Origin: Candidatus Nitrosopumilus sp.
Lineage (GTDB): Archaea; Thermoproteota; Nitrososphaeria; Nitrososphaerales; Nitrososphaeraceae
NCBI GenBank assembly: GCA_013694585.1
Contig: JACDCB010000015.1
Coordinates: 1-44,254 of the forward strand
Direction of reading: 5' to 3'
Length of the DNA: 44,254 nucleotides
Below, piece by piece: positions 1-44,254 of the stretch. The notes beneath the pieces were generated by a model that worked only from the letters and a program-made list of their open reading frames with translations, was not told the DNA's origin and ran no database searches. The first letter of the stretch is position 1. The number at the start of each line of letters is the position of its first letter. A program made the position numbers and the translations under genes.

Positions 1-6
1 CTTGGT

Positions 7-351
7 TTATTTTCTATTATATGCATCCTCGATCCTGACTATGTCAGATTCATCAAATTCGCCCATTGAGATTTCTAAAATGATAGACGGGGATTGCAAA
101 TTTTTAACCCTGTGCTTTGAACCCCTATTTATGAAAATCACGTCGTTTTCATGTAGTATACTTGTATTATCATCGAGTTCTACAGAAATAGAGCCCTTTA
201 AAACTTTCCACCATTCTTCTCTCTTATGATGATATTGCAAACTGGTTTGAGAATGTGGATTCAAATGTAATAACTTGACAGTGCATTTTTCATTTTCAAC
301 AAATTTTTCAAATTTCCCCCAGGGCCTATTCTCCTCATAAACCTCAATCAT
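7..351 (-). CDS. Cupin protein, mannose-6-phosphate isomerase type II-like
   Basis: A 114-residue single cupin domain. The first cupin motif is visible as a double His followed by Glu-Glu (YHHKREEWWKVLKGS, near residues 40-54) and the second as NRGSKHRV (near residues 75-82). Together these supply the His/Glu metal ligands of the fold. The opening RPWGKFE and the overall length match the small cupins related to the C-terminal half of type II phosphomannose isomerase/GDP-mannose pyrophosphorylase. The likely role is sugar-phosphate isomerisation or sugar binding for glycan or compatible-solute synthesis, but the substrate cannot be read from the sequence. The frame is complete, with its stop six bases from the left edge. 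A stand-alone metal-binding cupin of other function is the alternative. Confidence 0.8.
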   Translation of the reverse strand: MIEVYEENRPWGKFEKFVENEKCTVKLLHLNPHSQTSLQYHHKREEWWKVLKGSISVELDDNTSILHENDVIFINRGSKHRVKNLQSPSIILEISMGEFDESDIVRIEDAYNRK

Positions 352-507
352 GTTTCTATATTTTAATTGCTATCATATTATTTAAAAATAAACAGCGCTA
401 TTTCTGAGCCCTTGACATTCAGAGGATAATTCCAAATGATCTGGGTGTGCAGATTAGAAACTTGTAAAGGGCTATAAATTAGAATTAAACAATTTGGAAG
501 ACATGGA

Positions 508-870
508 CTAGCGGACTGATATCAATGAATCATCAAGTGTCCCAAAGCATTGGATGAATAGATTATTGCTTCTCTTATAGATCCAATTGGAGAACTCCTC
601 GAACGTAAATACTCTCTGGTGCTGGATTGCAATGGGAACATAGCCTCCAAAAGTTATAACTTGGATCACGACATAATCCTCATTTACGATTGCAAGTTCT
701 TGTTCTCCATAATCACTTACCTCATCAAGTAGTGTGGTGTAAAGTATCACTGGCTTGCCTGTTTCAGCAACGGTCTGAGAAAGGTCCATTAACTTCTCTC
801 TGAAATTATGAATCAGACAATCTTCAAAGGACATTTGTCTACTTTCCTGCAGTCTCCGCACCTTTTTCAA
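508..870 (-). CDS. Hypothetical protein, 120 aa
   Basis: I do not recognise the family. The product is soluble, with no membrane segment and no Cys cluster. The N-terminus is basic (MKKVRRLQESRQ). A second Met at residue 13 (MSFEDCLIHNF) is an equally plausible start. The middle has alternating hydrophobic stretches (LAIVNEDYVVIQVITFGGYVP spans about residues 59-79) that suggest a small beta-rich core, and the C-terminus is helical. It follows the cupin gene on the same strand about 156 bases away, so co-transcription is possible but not shown. It is probably a lineage-restricted thaumarchaeal protein. Confidence 0.55.
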   Translation of the reverse strand: MKKVRRLQESRQMSFEDCLIHNFREKLMDLSQTVAETGKPVILYTTLLDEVSDYGEQELAIVNEDYVVIQVITFGGYVPIAIQHQRVFTFEEFSNWIYKRSNNLFIQCFGTLDDSLISVR

Positions 871-1304
871 GCAACCTTGTTCAATTAAAAGAATTTATCT
901 ACATTAAAGATCATTACATTTGACTTTTAACTAATAATCTTTACACATCATAGCCAACTGTTTTTCAATCACATCAAAAAATGGTCCGGTTAAAAAAAAT
1001 GTAAATCATCGAATTGAGCTCCCAGCCCTTTCCTGTGCGACTGTTATACTTTTGAATTTCTTTGTTGTATATTACTGGCTTGGCTATTATGATTTCTGGC
1101 ATAATTCTAGAATCCTGATAGTACAGAATTCTTTGATAATTTCATTATTCATCCTTTCTGAGGGTCAAAAAAGGTGGTTATGGATATTAGAATAGGACAA
1201 AGTAGAAAAATTTTATTTTGAAAAACGAGCAATCTACACATTTTTAACATCTAATCCCAACAGTATTGTATTAGTTTAGTTTTGTTACAACACTATCTAG
1301 AAAA
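871..1304. other. Intergenic region with a possible eL13-like remnant
   Basis: This is 434 bases between the 120-aa gene and ileS, both on the minus strand. The only coding-like stretch is a 42-codon minus-strand frame (974-1102), listed separately. The stretch from 1150 to 1304 is AT-rich and shows no hairpin or repeat that I can support. Confidence 0.4.
974..1102 (-). pseudogene. Possible short ORF or remnant resembling the N-terminus of ribosomal protein eL13
   Basis: A 42-codon frame starting with ATG. Its first 28 residues look protein-like: IIAKPVIYNKEIQKYNSRTG followed by KGW. The basic start and the RTGKG motif resemble the N-terminus of archaeal eL13, where the motif continues as GRGFS-x-x-EL. 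After residue 27 the frame becomes hydrophobic and unlike eL13, then stops. This could be a decayed fragment or a chance ORF. The resemblance is from memory of the family and is weak. Confidence 0.25.
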
Positions 1305-4300
1305 TTAAAGTATGTAAATTGAAATTTCTCTACCGTCTAATTCTATCTTTTTAGATTTTTTAGCCTCGTTGGTTTTCTCTGAAAATTCAATGTTCCTGAC
1401 TCGTACCAAGTTCTGCAGATCTAACTCGAAATCACGTAATTTTGCAATTTCTTCTGGTGAAAAATTGGAAACATACGCTGTATCCAATATTTGGGTAGGT
1501 GAATATCCCAATTCTTTTCTAAGTTGTTGAATGTTTCGAGCCAAGTCCTTAACCAAGCCTTTTATCATTAATTGTTCGTTTCTGGAGGTATTTAACAGCA
1601 GAACTACATTTTCTTTCTCTCCTACCACATAACCACTGGTTGGGACAAATGCAAAATCCATGTCTGTAATAGTTAAATCTACTGATTTATCGGGCGAATA
1701 ATCGAAATGATAAAACCCCTTCTCCTTCAGTTGTTTGAGTATCCGGAATTTATCTTCAATTTCAAATTTATCAATTAATATGCCAATATCACCTTTAACG
1801 ATCTTTGCAACAGTTTTCCTGTTTATGGTAATAGATGGTATTGCTGGGGCTTCAAAGTTCATTAAACCTATTATTTTTTCGACAACGGTATTTGTCCTGA
1901 GCTCTTTAATCTCAATATTTTCTATGTTCATTTGTTCTTTTAACAATTCTTTTACCCCTTCCACTTTTAGAAATTCAGTCTCGTCAACGTAAATCAATGC
2001 TGATTCCAATGGCCACCTCCTTTTCAATTTGTATCGGTTTCTCAATGAAAATGATAAAGATGATATCTCCTTGATTTTATCAAATGCTGCTTCAACCTTT
2101 GTATTAGCAATTACAGCCAGTTCTTCACCTACAGGCAGATTTTCCATCAGAATTGAATCAAACTGCTTAAAACATGATAGGTAAAGGTATTCAGTAAAAA
2201 ATGGACAAATAGGATAAAGGATAATATCAAGCGTCAAAAGGCAGCGAGCTAAGATTCTATATACTGTAAATCTTCTTTCCTGATTATCCAGATCATCGCT
2301 CCAAAGATCATATCTTATCAATGGGACATAGGTTTGACTCAATGAATTAATTATGAAGTCTTCAATCATATGAGAAGCTTCATGAAATCTACAGTTACTT
2401 AACAAATCAGTGGATTCATCGATTAAGCTTTTCAGCTTTGTTAAAATCCAAATGTCTTGACTCCTCAATGAAAGGTCGTTTGCCTTCCAACCCGACCTTG
2501 AGTACCAATCACCGAAGTTGAATTGATCATAGGAAGCATTTTGCTGATAATAGATATGTAAGAAAAAAAGTGTGCTTAAAACCTGATGGGGTCTAGCAGA
2601 CATTTCTTTAATGTCAAAATTCAAGGGCTCTATTGGAGAAGATTTCCAAATAAAGTATAATCTGACCAGGTCCACAGGGTTGCTGAGTAAGAGAGATTTT
2701 GCATCAACAACGTTTCCCAGACTTTTGCTCATCTTGTTTCCTTTTTCATCCAAAACATGACCGGTGAACAAGAATGATTGAAATGGAGATTGAGGACTTT
2801 TTTTGAAGATCACATTTAGCATCAATAAGGTGTATGCCCAACCTCGAGTTTGGTCAATCCCCTCTGTCAAAAATTCAGCTGGAATTAATGTATCGTATTC
2901 TACATCAGAAAGTGATGAATAAGGGGCACTTCCGCTATTATGCCATGTATCTAAAACAAATAATTCTCTTTTCATTTTATTTTGACATTTTGGACAATTA
3001 ATCAATACTTCATCTATCCAAGGCCTGTGCAGTTCAAAGTTTTCTCCATCTGGCAAATACGAGGATCTCGCAACAATTGCTTCCCTGGAAAACAATCCTT
3101 CTTTAAAAGAGCATTTAGTACATTTCCAAATTGGAAGAGGCGTACCCCAAACTCTTTCCCTTGATATACACCAAGGAACTTTTTCCTTAATAATCTCGAG
3201 AAACCTATTTTTCGGTTGCTCGTAAAAATAATTCACTTTTGATGCGGCGGCAATAGGCTGGTCTCCTAAAACATCAATCATGTAGAAATACTCCTTCCTT
3301 GCCAACCAGACTATTTTGTGATGAGATCGCCAGCATGTAGGGTATTTATGAGTCAGTTTGCCTATCTTTACTACCGAATTTGTTAATCGCATGTCATTAA
3401 CGACAATTTGATCCACATCTCTTACGAATTGATCTTTGTATTTACCGGCGTCTTTAGTAAAGAACACCTTATCATCTATGGGTACAAAGATTGGTATTTT
3501 TCTTCTAGTTGCGATTTCAAAATCCTCTTCTCCATTTGCCGGGGATAGGTGGACAATTCCGCTACCAGTAGTAACATCCACAAAATTTTCTGCGACCACA
3601 AAATGGATTTTTCCTTGGGATGCGAGACTATTCAAGCCAGGTATATTATTTAGGAGGGGATGGATATAATGCTGGCCTTCTAAATTTATGCCCAAGAAAG
3701 TATCGACTACTTGGTAATATTCAAATTTCAAATCGGCCATTAATTCTTTAACCCTATTTTCGGAAACAATCCATTTTTCCTTTTTACCCTCAATATCGAC
3801 CTTTATAGTTTGATATCGAGCCTCAGGATTTACACCTACTAATTCGTCGGTAATTAATGTAAAAGGCATCGTAGTCCATACCACTAGGAAAGTTTCTGAG
3901 TCTTTTAGTTTTACCTTGTAATAGAATGAAGGATCTTCTACCTGCTCATAACTTTGATTGATTTCAGCATTACTTAATGATGTCTGACAGGAAGGACAAT
4001 ATGCTACAACGCGAAACCATTCCTTCAAAATCCCATCCTCTAGTGCCTTGCTAATGTATTTCCATTCTCTTTCAATATATGTATCAGTATAAGTCCAATA
4101 ACCCTTTTTATAGTCGAAGGACATCCCAATCAAATTATCTACTTCTATCCATTTTTTGTTATATTCAAGAATTAATTTTTTACATGTTTCGACAATCTTC
4201 TTGATTCCAACTTTACGAAGATTATCGGATTTATTACCGGTTAAGCCTAGAATCTTTTCTGCTTGAAGTTCCACTGGTAAACCTTGAGAATCCCATCCCG

Positions 4301-4553
4301 GTCGAAACTCCATCTTCTTTTTTTCTAAGGTAGATTTTCTAAACCATAAATCTTTAATTATCCTACCTCTAATATGACCCAAGTGTGGTTCCCCATTCAT
4401 GGTAGGTGGCCCCTCTACGTAGCCTAACGTCCTTTGAAAATTTTTAGAATCACTAAGGTATTCTTTGATATTTCTTTTTATTGCGGGATCATCATAATAT
4501 GCTCTGACTTGATTTTCAAACGTCTTTAACTCAAATTTATCCCCCAATTTCAT
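1305..4553 (-). CDS. ileS: Isoleucyl-tRNA synthetase
   Basis: Cytosolic class I synthetase that charges tRNA-Ile with isoleucine and removes mischarged valine. The HIGH motif appears as HLGH at residues 57-60, within GPPTMNGEPHLGH. The KMSKS motif is KMSKSLGN at about 607-614. The region between them holds the CP1 editing domain and Cys pairs that may bind zinc (CPSCQTSL near 188; CTKC and CPKC further on). At 1082 residues it has the length of the archaeal/eukaryal type. The ATG start follows a TATA-like element about 30-40 bases upstream (4584-4593, minus strand). It is divergent from the pyrophosphatase gene. No interruption is seen over 3.2 kb. Its substrate tRNA, tRNA-Ile(GAU), lies 8 kb away. 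Confidence 0.98.
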   Translation of the reverse strand: MKLGDKFELKTFENQVRAYYDDPAIKRNIKEYLSDSKNFQRTLGYVEGPPTMNGEPHLGHIRGRIIKDLWFRKSTLEKKKMEFRPGWDSQGLPVELQAEKILGLTGNKSDNLRKVGIKKIVETCKKLILEYNKKWIEVDNLIGMSFDYKKGYWTYTDTYIEREWKYISKALEDGILKEWFRVVAYCPSCQTSLSNAEINQSYEQVEDPSFYYKVKLKDSETFLVVWTTMPFTLITDELVGVNPEARYQTIKVDIEGKKEKWIVSENRVKELMADLKFEYYQVVDTFLGINLEGQHYIHPLLNNIPGLNSLASQGKIHFVVAENFVDVTTGSGIVHLSPANGEEDFEIATRRKIPIFVPIDDKVFFTKDAGKYKDQFVRDVDQIVVNDMRLTNSVVKIGKLTHKYPTCWRSHHKIVWLARKEYFYMIDVLGDQPIAAASKVNYFYEQPKNRFLEIIKEKVPWCISRERVWGTPLPIWKCTKCSFKEGLFSREAIVARSSYLPDGENFELHRPWIDEVLINCPKCQNKMKRELFVLDTWHNSGSAPYSSLSDVEYDTLIPAEFLTEGIDQTRGWAYTLLMLNVIFKKSPQSPFQSFLFTGHVLDEKGNKMSKSLGNVVDAKSLLLSNPVDLVRLYFIWKSSPIEPLNFDIKEMSARPHQVLSTLFFLHIYYQQNASYDQFNFGDWYSRSGWKANDLSLRSQDIWILTKLKSLIDESTDLLSNCRFHEASHMIEDFIINSLSQTYVPLIRYDLWSDDLDNQERRFTVYRILARCLLTLDIILYPICPFFTEYLYLSCFKQFDSILMENLPVGEELAVIANTKVEAAFDKIKEISSLSFSLRNRYKLKRRWPLESALIYVDETEFLKVEGVKELLKEQMNIENIEIKELRTNTVVEKIIGLMNFEAPAIPSITINRKTVAKIVKGDIGILIDKFEIEDKFRILKQLKEKGFYHFDYSPDKSVDLTITDMDFAFVPTSGYVVGEKENVVLLLNTSRNEQLMIKGLVKDLARNIQQLRKELGYSPTQILDTAYVSNFSPEEIAKLRDFELDLQNLVRVRNIEFSEKTNEAKKSKKIELDGREISIYIL

Positions 4554-4792
4554 ATTATACTGAAAATCAACTGTCCATCCATTCTTATATTTTTGGAAAA
4601 CAACTTAGCAAACTCAAGTTTCTATTAAAACAACTCGATTTCAACGGCCGAGACTGATTTCTAAATGTTACGAATGAATTCGAATGTTAGTGTAAGATCT
4701 TTGTACGTCATAGCAAAACTCAGGACTGAAAGAAAATTGTAGAAAAGTTGTTCACGTTCAGGAGCACTTGTATGTAGATTCCTTACAAATAG

Positions 4793-4805
4793 AATTATAT
4801 TAAAA
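4793..4805 (+). promoter_or_regulatory. TATA-like box of the pyrophosphatase gene
   Basis: The sequence aattatattaaaa is centred about 26 bases before the GTG start codon at 4824. That is the spacing of an archaeal TATA box to a transcription start on the first codon, so the mRNA is probably leaderless. It also supports the GTG start choice. Confidence 0.55.
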
Positions 4806-4823
4806 TTGTAGAAATCTCTTACT

Positions 4824-5360
4824 GTGAGTAAATTTAATCAAATCGGAGCGGGAAAGAATCCGCCTGGTGACATTTATGTAGTAGTTGAAATTCCTAAAAA
4901 CAGTAACATCAAATATGAATTAGATGAAGAAACTGGTATTCTATTTGTAGACAGAAAGCTACATACTTCCATGGTGTATCCGTTTAATTATGGATTTGTC
5001 CCCCAAACTAAGGAAGAAGATGGGGACCCAATAGATATCCTGATATTGAGTAACGATGAATTTTCGCCCCTTTCAGTAATCAAATCAAAGCCTATTGGCG
5101 TCCTAATTATGGAAGACGAAGAAGGGAAGGACTCCAAAATTATCGCCGTACCTCATGCAAAGATTGATTTTGATTATTCTAGGTTCAATGAAATCGATCA
5201 ATTGGATAGTCGAACTTTAGATAAAATAAAGCATTTTTTTGAACACTATAAGGAATTAGAAAAAGGCAAGTTTGTGAAAGTCACCGGCTGGGAAAATAGC
5301 AAGGCAGCAGAGCAGATAATTAATGAGGGAATTGATAGGTTTAAGACGGAATCATCATAG
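4824..5360 (+). CDS. ppa: Inorganic pyrophosphatase, family I
   Basis: Soluble Mg-dependent enzyme that hydrolyses pyrophosphate and so pulls biosynthetic reactions such as tRNA charging forward. The 178-residue length is typical. Signature residues are visible: VVEIPKNSNIKYELDEETG, the YPFNYGFVPQT strand, and the metal-binding Asp cluster in EEDGDPIDILIL, the family signature D-x-D-P-x-D. Further Asp residues are supplied in the EDEEGKDSKIIAV segment. The start is GTG, supported by a TATA-like box 26 bases upstream. The last six bases overlap convergently with the end of cdvC, so the two transcripts must run into each other. Confidence 0.97.
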   Translation: MSKFNQIGAGKNPPGDIYVVVEIPKNSNIKYELDEETGILFVDRKLHTSMVYPFNYGFVPQTKEEDGDPIDILILSNDEFSPLSVIKSKPIGVLIMEDEEGKDSKIIAVPHAKIDFDYSRFNEIDQLDSRTLDKIKHFFEHYKELEKGKFVKVTGWENSKAAEQIINEGIDRFKTESS

Positions 5361-6656
5361 GGCTTTGAATTGTTCACTCCAACGCATATAAGCTCTTACC
5401 ATATCTGAACTCACACTAGGTTTTCTAACTTTAAACATTTCTTTGAAATCTGCTAAATTTAGTTCCCTTGGTAAATCATCTTCTACTAATGGTTCACCCT
5501 TTTCAAATAGTTCATTTACCACCCTTAGTTGTGCAGACTGACAAATGTCTTTGATGTCACTGGCACTGTAAGCTTCAGATAATCTTGCCAATTCGTCTAC
5601 TTTAAGTAATGGGTCCTTTGTTAATTTTGAAACGTACTGTTTGAAAAGGTTCCGTCTGGAAGCCATATCAGGAAGGGTTACATAGATCCTCTTTTGAAAC
5701 CTCCTCAAAAATCCAGATTCAAGACTCCAAGGCTTATTAGTAGCACCTATTACATAAAGAAATGATTCTTTAGATTTTCCATTTATTCCATCCATTTCGG
5801 TCAAAAATTGATTTTTTACACGAACTTCTCCTCCAACCTCCCCATTCCTGGTCCCCAAGAGGGAATCTATTTCATCAATAAATAGCAATATTGGGATTCT
5901 TTCTTTCTGGTGCAAAGCTCTCGCAAAAGTAAATAGCTTTGAAATATTTTTTTCTGCTTCTCCTAACCATTTGCTCATCATCGATGCTGCATCGATATTT
6001 ATGAAATACCCGTGTATCTCGGCAGCCGCAGCGGCAGCAAGTAAAGTTTTTCCGCAACCAGGTGGTCCAAAAAGCAAGATACCTCTAGGCCACCCCAGGG
6101 GGAATAGATCAGCACGTCTTGTTGGATATACAATGGATTCACGAATGGCTCTTTTTGCATCTTCGAGCCCCACTACCTCTTTCCAACTCACCAGGGGCTT
6201 TTCCTTAAGTATTAGGTGTTCTAGATCTGAACTCGTCTCTTGAATCTTATTTGTATCTGAAGTTTGAGGGTTCTGACGTCCATTATGAACATCATGCTGC
6301 AAATTTGTTTTATTTGAGGGAATAACGTGATTAATTCTTGTGTTCATCTTTGGCAATGGATTATCCATTATTCCGTTTCTCTTAGGTTCAGGCTCAGTGA
6401 AAGAACGCCTATCATCCTCTAGTATACCATTTGCCATCTGTATTGCCTTTATTCTATTCTGATAAGCACTTGCCCTCTCTAGATAAACTCTATTTAACTT
6501 GTATTCTGGATAAATTTGAACCAACTTTATTAATGCTTCACTCGCTCTTTGGTAGGAGTTTATTGCTGACGAATGTGATCCTTGAGAATCGAGCTTGATA
6601 GCTTCGGCAGCAAATTTGCTTGCAGTATTCTCTAATTCCTGTGGCGCAAGTGTCAT
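5355..6656 (-). CDS. cdvC: CdvC, Vps4-like AAA ATPase of cell division
   Basis: ATPase that disassembles ESCRT-III-like CdvB polymers during archaeal cytokinesis. An N-terminal three-helix MIT domain covers about residues 5-75 and is the CdvB-binding part. A low-complexity linker of about 70 residues follows. The AAA module has Walker A GPPGCGKT (197-204), Walker B LLFIDEID (257-264) and an Arg-rich SRH region (LRRFQKR). At 433 residues it is slightly longer than the Sulfolobus protein because of the linker. A TATA-like box lies about 22 bases before the ATG. cdvA and cdvB are not in this window, as expected for thaumarchaea, where the cdv genes are scattered. A generic Vps4/katanin-type ATPase is the alternative, but the MIT domain argues for CdvC. 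Confidence 0.93.
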   Translation of the reverse strand: MTLAPQELENTASKFAAEAIKLDSQGSHSSAINSYQRASEALIKLVQIYPEYKLNRVYLERASAYQNRIKAIQMANGILEDDRRSFTEPEPKRNGIMDNPLPKMNTRINHVIPSNKTNLQHDVHNGRQNPQTSDTNKIQETSSDLEHLILKEKPLVSWKEVVGLEDAKRAIRESIVYPTRRADLFPLGWPRGILLFGPPGCGKTLLAAAAAAEIHGYFINIDAASMMSKWLGEAEKNISKLFTFARALHQKERIPILLFIDEIDSLLGTRNGEVGGEVRVKNQFLTEMDGINGKSKESFLYVIGATNKPWSLESGFLRRFQKRIYVTLPDMASRRNLFKQYVSKLTKDPLLKVDELARLSEAYSASDIKDICQSAQLRVVNELFEKGEPLVEDDLPRELNLADFKEMFKVRKPSVSSDMVRAYMRWSEQFKAL

Positions 6657-6672
6657 AGTATTATGTTCTCAT

Positions 6673-6682
6673 ATTATATTTT
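6673..6682 (-). promoter_or_regulatory. TATA-like box of cdvC
   Basis: On the minus strand the sequence reads aaaatataat, centred about 22 bases before the cdvC ATG at 6656. The position fits a leaderless or near-leaderless transcript. Confidence 0.45.
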
Positions 6683-6846
6683 TAATTTGTTGATAGGATA
6701 TGAAGTAAATAGTTTTAATCAAAAGAATAAAAAAAAATAAACCTTTTGCAGTTGATTAAAAAGGAATTGTAGTTCTCTTTTTTTTAATTATTAATATAAA
6801 AATTTTGACACACGATCTTACTATCCTTTATGATACAATATTATTT

Positions 6847-7641
6847 ATGATGTCAACTGATGGTAATGTAAATAATGAAATCCTTGGTGGTCTAGAAGAA
6901 TTGGGATTATCACAGTACGAGGCATCAGCTTATTATAGTCTGCTTGGAAAGGGCATGGTTTCAGCAACTGAAATAGCATATTTCTCAAATTTGCCAAGGA
7001 CAAAAATCTACTTTATTTTAAAGAAGTTGGAAAAAAAGAACCTAGTTTTTATAAATTACCAAAAGCCATTGATGTTTAGGGCTCTATCTCCGAAGGATTC
7101 TTTTGGCAACATATTAAGTAAGTATGAAAACAGGATCAAGAGTTTAAAAAAAATAATAGAATCGCTTCAACAAATTAATGAAAATGGATTAAAAAATAAG
7201 GGGATTGAGGAGAAAAGATACCTGGTCTTAAATCAATTTTCCACAGACAGTAAGATTATTGAGTTGATAAAAAATACAAATGAATCAATTGACATCTCTC
7301 TAAATCATTGGGGTAATGTGATTCTAAATGCCTCAAAGGAAGAAATATTGAAGGCCATATACAGAGGAGTAAAAGTAAGGATCCTATTTGACTTTATGTG
7401 CCGGGATGATTCAATCATTCTACCTAACGCAATTGATAAAAAAAGTGCAAAAATTAGTACAAATATGTATATCTTTGATAATAATAGTATGATAATAATT
7501 AATAACGATGGCACAAAATCAGCGTATTTTGATTCCCATGAGATTTTTGTTCCCACTTTAGTTAGTCAATTTAACGACACATGGGTCAAGATGGAAACAG
7601 TATCTTTGGAAAATAATAAGGTAGAGTCTATTAATTTATGA
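6847..7641 (+). CDS. TrmB-family transcriptional regulator
   Basis: DNA-binding regulator with an N-terminal winged helix-turn-helix (LGGLEELGLSQYEASAYYSL, then MVSATEIAYFSNLPRTKIYF), the typical TrmB/PF01978 pattern. An amphipathic coiled-coil helix follows (about residues 95-125 in this numbering). The C-terminal half has the PLD-like effector-domain pattern seen in TrmB-like proteins (SIDISLNHWGN, GVKVRILFDF), without an obvious sugar-binding motif. The longest frame begins with TTG at 6805, but tandem ATGs at 6847/6850 are better placed downstream of the TATA-like ttaatataaa (6791-6800), so I use 6847. The gene ends overlapping the end of nnrD by six bases. Its target and effector are unknown. 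Confidence 0.85.
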   Translation: MMSTDGNVNNEILGGLEELGLSQYEASAYYSLLGKGMVSATEIAYFSNLPRTKIYFILKKLEKKNLVFINYQKPLMFRALSPKDSFGNILSKYENRIKSLKKIIESLQQINENGLKNKGIEEKRYLVLNQFSTDSKIIELIKNTNESIDISLNHWGNVILNASKEEILKAIYRGVKVRILFDFMCRDDSIILPNAIDKKSAKISTNMYIFDNNSMIIINNDGTKSAYFDSHEIFVPTLVSQFNDTWVKMETVSLENNKVESINL

Positions 7642-8517
7642 TTGGTCAGTCAATGACTTGAGAGTATCATATTCCTTCATTACATATGCTAATTCGGTCA
7701 AAAGGTCAGATGCAAGCATGTGAAATCCGATTTTATTTGATAGCCTTAATGCTGCTTGCCCGTTAAAAAATAAGCCTAGTAAGCAAGAATGGACTGATCC
7801 ATATTTTGTCCTAAATCCAGTAATGAGTCCTGATAGTATGTCCCCTGTCCCACCTACGGTCATTGATGGGGTTGTTCTTTCGATAACAAAAGTCTCCTCG
7901 CCGTCAGAAACTATATTCTGATGTCCCTTTAGTACTATTATCAACCCAAATTCCTTTGCTTTTCGCGACACTAATTCGATCTGCTCAGATAACTTATTGG
8001 TAGGGCTATCACCAAATAGCCGTTTGAATTCTCCAGCATGAGGGGTAACTATAGTTTCATTGTTGGATATATCTGGTAATATATCCGGAATTAAAGCCCC
8101 AGCATCAATTATTAAATGAGATTCATCTTTCAACAGCTTTTGTATCAGCAAAATCAATGGTTGTGATTTTGATACATTTAATCCCATTCCAATTGCTGCT
8201 GCATCAATTTTTTTCGGTAAGGTGTTTAACAGTCTCCTAACCGAACCAGTAGTCAATTTATCATCTGGAAAGGGCAAGATTATAAGATCTGGAGAAAAGA
8301 TTCGGGATGAAATTAAGTTGATCTTTGGAATAGCGGTATAAACTAAGTCAGTCCCACTTCTTAAGGCTGCTAAAGAGGATAGGAGAGGAGCGCCATGATA
8401 TATTCTGCTGCCCCCAACCACCAAGGCTATACCGTTATCACCTTTTCTTGAAAATATATCTCTTGGTTTAACAATTTTTCTAATAAGGTCATCATCAACT
8501 AATGAGTAGTCTTTCAT
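7636..8517 (-). CDS. nnrD: ADP-dependent NAD(P)H-hydrate dehydratase
   Basis: Metabolite-repair enzyme that dehydrates the damaged cofactors NADHX and NADPHX using ADP. The ribokinase-like fold motifs are visible: the glycine-rich LVVGGSR strand near residue 33, TPHAGEFKRLFG in the middle, VLKGHQNIVSDG, and the catalytic NTP-type loop PSMTVGGTGDILSG near residues 217-230. The length (293) corresponds to the dehydratase alone. The epimerase half (NnrE) found fused in many bacteria and archaea is absent here and would have to be encoded elsewhere. The gene converges with the TrmB-like regulator and shares six bases with it. Confidence 0.93.
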   Translation of the reverse strand: MKDYSLVDDDLIRKIVKPRDIFSRKGDNGIALVVGGSRIYHGAPLLSSLAALRSGTDLVYTAIPKINLISSRIFSPDLIILPFPDDKLTTGSVRRLLNTLPKKIDAAAIGMGLNVSKSQPLILLIQKLLKDESHLIIDAGALIPDILPDISNNETIVTPHAGEFKRLFGDSPTNKLSEQIELVSRKAKEFGLIIVLKGHQNIVSDGEETFVIERTTPSMTVGGTGDILSGLITGFRTKYGSVHSCLLGLFFNGQAALRLSNKIGFHMLASDLLTELAYVMKEYDTLKSLTDQS

Positions 8518-8608
8518 CTTGGATTATTATTAGAGAGAATCATTATAATAATTAATTTTAGTGACAATTAAATTGAAATATAGGATTGCCTATATAATAA
8601 TTTGAGTA

Positions 8609-8812
8609 TTGAATAAAAAGGAAAAGGGTTCACGTAAAGATCCCAAAGAAGATAACACATATCAAAGCTTCAAGGTTCCCCTAGAAATCGATACACATTA
8701 TCAATTATATGGCAAGCATATGTGGGAGGTTAATTACTTAGAAAAATGTCCTAGGTGTGATAAACGGATTGACGAATTCGGCTATTGCGCGTGTACTGGT
8801 TTTGCAGAGTAA
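8609..8812 (+). CDS. Small zinc-binding protein, 67 aa
   Basis: A soluble 67-residue protein with a basic N-terminus (MNKKEKGSRKDPKED) and a C-terminal Cys cluster. CPRC at residues 48-51 and CAC near 60-62 together can bind one zinc ion. I do not recognise a named family. It sits just upstream of rpoP and another zinc-ribbon gene on the same strand, which suggests a role linked to RNA polymerase or translation, but that is only context. The start is TTG (8609), with a TATA-like tatataataa segment about 20 bases upstream. Confidence 0.65.
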   Translation: MNKKEKGSRKDPKEDNTYQSFKVPLEIDTHYQLYGKHMWEVNYLEKCPRCDKRIDEFGYCACTGFAE

Positions 8813-8909
8813 TCAAAGTCTTGTGTTGTCAAAAAGATTGACCTAATTTATTGATAGATGATGAGAATGAGGTAGTTTGGTATATTAATAAATGTCTTGA
8901 TTGGATAAT

Positions 8910-8919
8910 AATTATATAG
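8910..8919 (+). promoter_or_regulatory. TATA-like box of rpoP
   Basis: The sequence aattatatag is centred about 26 bases before the rpoP ATG at 8941. It fits a leaderless transcript that would also carry the abutting downstream zinc-ribbon gene. Confidence 0.5.
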
Positions 8920-8940
8920 CTGTTCAAAGAGATATTAAGT

Positions 8941-9105
8941 ATGAGTAACGAAGTTATGGGTGCAGTAACGTATGAATGTATGTCATGTGGCACTAACGTA
9001 ACAGCAGAAGAGTTGTCATACTTACCAGAAATAAAATGTATTTGCGGGTTCAGGGTATTCAGAAAAGTAAGACAGCCAATAATAAAACAACTGAAAGCGA
9101 TCTAA
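8941..9105 (+). CDS. rpoP: DNA-directed RNA polymerase subunit P (Rpb12-like)
   Basis: A 54-residue zinc-ribbon subunit of the archaeal RNA polymerase. Read from the nucleotides, the product starts MSNEVMGAVTYECMSCGTNV. The four zinc ligands are CMSC (residues 13-16) and CIC (33-35), the second pair followed by GFRVFRKVRQP. The spacing and the basic C-terminal tail match archaeal RpoP/Rpb12. The second ligand pair is C-x-C rather than the more usual C-x-x-C. The ATG has a TATA-like box 26 bases upstream. The stop codon TAA is followed immediately by the GTG of the next gene, so the two are probably translated from one message. Confidence 0.9.
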   Translation: MSNEVMGAVTYECMSCGTNVTAEELSYLPEIKCICGFRVFRKVRQPIIKQLKAI

Positions 9106-9270
9106 GTGAAAATCAGATGTCCAGATTGCAAAGAAGCAGCATTTCTCAGTGATGATTTTTCTTTAGTCAAGTGTGATAACTGCGGTTTTGATAAGACCTA
9201 TGGAGAGTACGTCAAATACGTTGCGTACAAGGATCCGAGATATTCAGATATATTAAGTGATTACAAGTAA
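9106..9270 (+). CDS. Small zinc-ribbon protein downstream of rpoP
   Basis: A 54-residue protein starting with GTG directly after the rpoP stop. The N-terminus MKIRCPDCKEAAFL provides one CxxC pair (residues 5-8) and CDNCGF (24-27) the second, giving a classic zinc ribbon. The acidic/aromatic tail (YVKYVAYKDPRYSD) is unlike rpoP. The abutting arrangement implies co-expression with rpoP. I do not know a function; a transcription or translation accessory role is an inference from position only. Confidence 0.8.
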   Translation: MKIRCPDCKEAAFLSDDFSLVKCDNCGFDKTYGEYVKYVAYKDPRYSDILSDYK

Positions 9271-9320
9271 AAAGATGAAAGTAATACCACCACAATTCTT
9301 TTAGATTGGTGTGTACTTCT

Positions 9321-10547
9321 ATGGTAATTAGTGCTGAAAGCAAAGAAACGTATGAGATAGGAAAATCAGAGTACTTATGGGCAAAGAAGAGCATGCCCGT
9401 TCTAAATCGTTTAGTTCACAGGTTTGTCTCTAAAAGGTACTTAGAAAATCTCAAACTTGGTATTTGCCTACACATAACTAAAGAAACATCGGTATTACTG
9501 ATGGCACTTAAAGACGCTGGCGCCAAGGTTACTATATGTCCTGCCAATCCACTCTCAATTCAGGAACCTGTCAAATTTTTCTTGATTAAGAATGACATTA
9601 AAATTTTTGCTAAGAAAGACACCCTCCGTGATTTTTACAGTAATATGGAAAGTGTACTAGATACCAAACCTCACATGATTACCGATGATGGAGGGGAGCT
9701 TCATAAAAGAGCACTCCGTAGAAAATTCAAAATAATTGGCGGAACGGAGGAAACTACTTCTGGAGTTAACAGACTCAAGGCATGGGGTAAAGAAGGTTTA
9801 TTGTTGTATCCGATCATCGCCGTTAATCGTTCAAGGACAAAATACTTGTTTGATAATAAATACGGAACAGGTCAAAGTACAATAGAGGGAATATTAAAAA
9901 CTACTGGGATATTATTATCTAGTAAAAGGATTGTAGTTTGCGGGTATGGCTGGGTTGGAAAAGGAGTAGCAAGATGTGCTATGGGCATGGGAGCCAAAGT
10001 GACAATTACAGAAGTTAATACCCTTAGAGCATTAGAGGCGTATTTCGATGGTTTTGAAGTAAAGCCATTAGATGAAGTAATATCAGATGCGAATGTTTTC
10101 ATAACTTGTACCGGTCAAGTAAATGTCATAGGCCAAGATCAAATTGAAAAAATTAAAGAGGGCGCAATACTATGTAATGCGGGCCATTTTGACGTAGAAA
10201 TTGACGTAAATTATTTGAATTCTGTAGATCCTAATCATTTCTCTCCAAGAATGAATGTCACATGCTACAGAGTTGGAGAAAGTAAAAAAAAAATTTACCT
10301 GTTAGCAAAAGGGAGGGTTATTAACTTGGTCGGTGCAGAAGGGAACTCACCAGAGGTAATGAGTATTTCTTTCGCAAATCAATTTTTGTCAATTATTTAC
10401 CTTTCGCAATTTCATGAAAAGCTAGAAAACAAGATCTATAAAACACCAAAAAAAATTGAAAGAAAGATAATGTTGACTGCTTTAGACTCTTTTGGTGTGA
10501 AGATAGATAGTTTAACTCCAGAACAGAATAATTACTTTAAGACATGA
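9321..10547 (+). CDS. ahcY: Adenosylhomocysteinase
   Basis: Cytosolic NAD-dependent enzyme that splits S-adenosylhomocysteine to adenosine and homocysteine, clearing the inhibitor left by methyltransferases. Motifs seen include DDGGELHK in the substrate region, EETTSGVNRLKAW, the NKYGTGQST segment and the NAD-binding VCGYGWVGKG glycine loop. HFDVEID and the GRVINL strand lie in the C-terminal half. The length of about 408 is typical of archaeal enzymes. In-frame TTG (9306), GTG (9309) and ATG (9321) are all possible starts; I prefer the ATG, since the extra codons add nothing recognisable. The gene begins 50 bases after the small zinc-ribbon gene and is likely read with it. Confidence 0.97.
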   Translation: MVISAESKETYEIGKSEYLWAKKSMPVLNRLVHRFVSKRYLENLKLGICLHITKETSVLLMALKDAGAKVTICPANPLSIQEPVKFFLIKNDIKIFAKKDTLRDFYSNMESVLDTKPHMITDDGGELHKRALRRKFKIIGGTEETTSGVNRLKAWGKEGLLLYPIIAVNRSRTKYLFDNKYGTGQSTIEGILKTTGILLSSKRIVVCGYGWVGKGVARCAMGMGAKVTITEVNTLRALEAYFDGFEVKPLDEVISDANVFITCTGQVNVIGQDQIEKIKEGAILCNAGHFDVEIDVNYLNSVDPNHFSPRMNVTCYRVGESKKKIYLLAKGRVINLVGAEGNSPEVMSISFANQFLSIIYLSQFHEKLENKIYKTPKKIERKIMLTALDSFGVKIDSLTPEQNNYFKT

Positions 10548-10582
10548 TTTTATCAACTGGTTTGTACATCATTTTTTAAATA

Positions 10583-10789
10583 TTAACTTTGACTTAACCT
10601 TAACCGTTGTTTAGAAAACGAATTATGTAGTCTACTTCTCAAGATAGTATTACAACATGGACATTTAAATCCCTGCCATTCAAGGAATAATTCACATTCT
10701 TTGCATAATTTGTAACCTTGACTATAATAACTAGAAGAGTCGTTTGTCTTGTATGCTTTATACTTTTTGCAGGTTGATCTACAATACAT
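10583..10789 (-). CDS. Small cysteine-rich protein, 68 aa
   Basis: Seven Cys residues in 68 positions: C3 and C7, then CKEC (29-32), then CPCC (43-46). This pattern can bind one or two zinc ions. The C-terminal 20 residues are basic (KQRLRL), which suggests nucleic-acid contact. It converges with ahcY, with 35 bases between the stops. I do not recognise a named family. The regular Cys spacing makes a random ORF unlikely. Confidence 0.6.
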   Translation of the reverse strand: MYCRSTCKKYKAYKTNDSSSYYSQGYKLCKECELFLEWQGFKCPCCNTILRSRLHNSFSKQRLRLSQS

Positions 10790-11040
10790 CTCTTAAAATT
10801 AATTAATCATTTTGGCCATTCTGTTGTATAGGAAATCTAAATTTTTTTTCATATACCACAAATACATTAATTATTTAAGAACTTAGCTATCTATTCCTAT
10901 AGCTGAACGCAGAATTATTCAATCAAAACTATCCTGAACGGTTTTTACTGAGGACATATATTTTCTAGAACTCATGCTCACAGAATAATTGGAAACTGGC
11001 AATGAGTCATAAATAAGTTGGTTCACAAGATAATATCATA

Positions 11041-11535
11041 CTAGCTTATCCTTTCTTTTTTAAGAACCAAACTGTTACCACACTTATCACAAAAGCTTGA
11101 TTTGAAATCAAAAAAAGTCTTACATATACTGCAATACTTGATTGTTTTTTTTGTCACAAAATTTTTTTTTCCAGGCGTCACTATATTTAAAGAAAAATAT
11201 TTTGCAGCATTGACCAGAGCGTAATCGGCAGATAAGATTGGTATATGTAGCTGCAAACTCAGTGCAATTACAGAACAATCTGCTTTTGACAATTCCATCT
11301 GACCTAGTTCTCTACATTTTTGTCGGACCATAGAAAGGATTTTGATCTCTGGTTCATGAATTATTACCTTTCCTGCGGTTATCAATAAATTCAAACCATC
11401 AAGCCGTCTCTTAATGTGATTTATCTCTTCCTGAATATCAGGTGTTATATAATAAATATAATCAAAGGTGGTCTGAAAGGGTATTCCACTGTAGAAGATA
11501 TTGGAATCTGTTACAAATTTTTTTCTAGAATCCAA
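11041..11535 (-). CDS. nob1: Nob1-type endonuclease (PIN domain plus zinc ribbon)
   Basis: Endonuclease that in archaea matures the 3' end of 16S rRNA. The PIN domain (about residues 5-120) shows the expected acidic residues: D10 in VTDSN, E36 in DIQEE, D86 in SKADCSV and D104 in SADYAL. A C-terminal zinc ribbon (C135, C138, C149, C152 in CSICK and CDKCG) completes the Nob1 layout. The length of 164 is usual. The start is TTG and overlaps the end of nadK by 11 bases, so the two genes form one operon with nadK first. A stand-alone VapC-type toxin is unlikely because of the zinc ribbon and the lack of an antitoxin gene. Confidence 0.88.
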   Translation of the reverse strand: MDSRKKFVTDSNIFYSGIPFQTTFDYIYYITPDIQEEINHIKRRLDGLNLLITAGKVIIHEPEIKILSMVRQKCRELGQMELSKADCSVIALSLQLHIPILSADYALVNAAKYFSLNIVTPGKKNFVTKKTIKYCSICKTFFDFKSSFCDKCGNSLVLKKERIS

Positions 11536-12325
11536 GTTTGTTCATCTGTCTAGTATCATTTTTATCGAACCTGAGAAACACTGCATCATAACGATATTTT
11601 GTAATCTTTATTGGCTGATTCTGTTGGATTTCCTTTAGAACCTGTCCATCCATAATTAGTTTGAGATCATGATTTGCACTAATAGTAATCGCCATTAAAG
11701 GTAACACAAAGGAAGGGAGCCTATTCACGGATCCTATAGGAGTAATCAACATACAATCCAAATGTTCTTGAAGTATAGGTCCGCCATTGGAAAGGGAATG
11801 TCCAGTTGATCCCGTAGGAGTTGAAACTATCATTCCATCCATCTTTTGACTATAACCGTCGTCATTGACAGAGAGATAAAACAAAGGTGTTTTAGTAAGA
11901 TCTGAACGCATTATGACGTAATCATTCAAAACAGGGACTGTAATCTCATCGCCAATTTGTGCGACTATTCTAATCCTTCTATCGAGAAAGTATTGACCAT
12001 TTAAGAGAGGGTCTACAATTGAATCAACGGAATCTTTTGAAACTTCTGATAAAATTCCACGAGTACCGCCTGCATTTATACAAAGTACTGGAATACCTGG
12101 GGGTAACGTTCTAAATGTTTTTATCGTAGTTCCGTCGCCACCTATTGCAATAGCCAAATCAACATCACTATCCAACTCGGGCTGATGCAAATCATACTCC
12201 TTTTTGAAGTCTATGACACTAATCCCTTGTTCAGCCAACTTTTCTCTTATCAATTGAGAAACTTTTCTAGATTCTTCATTATTTCTTTTGGTGAAAAGGG
12301 CAATACATCGGATTCGATTACTCAA
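11525..12325 (-). CDS. nadK: NAD kinase
   Basis: Cytosolic enzyme that phosphorylates NAD to NADP. The diagnostic GGDGT motif is at residues 62-66 (AIGGDGTTIK). NDYVIMR and the glycine-rich STPTGSTGHSLSNGGP segment match the NAD-binding core of the family. The C-terminal ITISANHDLKLIMDGQ strand is also typical. The length of 266 fits archaeal NadK. The start is TTG at 12325. It is the first gene of an overlapping pair with nob1. Confidence 0.95.
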   Translation of the reverse strand: MSNRIRCIALFTKRNNEESRKVSQLIREKLAEQGISVIDFKKEYDLHQPELDSDVDLAIAIGGDGTTIKTFRTLPPGIPVLCINAGGTRGILSEVSKDSVDSIVDPLLNGQYFLDRRIRIVAQIGDEITVPVLNDYVIMRSDLTKTPLFYLSVNDDGYSQKMDGMIVSTPTGSTGHSLSNGGPILQEHLDCMLITPIGSVNRLPSFVLPLMAITISANHDLKLIMDGQVLKEIQQNQPIKITKYRYDAVFLRFDKNDTRQMNKLGF

Positions 12326-12737
12326 ACACTTAATGATATAATGTGGGGGTATATTTTTTTACTTATTGTATTTAGAATGATAGATTGGTTTGAAAATTTT
12401 TAATGGAATTTTTACTTAAAATCTAAACAAATTGCTAAAATACTGATTCTGAAAGCATATTATGAATTTGATCAGAAAAAATAAAACATTCAGGTTTGAA
12501 AAAGCTGATCATGATTTAGATTAGTTCATAATTTCAATACGATTTGAGGAATAACAGAAGGAAAAATAATTTTAGAAGCAAATCACACACTGAATTGATT
12601 AGCAGGCTTTTGTAGAAAAGCCAGTGGTTCTTCTATTTTGATTGGTGGGATATGCATGTTTACCAAAATTTGGCCGTTTGAACGTAATAAATTACATTTA
12701 TATTACAAAAATAAAGCCTTTAGAAAATAGAAAAACA
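12326..12737. other. Intergenic region between nadK and tRNA-Ile
   Basis: This is 412 bases holding the nadK promoter region and the tRNA TATA box. On the minus strand a short open frame ending at 12583 encodes a protein-like peptide (NGQILVNMHIPPIKIEEPLA, then FLQKPANQFSV). It opens after a stop near 12700 and could start at the ATG at 12657 or at an upstream TTG. It is unrecognised and may be a small gene or the tail of a lost one. Nothing else stands out. Confidence 0.35.
12697..12705 (+). promoter_or_regulatory. TATA-like box upstream of tRNA-Ile
   Basis: The sequence tttatatta lies about 33-41 bases before the first base of the tRNA. It is suitable for a transcript with a short 5' leader removed by RNase P. 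Confidence 0.45.
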
Positions 12738-12811
12738 GGGCCGATAGCTCAGCTTGGTGGAGCGTTCGACTGATAATCGAAAGGCCGAGGGTTCAAATCC
12801 CTTTCGGCCCA
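12738..12811 (+). tRNA. tRNA-Ile (anticodon GAU)
   Basis: A full cloverleaf can be drawn. The acceptor stem pairs GGGCCGA with TCGGCCC (7 bp). The D-stem is GCTC/GAGC. The anticodon stem is TTCGA/TCGAA with loop CTGATAA, giving anticodon GAT at 12772-12774. The T-stem is GAGGG/CCCTT around the loop TTCAAAT, and the discriminator base is A. CCA is not encoded. No intron is present. The tRNA reads AUC/AUU codons and is charged by the IleRS encoded at the left of the window. Confidence 0.97.
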
Positions 12812-13067
12812 TTGAGGATACGATTTAAAATACTTTTGATTCTAGATATTGTCATTAAAGGAATTATAAGAAAATACCATTTAGCTCGTCAATATTGTTC
12901 TCAACCGGATAATCTCTGATTCATGGATATCACAGATCTAATAATTCAATATTATCATTTTATGAAAAGCAATAATCATGGTGACCTGCATTTAGATAAT
13001 ACTCTCAAAGTTATCACAATTTAGGAAAATCTCTGAATACTTCAGAATCATCCTTTAAACAAAAGAG

Positions 13068-13391
13068 GTGATTTTGAAAAATTTTAAATGTTGGTATAAT
13101 ACCATTGATGTAAATCCAAGTGCAATTAGCCCTAATGGTAATGATAATAAGGACCACAAATCAGTAACATTTACCATTGAAGATAATGGTATTGGAATAC
13201 AACCAGAAAATATAGAAAGACTATTCAAGAAATTTTACCAAATTGATACAGGTACTAGAAGAAAGTATGGTGGAACTGGATTAGCCCTAGCAATATGTAA
13301 AGGTATCATAGAATCCCACGGTGGTAAAATTTGGATCGATTCTTCTTATCGGAATGGCGCCTCATTCAAGTTTTCCCTTGATGCGCTTTAA
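13068..13391 (+). pseudogene. Histidine kinase fragment (ATP-binding domain only)
   Basis: The frame encodes a HATPase_c domain with intact G1 (DNGIGI), F-like (RLFKKFYQ) and G2 (KYGGTGLALAI) boxes and the closing GGKIWIDS strand, as in sensor histidine kinases. It lacks the phospho-accepting His (DHp) helix pair, any sensor region and a recognisable N-box, and an in-frame stop lies just upstream at 13056-13058. It is therefore a 5'-truncated remnant rather than a working kinase. The fragment is followed 50 bases later by a broken response regulator, so the whole pair appears to be decaying. A stand-alone ATPase domain protein is the less likely alternative. Confidence 0.75.
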
Positions 13392-13440
13392 TTCGAAGAA
13401 AGTACTAATATGAAAAATATTGAAATGTTCCATGCTGACT

Positions 13441-13802
13441 ATGGAGGTATTGATAATTGATGACAATGAAAGTATAACCGAAGCAGTGAAGGATTTTTTT
13501 GAATTTGAAAATATTGAATGCAAAACAGTGAATGAAGGTCGGGAAGGGATTTCAGAGATCGAAAATCAAAACTTTGATCTCATACTGCTCGATATAGCCA
13601 TTCCAAGCTATACTGGTATAGATATACTCAATGAACTTAAAAGACAACGAATTGAAAATCAGAATATAATTATTTTTACAGCTTCGGTTTTCAAATCAGA
13701 ACAGATTAATGAATTTTTGGAATCGGAGTGAAGGAAGTTTTGACAAAACCTATCTCATTGGACAAATTGGAATACATTAAACAAAAATATTTGAAAAAGT
13801 AG
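13441..13802 (+). pseudogene. Response regulator receiver domain, frameshifted
   Basis: A CheY-like receiver starting MEVLIIDDNES. The acidic pair is D-D near residues 7-8, the phospho-acceptor Asp lies in LILLDIAIPSYTG, and the conserved Thr/Ser lies in IIIFTAS. The first frame stops at 13731 after INEFLESE. The adjacent frame continues with GVKEVLTKPISLDKLEYIKQ and ends at 13802. This supplies the conserved Lys (TKP) and last helix of the domain. A single-base deletion near 13716-13725 restores one continuous domain of about 120 residues. It follows the histidine kinase fragment. Either a true pseudogene or a base-call error is possible. Confidence 0.8.
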
Positions 13803-14149
13803 TGTATGTTAAAATCAATCCATTCAACTATAAGGTGGAGAGTTTATAGCAATAGATCTGATTTATGGGGCTTTGGTCGCCAAAATGTCATATTTTAGTT
13901 CCATGTTAACCTATAACTAATAATATTAATAGTATTGATTTGATTTTTCGAAAATTTTATTAATCTACGGTTGTCTTTTTTACTTAGCCTCTTCTGGAAA
14001 AGCCATTATTGTCGATTATTTGCAAGGAATGTTCACGAACTTGGCTCCGGCAATTGGCATTGTAAAAAATATCTGTTTTCATATTAATCCATAGTACATC
14101 CAAGAGGTACTGATAGCTACAGCTTTTAACAAAACTAATCAAAAAAAGA
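13803..14149. other. Intergenic region, no gene seen
   Basis: This is 347 AT-rich bases between the broken response regulator and the DsbA-like gene, with convergent orientation. Frames in both directions are short and interrupted. No tRNA-like fold, repeat or strong hairpin was found by eye. Confidence 0.4.
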
Positions 14150-14905
14150 TTAGAGTGTGTTATTTAAATACTGAGCAATAACATCATCAAAGACGTGTAT
14201 TGGCTGAGCACCCTCCACAGCCGCTATTTTTGTTGAATTCTCCTTAAGAACCAGGAAAGTAGGTGTACTGCCTAGTCCAAGATTTTTTGCGAATATATCA
14301 TTTTGTACCACTAGCTGGTTGTATTTATGCGAATCCAAGCAATCTGTGAACTGCGCAATGTTTGTCATGTTTATGTTCTTTGCAAATCCTACTAAGCTAT
14401 CATTACTGATCCAACCCGTGTTTTCCCCTCTTGAGTTTCTATAAACTTCATCATGATAATCCCAATACTTGTCCTGCTCAGCTGCACAATAAGAGGCCTC
14501 TGCACCAAGAGTAGATAGCTTATCATTGGGTAAGTCGTTGATGACTAGGTCTTTAAATCCAAATCTTACTATCCCTGTATCAACATATTTTGAAACAAGT
14601 TCATCCTTAGTTTCTTGGTTGAACCTAGCACAAAATGGACACTGATAGTCACCAAACTCTATAATATTTATGGGGGCATTATCATCACCAATTGCTTTGG
14701 CACCTGGAATCACTGGAGTAGTCAGATTGGAAATCAATTGCTGGATATCAGCAGGATTGGAAGAAGAGGAGTTATTTTGGCCTCCAAAATTAGAAAATGC
14801 AGTAACTGAGCCTCCAATTAAAAGTGCTCCAAATAGAACGGCCATAATTACTACCTTGCGATAATTAGTTTTATTACCACGCGGTTTCCTGTTTCTATGC
14901 TTCAA
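14150..14905 (-). CDS. DsbA-like thiol:disulfide oxidoreductase, membrane-anchored
   Basis: Extracytoplasmic thioredoxin-fold protein likely to form or rearrange disulfides in exported proteins. The N-terminus is strongly basic (MKHRNRKPRGNK) and followed by one hydrophobic segment (about residues 18-36), so it acts as a signal anchor facing outward. The active site is CPFC in FGDYQCPFCARFNQE. The helical insertion and the closing cis-Pro strand (GLGSTPTFLVL) are those of DsbA/DSBA-like (PF13462) proteins. The length of 251 is normal. Thaumarchaea carry many copies of this family. No partner DsbB/VKOR gene is nearby. Confidence 0.92.
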   Translation of the reverse strand: MKHRNRKPRGNKTNYRKVVIMAVLFGALLIGGSVTAFSNFGGQNNSSSSNPADIQQLISNLTTPVIPGAKAIGDDNAPINIIEFGDYQCPFCARFNQETKDELVSKYVDTGIVRFGFKDLVINDLPNDKLSTLGAEASYCAAEQDKYWDYHDEVYRNSRGENTGWISNDSLVGFAKNINMTNIAQFTDCLDSHKYNQLVVQNDIFAKNLGLGSTPTFLVLKENSTKIAAVEGAQPIHVFDDVIAQYLNNTL

Positions 14906-15014
14906 ATTAGAACACTAAATAAAAAACCAATCGGTTATTTAAAATAAATATATTGAGAATACAAATAATTATGTCGGGATTCAAAAAGGCAAAATCAAGG
15001 CAATATTTTTTAAC

Positions 15015-15434
15015 TTAATTGAGTTTGGATTTAATTAACTCAAATGCTTTTTCGGCTTGATCTTTCTTGGGCAATTGGACAAAAAAAATATTACTGCTTT
15101 TTGATTCATTCGGTGCGATACCTAACATTCCAGCCGTTGAAAGAAATCTAAAAAAATCGATAGTTTCATTTGCGTATAATAAGAAATCAAATTCAAGGTC
15201 GGCATTAAGAAATTTTACATTCAAATTTACAAAAACATGGCGTCCATCATCATAAATATTTAAGTTAGTATCAATCAAATTAGGCTTGCCATATGATTTA
15301 CTCATAATATTTTCAAATTGAACATTTTCAACGAGTAAGCAGGGCACTTTAATCTCATTATAGTCAATTACAGAATAACCTAATTTATGAACATTAGCTA
15401 GGAAATCTTCAAGCGAATTCATGTTTCTATTCAA
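15015..15434 (-). CDS. Hypothetical protein, 139 aa
   Basis: I do not recognise the family. It is predicted soluble, with alternating hydrophobic and polar stretches in the middle (VFVNLNVKFLNADLEFDFLL) that suggest a beta sheet, and a helical C-terminus (QAEKAFELIKSKLN). Met at residue 5 is an alternative start. It lies 76 bases downstream of the AAA ATPase gene on the same strand and could be the last gene of that operon, which is the only functional hint. Confidence 0.6.
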   Translation of the reverse strand: MNRNMNSLEDFLANVHKLGYSVIDYNEIKVPCLLVENVQFENIMSKSYGKPNLIDTNLNIYDDGRHVFVNLNVKFLNADLEFDFLLYANETIDFFRFLSTAGMLGIAPNESKSSNIFFVQLPKKDQAEKAFELIKSKLN

Positions 15435-15510
15435 GTTAATACAGCATCTTGAATATCAATAAAATATAAATCAGATCATAGTTGTAAAGTTGAAGATGAG
15501 GGATTCTAGA

Positions 15511-17139
15511 TCAGCAGATTTGGATTGATTTTGCCAGCAGTATTGCCTTTTGAGGATCCTCTGATTTGATTTCATCACTGTCATATTTCTTGCTAAAATA
15601 GAGTAAATCAGCTAGTTTCCATTTGTCAATAGTTACTAGCGTAGTACCATTTTTTTTTATGTTTGTAATATTAGTAGTCAAAATTACTAATTTATCAACT
15701 ACTGAGTTCTTTTTCGTGCTTTTAACGATCTTATCAAAGTTTTTGTTCTTATCAGAATCGACTGCAATCGATATGCCCACCTTCTTTCCCATTTGATCGT
15801 TATAAACTGCATCTAAATAATCGGTATCGATCTTTTCTTCATATTTTTTTACAGTTCCCAATTCATCAAAATAACTTATCAAGTTTCTGATGGCGTCTTT
15901 TACATTCGATTCGACAATGTCTTTATCAATAGATATTTTTCTCATTTTAATAAAATCGGATATCGATATTCCCATAATGCTTCCTCTCAAACGCAATCCT
16001 GGATAGACATTTTTGATTGTCTCTTCAATTGATTGTTCGTCTATATTTGAAGAATTCTTTTTAAAAGACATTTCAAAGGCATGATACAGAACATTTAAGA
16101 TAGATCTTATGTTTCTAAAGTCTGGAAATTCATCATATATTATTTTTATTTTTGATGATAGGTCTTTCTTTTCTGATGATGATAGTTCACTGTTATAATG
16201 CAATACATATTGAAGAACAATACTATTTATTTCGTCAAAGGAATTGGATCCTGCCAAATCAATTTTATAGTTTGCTTTTTCTAGGCGATCGAATAATGAT
16301 GGATTAATCCTTGAAATATCTGCATATAAGGAAGGGGTCGTTACTATCATAAACAGTGCATATGGAACATGTGAATTAATCAATCCTTTCATGTAATCCA
16401 AGGAATTTAAGTTGGTGTCGAACTCATCGATCTGAAAAATAGTAATTTTTTTAAACAATTTATAGTTAATCTTAGCCAAGTTGGTTAGGACCATTGTAAG
16501 ATTTTCAAATGTCTTTAAATCAGAATAATTTAACGTCCCTGTCTTGATAATTTCAGTGATCAAATGTATCTCTATTTTAGTAAAATCATTTGACATTAAT
16601 TCAAATAAATGCTCATAAGATATTCTTATTTTTCTTTCAGTTATTAGTTCTATTTTGTCAGAAATTGAGTTCCCATTGAGTGAGTCAAAAAACCCATATT
16701 TGACTATCTTCTTTACTAACTTTGGATTCTGTATATAACTGTCTTTAAGATAATCAATTAACTTTTCCTTTATAGAGACATAGTATTCTTTTCCAAATCC
16801 GCTTACAATAGAATGAAAGAAATTATCAATCTCCCTTGGTTGAACTTGAGTGAGGTCTACATATGAAATTATTGATTTATCATTAATTTCAGACAAAGTC
16901 TTCATATGCAGTGTTAAATGTGTTTTACCTGAGCCAACGTCTTGGATTACCGTAATTATCTTGAAAAGATCTTCATTCAGAGGCTCAGTACTGTTTAATT
17001 TCAAGTTCAAATCGTTCAAGCAATTTTTAATAGAAGTTAACGCGGCAATGTGCCTTTTCCCCCCAAGAATATTAGCGCTGGATAGAGTAGGTGTGGGACT
17101 ACTGGGAAAAGGATTAACGGTCAGATTGTAAGGAGACAT
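15511..17139 (-). CDS. AAA-type P-loop ATPase with an unusual C-terminal domain
   Basis: The protein opens with YNLTVNPFPSSPTP, a motif recalling the start of ExeA/TniB-type ATPases. It then shows Walker A QDVGSGKT (69-76 counted from the longest frame), Walker B ITIFQIDEFD (about 235-244), a sensor-1-like IVTTPS (268-273) and an Arg-finger candidate in INPSLFDRLE. The Walker A to B distance (about 160 residues) is long, because a helical insert sits between them. The C-terminal 130 residues form a separate alpha/beta part (GKKVGISIAVDSDK, VVDKLVILTTN) whose layout recalls degenerate nuclease-like folds; that is only inference. The ATG at 17139 shares its A with the TGA of the upstream gene (TGATG), so translation is coupled. 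It may act in DNA handling or defence; the function is unknown. Confidence 0.8.
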   Translation of the reverse strand: MSPYNLTVNPFPSSPTPTLSSANILGGKRHIAALTSIKNCLNDLNLKLNSTEPLNEDLFKIITVIQDVGSGKTHLTLHMKTLSEINDKSIISYVDLTQVQPREIDNFFHSIVSGFGKEYYVSIKEKLIDYLKDSYIQNPKLVKKIVKYGFFDSLNGNSISDKIELITERKIRISYEHLFELMSNDFTKIEIHLITEIIKTGTLNYSDLKTFENLTMVLTNLAKINYKLFKKITIFQIDEFDTNLNSLDYMKGLINSHVPYALFMIVTTPSLYADISRINPSLFDRLEKANYKIDLAGSNSFDEINSIVLQYVLHYNSELSSSEKKDLSSKIKIIYDEFPDFRNIRSILNVLYHAFEMSFKKNSSNIDEQSIEETIKNVYPGLRLRGSIMGISISDFIKMRKISIDKDIVESNVKDAIRNLISYFDELGTVKKYEEKIDTDYLDAVYNDQMGKKVGISIAVDSDKNKNFDKIVKSTKKNSVVDKLVILTTNITNIKKNGTTLVTIDKWKLADLLYFSKKYDSDEIKSEDPQKAILLAKSIQIC

Positions 17140-17795
17140 CAAATACACCTCACAAATCCATGGATTATGCCTCTTAGTACTACACCTTCATACCCTCCTG
17201 ATGATAATTCATATTTTTCTGGATACAACTCAATGAGTTCACTTACAAAGTTGTAAAATTCATTGTTAGAAAGATCGCAGGTTTCACATAACTCATCCCT
17301 AACGGAAGAAAGTTCTACCCAACCGATGGAAGTAGATCGATTCACTATTGCTTTGTCAAAGTGTTCTTTAAAGGTGTCGACAGATATTTGGTTATTATCA
17401 TACTCTACTCTATTGGAATCAATCTTTGTGTTACTAATTTTATCTTCGATTCTATTAAAGGAATTCTTAACTTCTGTTAATTCGCAGTCAATTTTTTCTA
17501 CATATTTAAATATGCTATCAGAGTAGTTATTGAGTTTCCTCTGAATACCTATAATAGAATCGTATAGATATTTGAATTTTATATCTGATAGGAGTAAATA
17601 ATCTAAATAGAATTCCTTACCCCAGCAATAAATGTATGTTCCTTTTTTAGATATGCATATTTTATCTTGTGACGTTAGTTCATTCAATTTATCCTCAAAA
17701 TTTTCCTCAGGATATTTTTTCTTTAATTCAGATTTCTTAACTCCGGCAGATCCAAAAGAATTAATATCATCATAGATCATATCTAAATTGGACAC
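17139..17795 (-). CDS. Winged-helix / coiled-coil protein coupled to the AAA ATPase
   Basis: A 218-residue protein with three visible parts. The N-terminus (about 1-65) has a winged-helix-like pattern (GVKKSELKKKYPEENFEDKL, then an ICISKKGTYIY wing). The centre (about 75-130) is a coiled coil with regular heptads (IQRKLNNYSDSIFKYVEKID). The C-terminus (about 150-218) looks like a second winged helix (STSIGWVELSSVRDELCE, ending YEGVVLRGIIHGFV). The start is GTG and the stop overlaps the ATG of the ATPase gene. The design suggests a dimeric DNA-binding adaptor that recruits or loads the ATPase. No family name is known to me. Confidence 0.75.
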   Translation of the reverse strand: MSNLDMIYDDINSFGSAGVKKSELKKKYPEENFEDKLNELTSQDKICISKKGTYIYCWGKEFYLDYLLLSDIKFKYLYDSIIGIQRKLNNYSDSIFKYVEKIDCELTEVKNSFNRIEDKISNTKIDSNRVEYDNNQISVDTFKEHFDKAIVNRSTSIGWVELSSVRDELCETCDLSNNEFYNFVSELIELYPEKYELSSGGYEGVVLRGIIHGFVRCI

Positions 17796-18047
17796 AATAG
17801 CAAAATAAAAAAACAGGATAAAAAAAAGATAGTGAATAAAAAATAATTATACTGTAAAAAAAAATAAACAAATATAAGAATTAATACGTCTGAGTGAGAT
17901 CCATGGGAATGATGATACTTTTGTCTGATAAAATGATGATGATAGCACTAGGGTATCTGACCTAATTTATAAATATTATGACCGTCTGAAATCTGAGTTA
18001 ACATATACATTAATAAATATTCTTTTGGCAATAATTCTACAGTTAAG

Positions 18048-18362
18048 TTGTCCGATAATGATAAAAGATATGATGAAACCGTCGGTATAGATGAAATAAC
18101 TAAAAGAACTAATAGATTACTCGATGAATTTAAGGAAAATTATATAAAGAACAATAAAAATGATTTTATTAATGATGCAATAACAAATATGGTTGTTTGT
18201 TGCAAGACATATGAAAAAATTTTCGCAGGCTTCATAATTGTATCTCAACGAAATAATATGCCCCAAGAATTAATAGAAGGGTTCGTAAAATGGTCTACCG
18301 GACAGCTTGAGGACCTCAAGGAAAAAATTCAAGAAATAGACAAAAAAAGAGATATGCGATAA
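18048..18362 (+). CDS. Hypothetical protein, 104 aa, helical
   Basis: Unrecognised, charged and mostly helical protein rich in Lys, Glu, Asp and Asn, with no membrane segment. A short conserved-looking core (AITNMVVCCKTYEKIFAGFI) is flanked by polar helices. The start is TTG at 18048, with a TATA-like tacattaataaata about 35-40 bases upstream. It is divergent from the winged-helix/ATPase operon across about 250 AT-rich bases, so it could share its regulation, but nothing proves this. Confidence 0.6.
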   Translation: MSDNDKRYDETVGIDEITKRTNRLLDEFKENYIKNNKNDFINDAITNMVVCCKTYEKIFAGFIIVSQRNNMPQELIEGFVKWSTGQLEDLKEKIQEIDKKRDMR

Positions 18363-18438
18363 TTGTGGCCTGTTTTTAGAATTATGCATGTATCGAATGA
18401 GTTAAATTCAGGAATAGAGTTTTTAATATTGAAAACTT

Positions 18439-19353
18439 GTGTCATTGAGTGGTCGAGTAGAATCTTCTGCGATTAAAGATTATATCGAGGTTTCAAAGCC
18501 GCGAATTGTAATTGTACTTGTCATTACAGCGGTGACCTCTATGCTTGCAGCGACTAGATTTGACGGTTCACCAAATTCGGCATGGGATATTTCTGGATGG
18601 AAATTGTTGTTCTTGGTCATTTGTGGATCCCTTTCCTCAATGGGCGCAAGTGCAATTAATCAATTTTATGATAAGAACATTGACAATTTGATGGTAAGAA
18701 CAGCCAAGAGACCGATTCCTTCAGGTAGATTGAAGGCAAATAATGTTTTGATATACGGCCTGGCTCTGAGTGTTATATCGGTTACACTCGCATGGTTCAC
18801 CTTAAATCCAATGGCAACTTTTATGATAGGGTTAGGAATTTTTTTCTACGTAGTTATTTACACGTTACTTCTTAAGAGAAGAAATGTCTGGAATATTGTA
18901 ATAGGGGGATTTGCAGGAAGCGCAGCTGCTATGGCTGGTTGGGCAACAACCACAAATAGTATAGACGTTTTGGGATTTTTGGTAGGATGGATTGTCTTTA
19001 TGTGGACACCACCACATTTTTGGTGCCTCGCGATCAATAAAAGGGAAGAATACTCTAAAGCCAAAATACCTATGTTACCAGTTATATATGGTAACCAAAT
19101 AACAGCTAAATACATATTTATAAATTCTTTGATATTGATTCCCTATTCACTTTCATTATATTTTTTTGGATTAGGAATTTTATATTTAGGTGTGGCAGTA
19201 GTGTCTGGATCACTAATGACTTTCTACCATTACAAACTTTTAAAGAATCCAACTCCGGAACTAGCCTGGAAAGCATATAAGGTAACAGCACCCTACTTAG
19301 TAATAATTTTTGTAGCAATTGCCCTTGACTCTTTATGGTACTTTAGATTTTAA
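18439..19353 (+). CDS. ctaB: Heme O synthase (protoheme IX farnesyltransferase)
   Basis: Membrane prenyltransferase of the UbiA family that attaches a farnesyl or geranylgeranyl group to heme B, giving heme O for heme-copper oxidases of the respiratory chain. The first prenyl-diphosphate site is visible as INQFYDKNIDNLMVRTAKRP near residues 72-91. The loop WTPPHFWCLAI near residue 190 is specific to CtaB/CyoE. Seven or more hydrophobic segments span the rest. The length of 304 is typical. The start is GTG at 18439, with a possible TTG two codons later. No oxidase genes are adjacent. Confidence 0.96.
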   Translation: MSLSGRVESSAIKDYIEVSKPRIVIVLVITAVTSMLAATRFDGSPNSAWDISGWKLLFLVICGSLSSMGASAINQFYDKNIDNLMVRTAKRPIPSGRLKANNVLIYGLALSVISVTLAWFTLNPMATFMIGLGIFFYVVIYTLLLKRRNVWNIVIGGFAGSAAAMAGWATTTNSIDVLGFLVGWIVFMWTPPHFWCLAINKREEYSKAKIPMLPVIYGNQITAKYIFINSLILIPYSLSLYFFGLGILYLGVAVVSGSLMTFYHYKLLKNPTPELAWKAYKVTAPYLVIIFVAIALDSLWYFRF

Positions 19354-19393
19354 AGTCAGATTCGGATGCTTGAAGAGATGTTCACTTAATTTA

Positions 19394-19627
19394 TCATTCT
19401 GTTAATTCGATTCTTTTCTTATCTTTTGTCAACCAACTGACCCTAATGAGACCATAAATTTCCAAGTCCAGCAATACTTTATTGAATTCGTCTTCTAATA
19501 CGCTCACACCATCTTTAGACATAGAATTAAGTAAATCCTGATCGGTAGTAGTACCGATCTGTTTAATTTTTTCAAATATAATATTCCTTATAGGATAATT
19601 CACATTATCAATTCTAACTTGGAGCAT
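19394..19627 (-). CDS. Small winged-helix-like protein, 77 aa
   Basis: A compact 77-residue protein with helix-turn-helix-like spacing (DQDLLNSMSKDG, then VLEDEFNKVLLDLEIYGLIR) and a closing wing-like strand pair (VSWLTKDKKRIEL). It is probably a DNA-binding or protein-binding winged helix. It lies 40 bases downstream of cdc48 on the same strand and may be co-transcribed with it. The family name is unknown to me, but the pattern is typical of conserved thaumarchaeal small proteins. Confidence 0.7.
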   Translation of the reverse strand: MLQVRIDNVNYPIRNIIFEKIKQIGTTTDQDLLNSMSKDGVSVLEDEFNKVLLDLEIYGLIRVSWLTKDKKRIELTE

Positions 19628-19666
19628 ATTATAGGTTTAGAAATAAAATATTTTTTTATTAACTAA

Positions 19667-21871
19667 TTAACCATAAAATATTTTGTCATGAAATTTCGGA
19701 ATTGCGGTTGTCAACTTTTTTTCTATTGATGAATACCAGTTATGTACATCATTTGTTATTGATGGTTTGACGGTGTTAAGAGCTTCTTCGAAATCGATAT
19801 TAAATATCGTGTCTGAATTTTTATGAATCGCATTAATTGCCGCAAATCTACATAGGGCTACTAGATCTGCTCCACTGAATCCTTTAGTTAGCGATGATAT
19901 TTTGTTCAAATCCACATCAGAAGATATAGGCATGACAGTGGTTATTTTTAACAAAATATCGTATCTAGAAATCTCGTCTGGTGGATTGACAAATATTATG
20001 AGATCAAATCTTCCGGGCCTCAAAAGCGAAGTATCCAAGAGATCGGGTCTGCTAGTTATTCCTATTACTATAACTCCAAAGTTACCAGAATCATCCATTT
20101 CAGACAAGATTTGAGATAAAACTCTTTCATTTCCAGAAACATCATCCGAGGTACGTGGTCGACCGAGAGAATCCAATTCATCGAAAACTACTATGCACGG
20201 AGATGAGGAGCGAGCTTTCCTAAATATTTCTCTAATAGCCTTTTCCGATTCTCCTACCCATTTTGATAACACTTCTGGCCCGCGAACAAAAATGATATTC
20301 ATGGAACCTTCGTTTGCAAAGGATTTCGCCAGCAGGGTCTTACCGCATCCAGATGGACCAAATATTAATGCGCCCTTAGCTGGCTTTATTCCCATTTTCA
20401 AAAATTTTTCTGGAGATATAATTGGAGACAATAGGTTTTCCTTAAGAAGGCTTTTTTCCTTAACTAGACCTCCGACTTCGTCCCAAGTAATATTTGTTGG
20501 TTCAACATAAAATTCTCTTAGGGCAGTTGGGATTATTTCCTTCATAGCATTGAGGAAATCCTGTTGATTAATTCTTATACTGTTCAAAATTTCAGAAGGC
20601 ACTTGATTTTGATTCTCTAAATCAAAATCTGTAAGGGTTCTTCTTATAGATTTCATTGCAGCTTCTCTAGACAGAGCCTTGATGTCCGCACCTGTATATC
20701 CATTCAATAATTTTGCCAAATCTTTTAATTGAATGTCTGAATCAAGCGGCATTTCATGCGTATGGATTTTTAGTATTTCGAATCTTCCATCCACATTATG
20801 AATTCCTATTTCTATTTCACGATCAAATCTACCTGGCCTTCTCAAAGCTGGGTCCAAACTGTCGGGTCTGTTTGTAGCTCCTAATACAACCACATTCCCT
20901 CTATCAGACATTCCATCCATTAAAGCTAATAATTGTGCTACAACCCTTTTTTCCACATCGCCAAACGTATCTTCTCTCTTAGGTGCAATGGCATCAATTT
21001 CATCAATGAAAATAATACTAGGGGCTGATTCTTTGGCTTTTTGAAAAATCTCTCTTAGTTTGCTTTCCGTTTCTCCATAATACTTGTTCACAATTTCAGG
21101 TCCATTAATGATATAAAAATTTGCTTTAGATTCAGCTGCCAATGCTTTGGCAATAAGGGTTTTTCCGCATCCAGGAGGACCAAAAAGGAGAATACCTTTA
21201 TGGGGTTCGATTCCTATTTTTGAAAATACTTCCGGATGCCTGAGTGGAAGCTCCACTATTTCCCTCAACCGTGTGATTTGAATTTTCAAGCCACCGATTT
21301 GCTCGTATGTTACATGATAACTATCATGATAGAGTTTTTCTATGCCCGTCCTGATCGCTATTTTGGTAAACTTAGTGATTTTTACCACTTCTCGAGGCAT
21401 CGTGCTATGGACCTTAAACTCCAAAGATGTGCCTAAGAAATTTAGAGTGAACTGCTCACCTTTAGTCACAGGATATCCATCAAATCGATTATTTAGATAC
21501 AAATTAAATTCATCTGAAAAATTCTTAGAAGTACTGCACGACAATATTATTCTCTCAGCAGGTTTTGGATCAGTCTTTTTGACCAATACATAATCATTCA
21601 GGCTAATGCCTGCATTTTGTCGTGTCTGACCATCAATATGAATACAACTGTTTTTTTTACTCTTATCCTCAAAACCAAAAACGGATACGGTTGTTATTTT
21701 CTTTCCGGCAATCTCTATTATATCACCGTTAGAAACGCCCAATTTCTCCATCGAAATGCTATCTAGGATCGCTTTTTTCTTTCCTACATCCTTGATTCGA
21801 CACTCTGCAACTTTCATCTTGATAGTTGTTGCTTTGTGGGAACCAGTAAGAGATTTATCTTTTTTTTTCAA
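19667..21871 (-). CDS. cdc48: Cdc48/VAT AAA ATPase
   Basis: Hexameric unfoldase that extracts and unfolds proteins, feeding the archaeal proteasome. An N-domain (about 20-180, double-psi barrel type) precedes two AAA modules. D1 has Walker A GPPGCGKT (231-238) with [16 protein letters not shown]2 has GPSGCGKT (about 505-512) with [14 protein letters not shown]. Both have second-region-of-homology Arg fingers ([22 protein letters not shown]). The length of 734 is typical. The C-terminus ends in F-Y-G, matching the HbYX motif used to dock on the 20S proteasome. The longest frame starts with TTG; Met19 (21817) may be the true start. The Ser in the D2 P-loop in place of Pro is a minor difference. 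Confidence 0.96.
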
Positions 21872-21898
21872 TTGAATCCGGATGCTAATTTTTAGATA

Positions 21899-22180
21899 TT
21901 ATTTCATCTTTACAGACTGTCTGCTGATATTGATGACTTGAATTTCTCCAGCTCCTTCTATTTTTTTTATGGATTCTTCCAGTTTTTCCATCTCTCCTTC
22001 AGCATCATCCAATAAGAAATCACCCACAAGAGCGGTTAAGCCAAATGCTATTGGCTCTTTAGCGTGTGCCTTCAAGTCCATACCCTCAGGAACACTTGAT
22101 TTCAGATTATTTGCGAGTGCGTCCATATCACTTTCTGAATCTGCCGGTAGAATTTTGATCCGTGCTACAAGTCTAGCCAT
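21899..22180 (-). CDS. ef1b: Translation elongation factor aEF-1 beta
   Basis: Nucleotide-exchange factor that reloads aEF-1 alpha with GTP. The product begins MARLVARIKILPADSESD and has the small ferredoxin-like fold of archaeal EF-1 beta (about 90 residues), including KEPIAFGLTALVGDFLLDDAE and the closing EIQVINISRQSVK strand. A longer in-frame extension (to 22216) runs through the end of the upstream gene and is not part of the protein, so I place the start at the ATG at 22180. It lies five bases after the stop of the zinc-ribbon gene, a pairing known in many archaea. Confidence 0.95.
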   Translation of the reverse strand: MARLVARIKILPADSESDMDALANNLKSSVPEGMDLKAHAKEPIAFGLTALVGDFLLDDAEGEMEKLEESIKKIEGAGEIQVINISRQSVKMK

Positions 22181-22185
22181 TTTAA

Positions 22186-22365
22186 TTACGGCCCCTCGAA
22201 TCCACAACCTACACATTTGTAAGGTCTGGCAAATTCCCTACAGCTCTGACATCTCCAGATTATAACATACCCACAATTTGGACAATAGAATCTTACACAT
22301 GCATCGTTAGGCATGATAGGTCTGTTACAAGAAGTACAAACAGGTAATTGTAACTGCTTTGACAT
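22186..22365 (-). CDS. Zinc-ribbon RNA/DNA-binding protein paired with aEF-1 beta
   Basis: A 59-residue protein, read directly from the nucleotides, starting MSKQLQLPVCTSCNRPI. It has four Cys pairs: CTSC (10-13), CPNC (28-31), CQSC (39-42) and CVGC (51-54), so two zinc ribbons in tandem. This is the DUF1610-like HVO_2753-type small zinc-finger protein that precedes aEF-1 beta in many archaeal genomes. Its C-terminal CGFEGP is also typical. The two genes are separated by five bases and must be co-transcribed. The exact function is unknown; a ribosome-related role is assumed. Confidence 0.93.
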   Translation of the reverse strand: MSKQLQLPVCTSCNRPIMPNDACVRFYCPNCGYVIIWRCQSCREFARPYKCVGCGFEGP

Positions 22366-22391
22366 GTTATCTAAAGACCTGCAAACCGCAT

Positions 22392-23582
22392 TTATATCTT
22401 GCTTAGATCTTTAACTATTTTGCGATATTCATTTCCCAAGAGAGTCGACATCAAATTTATGCTCATTTGAGTATTCAAGAAGCGTTTAAGAGCAAAAGAA
22501 TGAAAATCAAAATCTCCTGTTGAAGAGATCTTTTCTATGGTGTTTTTCGATATATCAGAAAATAATTTGTCCAAGGCCTTATTATCTAGCCGTTCAAGTA
22601 TTCGCCTAAATAAGAGCAACTTATCAAACTCACTTCCAAATCGAGTCAACCAATTATTTTCATATTGGTCTAATGACGAGGAACCATTACCTTCTAAAAT
22701 TGATTCAGATATTGCACGGCCAGCATAAATTCCTCCCATTCCTCCCGTATATATCCCTCCTGCAGTCGTAGGTTTAGTCTGCCCTGCAGCATCCCCTACA
22801 ATGACGGTTTTACCGTTAAAAAACGGCTTGACATACCCACTAATCCATATAGGAGCATAAATCTTTCTGACGATCGAATATGGCTTGCCCCGGGTTTCTA
22901 AGAATCGTTCAATGGATAGATTCGGATTTATATTTTTCCCTGCTACGCCTACTTTGCCTTTTCCTTCACCAGTTGGAATTATCCAGGCAAAAAAACCAGG
23001 GTATAAATCAGAATCAAAAATTACCTCTATGGTGTCTTTCATTATCCATGGGGCATAAACTTCAAACTGTCCCGATGGAATTATGTTCCTCTTACCTTTG
23101 TTTACTAATGTCCCAACCCCCCGTGCATCAACAAAAAACTTGCTAACAAATACTTTTCCACCTTGGATCTTAACTTTGAATTGACTCTCTTCAAAACTAA
23201 CTGAAATAATAGAACTCCTAGTGTTAATCTCAGCGCCATTTTTCTGAGCCTGAAGTGCTAGCTCCTTATCAAAAGATCTTCTATCTATTACTATAACCCT
23301 TTGATTTTCAGAATTTATGTCAAAAGAGCTATTCTGGGTCCGAATAACGGCACTCTTTATTTCATTATCAATTGTTTTCAATCTAGGGATTATTCCTAGA
23401 TTTTCAAGGGCTTTTTGGCTGACAACGCCCCCGCAATGTTCTGGTGTTCCAATTTCGTGATCTTCTTCTAGAACTAGAACTTTAAGTCCTTTAGACGACA
23501 TTTCGCGTGCCGTCAAAAGTCCAGATACACTTCCACCACCGACTATGGCATCATAATAGTCTGCTTTTAATGCTGAAGTCAA
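22392..23582 (-). CDS. FAD-dependent geranylgeranyl reductase
   Basis: Flavoenzyme that reduces the double bonds of geranylgeranyl chains of archaeal membrane lipids (digeranylgeranylglycerophospholipid reductase family). The Rossmann dinucleotide loop VGGGSVSGLLTARE lies at residues 14-27. The family CGGVVS motif follows HEIGTPEH near residue 52. The FAD-binding GDAAGQTKPTTAGGIYTG lies near residues 262-279. The length of 396 is typical. The start is TTG at 23582. It follows a 403-base spacer. Thaumarchaea carry several paralogues, and which one acts on core lipids rather than menaquinone or chlorophyll-like substrates cannot be decided here. Confidence 0.9.
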   Translation of the reverse strand: MTSALKADYYDAIVGGGSVSGLLTAREMSSKGLKVLVLEEDHEIGTPEHCGGVVSQKALENLGIIPRLKTIDNEIKSAVIRTQNSSFDINSENQRVIVIDRRSFDKELALQAQKNGAEINTRSSIISVSFEESQFKVKIQGGKVFVSKFFVDARGVGTLVNKGKRNIIPSGQFEVYAPWIMKDTIEVIFDSDLYPGFFAWIIPTGEGKGKVGVAGKNINPNLSIERFLETRGKPYSIVRKIYAPIWISGYVKPFFNGKTVIVGDAAGQTKPTTAGGIYTGGMGGIYAGRAISESILEGNGSSSLDQYENNWLTRFGSEFDKLLLFRRILERLDNKALDKLFSDISKNTIEKISSTGDFDFHSFALKRFLNTQMSINLMSTLLGNEYRKIVKDLSKI

Positions 23583-23985
23583 AATTTATGAATAATATTA
23601 AGTTGACAATTATTTATTCTATAGAGTATCAGTATCAAAAACCTAGCTGATAATCGATCTAAAAGTACAAGTTGAAACATAGGCTGAATGAACATCAGGA
23701 TAGGAGTTGATCTATGAAGGATATGATAAGTTACTTTTTCGAATTAGATTATTAGGGTATTAATTGAAGACCTATCAATTGAAGTGAAGCAAAAAGGTTA
23801 TCGATGGATCACATCATAAAAACACATCAATTCTCATAGACAGAACTATATCATTGAGTTGTTTGTAGTAGAGTCACTGCTTACACCCCTCAAAAAAAAT
23901 TATAAATTCGGTTTAGTTTAATTAGAATGCAATTTATGAAATAGAACTGGAATAGTTTCCTGAGTATCCAACTCTATGTAGTCTA
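23583..23985. other. Intergenic region, no gene seen
   Basis: This is 403 bases between pgk and the geranylgeranyl reductase gene, both on the minus strand. It is AT-rich with many stops in all frames. It should contain the reductase promoter near its left end and the pgk terminator near its right end. A run of seven to eight A follows CCCCTC near 23886-23900. No RNA gene was recognised. Confidence 0.4.
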
Positions 23986-25188
23986 TCAATTTCTTAAAAT
24001 ATCTATTCCAGGCATTTCATCTCCAGCTAAAAATCTGAGCGTAGCGCCCCCTCCTGTAGATACATGAGTTACTTCCTTTTCAGAAACCCCAGATATCTTC
24101 ATGGCCTCAAGAGTGTCACCTCCACCAATCAAGGTCTTTACTCCTCTCCAATATGCCAATGCCATGCTTACAGCAACACTCTTAGTTCCATTAGAAAATA
24201 TCTCTTTTTCAAAGTACCCCATTGGTCCATTCCAAAAAATTGTACCCAAGCCATTATTATGAATTTCAAAACTAAACTTTTGAATTGTCTTATCTCCAAT
24301 GTCAAACCCTTTCATGTTTTTTGGAATATCGGCTTCAACAATCTGATATTGACTACTATTATCAGAAGGAGCCACTTTGTGGTCTACCGGCAGAATTATC
24401 TTATCACTATGATCCTCTAATGCCTTAGTAGCCCATGGTAAGTAGTCTTCTTCAATAAGTGAATCTCCCACAGAATAACCTTTTGCCTTAAGGAATGTAT
24501 ATGAAGCAGCACCACCTATGAGGACTTTATCAGCTTTGGGTAAAAGATGATTCAGAGCTCCAATTTTATCCTTGATTTTCACACCTCCTATTACCAGAGT
24601 AAAGGGGGTTGAAGGATTTTCTCTCAGTAGGGATAAGTATTGCAATTCCTGGGCAAGACTAAAACCAGCAATCCTAGTGTCAAAATACTTGGCAGTTCCA
24701 TAAGTAGAAGAGTGTTTTCTATGGGATGTACTAAATGCATCGTTTACGTAAATATCAGCGTAATTAGCAAGTTTTTCAGAAAATACCGGATCATTTTTTT
24801 CCTCTTCGGAGTAGAATCTCAAATTTTCAAGTAACAAGACGTCGCCATTTTTCAAACCATTTACCATATCAATAGTATCCTTACCTATACAATCATCTGC
24901 AAAATTAATTCCGGCATTAAAAGAGGATAACATTTCGCCCAGTTTTTTTGATACAGGTCGTAAAGAATGTCGTAAGTCTTTGCCCGAAGGTCTACCTAAA
25001 TGGGATGCCAGAATAACTTTGGCTCCTCGCTTTACTAAATATTCTATAGTTGGAATTGCAGATCTTATTCTATAATCTTCACTAACTGCATTATCTTTAA
25101 CCGTCACATTAAAATCAACACGAACAAATATTCTCTTATTAAGATAAAACCGATCGTCAAAATCTGTAATAAATTTTATCTGTTCCAT
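23986..25188 (-). CDS. pgk: Phosphoglycerate kinase
   Basis: Transfers phosphate between 1,3-bisphosphoglycerate and ADP; in an autotrophic thaumarchaeon it would mainly run in the gluconeogenic direction. Substrate-binding segments seen are RVDFNVTVKD, ASHLGRPSG and DAFSTSHRKHSST. Nucleotide-binding parts are GGVKIKDKIG, FWNGPMGYFE and the C-terminal GGGDTLEAM with STGGGATLRFLAG. The length of 400 is normal and the frame is intact. The ATG start is at 25188. It lies between rpl10e and a long spacer. Confidence 0.98.
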   Translation of the reverse strand: MEQIKFITDFDDRFYLNKRIFVRVDFNVTVKDNAVSEDYRIRSAIPTIEYLVKRGAKVILASHLGRPSGKDLRHSLRPVSKKLGEMLSSFNAGINFADDCIGKDTIDMVNGLKNGDVLLLENLRFYSEEEKNDPVFSEKLANYADIYVNDAFSTSHRKHSSTYGTAKYFDTRIAGFSLAQELQYLSLLRENPSTPFTLVIGGVKIKDKIGALNHLLPKADKVLIGGAASYTFLKAKGYSVGDSLIEEDYLPWATKALEDHSDKIILPVDHKVAPSDNSSQYQIVEADIPKNMKGFDIGDKTIQKFSFEIHNNGLGTIFWNGPMGYFEKEIFSNGTKSVAVSMALAYWRGVKTLIGGGDTLEAMKISGVSEKEVTHVSTGGGATLRFLAGDEMPGIDILRN

Positions 25189-25304
25189 AAAATAGAGAAA
25201 AATTATTCGTTATAAAATATTTGTTGTGAATTTTAGCACATGGGAAAAAATTGAATCTAAATGATATATATTCTTGAGGCTTAACCCTGAGCCATTATTT
25301 TGAT

Positions 25305-25811
25305 TCAGGTTGTTTCCTTTTTAATAGGAGTTACTTTAGTAATCGTTGGACATCCCAATTTACTTGAAGCCACTTTGAATGCCTTTTTAGCTAATTCCAA
25401 GTTTTCCTTCGTGACGTGAGCTTCATAAATAGTTCGTCCTCGTTCTACTCGGGCGGCTAAGCCTGTGGCTTTACCGAATGCACGTCTCATTCCCTCCTGG
25501 AGACGATCTGCTCCTGCCGTAGCTATCATCTTATTTTCCCTCAAAATTACATGCGGATATACCCTTAGTCTTGCAAAAAAGCTCATATCACCTGCTTGAG
25601 CCATTGTTTTATTAGCTGCTAGTCTAGCAGCTTCAAGAGAGTTATGACGAATTTGAATCCGTTCTGTAACAGTCAGTTCAAGTAAATAATCATAATTACC
25701 CTTCGGTTGCCCGGATGCAAACCTGGCAATTTTAATTTGAGGTTTACCTTTAATGTACTCACGCCTTACGTACGGCATACCACGAATTTCTCTATAATTA
25801 ACACCTTTCAC
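25305..25811 (-). CDS. rpl10e: Large-subunit ribosomal protein L10e (uL16 family)
   Basis: Component of the 50S subunit near the tRNA corridor, equivalent to bacterial L16. It starts MKGVNYREIRGMPYVRREYI, has the central LTVTERIQIRHNSLEAARL region and FARLRVYPHVILRENK, and keeps the AGADRLQEGMRRAFGK loop. At 168 residues it is the archaeal length. The start codon is GTG. It is divergent from endA across a spacer of about 50 bases that must hold both promoters. Confidence 0.97.
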   Translation of the reverse strand: MKGVNYREIRGMPYVRREYIKGKPQIKIARFASGQPKGNYDYLLELTVTERIQIRHNSLEAARLAANKTMAQAGDMSFFARLRVYPHVILRENKMIATAGADRLQEGMRRAFGKATGLAARVERGRTIYEAHVTKENLELAKKAFKVASSKLGCPTITKVTPIKKETT

Positions 25812-25863
25812 AATTATTCTTCTCTAATAAATAAATGAGGCTGCTGGCTGTGATTTATTTGTT

Positions 25864-26556
25864 ATGACTTCAGGAATTGATCATCACAATGACTCTACTG
25901 AATCCTCTCAGACGGATGTATCAACAGATCTAGATCTGTCTGAAACTCACACCGAAACATCAAATGAAGAGAAAACCAGTAATGAAGAAAATATTGATTC
26001 GAACTTTCTGATAGAGGCAGTTCACCATATAAAAGAAGGAAAAACAATTGTTCTTGAGCCAAAACAGCAAGATCAGTTGAGAAACAAGGGATTTGGAGAG
26101 GTTTTTAATAAAGAATACTTGCTAAACAGCCTTGAAAGCTTATTTTTGCTTCAAAATAATAAAATTAAGGTTTACGGAAATAAAACAGAATATGATTTTT
26201 CTACATTTTTAAAGACATTAATAAAAAAAGACAAAAAGATCTTAACAAAGTATCTGATTTTTAGAGATTTAAGAAGCAAAGGATATGTTGTCAAAGAAGG
26301 ATTTGGGTTCGGATCAGATTTTAGAATTTACGAGAGAGGAGAGTATAATAAAAAAACTTCAAAATATGTCTCTGTTGGGTTAAACGAAGGAACCAATATA
26401 AAAGCAATGGAATTTGCCGAAGTTATTGAGCAAGTCGAAAATATGGGCAAGTCAGTTGTTATAGCAGTTGTAGAGCGTAGAGGTGAGGTAATCTATTACA
26501 AGACTTCAAAGATGACTTTTTTTGACAACAAGAAATCCAAAAAATTAGTCACGTAA
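25864..26556 (+). CDS. endA: tRNA-splicing endonuclease
   Basis: Enzyme that cuts introns from tRNA precursors at bulge-helix-bulge sites. After an acidic, Ser/Thr-rich N-terminal tail of about 45 residues, the N-domain and catalytic domain follow. The catalytic Tyr (Y156 in GSDFRIYERGE) and Lys (K196 in GKSVVIAVVE) are present. At the place of the catalytic His, judged by the Y+10/K-31 spacing of the Methanocaldococcus enzyme, there is Thr165 (KKTSKYVSV). The enzyme could be a structural-type subunit, use another acid, or need a partner. The ATG start has a TATA-like ataaataaa about 30 bases upstream. The intact tRNA-Ile here has no intron. Confidence 0.9.
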   Translation: MTSGIDHHNDSTESSQTDVSTDLDLSETHTETSNEEKTSNEENIDSNFLIEAVHHIKEGKTIVLEPKQQDQLRNKGFGEVFNKEYLLNSLESLFLLQNNKIKVYGNKTEYDFSTFLKTLIKKDKKILTKYLIFRDLRSKGYVVKEGFGFGSDFRIYERGEYNKKTSKYVSVGLNEGTNIKAMEFAEVIEQVENMGKSVVIAVVERRGEVIYYKTSKMTFFDNKKSKKLVT

Positions 26557-26590
26557 ATGTTCATCTAAATATATAATTCTCTATGTAAGT

Positions 26591-26983
26591 ATGATAGATA
26601 TAGAAATGCCCAGGAATAATGATCTTCAAAACCAATTCAGAAAGAATATTTGCAATGAGATATTTGCGGTTGATAAAAACATAAGGTTTGTTGGAATCGT
26701 AAATAGGGAGGCCGAAGTTATTGAAGGCGGATTCAGAAAGGGAATAGAACCATTACTTGACCAGAACGAATAACAAGATATGTATCTGCAATCCCTATCA
26801 AATATCAGTTTTTTTCAATCATTCTCAGAAAAATTCGGACCGGTAGACTACTTATTGATTAAACAAAAGAAAATCACCATGATAACCTTTCCTTACAAAG
26901 GTGAAATAATATGTATATCGGCTTCTTCCCAATCTGATATTGACAGAATTAGGGATGAAATTATTAAAATAAATTTACTTTAA
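26591..26983 (+). pseudogene. DUF6659-like protein with an in-frame stop codon
   Basis: The two halves (26591-26773 and 26780-26983) are in the same frame, separated by one TAA at 26771-26773 followed by CAA GAT. The first half has EIFAVDKNIRFVGIVNREAE and GGFRKGIEPLL, and the second has KFGPVDYLLIKQKKITMITF. Joined, they make one roughlock/roadblock-sized protein of about 130 residues like the DUF6659 proteins that are common in thaumarchaea. One point mutation restores the gene. It may be a young pseudogene, a base-call error, or a gene now made as two peptides (ATG at 26780). The family assignment is from memory. Confidence 0.7.
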
Positions 26984-27045
26984 AATATTTGATTTATCAA
27001 TAAACTATTAAATAAAGTATTATACCAATATACCTTTAGACTTAG

Positions 27046-27195
27046 ATGGAAAAAGTAGTTTGCGAAATTTGTTTTTATAAAGGAAATAAAACTGAATTTG
27101 ACGAGAGTAGTGATTACTGTATAGAATGTGTGTGTGATCATGCAATGTGTCCAAAGTGCAAGAAACCTTATCATGCAGCCATAATTACCGAGTAG
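27046..27195 (+). CDS. Small cysteine-rich protein, 49 aa
   Basis: Read from the nucleotides, the peptide begins MEKVVCEICFYKGNKTEFDE. It has eight residues able to bind zinc in pairs: CEIC (6-9), CIEC (25-28) with C30, H32, CPKC (35-38) and H43. The arrangement resembles a treble-clef or double zinc finger. An AT-rich element (aaagtattatacc) lies about 25 bases upstream. The family is not recognised; the ordered Cys pairs argue for a real gene. Confidence 0.6.
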   Translation: MEKVVCEICFYKGNKTEFDESSDYCIECVCDHAMCPKCKKPYHAAIITE

Positions 27196-27699
27196 ATGAT
27201 ACTACAGTAGTTCGTAGGAATAGCGTAATAGAATATATTAATAGCATGTTACAGACAGACGTTGCAAGACGATGATGAATAAGATAGTCCCCCTATTACA
27301 TTGAAGTCATTTCAATTAAAATGAAGAGAATAAACCGGACTTCCGAGTTTTGTAACATATTTTTAGTAATGAAACATCCCATTTATATGGAGTAAAATAT
27401 AAACATTCGCTCAGAGCTTTCGGACAATGAAAGCTTCTTCGCTTGATACTATTGGCCCAGAAAAAACATAAAGGAAAGTGTAGAAGGAATCTATGATAAT
27501 CATCACGAAGTTAACCAAATCCCATCTTTAATTCTATTCTCTATTAGACAAAAAATTGTTTAGTAACATGATATAAGAAGTTTCGAATTGTAGTTCATTA
27601 CTTATGAAATGTTTAAATTATATAGCAAATTAATAAAATTATTATAATGTATGTTGTAATATTTATATAGCCTAAAAACACATTATAAATAGATAATCA
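27196..27699. other. Intergenic region with a small hairpin and promoter-like elements
   Basis: This is 504 bases without a convincing gene. A perfect 7-bp stem (agctttc at 27415-27421 with gaaagct at 27429-27435) follows TATA-like atttatatgg and aaaatataaac elements. It could be the 5' part of a small RNA, but no further fold was found. The right end carries two TATA-like elements (about 27660-27669 and 27684-27692) that probably serve the next gene. Confidence 0.35.
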
Positions 27700-27891
27700 A
27701 TGTTTAATGAAGATTCTTGCAGGAGGTGTGGTTTAGTGCTAACTGCAATGTGCAGGTGTAATGATTGCTTAGAGACTTCTTCCTGGATTTGCAAAAATTG
27801 TAACACATCCATAGATCGTATACACTTTCATGGATTTGAAACATCTAACCCGGGTTCAAACAAAATCCACTTAGGAATTTACAACTCTTAA
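27700..27891 (+). CDS. Small zinc-binding protein, 63 aa
   Basis: Cys pairs CRRC (8-11), CRCNDC (18-23, three Cys) and CKNC (31-34), plus a histidine cluster (IHFHGF), make a compact zinc-binding fold. The ATG at 27700 has a TATA-like atttatatag about 35 bases upstream, and a second one nearer. I do not recognise the family. It converges with the sialidase-like pseudogene. Confidence 0.65.
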   Translation: MFNEDSCRRCGLVLTAMCRCNDCLETSSWICKNCNTSIDRIHFHGFETSNPGSNKIHLGIYNS

Positions 27892-27931
27892 CCCCAGATA
27901 CAATCCGTTAGAGATTGGGAGAAAACCATTC

Positions 27932-29286
27932 TCAATAATTAATGGACCTCATCATGATCTCATGATTACCAGTAATATAATCTTCCCAAGATACCGAAAC
28001 GAGTTTGTCCAATGCATTAATTGTAATAGATGGACATTCTGAAATACCAGAGTTCCAACTCAAATTGTAGATTGTATAATCGCCAGTTTGGTTAAAGCCC
28101 CTAATAAACAGAAAAATTTCCTTATTGAAGGTCAGTTCTTTACCATCGGTCGTGTTAGATTCAGGTTCAACGACTACCCTCAAATGATGTGAACAATTTA
28201 TCCTGATAAGCGAATGTATCTAAATTGGCCGCATCTAGAATTTGATTGGCAGATATAGGAATTTGATCGATTGTAAAATTCAGGCCACCATCCGAACTTT
28301 TTGCAGCAAACAGATAACCTAATTTATTTATTGAACCCTCTGCACCCAAGTTATGTATACATATTTATCAAAAACAGACACCTGTGATTTTCCACTGTCA
28401 AAACTATCATTAAAATCGAATCTAACTGGGCTGCTAAAACTTTTTCCAAGATCTGCGCTCTTAATAAAAAATATTCCCGGTTTATAACCAATTAGACCTT
28501 CTTGCTCTTGAACTAATCTAGGAGTGAACCGGTTATCGACGTCTACATTGCAGGAAATATATATGTCATACCCATCTGCAAATACTTTAGGATATGAATT
28601 GCTGCTATAATCTGAAAGTATCGTCTCATTGCCAAAGGATTTACCCAGACTATCACTAACTCGCAAGGCTATTGATGAATGAGTAGAATTAGATTGTTGC
28701 CAGACGATGAAGACATGTTTATTGCTTGAATAAACATCAACGTTTGATGCATTGACGTTATCGTTACTTAATGAAAAACTTTCACCAATGTTTTACCCCC
28801 GTTCTCACTGGATCGTAGGTATACTTGTTTATACCCATTAGAGTTGTCAACCCACGTCAAATAGATATAGATATTATTTCCTGATGAAGCAATATGTGGA
28901 TGTTCTGAGAACCCAGAATTATTGCTGATTTTATGGGTTTCATTGCTCGAAATATTGTCTAAATTAACATTTTTAAAAAAAATATCATAATTCCTATCCA
29001 CCAGATTCGACGATCGAGTTTTAAATTTTGAATCTTGTCAAACAAGTGCCAAGCTATTTTTATCTACACTCTGTATTTGTCCATATACTGAATCATTGTT
29101 ATTATTGCTAAGATTATGCAGCTCAGAAAATGTTGATCCATCGCCTGGATTTACTAAATTGGAGAAAACAATATTACTTCTATCGTAGTTGGAGTAATTG
29201 AAAATATTAAATAACGGGATTATTAGTAAAAATAGAAATATTGTCATTATGGTTTTGAATAACGCACTATCAATAATTTTTGTCAA
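27932..29286 (-). pseudogene. Secreted sialidase-like (BNR/Asp-box repeat) protein, degraded
   Basis: Five consecutive frames on the minus strand read as one protein of about 450 residues. The N-terminus has a hydrophobic signal or anchor segment (TIMTIFLFLLIIPLFNIF). The body has repeated exo-sialidase-type elements: SSENGGKT and KSADLGKSF and KSSDGGLNF Asp-boxes, each preceded by a YITW/YLTWV strand. Lesions are an in-frame TGA at 29038-29040, a frameshift near 28775-28790, another near 28328-28349 and a fourth near 28167-28183. Such extracellular beta-propellers are common in soil thaumarchaea. Four lesions in one gene make true inactivation much more likely than base-call error. Confidence 0.85.
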
Positions 29287-29357
29287 TAAAGTTACTTCAT
29301 GGATTATTTTATATATTTTTCTTAGATTTAACTTTCATCAAAAGTTTCATATTTCCA

Positions 29358-29693
29358 TTAGGAAGGATTAGTTTTCTTTTTAAAATCTAATGACAACGAA
29401 TTAATGCAATATCTTAATCCAGTTGGATTAGGACCATCATCAAATAGATGGCCCAAATGGCATCCACACTTTGCACAAACCACTTCCTTTCTAATCATAC
29501 CGTAATCATGATCGATTTTTTCTTCGGTATTCTCATTATTTGATGGAGCCCAGAAGCTTGGCCAGCCTGACTTTGAATCATACTTACTATCAGAATCAAA
29601 TAATATGGAACCACAGCCCTTGCATGAATATACACCATTTTCCTTATTGTGCAAAAGGTTACCAGTGAATGGTGGCTCAGTGCCGCGATTCAC
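29358..29693 (-). CDS. msrB: Peptide-methionine (R)-S-oxide reductase, 5' end frameshifted
   Basis: Repairs oxidised methionine in proteins. The product has the MsrB zinc pairs CKGCG and CAKCG, the GWPSFWAP motif, GHLFDDGPNPTGLRYCINS with the catalytic Cys, and VNRGTEPPFTG near the start. The recorded frame begins at GTG 29693, but the same frame upstream still encodes the conserved start LTLEEYEVCV (to about 29727). An ATG at 29758 with MSEEYSKSNLKK leads into it, yet an A9 run (29721-29729 on the plus strand as T9) puts it out of frame by one base. Ten A would give a normal protein of about 130 residues. The GTG product lacks this part and may still work. Confidence 0.88.
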   Translation of the reverse strand: MNRGTEPPFTGNLLHNKENGVYSCKGCGSILFDSDSKYDSKSGWPSFWAPSNNENTEEKIDHDYGMIRKEVVCAKCGCHLGHLFDDGPNPTGLRYCINSLSLDFKKKTNPS

Positions 29694-29758
29694 GCATACC
29701 TCATATTCCTCCAGGGTTAATTTTTTTTTAAATTTGATTTAGAATATTCTTCTGACAT

Positions 29759-30085
29759 TTATCAGTATAATATTTGACTACATTATTTAAAAATTTAACG
29801 ATCCAGGAAATTTTATTAATTCTTTAAATTCTATTTATTGGCAAATGTAACTTTGACTAGCATCTAAATTTTAATGACAGTACGACTTTTCAAAATTTAA
29901 GAGGAATATTCTAAAACTGATATACAATAACCTGCGCTCTTGACAGGTGGAAATCATTTTTCGCACTATAAATCAATAATCAGGATCTAAAAATAAAAGT
30001 ATTTATTTAATCTTGGGGCACCAACCATTGATTAGAAATAGGTAAACGTAAAGTTTTAAACGAGGCTCACCTGAAGGAACTGGTA
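29759..30085. other. Intergenic region between msrB and aIF-1A
   Basis: This is 327 AT-rich bases between divergent genes. It must hold both promoters, but no clear TATA box sits 25 bases before the aIF-1A ATG, so that message may have a longer leader; aaaaataaaagtatttattt near 29989-30008 is the best candidate. Nothing else was recognised. Confidence 0.35.
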
Positions 30086-30349
30086 ATGCCCCAGGAAGGA
30101 GAGTTATTTGGAAGAGTAATTAAATTAGTAGGCGGGGATAATATCATAGTAAAGAGTTCTGACGGAAAAGTTAGGACTTGTAGAATTAGAGGAAAGATAA
30201 AAAGGAGAATGTGGATACGCGATAATGACTTGGTGTTAATTGCACCATGGGATTTTCAATCAGATAAAGCAGATATAATTTGGAGATACATTAGCGCACA
30301 CGCAGACAAATTAGAACAAGAAGGACAACTTGAAGGTTTGAACAGATAG
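30086..30349 (+). CDS. eif1a: Translation initiation factor aIF-1A
   Basis: Small OB-fold protein that binds the ribosomal A site during initiation. The 87-residue product begins MPQEGELFGRVIKLVGGDNI, followed by RTCRIRGKIKRRMWIR and DLVLIAPWDFQSDKADI, the typical S1-like beta barrel, then a helical tail (WRYISAHADKLEQEGQL). Length and motifs match archaeal aIF-1A. It stands alone on the plus strand, followed by the candidate structured RNA element. Confidence 0.96.
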   Translation: MPQEGELFGRVIKLVGGDNIIVKSSDGKVRTCRIRGKIKRRMWIRDNDLVLIAPWDFQSDKADIIWRYISAHADKLEQEGQLEGLNR

Positions 30350-30674
30350 AAAATCATAATCCATTATAGTATTGTACCCCGCCACTGACCCACAGCAAAA
30401 TCATCGTTAGCCTTACACTTCGTGTATAACTCATTGCGCACTCTCTGACGGGGATTAATGATTATAAATTTAAACAGCTATATATCGTTTAACTAGGCAA
30501 TTGTCACAGCCGTAAAAAAACTCCCTTTAGCAACAAATAGTTGTCATTAGATGTAATTCATAAAGCTGCCGAAACACTCTGTAAAGCAGAAATAAATATA
30601 GCCATAAAAATAAATGTAAATTATTTACAAAAAATCTCATATTATGTAAATTGTCAGTACAAAACTACAAATCC
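30350..30674. other. Intergenic region between aIF-1A and pheT
   Basis: This is 325 bases between convergent genes. Apart from the GC-rich island listed separately (30377-30453), it is AT-rich, with a run of seven A at about 30514-30520 and no coding frame of note. Confidence 0.4.
30377..30453 (-). ncRNA. Candidate structured RNA element, 77 nt
   Basis: A locally GC-rich island in AT-rich sequence. On the minus strand the ends pair as CCCCGTC with GGCGGGG (7 bp with one G-U), and inside lies a hairpin TACAC-GAA-GTGTA. A TATA-like aaatttataat is centred about 14 bases upstream of its 5' end. Length and closing stem resemble a tRNA, but no D-arm, anticodon arm or TTC loop can be drawn. The plus strand folds almost as well. 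It could be a small non-coding RNA or a terminator-like structure downstream of aIF-1A. Confidence 0.3.
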
Positions 30675-32372
30675 TTACACGATGCGAATCTGATCAAGTC
30701 TTAGGATTTTAACCACAGCCGACAAATTGAATTCGAAAATAGTTACCAATGTACGCAAGTTAAGATTTTCCAGAATTTGCGGATGAATTTCACCGATCTC
30801 TCCAATTACCTCATCATTCAGGACAATCCTTGCAGAATGACCTGGAAGAAAATATTTAGCTTCGTATCTTGGGGTAGTAACAAATGCATTGAAACAATAC
30901 CTCATAAAAGATTCTAAACTGGATTTAATTTCTGTATAATCTGTTGTATTATGAGCGATTGAAACACACAGTGACCAATTTTCTCTGATTTCTTTATTTG
31001 TAGTAAAGAATGTTTTGCCTATCTCAAATAGTTTTTGAGGATATTTTTCATGAATGTTGTTAGAGAAGGTATTAATCAAAGAAGGAATTAGACTGCTCCG
31101 CAATATATCAAATTCAGTATTTTTCGAATCACCTAAAGAAATTAATTGTTTGCCAGAATGTTCATCCTCCAAAAAAACATTTTTGAACAAGTTTTTTGAT
31201 ATTATATTAGGATTAATAATTTCCATAAATTCAAGGCCAATTAATATATCGCGCACTTTATCAAATATAATAGATTGACTATTCTTTCGACCAAGAAAAT
31301 AAGAGCTAGGGTATGATGGCTCTAGATTGTAGATGCCATAACCAATAGCTACCTCTTCGCATATGTCTACTTTGTCAAACAAATCTATTCTATAACTTGG
31401 TATAATACATTCTAGTTTCCCATTACCTTTGTCTATGCCTTCACATCTGCTCCTCTGAAGACATACCAAGATTTCGTCATAAGTTAATTCGAGGCCTAAT
31501 ATTTTATTAATATAGTCAAAATCCAATTGTATTCTATGCGGTTCTAATATTGGAGTAACAATTTCTCCACAAAATGGAGAACTAACCACCAAAGAATATA
31601 AATCAAACCCCATATCGCTTAACTCGAACGATAGTATTGAGAGTATATCCATAGCAGACTTAGAATTCACTGAAGTGACTTCTACAAAGAGGTTACTAGT
31701 TAACAGGTCTACTTTCGTTGTGCTTCCATTTATGATAGGTGGAAAAGAGACAACGTTATCCTTTGAGTCAAGTAAAATAGGAACTATGTCAAACTTTTCC
31801 AAAATGTGACCATACTTTTTTCCGACTTCGAAATCTGTGAGGATATTATCAAGACTGTATTCTTTATTTCCATCCAGTGGGACAAATTTTATTTGCCTTG
31901 GAACACCTTTATAAAAAAGCGGAAAGGTCAATGCATCATAATTATGTATACCGATTGACGACTTTTTTCTTTTCCTGCCTAACCCATTATGCAAATCTTC
32001 TTGCATAGATATCAGTTGTGTTAATTCTTCATGAGTAATGGGAAAATCTCGCTTAGCAATTAATCCATAAATAATGGGCCTTACATCTTTCAATCGTTCA
32101 TCTACTCGTAATATACCTAAAGAGGGGCGAAGATCTTGTATAATAGGAGGTCCTAATTCTATATTTAAGATTCCTTTTAGGGCCCGTGTAATCCCGTTTT
32201 CAGAAGAAAAATCAGGTCGATTTGGGTTAAACTCTATCCTAATTTTATCATTAATCTTATCAATTCCTTCTATATCGAGGCCTAAGTATGGTAATTTTTC
32301 AATTATTTCATCTAAAGTCCTTTCAGAAAAGATTTTTGAGAGTAAAGATGGTCGAACGTTTACGACAGGCAT
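30675..32372 (-). CDS. pheT: Phenylalanyl-tRNA synthetase beta subunit
   Basis: Beta subunit of the (alpha-beta)2 enzyme that charges tRNA-Phe. It starts MPVVNVRPSLLSKIFSERTL and has archaeal PheT features: the B1-like IRIEFNPNRPDFSSENGI segment, the B3/B4 region, the B5 domain (HRIQLDFDYINKILGLEL, ending SYRIDLFDKVDICEEVAIGY) and the C-terminal synthetase-like domain (HSARIVLNDEVIGEIGEIHP). The length of 565 is the archaeal size. The ATG lies inside the last codons of pheS (13-base overlap), so the two subunits are translated from one message. Confidence 0.97.
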   Translation of the reverse strand: MPVVNVRPSLLSKIFSERTLDEIIEKLPYLGLDIEGIDKINDKIRIEFNPNRPDFSSENGITRALKGILNIELGPPIIQDLRPSLGILRVDERLKDVRPIIYGLIAKRDFPITHEELTQLISMQEDLHNGLGRKRKKSSIGIHNYDALTFPLFYKGVPRQIKFVPLDGNKEYSLDNILTDFEVGKKYGHILEKFDIVPILLDSKDNVVSFPPIINGSTTKVDLLTSNLFVEVTSVNSKSAMDILSILSFELSDMGFDLYSLVVSSPFCGEIVTPILEPHRIQLDFDYINKILGLELTYDEILVCLQRSRCEGIDKGNGKLECIIPSYRIDLFDKVDICEEVAIGYGIYNLEPSYPSSYFLGRKNSQSIIFDKVRDILIGLEFMEIINPNIISKNLFKNVFLEDEHSGKQLISLGDSKNTEFDILRSSLIPSLINTFSNNIHEKYPQKLFEIGKTFFTTNKEIRENWSLCVSIAHNTTDYTEIKSSLESFMRYCFNAFVTTPRYEAKYFLPGHSARIVLNDEVIGEIGEIHPQILENLNLRTLVTIFEFNLSAVVKILRLDQIRIV

Positions 32373-33928
32373 TTAGGGACACTCTTTAGCCAAGTTAAAT
32401 TATTTGAATATAATTCACGTATATCATTCAGATTAAAGCGTAACATAGCCAATCTTTCAAATCCCCCGCCCCAAGCCAAAACAGGATTTTTTATACCTAA
32501 TGGTTTTGTTACCTCAGGTCTAAAAATCCCCATACCAAATAATTCTATCCATTTATCAAATTTCTCATTATATACCATTGATTGAAGAGAAGGTTCGGTA
32601 TAAGGGAAAAAAGTGGGCCAGAACTTGATCTTCTTTATCCCAAGTTTAGAATAGAACTCGGTTTGAATTCCTATTAGTTGTCTTAAGTTGGCATCTTCGT
32701 TTACATAAATCCCTTCGACTTGATGAAATTCGACAAGATGTTTAAATGTCACTTTTTCGTTTCTGAATACCCGGCCTATCAGAAAAACTTTATCTTTCTC
32801 TGGTTTACCTTCAGACAGGTATTGAAGTGTGACTGGAGTGGTGTGAGTCCTCAATACATATGGTTTAGAATCTTCAATATTCCAATCATATTGCCAACTT
32901 TTCCTATGGATTTTGGACACATGCTGCAGTAAGGAATTATCTTGTGGTAAAGGAGAATGGAGATCTGTTTGGGATTTCAGATAAAATGTATCTTGCATCT
33001 CCCTAGCTGGATGATCTTGAGGAATAAATAATGCATCAAAATTCCAAAAACATGACTGAGTTAGGTTTCCTTCAATCTCACTAAAACCCATGCCGACTAA
33101 TATTTCCTTGACTTCATCTATGAAATCAACCAAAGGGTTCTTTTTTCCATAATTTAACAGTGGCAAGGGTGCCTCTACGTCAATTTGTTCAAAAATTAGA
33201 TCCCTCCATTTTCCTGATACTAAGACATCCTGAGTCATTTTTCTGACAACTTTATCGCCTGTTAATAATAATGAATCAACAAGAGGAACACTAGTTTGCG
33301 CAATTCGGTATTTTTTGTCTACCAACTTCTCTGTAATTAGGATATTATGTCGTTTTTTTAATGATTCATATGCTTTTTCATCTTCCTTGTCAAAAAGCGA
33401 TTCTAACATTGACTTTGTCTTATTTAATTTGGCAATGAAATTCTCCTCACTCGAGGAATCATGTGAATCAGAGAGGATAGTTACCTTATCATCAATTATA
33501 CTAACCCAATTATTTTTTTTGCAAAACCGAATTGCTCCAAAAACTTCCTTTTCGTTACCTTTAAACTCTTCACTTTTTATAATTTCTGATAATTTATTTA
33601 CCCCCTTGCTTACAATATTAACAAGTTTTCTTTCAGGGAGAACAAGGTGCTCTTTATCCGAGATATCCGGATGTAAATAGACTTTGAATTCCGTACCCTC
33701 CCTGACTTGAATTAGTTCTTTATACCTCAACCATTCAACCCCTCTACGCAATTGATCTACTGTCAATTCTGATCTTTTAACAAGGTCAGATTCGGTTATC
33801 CAATCAGCCTCTACCAATCTCAATGCGGTCAGAAGCTTTTTCTCGATGGGATGTAATGATGAAATCGAACTTTCTGAATTATTTTCAAACTTAGAATCAT
33901 CCCTGCCTCCTATTTCATCCTTATCCAA
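32360..33928 (-). CDS. pheS: Phenylalanyl-tRNA synthetase alpha subunit
   Basis: Catalytic class II subunit. The N-terminal part (about 25-110) holds winged-helix elements (WITESDLVKRSELTVDQLRR) as in archaeal/eukaryal PheS. The catalytic core shows motif 2 (VFLIGRVFRNEKVTFKHLVE, with the following HQVEGIYV) and motif 3 (GGGFERLAMLRFNL). The length of 522 fits. The start is TTG at 33928, with a TATA-like tttaaaaata about 28 bases upstream, so a leaderless mRNA is likely. It is divergent from trpS across a 69-base gap. Confidence 0.97.
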   Translation of the reverse strand: MDKDEIGGRDDSKFENNSESSISSLHPIEKKLLTALRLVEADWITESDLVKRSELTVDQLRRGVEWLRYKELIQVREGTEFKVYLHPDISDKEHLVLPERKLVNIVSKGVNKLSEIIKSEEFKGNEKEVFGAIRFCKKNNWVSIIDDKVTILSDSHDSSSEENFIAKLNKTKSMLESLFDKEDEKAYESLKKRHNILITEKLVDKKYRIAQTSVPLVDSLLLTGDKVVRKMTQDVLVSGKWRDLIFEQIDVEAPLPLLNYGKKNPLVDFIDEVKEILVGMGFSEIEGNLTQSCFWNFDALFIPQDHPAREMQDTFYLKSQTDLHSPLPQDNSLLQHVSKIHRKSWQYDWNIEDSKPYVLRTHTTPVTLQYLSEGKPEKDKVFLIGRVFRNEKVTFKHLVEFHQVEGIYVNEDANLRQLIGIQTEFYSKLGIKKIKFWPTFFPYTEPSLQSMVYNEKFDKWIELFGMGIFRPEVTKPLGIKNPVLAWGGGFERLAMLRFNLNDIRELYSNNLTWLKSVPKCLS

Positions 33929-33951
33929 TATATGTAGAAAACTTGTGCAAG

Positions 33952-33961
33952 TATTTTTAAA
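33952..33961 (-). promoter_or_regulatory. TATA-like box of the pheST operon
   Basis: Reads tttaaaaata on the minus strand, centred about 28 bases before the TTG start of pheS. It supports the TTG start and a leaderless transcript. Confidence 0.45.
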
Positions 33962-33975
33962 CGTTTAAACTTTGG

Positions 33976-33984
33976 TTATATAAA
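33976..33984 (+). promoter_or_regulatory. TATA-like box of trpS
   Basis: Reads ttatataaa, centred only about 18 bases before the ATG at 33998. With normal TATA-to-start spacing, transcription would begin a few bases inside the recorded gene, so the in-frame ATG at 34040 might be the real start. Confidence 0.4.
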
Positions 33985-33997
33985 GAATAATTTAAAG

Positions 33998-35248
33998 ATG
34001 CCAAGTGAAAAGGAAAGTATTTCATTTGAGAAAAGCAACATGACGCTAGATTTGAGTGATACAAAAATTGATAATGATTCAAAATCAGACTCAAATGGGG
34101 TTAAAGATTTTATTGTTACTCCCTGGGAAGTAGCGGGAAATATTAACTACTCTAAATTGATTGAGAAATTTGGTACCTATACAATCAGTGATACTTTACT
34201 AGAAAAAATTAAGTATTTTACTGGAGAAATACATCCATTTCTCAAAAATAAATATTTTTTTTCCCATAGGGATTTGGATGTGGTTCTAGATGAATATAAG
34301 AGAGGCAATAAGTTCTATCTTTATACAGGAAGAGGTCCCTCTGGGCCGGTTCATCTTGGACATTTGATGCCGTGGTTATTCACAAAATATTTACAAGAAA
34401 AATTTGATGTTAAACTCATATTCCAATTGACAGACGATGAAAAGTTTCTGTTTAACAGTAATTTGGATATGAAAACTATTCAAAAATATACATATGAAAA
34501 CATAATAGATATTATTTCGATAGGATTTGATCCGAAAAAAACCAAAATAATTGTTGATACAAAGCATATTAAATATTTGTATCCTCTATCTATCGAAATT
34601 GCAAAGAAAATCACTTACTCAACGGCAAAGGCAGTTTTTGGGTTTTCTAATTCTTCTAACATTGGAATGATAGGCTTTCCTCCTGTTCAAGGAGCGCCTT
34701 GTTTTCTACCCTCAATAATCGAGAATAAGCCTACCCCAGTCCTCATACCTGCCGCGATTGATCAAGATCCCTATTGGAGAGTGACTAGAGACATAGCAGA
34801 AAAATTGGGTTATCCCAAGCCAGCACAAATCCATAGTAAATTTATTCCAGGACTTAGTAGCGGGGGGAAAATGTCGTCATCAAAGCCCGAAACTGCATTA
34901 TTTACCGTCGACGACCCCGAAATCCTGGAGACAAAAATTAAGAATACCTTTACTGGCGGTCAACCAACAGTAGCTCTCCAACGTAAATTAGGTGGAAATG
35001 CCAATATTTGTCCTGTGTATTGGTACTTAAATTATCTCTTTGATACTGAAAAGGAATCTCAGGAGAGATATAGTGATTGTACGAGTGGAAATTTGCTCTG
35101 TGGAGAATGTAAAAGTGACATGATAAAAAATGTAAAACCATTTATAAAAGATATACAAACAAAGAGAGATAAGGCACAAAATTTGATTAAGGATTTTATG
35201 ATTGACGGAAAAGAGTTTTTTGAAGATGGTAGTGTTGGTTTTAAGTAA
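33998..35248 (+). CDS. trpS: Tryptophanyl-tRNA synthetase
   Basis: Class I synthetase that charges tRNA-Trp. The HIGH motif is HLGH within GRGPSGPVHLGHLMPW (about residues 109-124). The KMSKS equivalent is GKMSSSKPE (about 289-297), both in the form found in archaeal/eukaryal TrpRS. AIDQDPYWRVTRDIA is also family-specific. The length of 416 fits the archaeal type. The first 30-35 residues are polar and low in complexity, and ATG at 34040 is an alternative start given the TATA position. It is followed 20 bases later by a small unknown gene on the same strand. Confidence 0.97.
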   Translation: MPSEKESISFEKSNMTLDLSDTKIDNDSKSDSNGVKDFIVTPWEVAGNINYSKLIEKFGTYTISDTLLEKIKYFTGEIHPFLKNKYFFSHRDLDVVLDEYKRGNKFYLYTGRGPSGPVHLGHLMPWLFTKYLQEKFDVKLIFQLTDDEKFLFNSNLDMKTIQKYTYENIIDIISIGFDPKKTKIIVDTKHIKYLYPLSIEIAKKITYSTAKAVFGFSNSSNIGMIGFPPVQGAPCFLPSIIENKPTPVLIPAAIDQDPYWRVTRDIAEKLGYPKPAQIHSKFIPGLSSGGKMSSSKPETALFTVDDPEILETKIKNTFTGGQPTVALQRKLGGNANICPVYWYLNYLFDTEKESQERYSDCTSGNLLCGECKSDMIKNVKPFIKDIQTKRDKAQNLIKDFMIDGKEFFEDGSVGFK

Positions 35249-35268
35249 CCGTTGATTTTGAACTCAAG

Positions 35269-35577
35269 TTGAAATATAAATTCATTTGTCAAGATAGTTA
35301 TGAGGCCGAAAAATTAACAAGCATTTTTGCATTACAGAAGGATAATACACTTTTCATCAGTCATATCGTAAAAATAATCGATAATGAGGTTGTTGTTAAG
35401 CTGAAAGACGGCTCCCATCACAGTATCATGTTTAAGGATGATTTAAATTCATACAAGTTAGAGCAGTTTTTTAAGGATCTTTTATCAAGAAATGGGCAAG
35501 TCACTGAGACAAGCTATGTAGGAGATGTAGCTTTCATAAGTTTAAGTGAACCATCAGATCAAAAGTCCAAATTATAG
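35269..35577 (+). CDS. Hypothetical protein, 102 aa, downstream of trpS
   Basis: Unrecognised soluble protein, start TTG (MKYKFICQDSYEAEKLTSIF). It has alternating beta and helical segments (NTLFISHIVKIIDNEVVVKL; LEQFFKDLLSRNGQV) compatible with a small alpha/beta domain. It begins 20 bases after the trpS stop and is almost certainly on the same message. It converges with the next minus-strand gene with only nine bases between the stops. No function is inferred. Confidence 0.65.
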   Translation: MKYKFICQDSYEAEKLTSIFALQKDNTLFISHIVKIIDNEVVVKLKDGSHHSIMFKDDLNSYKLEQFFKDLLSRNGQVTETSYVGDVAFISLSEPSDQKSKL

Positions 35578-35586
35578 AAAATTGTT

Positions 35587-35919
35587 TCACACGTAATCCC
35601 TATTAAATTCATCCAGAATTAATTGATAAACTTTTTCAAAATATAAAGTAGTAGAGTATGGCATCAACGGTATAAAATCTCTAATAGTTTCAAGAACCAG
35701 CGGAACTGCACGCTTTGATAACTTTATATCAAATTTCATCCAAAGAATTCGATCCTGAGTAAATACTATTTTTTCACCCAACTCGCTACTACAAACTTCC
35801 TTGGCTTTGTCCTCAATGCGTTTGTACCAATACGCAAGTACCTCTGGATCCAACCCGCCGCCAACATTTGTAAGGTCATTACAATAATCTAGTATTAAAT
35901 CATCAATTCCATTCTTCAT
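35587..35919 (-). CDS. Conserved-looking hypothetical protein, 110 aa
   Basis: A mostly helical, soluble protein without Cys clusters or membrane segments. Notable segments are LILDYCNDLTNVGGGLDPEV and FDIKLSKRAVPLVLETIRDF. I do not recognise a named family. It lies 66 bases downstream of coaD on the same strand, so co-transcription is possible. The clean frame and start (ATG at 35919) support a real gene. Confidence 0.65.
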   Translation of the reverse strand: MKNGIDDLILDYCNDLTNVGGGLDPEVLAYWYKRIEDKAKEVCSSELGEKIVFTQDRILWMKFDIKLSKRAVPLVLETIRDFIPLMPYSTTLYFEKVYQLILDEFNRDYV

Positions 35920-35985
35920 TTTATGAAGTTAATTTCAAATTAAAAAATTTAGCATGAGGTATTAAATTTAATTGATAAAAAAAGA

Positions 35986-36465
35986 TTATTTTTTATTCTT
36001 TAATATATTGCCCGTTTGATCAACCTCATTTGCTCTTATTCGACTAGAAGAAATCGGTAACCCGTCCTGGGCCAATTTCAACCCAACTGAAACTATATCG
36101 ATTGTTGGGAGACCCATTTTTGTCCTGATTTCATTAACTTTTGTGCCCTTGTAACTTGTTTCGGTACTAGCTACCATACAATCAACTCTATCGGAGAACA
36201 TTAACGGTCCAAATTCATCCTCAAGTTTTGTTATCTCATACAGCGAGGGCCCAACTTCACTGCCGATGATTTTGACTAGATTGCTTTTTCGCACTTCAAA
36301 TGAATTATTTATCTTTTTCTTTAATTTTCCTTTTACGAAATTATCTGATGATATCCCTATTATAACGAATTTTCCTATCTCAAACGACTTTTTTAAGAGT
36401 TCCATATGTCCGCTGTGCAAAATATCAAATGTACCGCCCATGGCTACGCAGTCATATTTTTTCAA
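35986..36465 (-). CDS. coaD: Phosphopantetheine adenylyltransferase, archaeal type
   Basis: Penultimate step of coenzyme A synthesis: transfers AMP to 4'-phosphopantetheine. The nucleotidyltransferase motif is GGTFDILHSGHMELL near the start and ISSSRIR near the C-terminus, both standard for archaeal PPAT (COG1019). The longest frame begins with TTG at 36531, but its extra 22 residues are hydrophobic and unlike the family, and the TATA-like ttttatatta (36487-36496) lies exactly 26 bases before a second TTG at 36465. I therefore choose 36465, giving MKKYDCVAMGGTFD. It is divergent from the ferredoxin gene. Confidence 0.92.
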   Translation of the reverse strand: MKKYDCVAMGGTFDILHSGHMELLKKSFEIGKFVIIGISSDNFVKGKLKKKINNSFEVRKSNLVKIIGSEVGPSLYEITKLEDEFGPLMFSDRVDCMVASTETSYKGTKVNEIRTKMGLPTIDIVSVGLKLAQDGLPISSSRIRANEVDQTGNILKNKK

Positions 36466-36486
36466 TAGAGATGTAATCTGGAAAAA

Positions 36487-36496
36487 TAATATAAAA
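36487..36496 (-). promoter_or_regulatory. TATA-like box of coaD
   Basis: Reads ttttatatta on the minus strand, centred 26 bases before the TTG at 36465. It lies inside the longest possible coaD frame, which argues that the longer frame is not used. Confidence 0.5.
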
Positions 36497-36530
36497 TTAT
36501 TGATCTCAAACTTGATCCTTGGATTTGACA

Positions 36531-36541
36531 AATTTATAAAT
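36531..36541 (+). promoter_or_regulatory. TATA-like box of the ferredoxin gene
   Basis: Reads aatttataaat, centred about 29 bases before the TTG start at 36565. Together with the coaD box it defines a compact divergent promoter. Confidence 0.5.
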
Positions 36542-36564
36542 ACCTAATTGAGGATAGATAATTA

Positions 36565-37215
36565 TTGTCATCTACAGTTACAGAATACATCTGTGAGGAT
36601 TGTGGTTCATTATTAATTCATTTAAACCCGACTACCTTGCAGAGCATAATAGAGGTTCACTCACAATTATGTCCCGTAAAAAGACAAAAAATTCTTGCAA
36701 ATGTAGAAGCTGAGAAACTAAAGAAAGCATCCGTAACAAGGAATTCCAACATTCCCGTTCAAGCTACCCAAATAGTAAGTGGGGCTCCACCGAGTGCTGC
36801 TTCCATACCTCAACAAGCTGTTGCACCCAGCATGAATGAGAGCGGTGTTGGGTCATCGCTTCAACTTACAGGCACTGGAACAGACTACCAGGCAGCAGAA
36901 GGACCTATAGATACTGGTTTTAAGTCTAAAAGACAACCAGTTGGGAAATTCCAAGGAATCCAAGTATGGGGTCCATATGATCCACCTGGACAACTTGGGA
37001 TCTGGGGTACTGATGTATGCGTTGATTTTGACATTTGTATTTCAGATGGTGCTTGTATTGATGCATGCCCAGTTAACGTTTATGAGTGGCTTGATACGCC
37101 AGGTCATCCAGCATCAGAGAGGAAACCATTTATGATTAGAGAAAAGGATTGTATTTTTTGTTTGGCGTGTGAAAATGTCTGTCCTCCACAGGCAATAAAA
37201 ATATTTGTGAAATAG
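36565..37215 (+). CDS. Dicluster ferredoxin with an N-terminal zinc-finger-like extension
   Basis: Electron carrier of about 100 residues at the C-terminus: first cluster motif [12 protein letters not shown], second [16 protein letters not shown]. The Asp in place of the second Cys of the first motif points to a 3Fe-4S or convertible 7Fe type, as in Sulfolobus zinc ferredoxins. The N-terminal 35 residues have CEDC plus a later H and C (EVHSQLCP), a possible zinc finger. The middle (about 60-115) is Pro/Ala/Ser/Gln-rich linker ([17 protein letters not shown]). The start is TTG, 29 bases after a TATA-like box. A ferredoxin with such an N-terminal extension is characteristic of thaumarchaea in my recollection. 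The redox partner is unknown. Confidence 0.88.
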
Positions 37216-37237
37216 CATATAGTACAAGTCTAAACTG

Positions 37238-37981
37238 TTAGATTTGACTATCCCCTTTGACATATTTATAAATTCGATAGTTCAAGTTATTATTGTACTT
37301 CATAACAGAATCCCACTTTGAATTTCGTTCAGCATATAAAGCTAAAAAGTATTTCTTTTGGCTGATATCAAGATTATGATAAATGTTTTCACCTACAATT
37401 ACTTCTCCAGGAAAGCCCAATGATGTAATTTTAGCGGTTATACTGATACTAAACCCTATCAAGTCGATATGAGCATAATCAATATTTTTTCCATACAGCA
37501 GAACAAGTGCATTTCCATATTCAATCCCAATCTTCACAGCAATCTCATGGAGTGAATGTTTCTTAAATATGGGATTAATCCCAGTTGTAATTACATTCTG
37601 TATATAGTTTGCGCAATCCAAAGAGTTCATTATTGCCTTTTTTTGATCATAGTCTAATGGGAATAGTCCTATTACAGCATCTCCTACAAATTTTAGTACA
37701 TATCCTCCGTATTTTTCAATAGACAGGCTTACTTCTTGGGAAAAGATTTGGATAATTAAGGCCAAATTTAATGAGGGTAGGTCATGAGACATTTGAGTAG
37801 AGCCTGCGATATCCACATACATAACAACAACCTGTGTTTTGGTATTGACTTTCCTTTGTAAATACTTCCTACAGGAATCAGTGGACAGATCAATAAGCAA
37901 TCCTTTATTTTCTAGACTACGTGAAACCCGGTCTTGTACACCCTTTATAAAATCAAAATCCCCAGATTCAAAATTTTTCAT
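37238..37981 (-). CDS. Class III adenylate/guanylate cyclase-like protein
   Basis: Cytosolic single cyclase domain (about residues 50-215). Both metal-binding Asp residues are present: D57 in VMYVDIAGSTQ and D101 in LKFVGDAVIGLF. Lys97 and Asp173 sit at the positions that select adenine. However, the transition-state Asn and Arg of the DxxGxxVNxAxR helix are replaced by Ser180 and Lys184 (IDLIGFSISITAKI). Catalysis is therefore doubtful, or the variant works in another way. No sensor or membrane domain is present. It converges with the ferredoxin gene, with about 22 bases between. Confidence 0.82.
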   Translation of the reverse strand: MKNFESGDFDFIKGVQDRVSRSLENKGLLIDLSTDSCRKYLQRKVNTKTQVVVMYVDIAGSTQMSHDLPSLNLALIIQIFSQEVSLSIEKYGGYVLKFVGDAVIGLFPLDYDQKKAIMNSLDCANYIQNVITTGINPIFKKHSLHEIAVKIGIEYGNALVLLYGKNIDYAHIDLIGFSISITAKITSLGFPGEVIVGENIYHNLDISQKKYFLALYAERNSKWDSVMKYNNNLNYRIYKYVKGDSQI

Positions 37982-38246
37982 CTAGATCTGAAAATTACCA
38001 TTCTGCCTAGTTTATTCGTTATGAGTGGCAATACTCTGGGTCTACGTTACTTCTTGTGCCATAATCGAAAATAGAATATTTCAAATAACTTGGAAAAAAC
38101 CAGGCAATAGATTATTACCTTGGTCTATAACTGACTGTTTGTGGTTTTGTTTTAACGATAAGTTAAAAGTTAATGCAGATTTTACGTACCACAACACCGA
38201 CTAAAGAGCCAAGAAAACAAAGACAGATGATCTAAAGCATTTTTAT

Positions 38247-38663
38247 CTACATCAGATCAATTTTCCTTAAAGTAAATGATGTTATCATACGAAGGCTTAA
38301 AATTCCAACTAAAAATATAATATTATTGTAGATATCAAGACTAGAACCGTCTCTAAAAAGATTCGAAATTACTATGATGAGTTTTAAAACTGCATTGGCA
38401 CATTCAAATTCTAAAGCAAATAATAATCCATTCGCTAATATTGAAATAGAAGAGACTTTTGAATCTCTACTAACATTATCTGATCTAATTTTCAATCGGT
38501 TCTGGAAAACACTAAAACCAGTTGGGATTTTTTTTGATTCAACATTCACAAATCTATCCAGTAGTAACATTAGTGATTGTCCCATAGAAATCAATATACT
38601 ACTAATTGCAGCTAAATCAATGACGATAGTCAACAAAAGAACAAAACTATCTATTGTAAACAT
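38247..38663 (-). CDS. DUF1622-family membrane protein
   Basis: A 138-residue integral membrane protein. The N-terminal hydrophobic helix (SFVLLLTIVIDLAAISSILI) is followed by a cytoplasmic loop, then the DUF1622 signature (ANGLLFALEFECANAVLKLI) and a last helix pair (IIFLVGILSLRMITSFTLRK). The function of the family is unknown. It lies 71 bases downstream of a second, broken copy with the same layout (38735-39135), so the pair arose by duplication. Low sequence similarity between them suggests an old event. Confidence 0.75.
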   Translation of the reverse strand: MFTIDSFVLLLTIVIDLAAISSILISMGQSLMLLLDRFVNVESKKIPTGFSVFQNRLKIRSDNVSRDSKVSSISILANGLLFALEFECANAVLKLIIVISNLFRDGSSLDIYNNIIFLVGILSLRMITSFTLRKIDLM

Positions 38664-38734
38664 CCTAAAACACTGTGTTGGTCATGCGACTAAGTTGATA
38701 TTACTAGTTTTAATATCAATTAACCTGCTAAATA

Positions 38735-39135
38735 TTAGGTCATCTTGTTGTGTCTGTCAATCTCCTTTGATAGTGACCAACTTAATACTATTCGTATGGT
38801 AACAATTATCCCCAATATCAGTAGTTCCTTTATTCCTGGAATCTGCATCGTCTTAATTATAATATATCGCTTCCAATTTCAAAGTCTAATGCTAATAATA
38901 TACCTCGGGCTAGTCGTAATCTGATTGATTCCTTATCCATTGTTTGTACTTTAATTGGGTTTTTAAGGATCTTTAGAAATGAAATTACGGCCATAATAAC
39001 AGAAATTATGATAACTGAAGCAGCTAGCATATCAATTCCCAAAGTAATCAAGTCAATATAATAAGATCGGATTGACTCGATTGGAATCAGGCCATTTAAA
39101 TCAAGCATCACTTCTTTCACTGGAAAGGATATCAA
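38735..39135 (-). pseudogene. DUF1622-family membrane protein, frameshifted
   Basis: The first frame (from 39135) carries two hydrophobic parts and the signature RLRLARGILLALDFEIGSDI, then stops at 38857. The adjacent frame continues as KTMQIPGIKELLILGIIVTI and RIVLSWSLSKEID to a stop at 38735, which is exactly the missing last third of the family. A one-base deletion (or two-base insertion) near 38858-38865 explains the break. The rejoined protein would be about 130 residues, like its downstream paralogue. The cause is either recent decay or a base-call error. Confidence 0.75.
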
Positions 39136-39202
39136 TTTATTATGTGATTTAGTTTCATCTATTTTATGTTATTGTATGTTTGTAGGTATTACCAATGAGT
39201 AC

Positions 39203-40879
39203 CTAATTACGAAATGGATCATGTCGGAATAGTAACTCGTTGCGAGCGGCATCGATGTCAATTGCTATAACTACAGGAGTCTGTGAAGACTTTATTGCCT
39301 CTCTAAGAACGCAAGAAAATTCGCTGGTACTGCTTATCTTATATCCTTTTGCCCCAAAGCTCTCTGCAAGCTTGACAAAATCAGGATTACTAAAATGAGT
39401 GAAAACGCTCTTACCAAATTCTAATCTTTGTTTTGTAGAGATCACACCTAAATCAGAATCACACCACACCACAATAATGATTGGAAGCTGTAATCGTACT
39501 GCTGTTTCTAGTTCTTGAACATTCATTAAAAAACCACCATCCCCGCACATCGCCACCACCTTCCGGGTAGGGCAAGCTAGTTGAGCCCCAATTGATCCGG
39601 GAAGTGCAAATCCCATTGAACAAAATCCATTACTTATTAAACAGGTATTTGGATTAAATGTCTTGAAGATTTTTGCTATCCACAGTTTATGAGCTCCAAC
39701 ATCTGATATCAATATATCATCTGAAGAGAGAACACTTCTAACATCATAAATTAATTTTTCGGGTTTGATTGGATAAGCTTCGTCATCATTAAACTGCTCA
39801 ATACGCCGATCCACTTCTTCTTTAATTTTCCTAAATTTTGCCTTTGTTGGAATGATTTTTTGTTTATTGATAGAATTTATTTGAATTTCGTTCTGGTATT
39901 TCTTCACAGAATTTACTAGTAAATTTATGGTGAACTCTAAATCACCCGAAATTTCTATATCAGGATTATAGTAGTTGTCAACTTCTGCGGATGTAGAATC
40001 AATATGAATTATTTTTTTTGTATTAGATCCATTCCAATTTTTAGGACTGTATTCAACCAAATCATATCCTATAGAAATTACGACATCGGCCAGTTTCAGA
40101 GCATGTAAAGCATAGTCGGATTCCTTTATGCCAATAGTCCCCATGTGAGTTGGAGAAACATCAGAGATCACGCCTTTACCCATAAATGTATTCATCGAAT
40201 AAATTCCTGTCAATTCTGCAAATCTTCTAATAACATTTGAGGCGTTGTTTCGAATACAACCATTTCCAACTAGAATCACAGGTGCAGTTGACATCAGTAT
40301 CAATTTAGTTGCGTCATGCAGCTTTGATGGTGTGGGACCTGATATGATGCCCTTTTTACTACTTAGTGGTTTCAAATATGATTCCATTTTTGCAACGTCA
40401 ACAGGTAAATCCAAGTGAGTTGCCCCCATTTTTTCTTCAGTAGATATCTTGAAAGCTCTTCTCAGAATTTCAGGTATTCCATCAGCATCCCTTATAGACC
40501 AGGTCCATTTGGTGATTGGAGTAAACATAGTTACAGGGTCCATATTCTGATGGGATTCTTTATGCATCTGGGTAATTTCGGTTTGACCGGTAATGGCAAG
40601 AAGTGGGGATCTATCCATATTAGCGCTTGCTACTCCGGTGGTAAGATTAGTAGCTCCCGGGCCAAGAGTTGCGAGACAAACACCAACCTTATTGGTTAAT
40701 CTACCGTAAACATCTGCCATAAATGCAGCGGCCTGTTCATGCCTCACCAAAATAAATTTTATAGTTTCTGATTCTGATATGGATATCATAAGATCATTTG
40801 TTTCCTCCCCAGGGATTCCAAAAATATATTCGACATTTTCAGCCTCAAGGCACTTTACAAATAGATCAGAAGCCTTCAT
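39203..40879 (-). CDS. Thiamine-diphosphate enzyme, acetolactate-synthase-like
   Basis: A 558-residue ThDP-dependent enzyme of the acetolactate synthase/pyruvate oxidase superfamily. The catalytic Glu lies in RHEQAAAFMADVYGR. LGPGATNLTTGVASA and the central domain (IGYDLVEYSPKNW) are typical. The cofactor motif is GDGGFLMNVQELETAVRLQL followed by WCDSDLGVI. Where acetolactate synthases have N-N-x-E, this has C-D-S-D, so the Mg-binding residues are altered. It is probably a catabolic or unusual paralogue rather than the biosynthetic IlvB, and no IlvN regulatory subunit gene is adjacent. The product cannot be named with certainty. Confidence 0.85.
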   Translation of the reverse strand: MKASDLFVKCLEAENVEYIFGIPGEETNDLMISISESETIKFILVRHEQAAAFMADVYGRLTNKVGVCLATLGPGATNLTTGVASANMDRSPLLAITGQTEITQMHKESHQNMDPVTMFTPITKWTWSIRDADGIPEILRRAFKISTEEKMGATHLDLPVDVAKMESYLKPLSSKKGIISGPTPSKLHDATKLILMSTAPVILVGNGCIRNNASNVIRRFAELTGIYSMNTFMGKGVISDVSPTHMGTIGIKESDYALHALKLADVVISIGYDLVEYSPKNWNGSNTKKIIHIDSTSAEVDNYYNPDIEISGDLEFTINLLVNSVKKYQNEIQINSINKQKIIPTKAKFRKIKEEVDRRIEQFNDDEAYPIKPEKLIYDVRSVLSSDDILISDVGAHKLWIAKIFKTFNPNTCLISNGFCSMGFALPGSIGAQLACPTRKVVAMCGDGGFLMNVQELETAVRLQLPIIIVVWCDSDLGVISTKQRLEFGKSVFTHFSNPDFVKLAESFGAKGYKISSTSEFSCVLREAIKSSQTPVVIAIDIDAARNELLFRHDPFRN

Positions 40880-41063
40880 CTATGAGAAAATGCAACCGAT
40901 CAATAATAAAAATATGATCCAAAGATCTGCTGAAAAGTGATGGAGGGTGAATCATAATTATTCCTACAAGCGATCAATGAAATAAGTACCCACACTTCAT
41001 TTCTTGTCATATAAAATAAATTTAGGTCATGTGTAAAGGTTAACTCCAAGTTTCTAGTCCGAA

Positions 41064-41438
41064 TTACCAAGGGGTTTTTCCATTTCTGAGAATAAAATCG
41101 TTGTAATATTTGGTTTTATATATCACATCGTACGCTTGCCATATCCAAAAAATTAAATAAATTAACCCGAAAGGAATAAAAAGAAATGTTATCCCTAGAA
41201 TTATCCATCCGATTACTAGTATTACAATGCCTTTCCCTGTCTTTCCTATATACAAATGACCTATTCCGTTAAATCCTAAGATGCCAGCAATCAATGCGAG
41301 AGCAATGGCCGATCCAACATTCTTGGTTTGAGCAGCCATAGTTACTGCAGTAGCTGTATTTTGTGGTTTCCCACAAACAGGACAAAAAGACGAGTTATCT
41401 GAGGGTAAATCTCCGCCACAGTTTCTGCAAAATACCAT
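41064..41438 (-). CDS. Zinc-ribbon and TM2-domain membrane protein
   Basis: The N-terminus is a zinc ribbon (CRNCGG at residues 4-9, CPVCGK at 19-24). A short linker leads to a TM2 domain: first helix VGSAIALALIAGILGFNGIG, the HLYIGKTGKG loop, and second and third helices (IVILVIGWIILGITFLFIPF, LIYLIFWIWQAYDVIY). The length of 124 is typical. The function of TM2 proteins is poorly defined. It is isolated from its neighbours by gaps of over 120 bases. Confidence 0.88.
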   Translation of the reverse strand: MVFCRNCGGDLPSDNSSFCPVCGKPQNTATAVTMAAQTKNVGSAIALALIAGILGFNGIGHLYIGKTGKGIVILVIGWIILGITFLFIPFGLIYLIFWIWQAYDVIYKTKYYNDFILRNGKTPW

Positions 41439-41561
41439 GATCCTATTATTTTGTAAAATAATATAAAGATATTAGTAAATGAAGAGGTTCCAAAATCTAA
41501 TTTATGGTATCAAAAAAATCAATCTAAAGTTATCAATATATTAACTCTGTTATCTAAAACA

Positions 41562-41744
41562 TCAATTGCGAATTTCAGAATTTTCTTGCATTGATTTATT
41601 TATTATCATATCAGCACAAGTATTGTCACATCCATTGTGACAATAAAAGGTCAAGTCTAAAATATTAGTCAGGCTGGAAGCAATTGGTGTTATGTGGTCT
41701 ACTATTTTATAGTAAAAGCAGAGATATCTCTCTTTCGCAGTCAT
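41562..41744 (-). CDS. Possible small protein, 60 aa
   Basis: A 60-residue frame with several Cys and His residues (YCHNGCDNTCADMI). The ordered Cys/His group in the second half could be a metal site. No family is recognised, and no clear promoter or neighbour supports it. It may be a short thaumarchaeal gene or a chance ORF. Confidence 0.4.
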   Translation of the reverse strand: MTAKERYLCFYYKIVDHITPIASSLTNILDLTFYCHNGCDNTCADMIINKSMQENSEIRN

Positions 41745-41789
41745 TTCTTTCTCTGGTAATTGATAGTCCTCCTAATTTTTTGAGTTTAC

Positions 41790-41930
41790 ATGTCGAGACG
41801 GGATGAAAGGTTTACTTTAGAACATTCAAATGCAGATGCATATGAGGCCTTCCATGAGAAATACTTTAACCGTCACCTATACCAAATTATGTTGAATTTG
41901 GTTTTGATTATAAAGATAGTCAAACTTTAG
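41790..41930 (+). CDS. Possible short protein, 46 aa
   Basis: A frame starting with ATG: MSRRDERFTLEHSNADAYEA, then FHEKYFNRHLYQIMLN. The N-terminal 33 residues are rich in charged and aromatic residues and look protein-like, while the last 12 are hydrophobic. It may be a small gene or a fragment. No family is recognised. Confidence 0.3.
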   Translation: MSRRDERFTLEHSNADAYEAFHEKYFNRHLYQIMLNLVLIIKIVKL

Positions 41931-42080
41931 GGCCTCTTTCAATCACAATTATGAATAATAGATGGTGTCAAAAACGAAACGCAAACATGACCTCTTAAAT
42001 CCTAATACGCACCAAATCATAAAAAAGTAAGAATCGCAATTAAGGATGCCCACGTAGTTGTCGACTAGTCATCGGAATCA

Positions 42081-42090
42081 TTTTATATTT
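42081..42090 (+). promoter_or_regulatory. TATA-like box of the secreted cyclophilin gene
   Basis: Reads ttttatattt, centred 27 bases before the ATG at 42112. This favours that ATG over the TTG at 42058 and implies a leaderless transcript. Confidence 0.5.
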
Positions 42091-42111
42091 CACGTCGAAC
42101 TAGAAAAATAC

Positions 42112-43463
42112 ATGACATTAAGAATCTTGGTACTAATATGCATTGTGGTCGTATTAGGCACTTGGTCCGCCTGTTTTCTACAAGATAGTAATAGTCAACT
42201 TTCCATGAATGATACGAATTTCCTACCAGATGTTTCTTCAAATATTTCTTTTATGTTAGACCCAAATATGTCAAATGAATCAACTGGGGTGCAAATGGGT
42301 AACCAGCCACCAATGAATTCATCTAATTTAAATGACTTGATATTATTAGAGGATCAATTAAAGTTAGCCCAAGAGAAAATTGAGCAAACGGATATTAAAA
42401 ATAAGGATTGGAAAAATTACACGAGCAGTAAACTAGGATTGTCATTGGAATATCCTATTGACGTTCATCTGCAAAAAGAAGGGAAAGAAACGCGATTTGA
42501 TCCCGATAAGGATCTTAAGATAGGTAGTATAGAGAAAGACGGATTCAGTATTAGTCCTAGTAGTATGGCAAAAATTCTACTGATTTTACCAATGTTGTCG
42601 TACAGGCAAAGGAATCTCATCTTAACATGAATCTAGACGATTCATATCTAATTTTAGTGGAAGATATTACACCAATGAGTATTCGTGGTGATATAGGATT
42701 GTCTTACTTAATATCATTAATAGATAAGGGTCTAGAAAAATCTCTTTTTGTATCTAATAACACCTTCCTATACCATAACGATAATATCTATCGGTTCGTA
42801 TTTGTTACCAATACTGATCAGTACAATAAAACCAATGCAATCTTCAATCATTTATTAAACTCAATTAGTTGGAGTATCAATAAAGATAATATTAGTTCGG
42901 TATTGAACGTTCTTGCGAATCAAAGCTTTCTTCAAAATAGTATTAGTACTGCGATAGTCAACCAAACCTCAGGTAATAATACAGCGATTATTGAATCTAC
43001 TCAAGGTCCAATAAAAATTGAGTTTTATCCAGATGTAGCACCAAATCACGTGAAGAATTTTCAAGATCTGGCTAGCAAAGGATTTTACGATGGAGTAGTA
43101 TTTCACAGAATAGTACCAGGATTTGTATTACAGGCAGGGGATCCAAACACAAAGAATAGTAGCATTGGTAGAGATACATGGGGAACTGGAGGTCCAGGTT
43201 ACACAATAAATCAGGAATTTAATACCATAACTCATGAAAGAGGGATATTATCCATGGCTCGCATGCCAGATCCTAATAGTGCAGGGTCTCAGTTTTTTAT
43301 CGTATTAAATAATTCAAAATTTTTGGACGGCCAATACACAGTATTTGGAAAGGTTACAGAAGGAATGGAGGTTGTGGATAAAATAGCAAATGTTACCACT
43401 AATTCAACGGATCAGCCCATGAATCAAGATTTATCAAGAATAGATAAGATAATGATAAATTAG
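42112..43463 (+). pseudogene. Secreted peptidyl-prolyl cis-trans isomerase (cyclophilin), frameshifted
   Basis: The N-terminus MTLRILVLICIVVVLGTW is a signal peptide. A PsbP-like domain follows (YTSSKLGLSLEYPIDVH), and then a cyclophilin domain (about the last 160 residues) with GPIKIEFYPDVAPNHVKNF, FHRIVPGFVLQAGDP, GSQFFIVL and QYTVFGKV, all typical of cyclophilin-A-type isomerases. The first frame ends at 42630. The true continuation (NSTDFTNVVVQAKESHLN) lies in the next frame, which runs to 43463. One base is missing from an A5 run at about 42571-42575; six A would restore one protein of about 450 residues. The downstream frame could start at the ATG at 42627 but would lack a signal peptide. 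Confidence 0.82.
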
Positions 43464-43992
43464 AAATAGACCTCAGACATGAAATGACTATTCAGTTATT
43501 GGCTCGGAATTACACTATTTTTTTGAAATGTAATCACTTAATCTTTATTGATTAACAATATTTTATTCAAAATCCGTCAAAGATTCTGATCGATTTAAAA
43601 TATTATCCAAGATTACTTGTATTTGATTTAAAACCTATATCTTTTAGATGTGATGGCAATCTATGATGTTTTTTGAATTTCTACATTTAATCCACCGAAA
43701 GCGTTTTGCCATTTGTTTGTAGGGCTTGTGGTTGAGAAAAATATTCATAATTTTAAATTCCATCTCAAATCAAATCCCATCATTATTGCTAGTGGGCTAT
43801 AATTGTTCAGACAAAAAATGACACAAAAGTAATCTAATTTAATAGATGCCTTAATTGTTTAAGAAAGAGAATAGGATTACATTATCGAGGAAATTGAAAG
43901 GATACAAATACCCAGATATGAAACAAATGATGAGTCAATTTGTTGTTTAAGCAGACTTGGAATTTATCTTGTAAAAGTTATATTTGTCAAAA
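43464..43992. other. Intergenic region, no gene seen
   Basis: This is 529 AT-rich bases between the cyclophilin and DUF488 genes, which converge here. All frames are short and interrupted. No tRNA-like fold, tandem repeat or strong hairpin was found by eye. It may include decayed sequence, but no similarity is recognisable. Confidence 0.4.
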
Positions 43993-44254
43993 TCAAATTT
44001 TTTTATTCTCTAAATCATCTACCATGTTTTTCACTATTGATCTATGGCAATGTTTTTCATCTTTGCAGTGACAAAGCAGCGTTACAGTCTTGAATTTTGT
44101 CATAGGATTAACTTGATCGTATAATCTATGTTCTTTTTGTTGGCTGCCATCATTCTTATTGTTTGTAGTGATTCTATTGATACTTGGAGAAGATAGTATA
44201 TCTAAAGCCTTCAACGCTTGAGGATTATCTTTTATCTCTGCCTCATAACGGATG
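43993..44254 (-). CDS. DUF488-family protein, partial (cut by right edge)
   Basis: The C-terminal 87 residues of a gene that continues beyond the window. The DUF488/YeaO signature is visible: VTLLCHCKDEKHCHRSIVKN near the end. The frame stays open from the TTG at 44214 to the edge (IRYEAEIKDNPQALKALDIL), so that TTG is not the real start. DUF488 proteins are small soluble proteins of unknown function, with a conserved Cys/His cluster that may bind a nucleotide or metal. Confidence 0.8.
   Translation of the reverse strand, partial: IRYEAEIKDNPQALKALDILSSPSINRITTNNKNDGSQQKEHRLYDQVNPMTKFKTVTLLCHCKDEKHCHRSIVKNMVDDLENKKI

Follow-up and report, generated by a model that had tools for sequence, protein, structure and literature searches.

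A translationally coupled winged-helix adaptor and AAA+ ATPase of ammonia-oxidizing archaea, putatively related to a candidate antiviral gene pair of Sulfolobales

Introduction

The closest described relatives of the gene pair reported here come from Sulfolobales and their viruses. In the available text of PMC11065993, the viral protein family ADG.51 corresponds to arCOG03737 and has a host homologue, SiRe_2374, whose operon partner SiRe_2373 is an AAA ATPase with a PD-DExK nuclease; the two are proposed there as an abortive-infection or toxin-antitoxin system and as candidate immunity. By that text the SiRe_2374/SiRe_2373 system is itself a prediction, no mention of relatives in ammonia-oxidizing archaea (AOA) was found in it, and no experiment on ADG.51 or any family member was found in the part of the literature available. 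Other described ATPases of relevance are BrxC/PglY of BREX, which are ATP-dependent DNA-binding Orc-like AAA+ proteins and of which BrxC assembles on DNA with ATP (PMC13326643), and Cran1 (PMC12796447), which provides a precedent in that this archaeal ATPase belongs to a family associated with defence and has a role in the cell cycle.

Results

The gene pair

The window, which is the whole stretch of DNA analysed (44,254 nucleotides), contains two adjoining genes on the minus strand, coding for a 218 aa protein (referred to here as the adaptor) and an ATPase.

17139..17795, minus strand: adaptor gene, 218 aa, winged helix - coiled coil - winged helix (open reading frame, AlphaFold2)
17137..17141, minus strand: TGATG, overlap of adaptor stop and ATPase start, translational coupling (sequence; coupling in 72/72 loci)
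15511..17139, minus strand: ATPase gene, AAA+, 542 aa (open reading frame, AlphaFold2, fold search)

Both open reading frames and the TGATG overlap had been reported by an earlier reading made from the sequence only, and all are present. The adaptor TGA (17141-17139) and the ATPase ATG (17139-17137) have one base in common, and the ATPase is thus 542 aa long, counted from that ATG. That reading also took the genes for a dedicated ATPase-adaptor unit with DNA-binding-type domains, which is correct, and the neighbourhood comparison shows the two conserved together elsewhere: across the 72 loci for which both were read, the spacing always falls between a 13 nt overlap and an 8 nt gap. None of the four genes of the locus (the pair and two neighbours) matches a curated family above cut-off in Pfam, NCBIfam, PADLOC, PHROGs and PDB sequence searches.

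The adaptor

AlphaFold2 models of both proteins were made from alignments of relatives. The adaptor model (mean pLDDT 83) contains a winged helix, a long helix or coiled coil and a second winged helix, in agreement with the layout that the sequence-only reading had proposed.

17619..17795, minus strand: N-terminal winged helix, residues 1-59 (AlphaFold2)
17427..17582, minus strand: coiled coil, residues 72-123, variable length (AlphaFold2)
17169..17381, minus strand: C-terminal winged helix, residues 139-209 (AlphaFold2)

All but one of the 17 invariant adaptor residues are located in the C-terminal winged helix. In Foldseek searches, the adaptor finds only generic winged helices among PDB structures and viral models. 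The Nitrosocaldus-type adaptors (L086, L092, L094, L099, L116) are 402-419 aa long, with a much longer coiled coil and both winged helices retained.

The ATPase

The ATPase model (pLDDT 85.5) has an AAA+ fold followed by a separate alpha/beta domain at the C-terminus.

16921..16944, minus strand: Walker A QDVGSGKT (G, G, K and T invariant in 49/49)
16417..16440, minus strand: Walker B IFQIDEFD (D and E invariant in 49/49)
15514..15927, minus strand: C-terminal alpha/beta domain, PD-(D/E)xK-like, catalytic motif lost (AlphaFold2, homologue comparison)
15757..15816, minus strand: degenerate nuclease motif LDAVYNDQMGKKVGISIAVD, Asp retained, second acid and Lys gone (motif comparison)

Walker A, Walker B and a TTPS motif are all present as first read, and G68, G70, K71, T72, D237, E238, T267, R284 and R344, which include the catalytic positions, are invariant in 49/49 homologues. 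The same reading was right in calling the C-terminal domain a degenerate nuclease-like core: the first Asp of the motif is present in 47 of the 49 AOA ATPases and its Lys in none, and of the distant homologues one matches Mrr_cat weakly (L126 in f28; E 0.002) and another, from f48, carries an intact D...DVK motif.

Distribution and selection in AOA

Profile searches find the ATPase in 112 of 330 genomes of the class and the adaptor in 95, each of which also has the ATPase. The pair is present in 50/51 Nitrososphaeraceae genomes and in six from another family, of Nitrosocaldus type; among Nitrosopumilaceae, 34/131 good genomes belonging to 4/20 genera have it, and it is lost in the other 16 genera. 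Four Nitrosopumilus-type representatives of g54 (L098, L100, L131, L132) have the ATPase without a detectable adaptor, and in L100 the Walker A motif is altered (QNVGCGKT). Locus L113 (G032:C24) contains a second, diverged ATPase paralogue (31% identity) that has no adaptor and adjoins a PP2C-like phosphatase gene.

Compared with the close relative L021, on which these values rest because greater distances are saturated, the ATPase has a dN/dS of 0.046 and the adaptor one of 0.11; together with the coupling in 72/72 loci, these low values indicate that the pairing is more than chance. The C-terminal domain, with a dN/dS of 0.020 in the same comparison, is strongly conserved and under purifying selection despite the lost nuclease motif.

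Neighbouring genes and extent of the unit

In this genus, of Candidatus Nitrosocosmicus type going by the nearest named relatives, the pair is flanked by CDC48, ctaB, EF-1beta and DsbA genes (EF-1beta called by sequence appearance), which does not bear out the suggestion that it sits in variable islands. No defence island is apparent around the pair in the neighbourhood comparison. The neighbourhood clusters, in which most neighbours are not annotated individually, contain no conserved transposase or secretion partner family, and no regulated neighbour conserved across lineages.

A further suggestion, that the unit may be larger, also fails. The gene for a 139 aa protein (15015-15434) is an independent AOA core gene found in 218/330 genomes of the class, including most of those without the pair, and its protein family has no database match; it was rejected as a third component, being present without the pair in most Nitrosopumilaceae. 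The divergent 104 aa gene is found only in Nitrosocosmicus-type loci. The unit therefore consists of two genes.

Distant relatives

A search of the phylum with the ATPase profile gives matches in genomes outside the class, again with an adaptor directly upstream. The genomes with these distant relatives are presumably Sulfolobaceae and Thermoproteales, names given as leads. They agree with PMC11065993. In profile-profile comparisons, the AOA and Sulfolobaceae adaptors match at 98.9% (E 1.2e-17) and the ATPases at 98.4% (E 8.4e-15) over 396 columns that include the C-terminal domain; comparison of AOA with Thermoproteales profiles gives E 6e-8 for the adaptor and 7e-9 for the ATPase, and the Thermoproteales and Sulfolobaceae ATPases match one another at E 2e-15. 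Gene order and coupling in both groups are as in the AOA pair, which thus appears to be a distant branch of an archaeal two-gene family spanning several archaeal orders and reaching Thermoproteales and Sulfolobaceae.

The ATPases differ in length. In one class the adaptor is found in 42/81 genomes, among them nearly all members of two families, and where the context was read the downstream ATPase is 250-280 aa and lacks the C-terminal domain; in f40, where 16 genomes match, the ATPase downstream of the adaptor is 440-450 aa. Members of one Thermoproteales genus (L130, L133, L134) have an apparent operon with the order adenylate kinase - adaptor - ATPase - GINS - MCM, and L238 (2512-9101), possibly an integrated element, contains an Orc1/Cdc6-like gene, a 428 aa adaptor-like protein and an NPF-type ATPase, with a second NPF-type ATPase nearby.

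Nuclease motif in accessory and fixed copies

The D...D...K motif is present in 5/5 accessory Sulfolobaceae copies, in 0/9 Sulfolobaceae core copies and in 0/49 AOA copies; the C-terminal nuclease domain is absent from the Thermoproteales ATPases. Each of the five accessory copies is in a genome that has a core copy too, and several adjoin genes that, by the look of their sequence, are IS607/TnpB-like or VapC-like. In trees of both proteins the AOA, core Sulfolobaceae and Thermoproteales sequences each form one clade, with D...DVK or D...NVK lineages beside the AOA clade and intact accessory copies beside the Sulfolobaceae core. These positions in unrooted trees are most simply explained if the nuclease was lost more than once.

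Solo adaptor domains in viruses and a plasmid

One PHROG, of unknown function, gives E 2.5e-21 with the Sulfolobaceae adaptor, and tblastn identifies adaptor relatives in Acidianus two-tailed virus 2 (ATV2), Acidianus rod-shaped virus 3 (ARV3) and plasmid pDL10. These proteins are 96-124 aa long (96 aa for that of pDL10; NC_005562, L244:2350-2640) and align to residues 71-164 of the 166 aa host adaptor, covering the helix and the C-terminal winged helix. This placement is contrary to the available text of PMC11065993, in which the viral proteins are said to retain the N-terminal winged helix and the main text of which does not mention pDL10. The ATV2 and ARV3 proteins are 72-73% identical to the accessory L240 adaptor and about 49% or less to other host copies, and group with L240 at 100/99 support; the pDL10 protein is nearest to the accessory copies L225 and L227, with which it groups (93/94). 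Such relationships are what would be expected of decoys or recruiters aimed at nuclease-bearing copies. Searches of phage and plasmid records with Sulfolobaceae ATPases did not find an ATPase relative, scans of viral contigs with the AOA profiles found no AOA-branch relatives, and phage sequences searched by tblastn with the AOA adaptor yielded no match above chance level.

Discussion

The reading best suited to these data, with a probability of roughly 0.55, is that the pair derives from an ATP-driven DNA-targeting complex that once delivered a nuclease, and that it has here been domesticated as a nuclease-dead, chromosomal DNA-binding ATPase. Fixation is supported by its near-universal presence in Nitrososphaeraceae, by purifying selection and by the housekeeping neighbours within the genus. 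The nearest folds, BrxC and Orc1/Cdc6, are those of DNA-binding ATPases and were counted in favour of this type of activity. The reading also draws on the intact ATPase residues, the family relationship, the distribution of the nuclease motif and the grouping of the solo domains with accessory copies. Because conservation of the C-terminal domain is strong even though its nuclease motif is gone, the AOA complex is most likely domesticated and non-cleaving. The Nitrosopumilus-type genomes with an ATPase and no adaptor count against this reading, and the loss in 16/20 Nitrosopumilaceae genera argues against an essential chromosomal role.

We infer each functional step of a mechanism that fits the observations. 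The adaptor would dimerise through its coiled coil and bind DNA with its N-terminal winged helix, and the conserved C-terminal winged helix would dock on the AAA+ ATPase, of which ATP-dependent oligomers may assemble on the adaptor-bound DNA. In the accessory relatives this assembly would bring the PD-(D/E)xK nuclease to its target DNA, which is probably foreign; the AOA copy may be a domesticated, non-cleaving, ATP-driven complex that binds or remodels chromosomal DNA and is of use to the cell without being indispensable.

Even with a dead nuclease, the ATPase could have a part in defence, and the AOA pair might recognise DNA entering the cell and stop it, through binding or through abortive infection, with no cutting. 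The Sulfolobales relatives are proposed immunity with viral ADG.51 as antagonist, at least in the available text of PMC11065993, and to this extent the hint at defence in the sequence-only reading is plausible for the distant relatives. Solo adaptor domains in two virus families and a plasmid, and a patchy loss in Nitrosopumilaceae that fits a costly defence, point the same way. However, a pair that is single copy, near-universal, syntenic within Nitrososphaeraceae genera and under strong purifying selection, that has lost its nuclease motif, that has no PADLOC match and whose branch has no solo viral homologue in the viral-contig scans and phage tblastn makes a present antiviral or anti-plasmid role unlikely.

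Less probable again is an accessory role in replication or repair, in which the proteins would form a Cdc6/Cdt1-like loader pair working with MCM or repair enzymes. The folds resemble Orc1/Cdc6 and, weakly, Cdt1 winged helices, and in Thermoproteaceae the pair diverges from an endonuclease III-like gene (by sequence appearance). Its position directly upstream of GINS and MCM genes was rejected as a general clue, this linkage being limited to one Thermoproteales genus; moreover, the AOA ATPase and Orc1/Cdc6 do not match in profile comparison, the pair is far from the core orc1 gene in 12 complete AOA genomes, and many complete AOA genomes lack it. A STAND-like transcription regulator, with the adaptor as repressor and the ATPase as signal switch, is improbable, since weak matches of the Sulfolobaceae adaptor winged helices to MarR-type regulators and of the ATPases to nSTAND are set against the lack of a regulated neighbour conserved across lineages and a PD-(D/E)xK-like domain whose intact versions point to DNA processing.

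Around the preferred reading of a domesticated, nuclease-dead complex, a broader scenario can be advanced tentatively, at somewhat less than even odds. A mobile ATPase-nuclease defence cassette would have been domesticated at least twice, in the Sulfolobaceae core and in AOA, with the nuclease lost each time and the ATPase and adaptor retained as a chromosomal DNA-remodelling complex; in Thermoproteales the nuclease domain is missing altogether, and viruses and plasmids would use solitary adaptor domains to poison the active copies. If so, a defence machine has been repeatedly converted into chromosome machinery, and the pattern identifies the targets, among the host copies, of the solo domains in viruses and plasmids. 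The pattern can be tested (accessory copies with an intact nuclease motif, fixed copies without it), and it ties a conserved but unexplained pair in nitrifying archaea of global importance to a Sulfolobales cassette that is a candidate antiviral system, giving functional leads for proteins that no curated family library names.

Comparison with known systems

OLD/PARIS and Cran1 are alike at the level of combining an ATPase with a nuclease. In the OLD proteins the ATPase is of the ABC type and the nuclease is a TOPRIM one; they are therefore not homologous to the AOA ATPase. AAA_22 (ExeA/TniB) matches the ATPase of the window at 15 bits, below the curated cut-off of 27, and gives a weak match in 33/49 members.

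Orc1/Cdc6 (2qby) is the second fold match of the ATPase, and the two have in common an Orc-like AAA+ with a sensor 2 Arg, but the ATPase here lacks the C-terminal winged helix. An Orc1/Cdc6 paralogue was rejected: hhalign gives 7%, a canonical orc1 gene is present separately, the TIGR02928 matches do not include the pair, and in 12 complete AOA genomes the two are not adjacent but 0.33-1.3 Mb apart. The best fold match is to BrxC/PglY of BREX (PF10923; 9zll_B, E 1.2e-5), proteins of 1200-1300 aa compared with 542 aa here (PMC12839542); however, PF10923 is matched by 3/49 members only (best E 7.6e-4). BREX was rejected, with the BrxC/D profile below cut-off and PglZ not found in the genome, which is ~90% complete.

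The first impression that the pair matches no system that can be named stands in that it reaches no curated family above cut-off and is neither BREX nor canonical Orc1/Cdc6, and gives way with respect to its distant SiRe_2374/SiRe_2373 relatives. The Sulfolobales pair has the same operon order, with a two-winged-helix adaptor directly upstream, and SiRe_2373, like the AOA ATPase, is an AAA+ ATPase with a C-terminal PD-(D/E)xK-like domain. The AOA copies differ in having an N-terminal NPF extension, in their single-copy conserved state and in lacking a complete nuclease motif, and the AOA copy is probably a diverged variant of the SiRe_2374/SiRe_2373-type pair rather than a nuclease.
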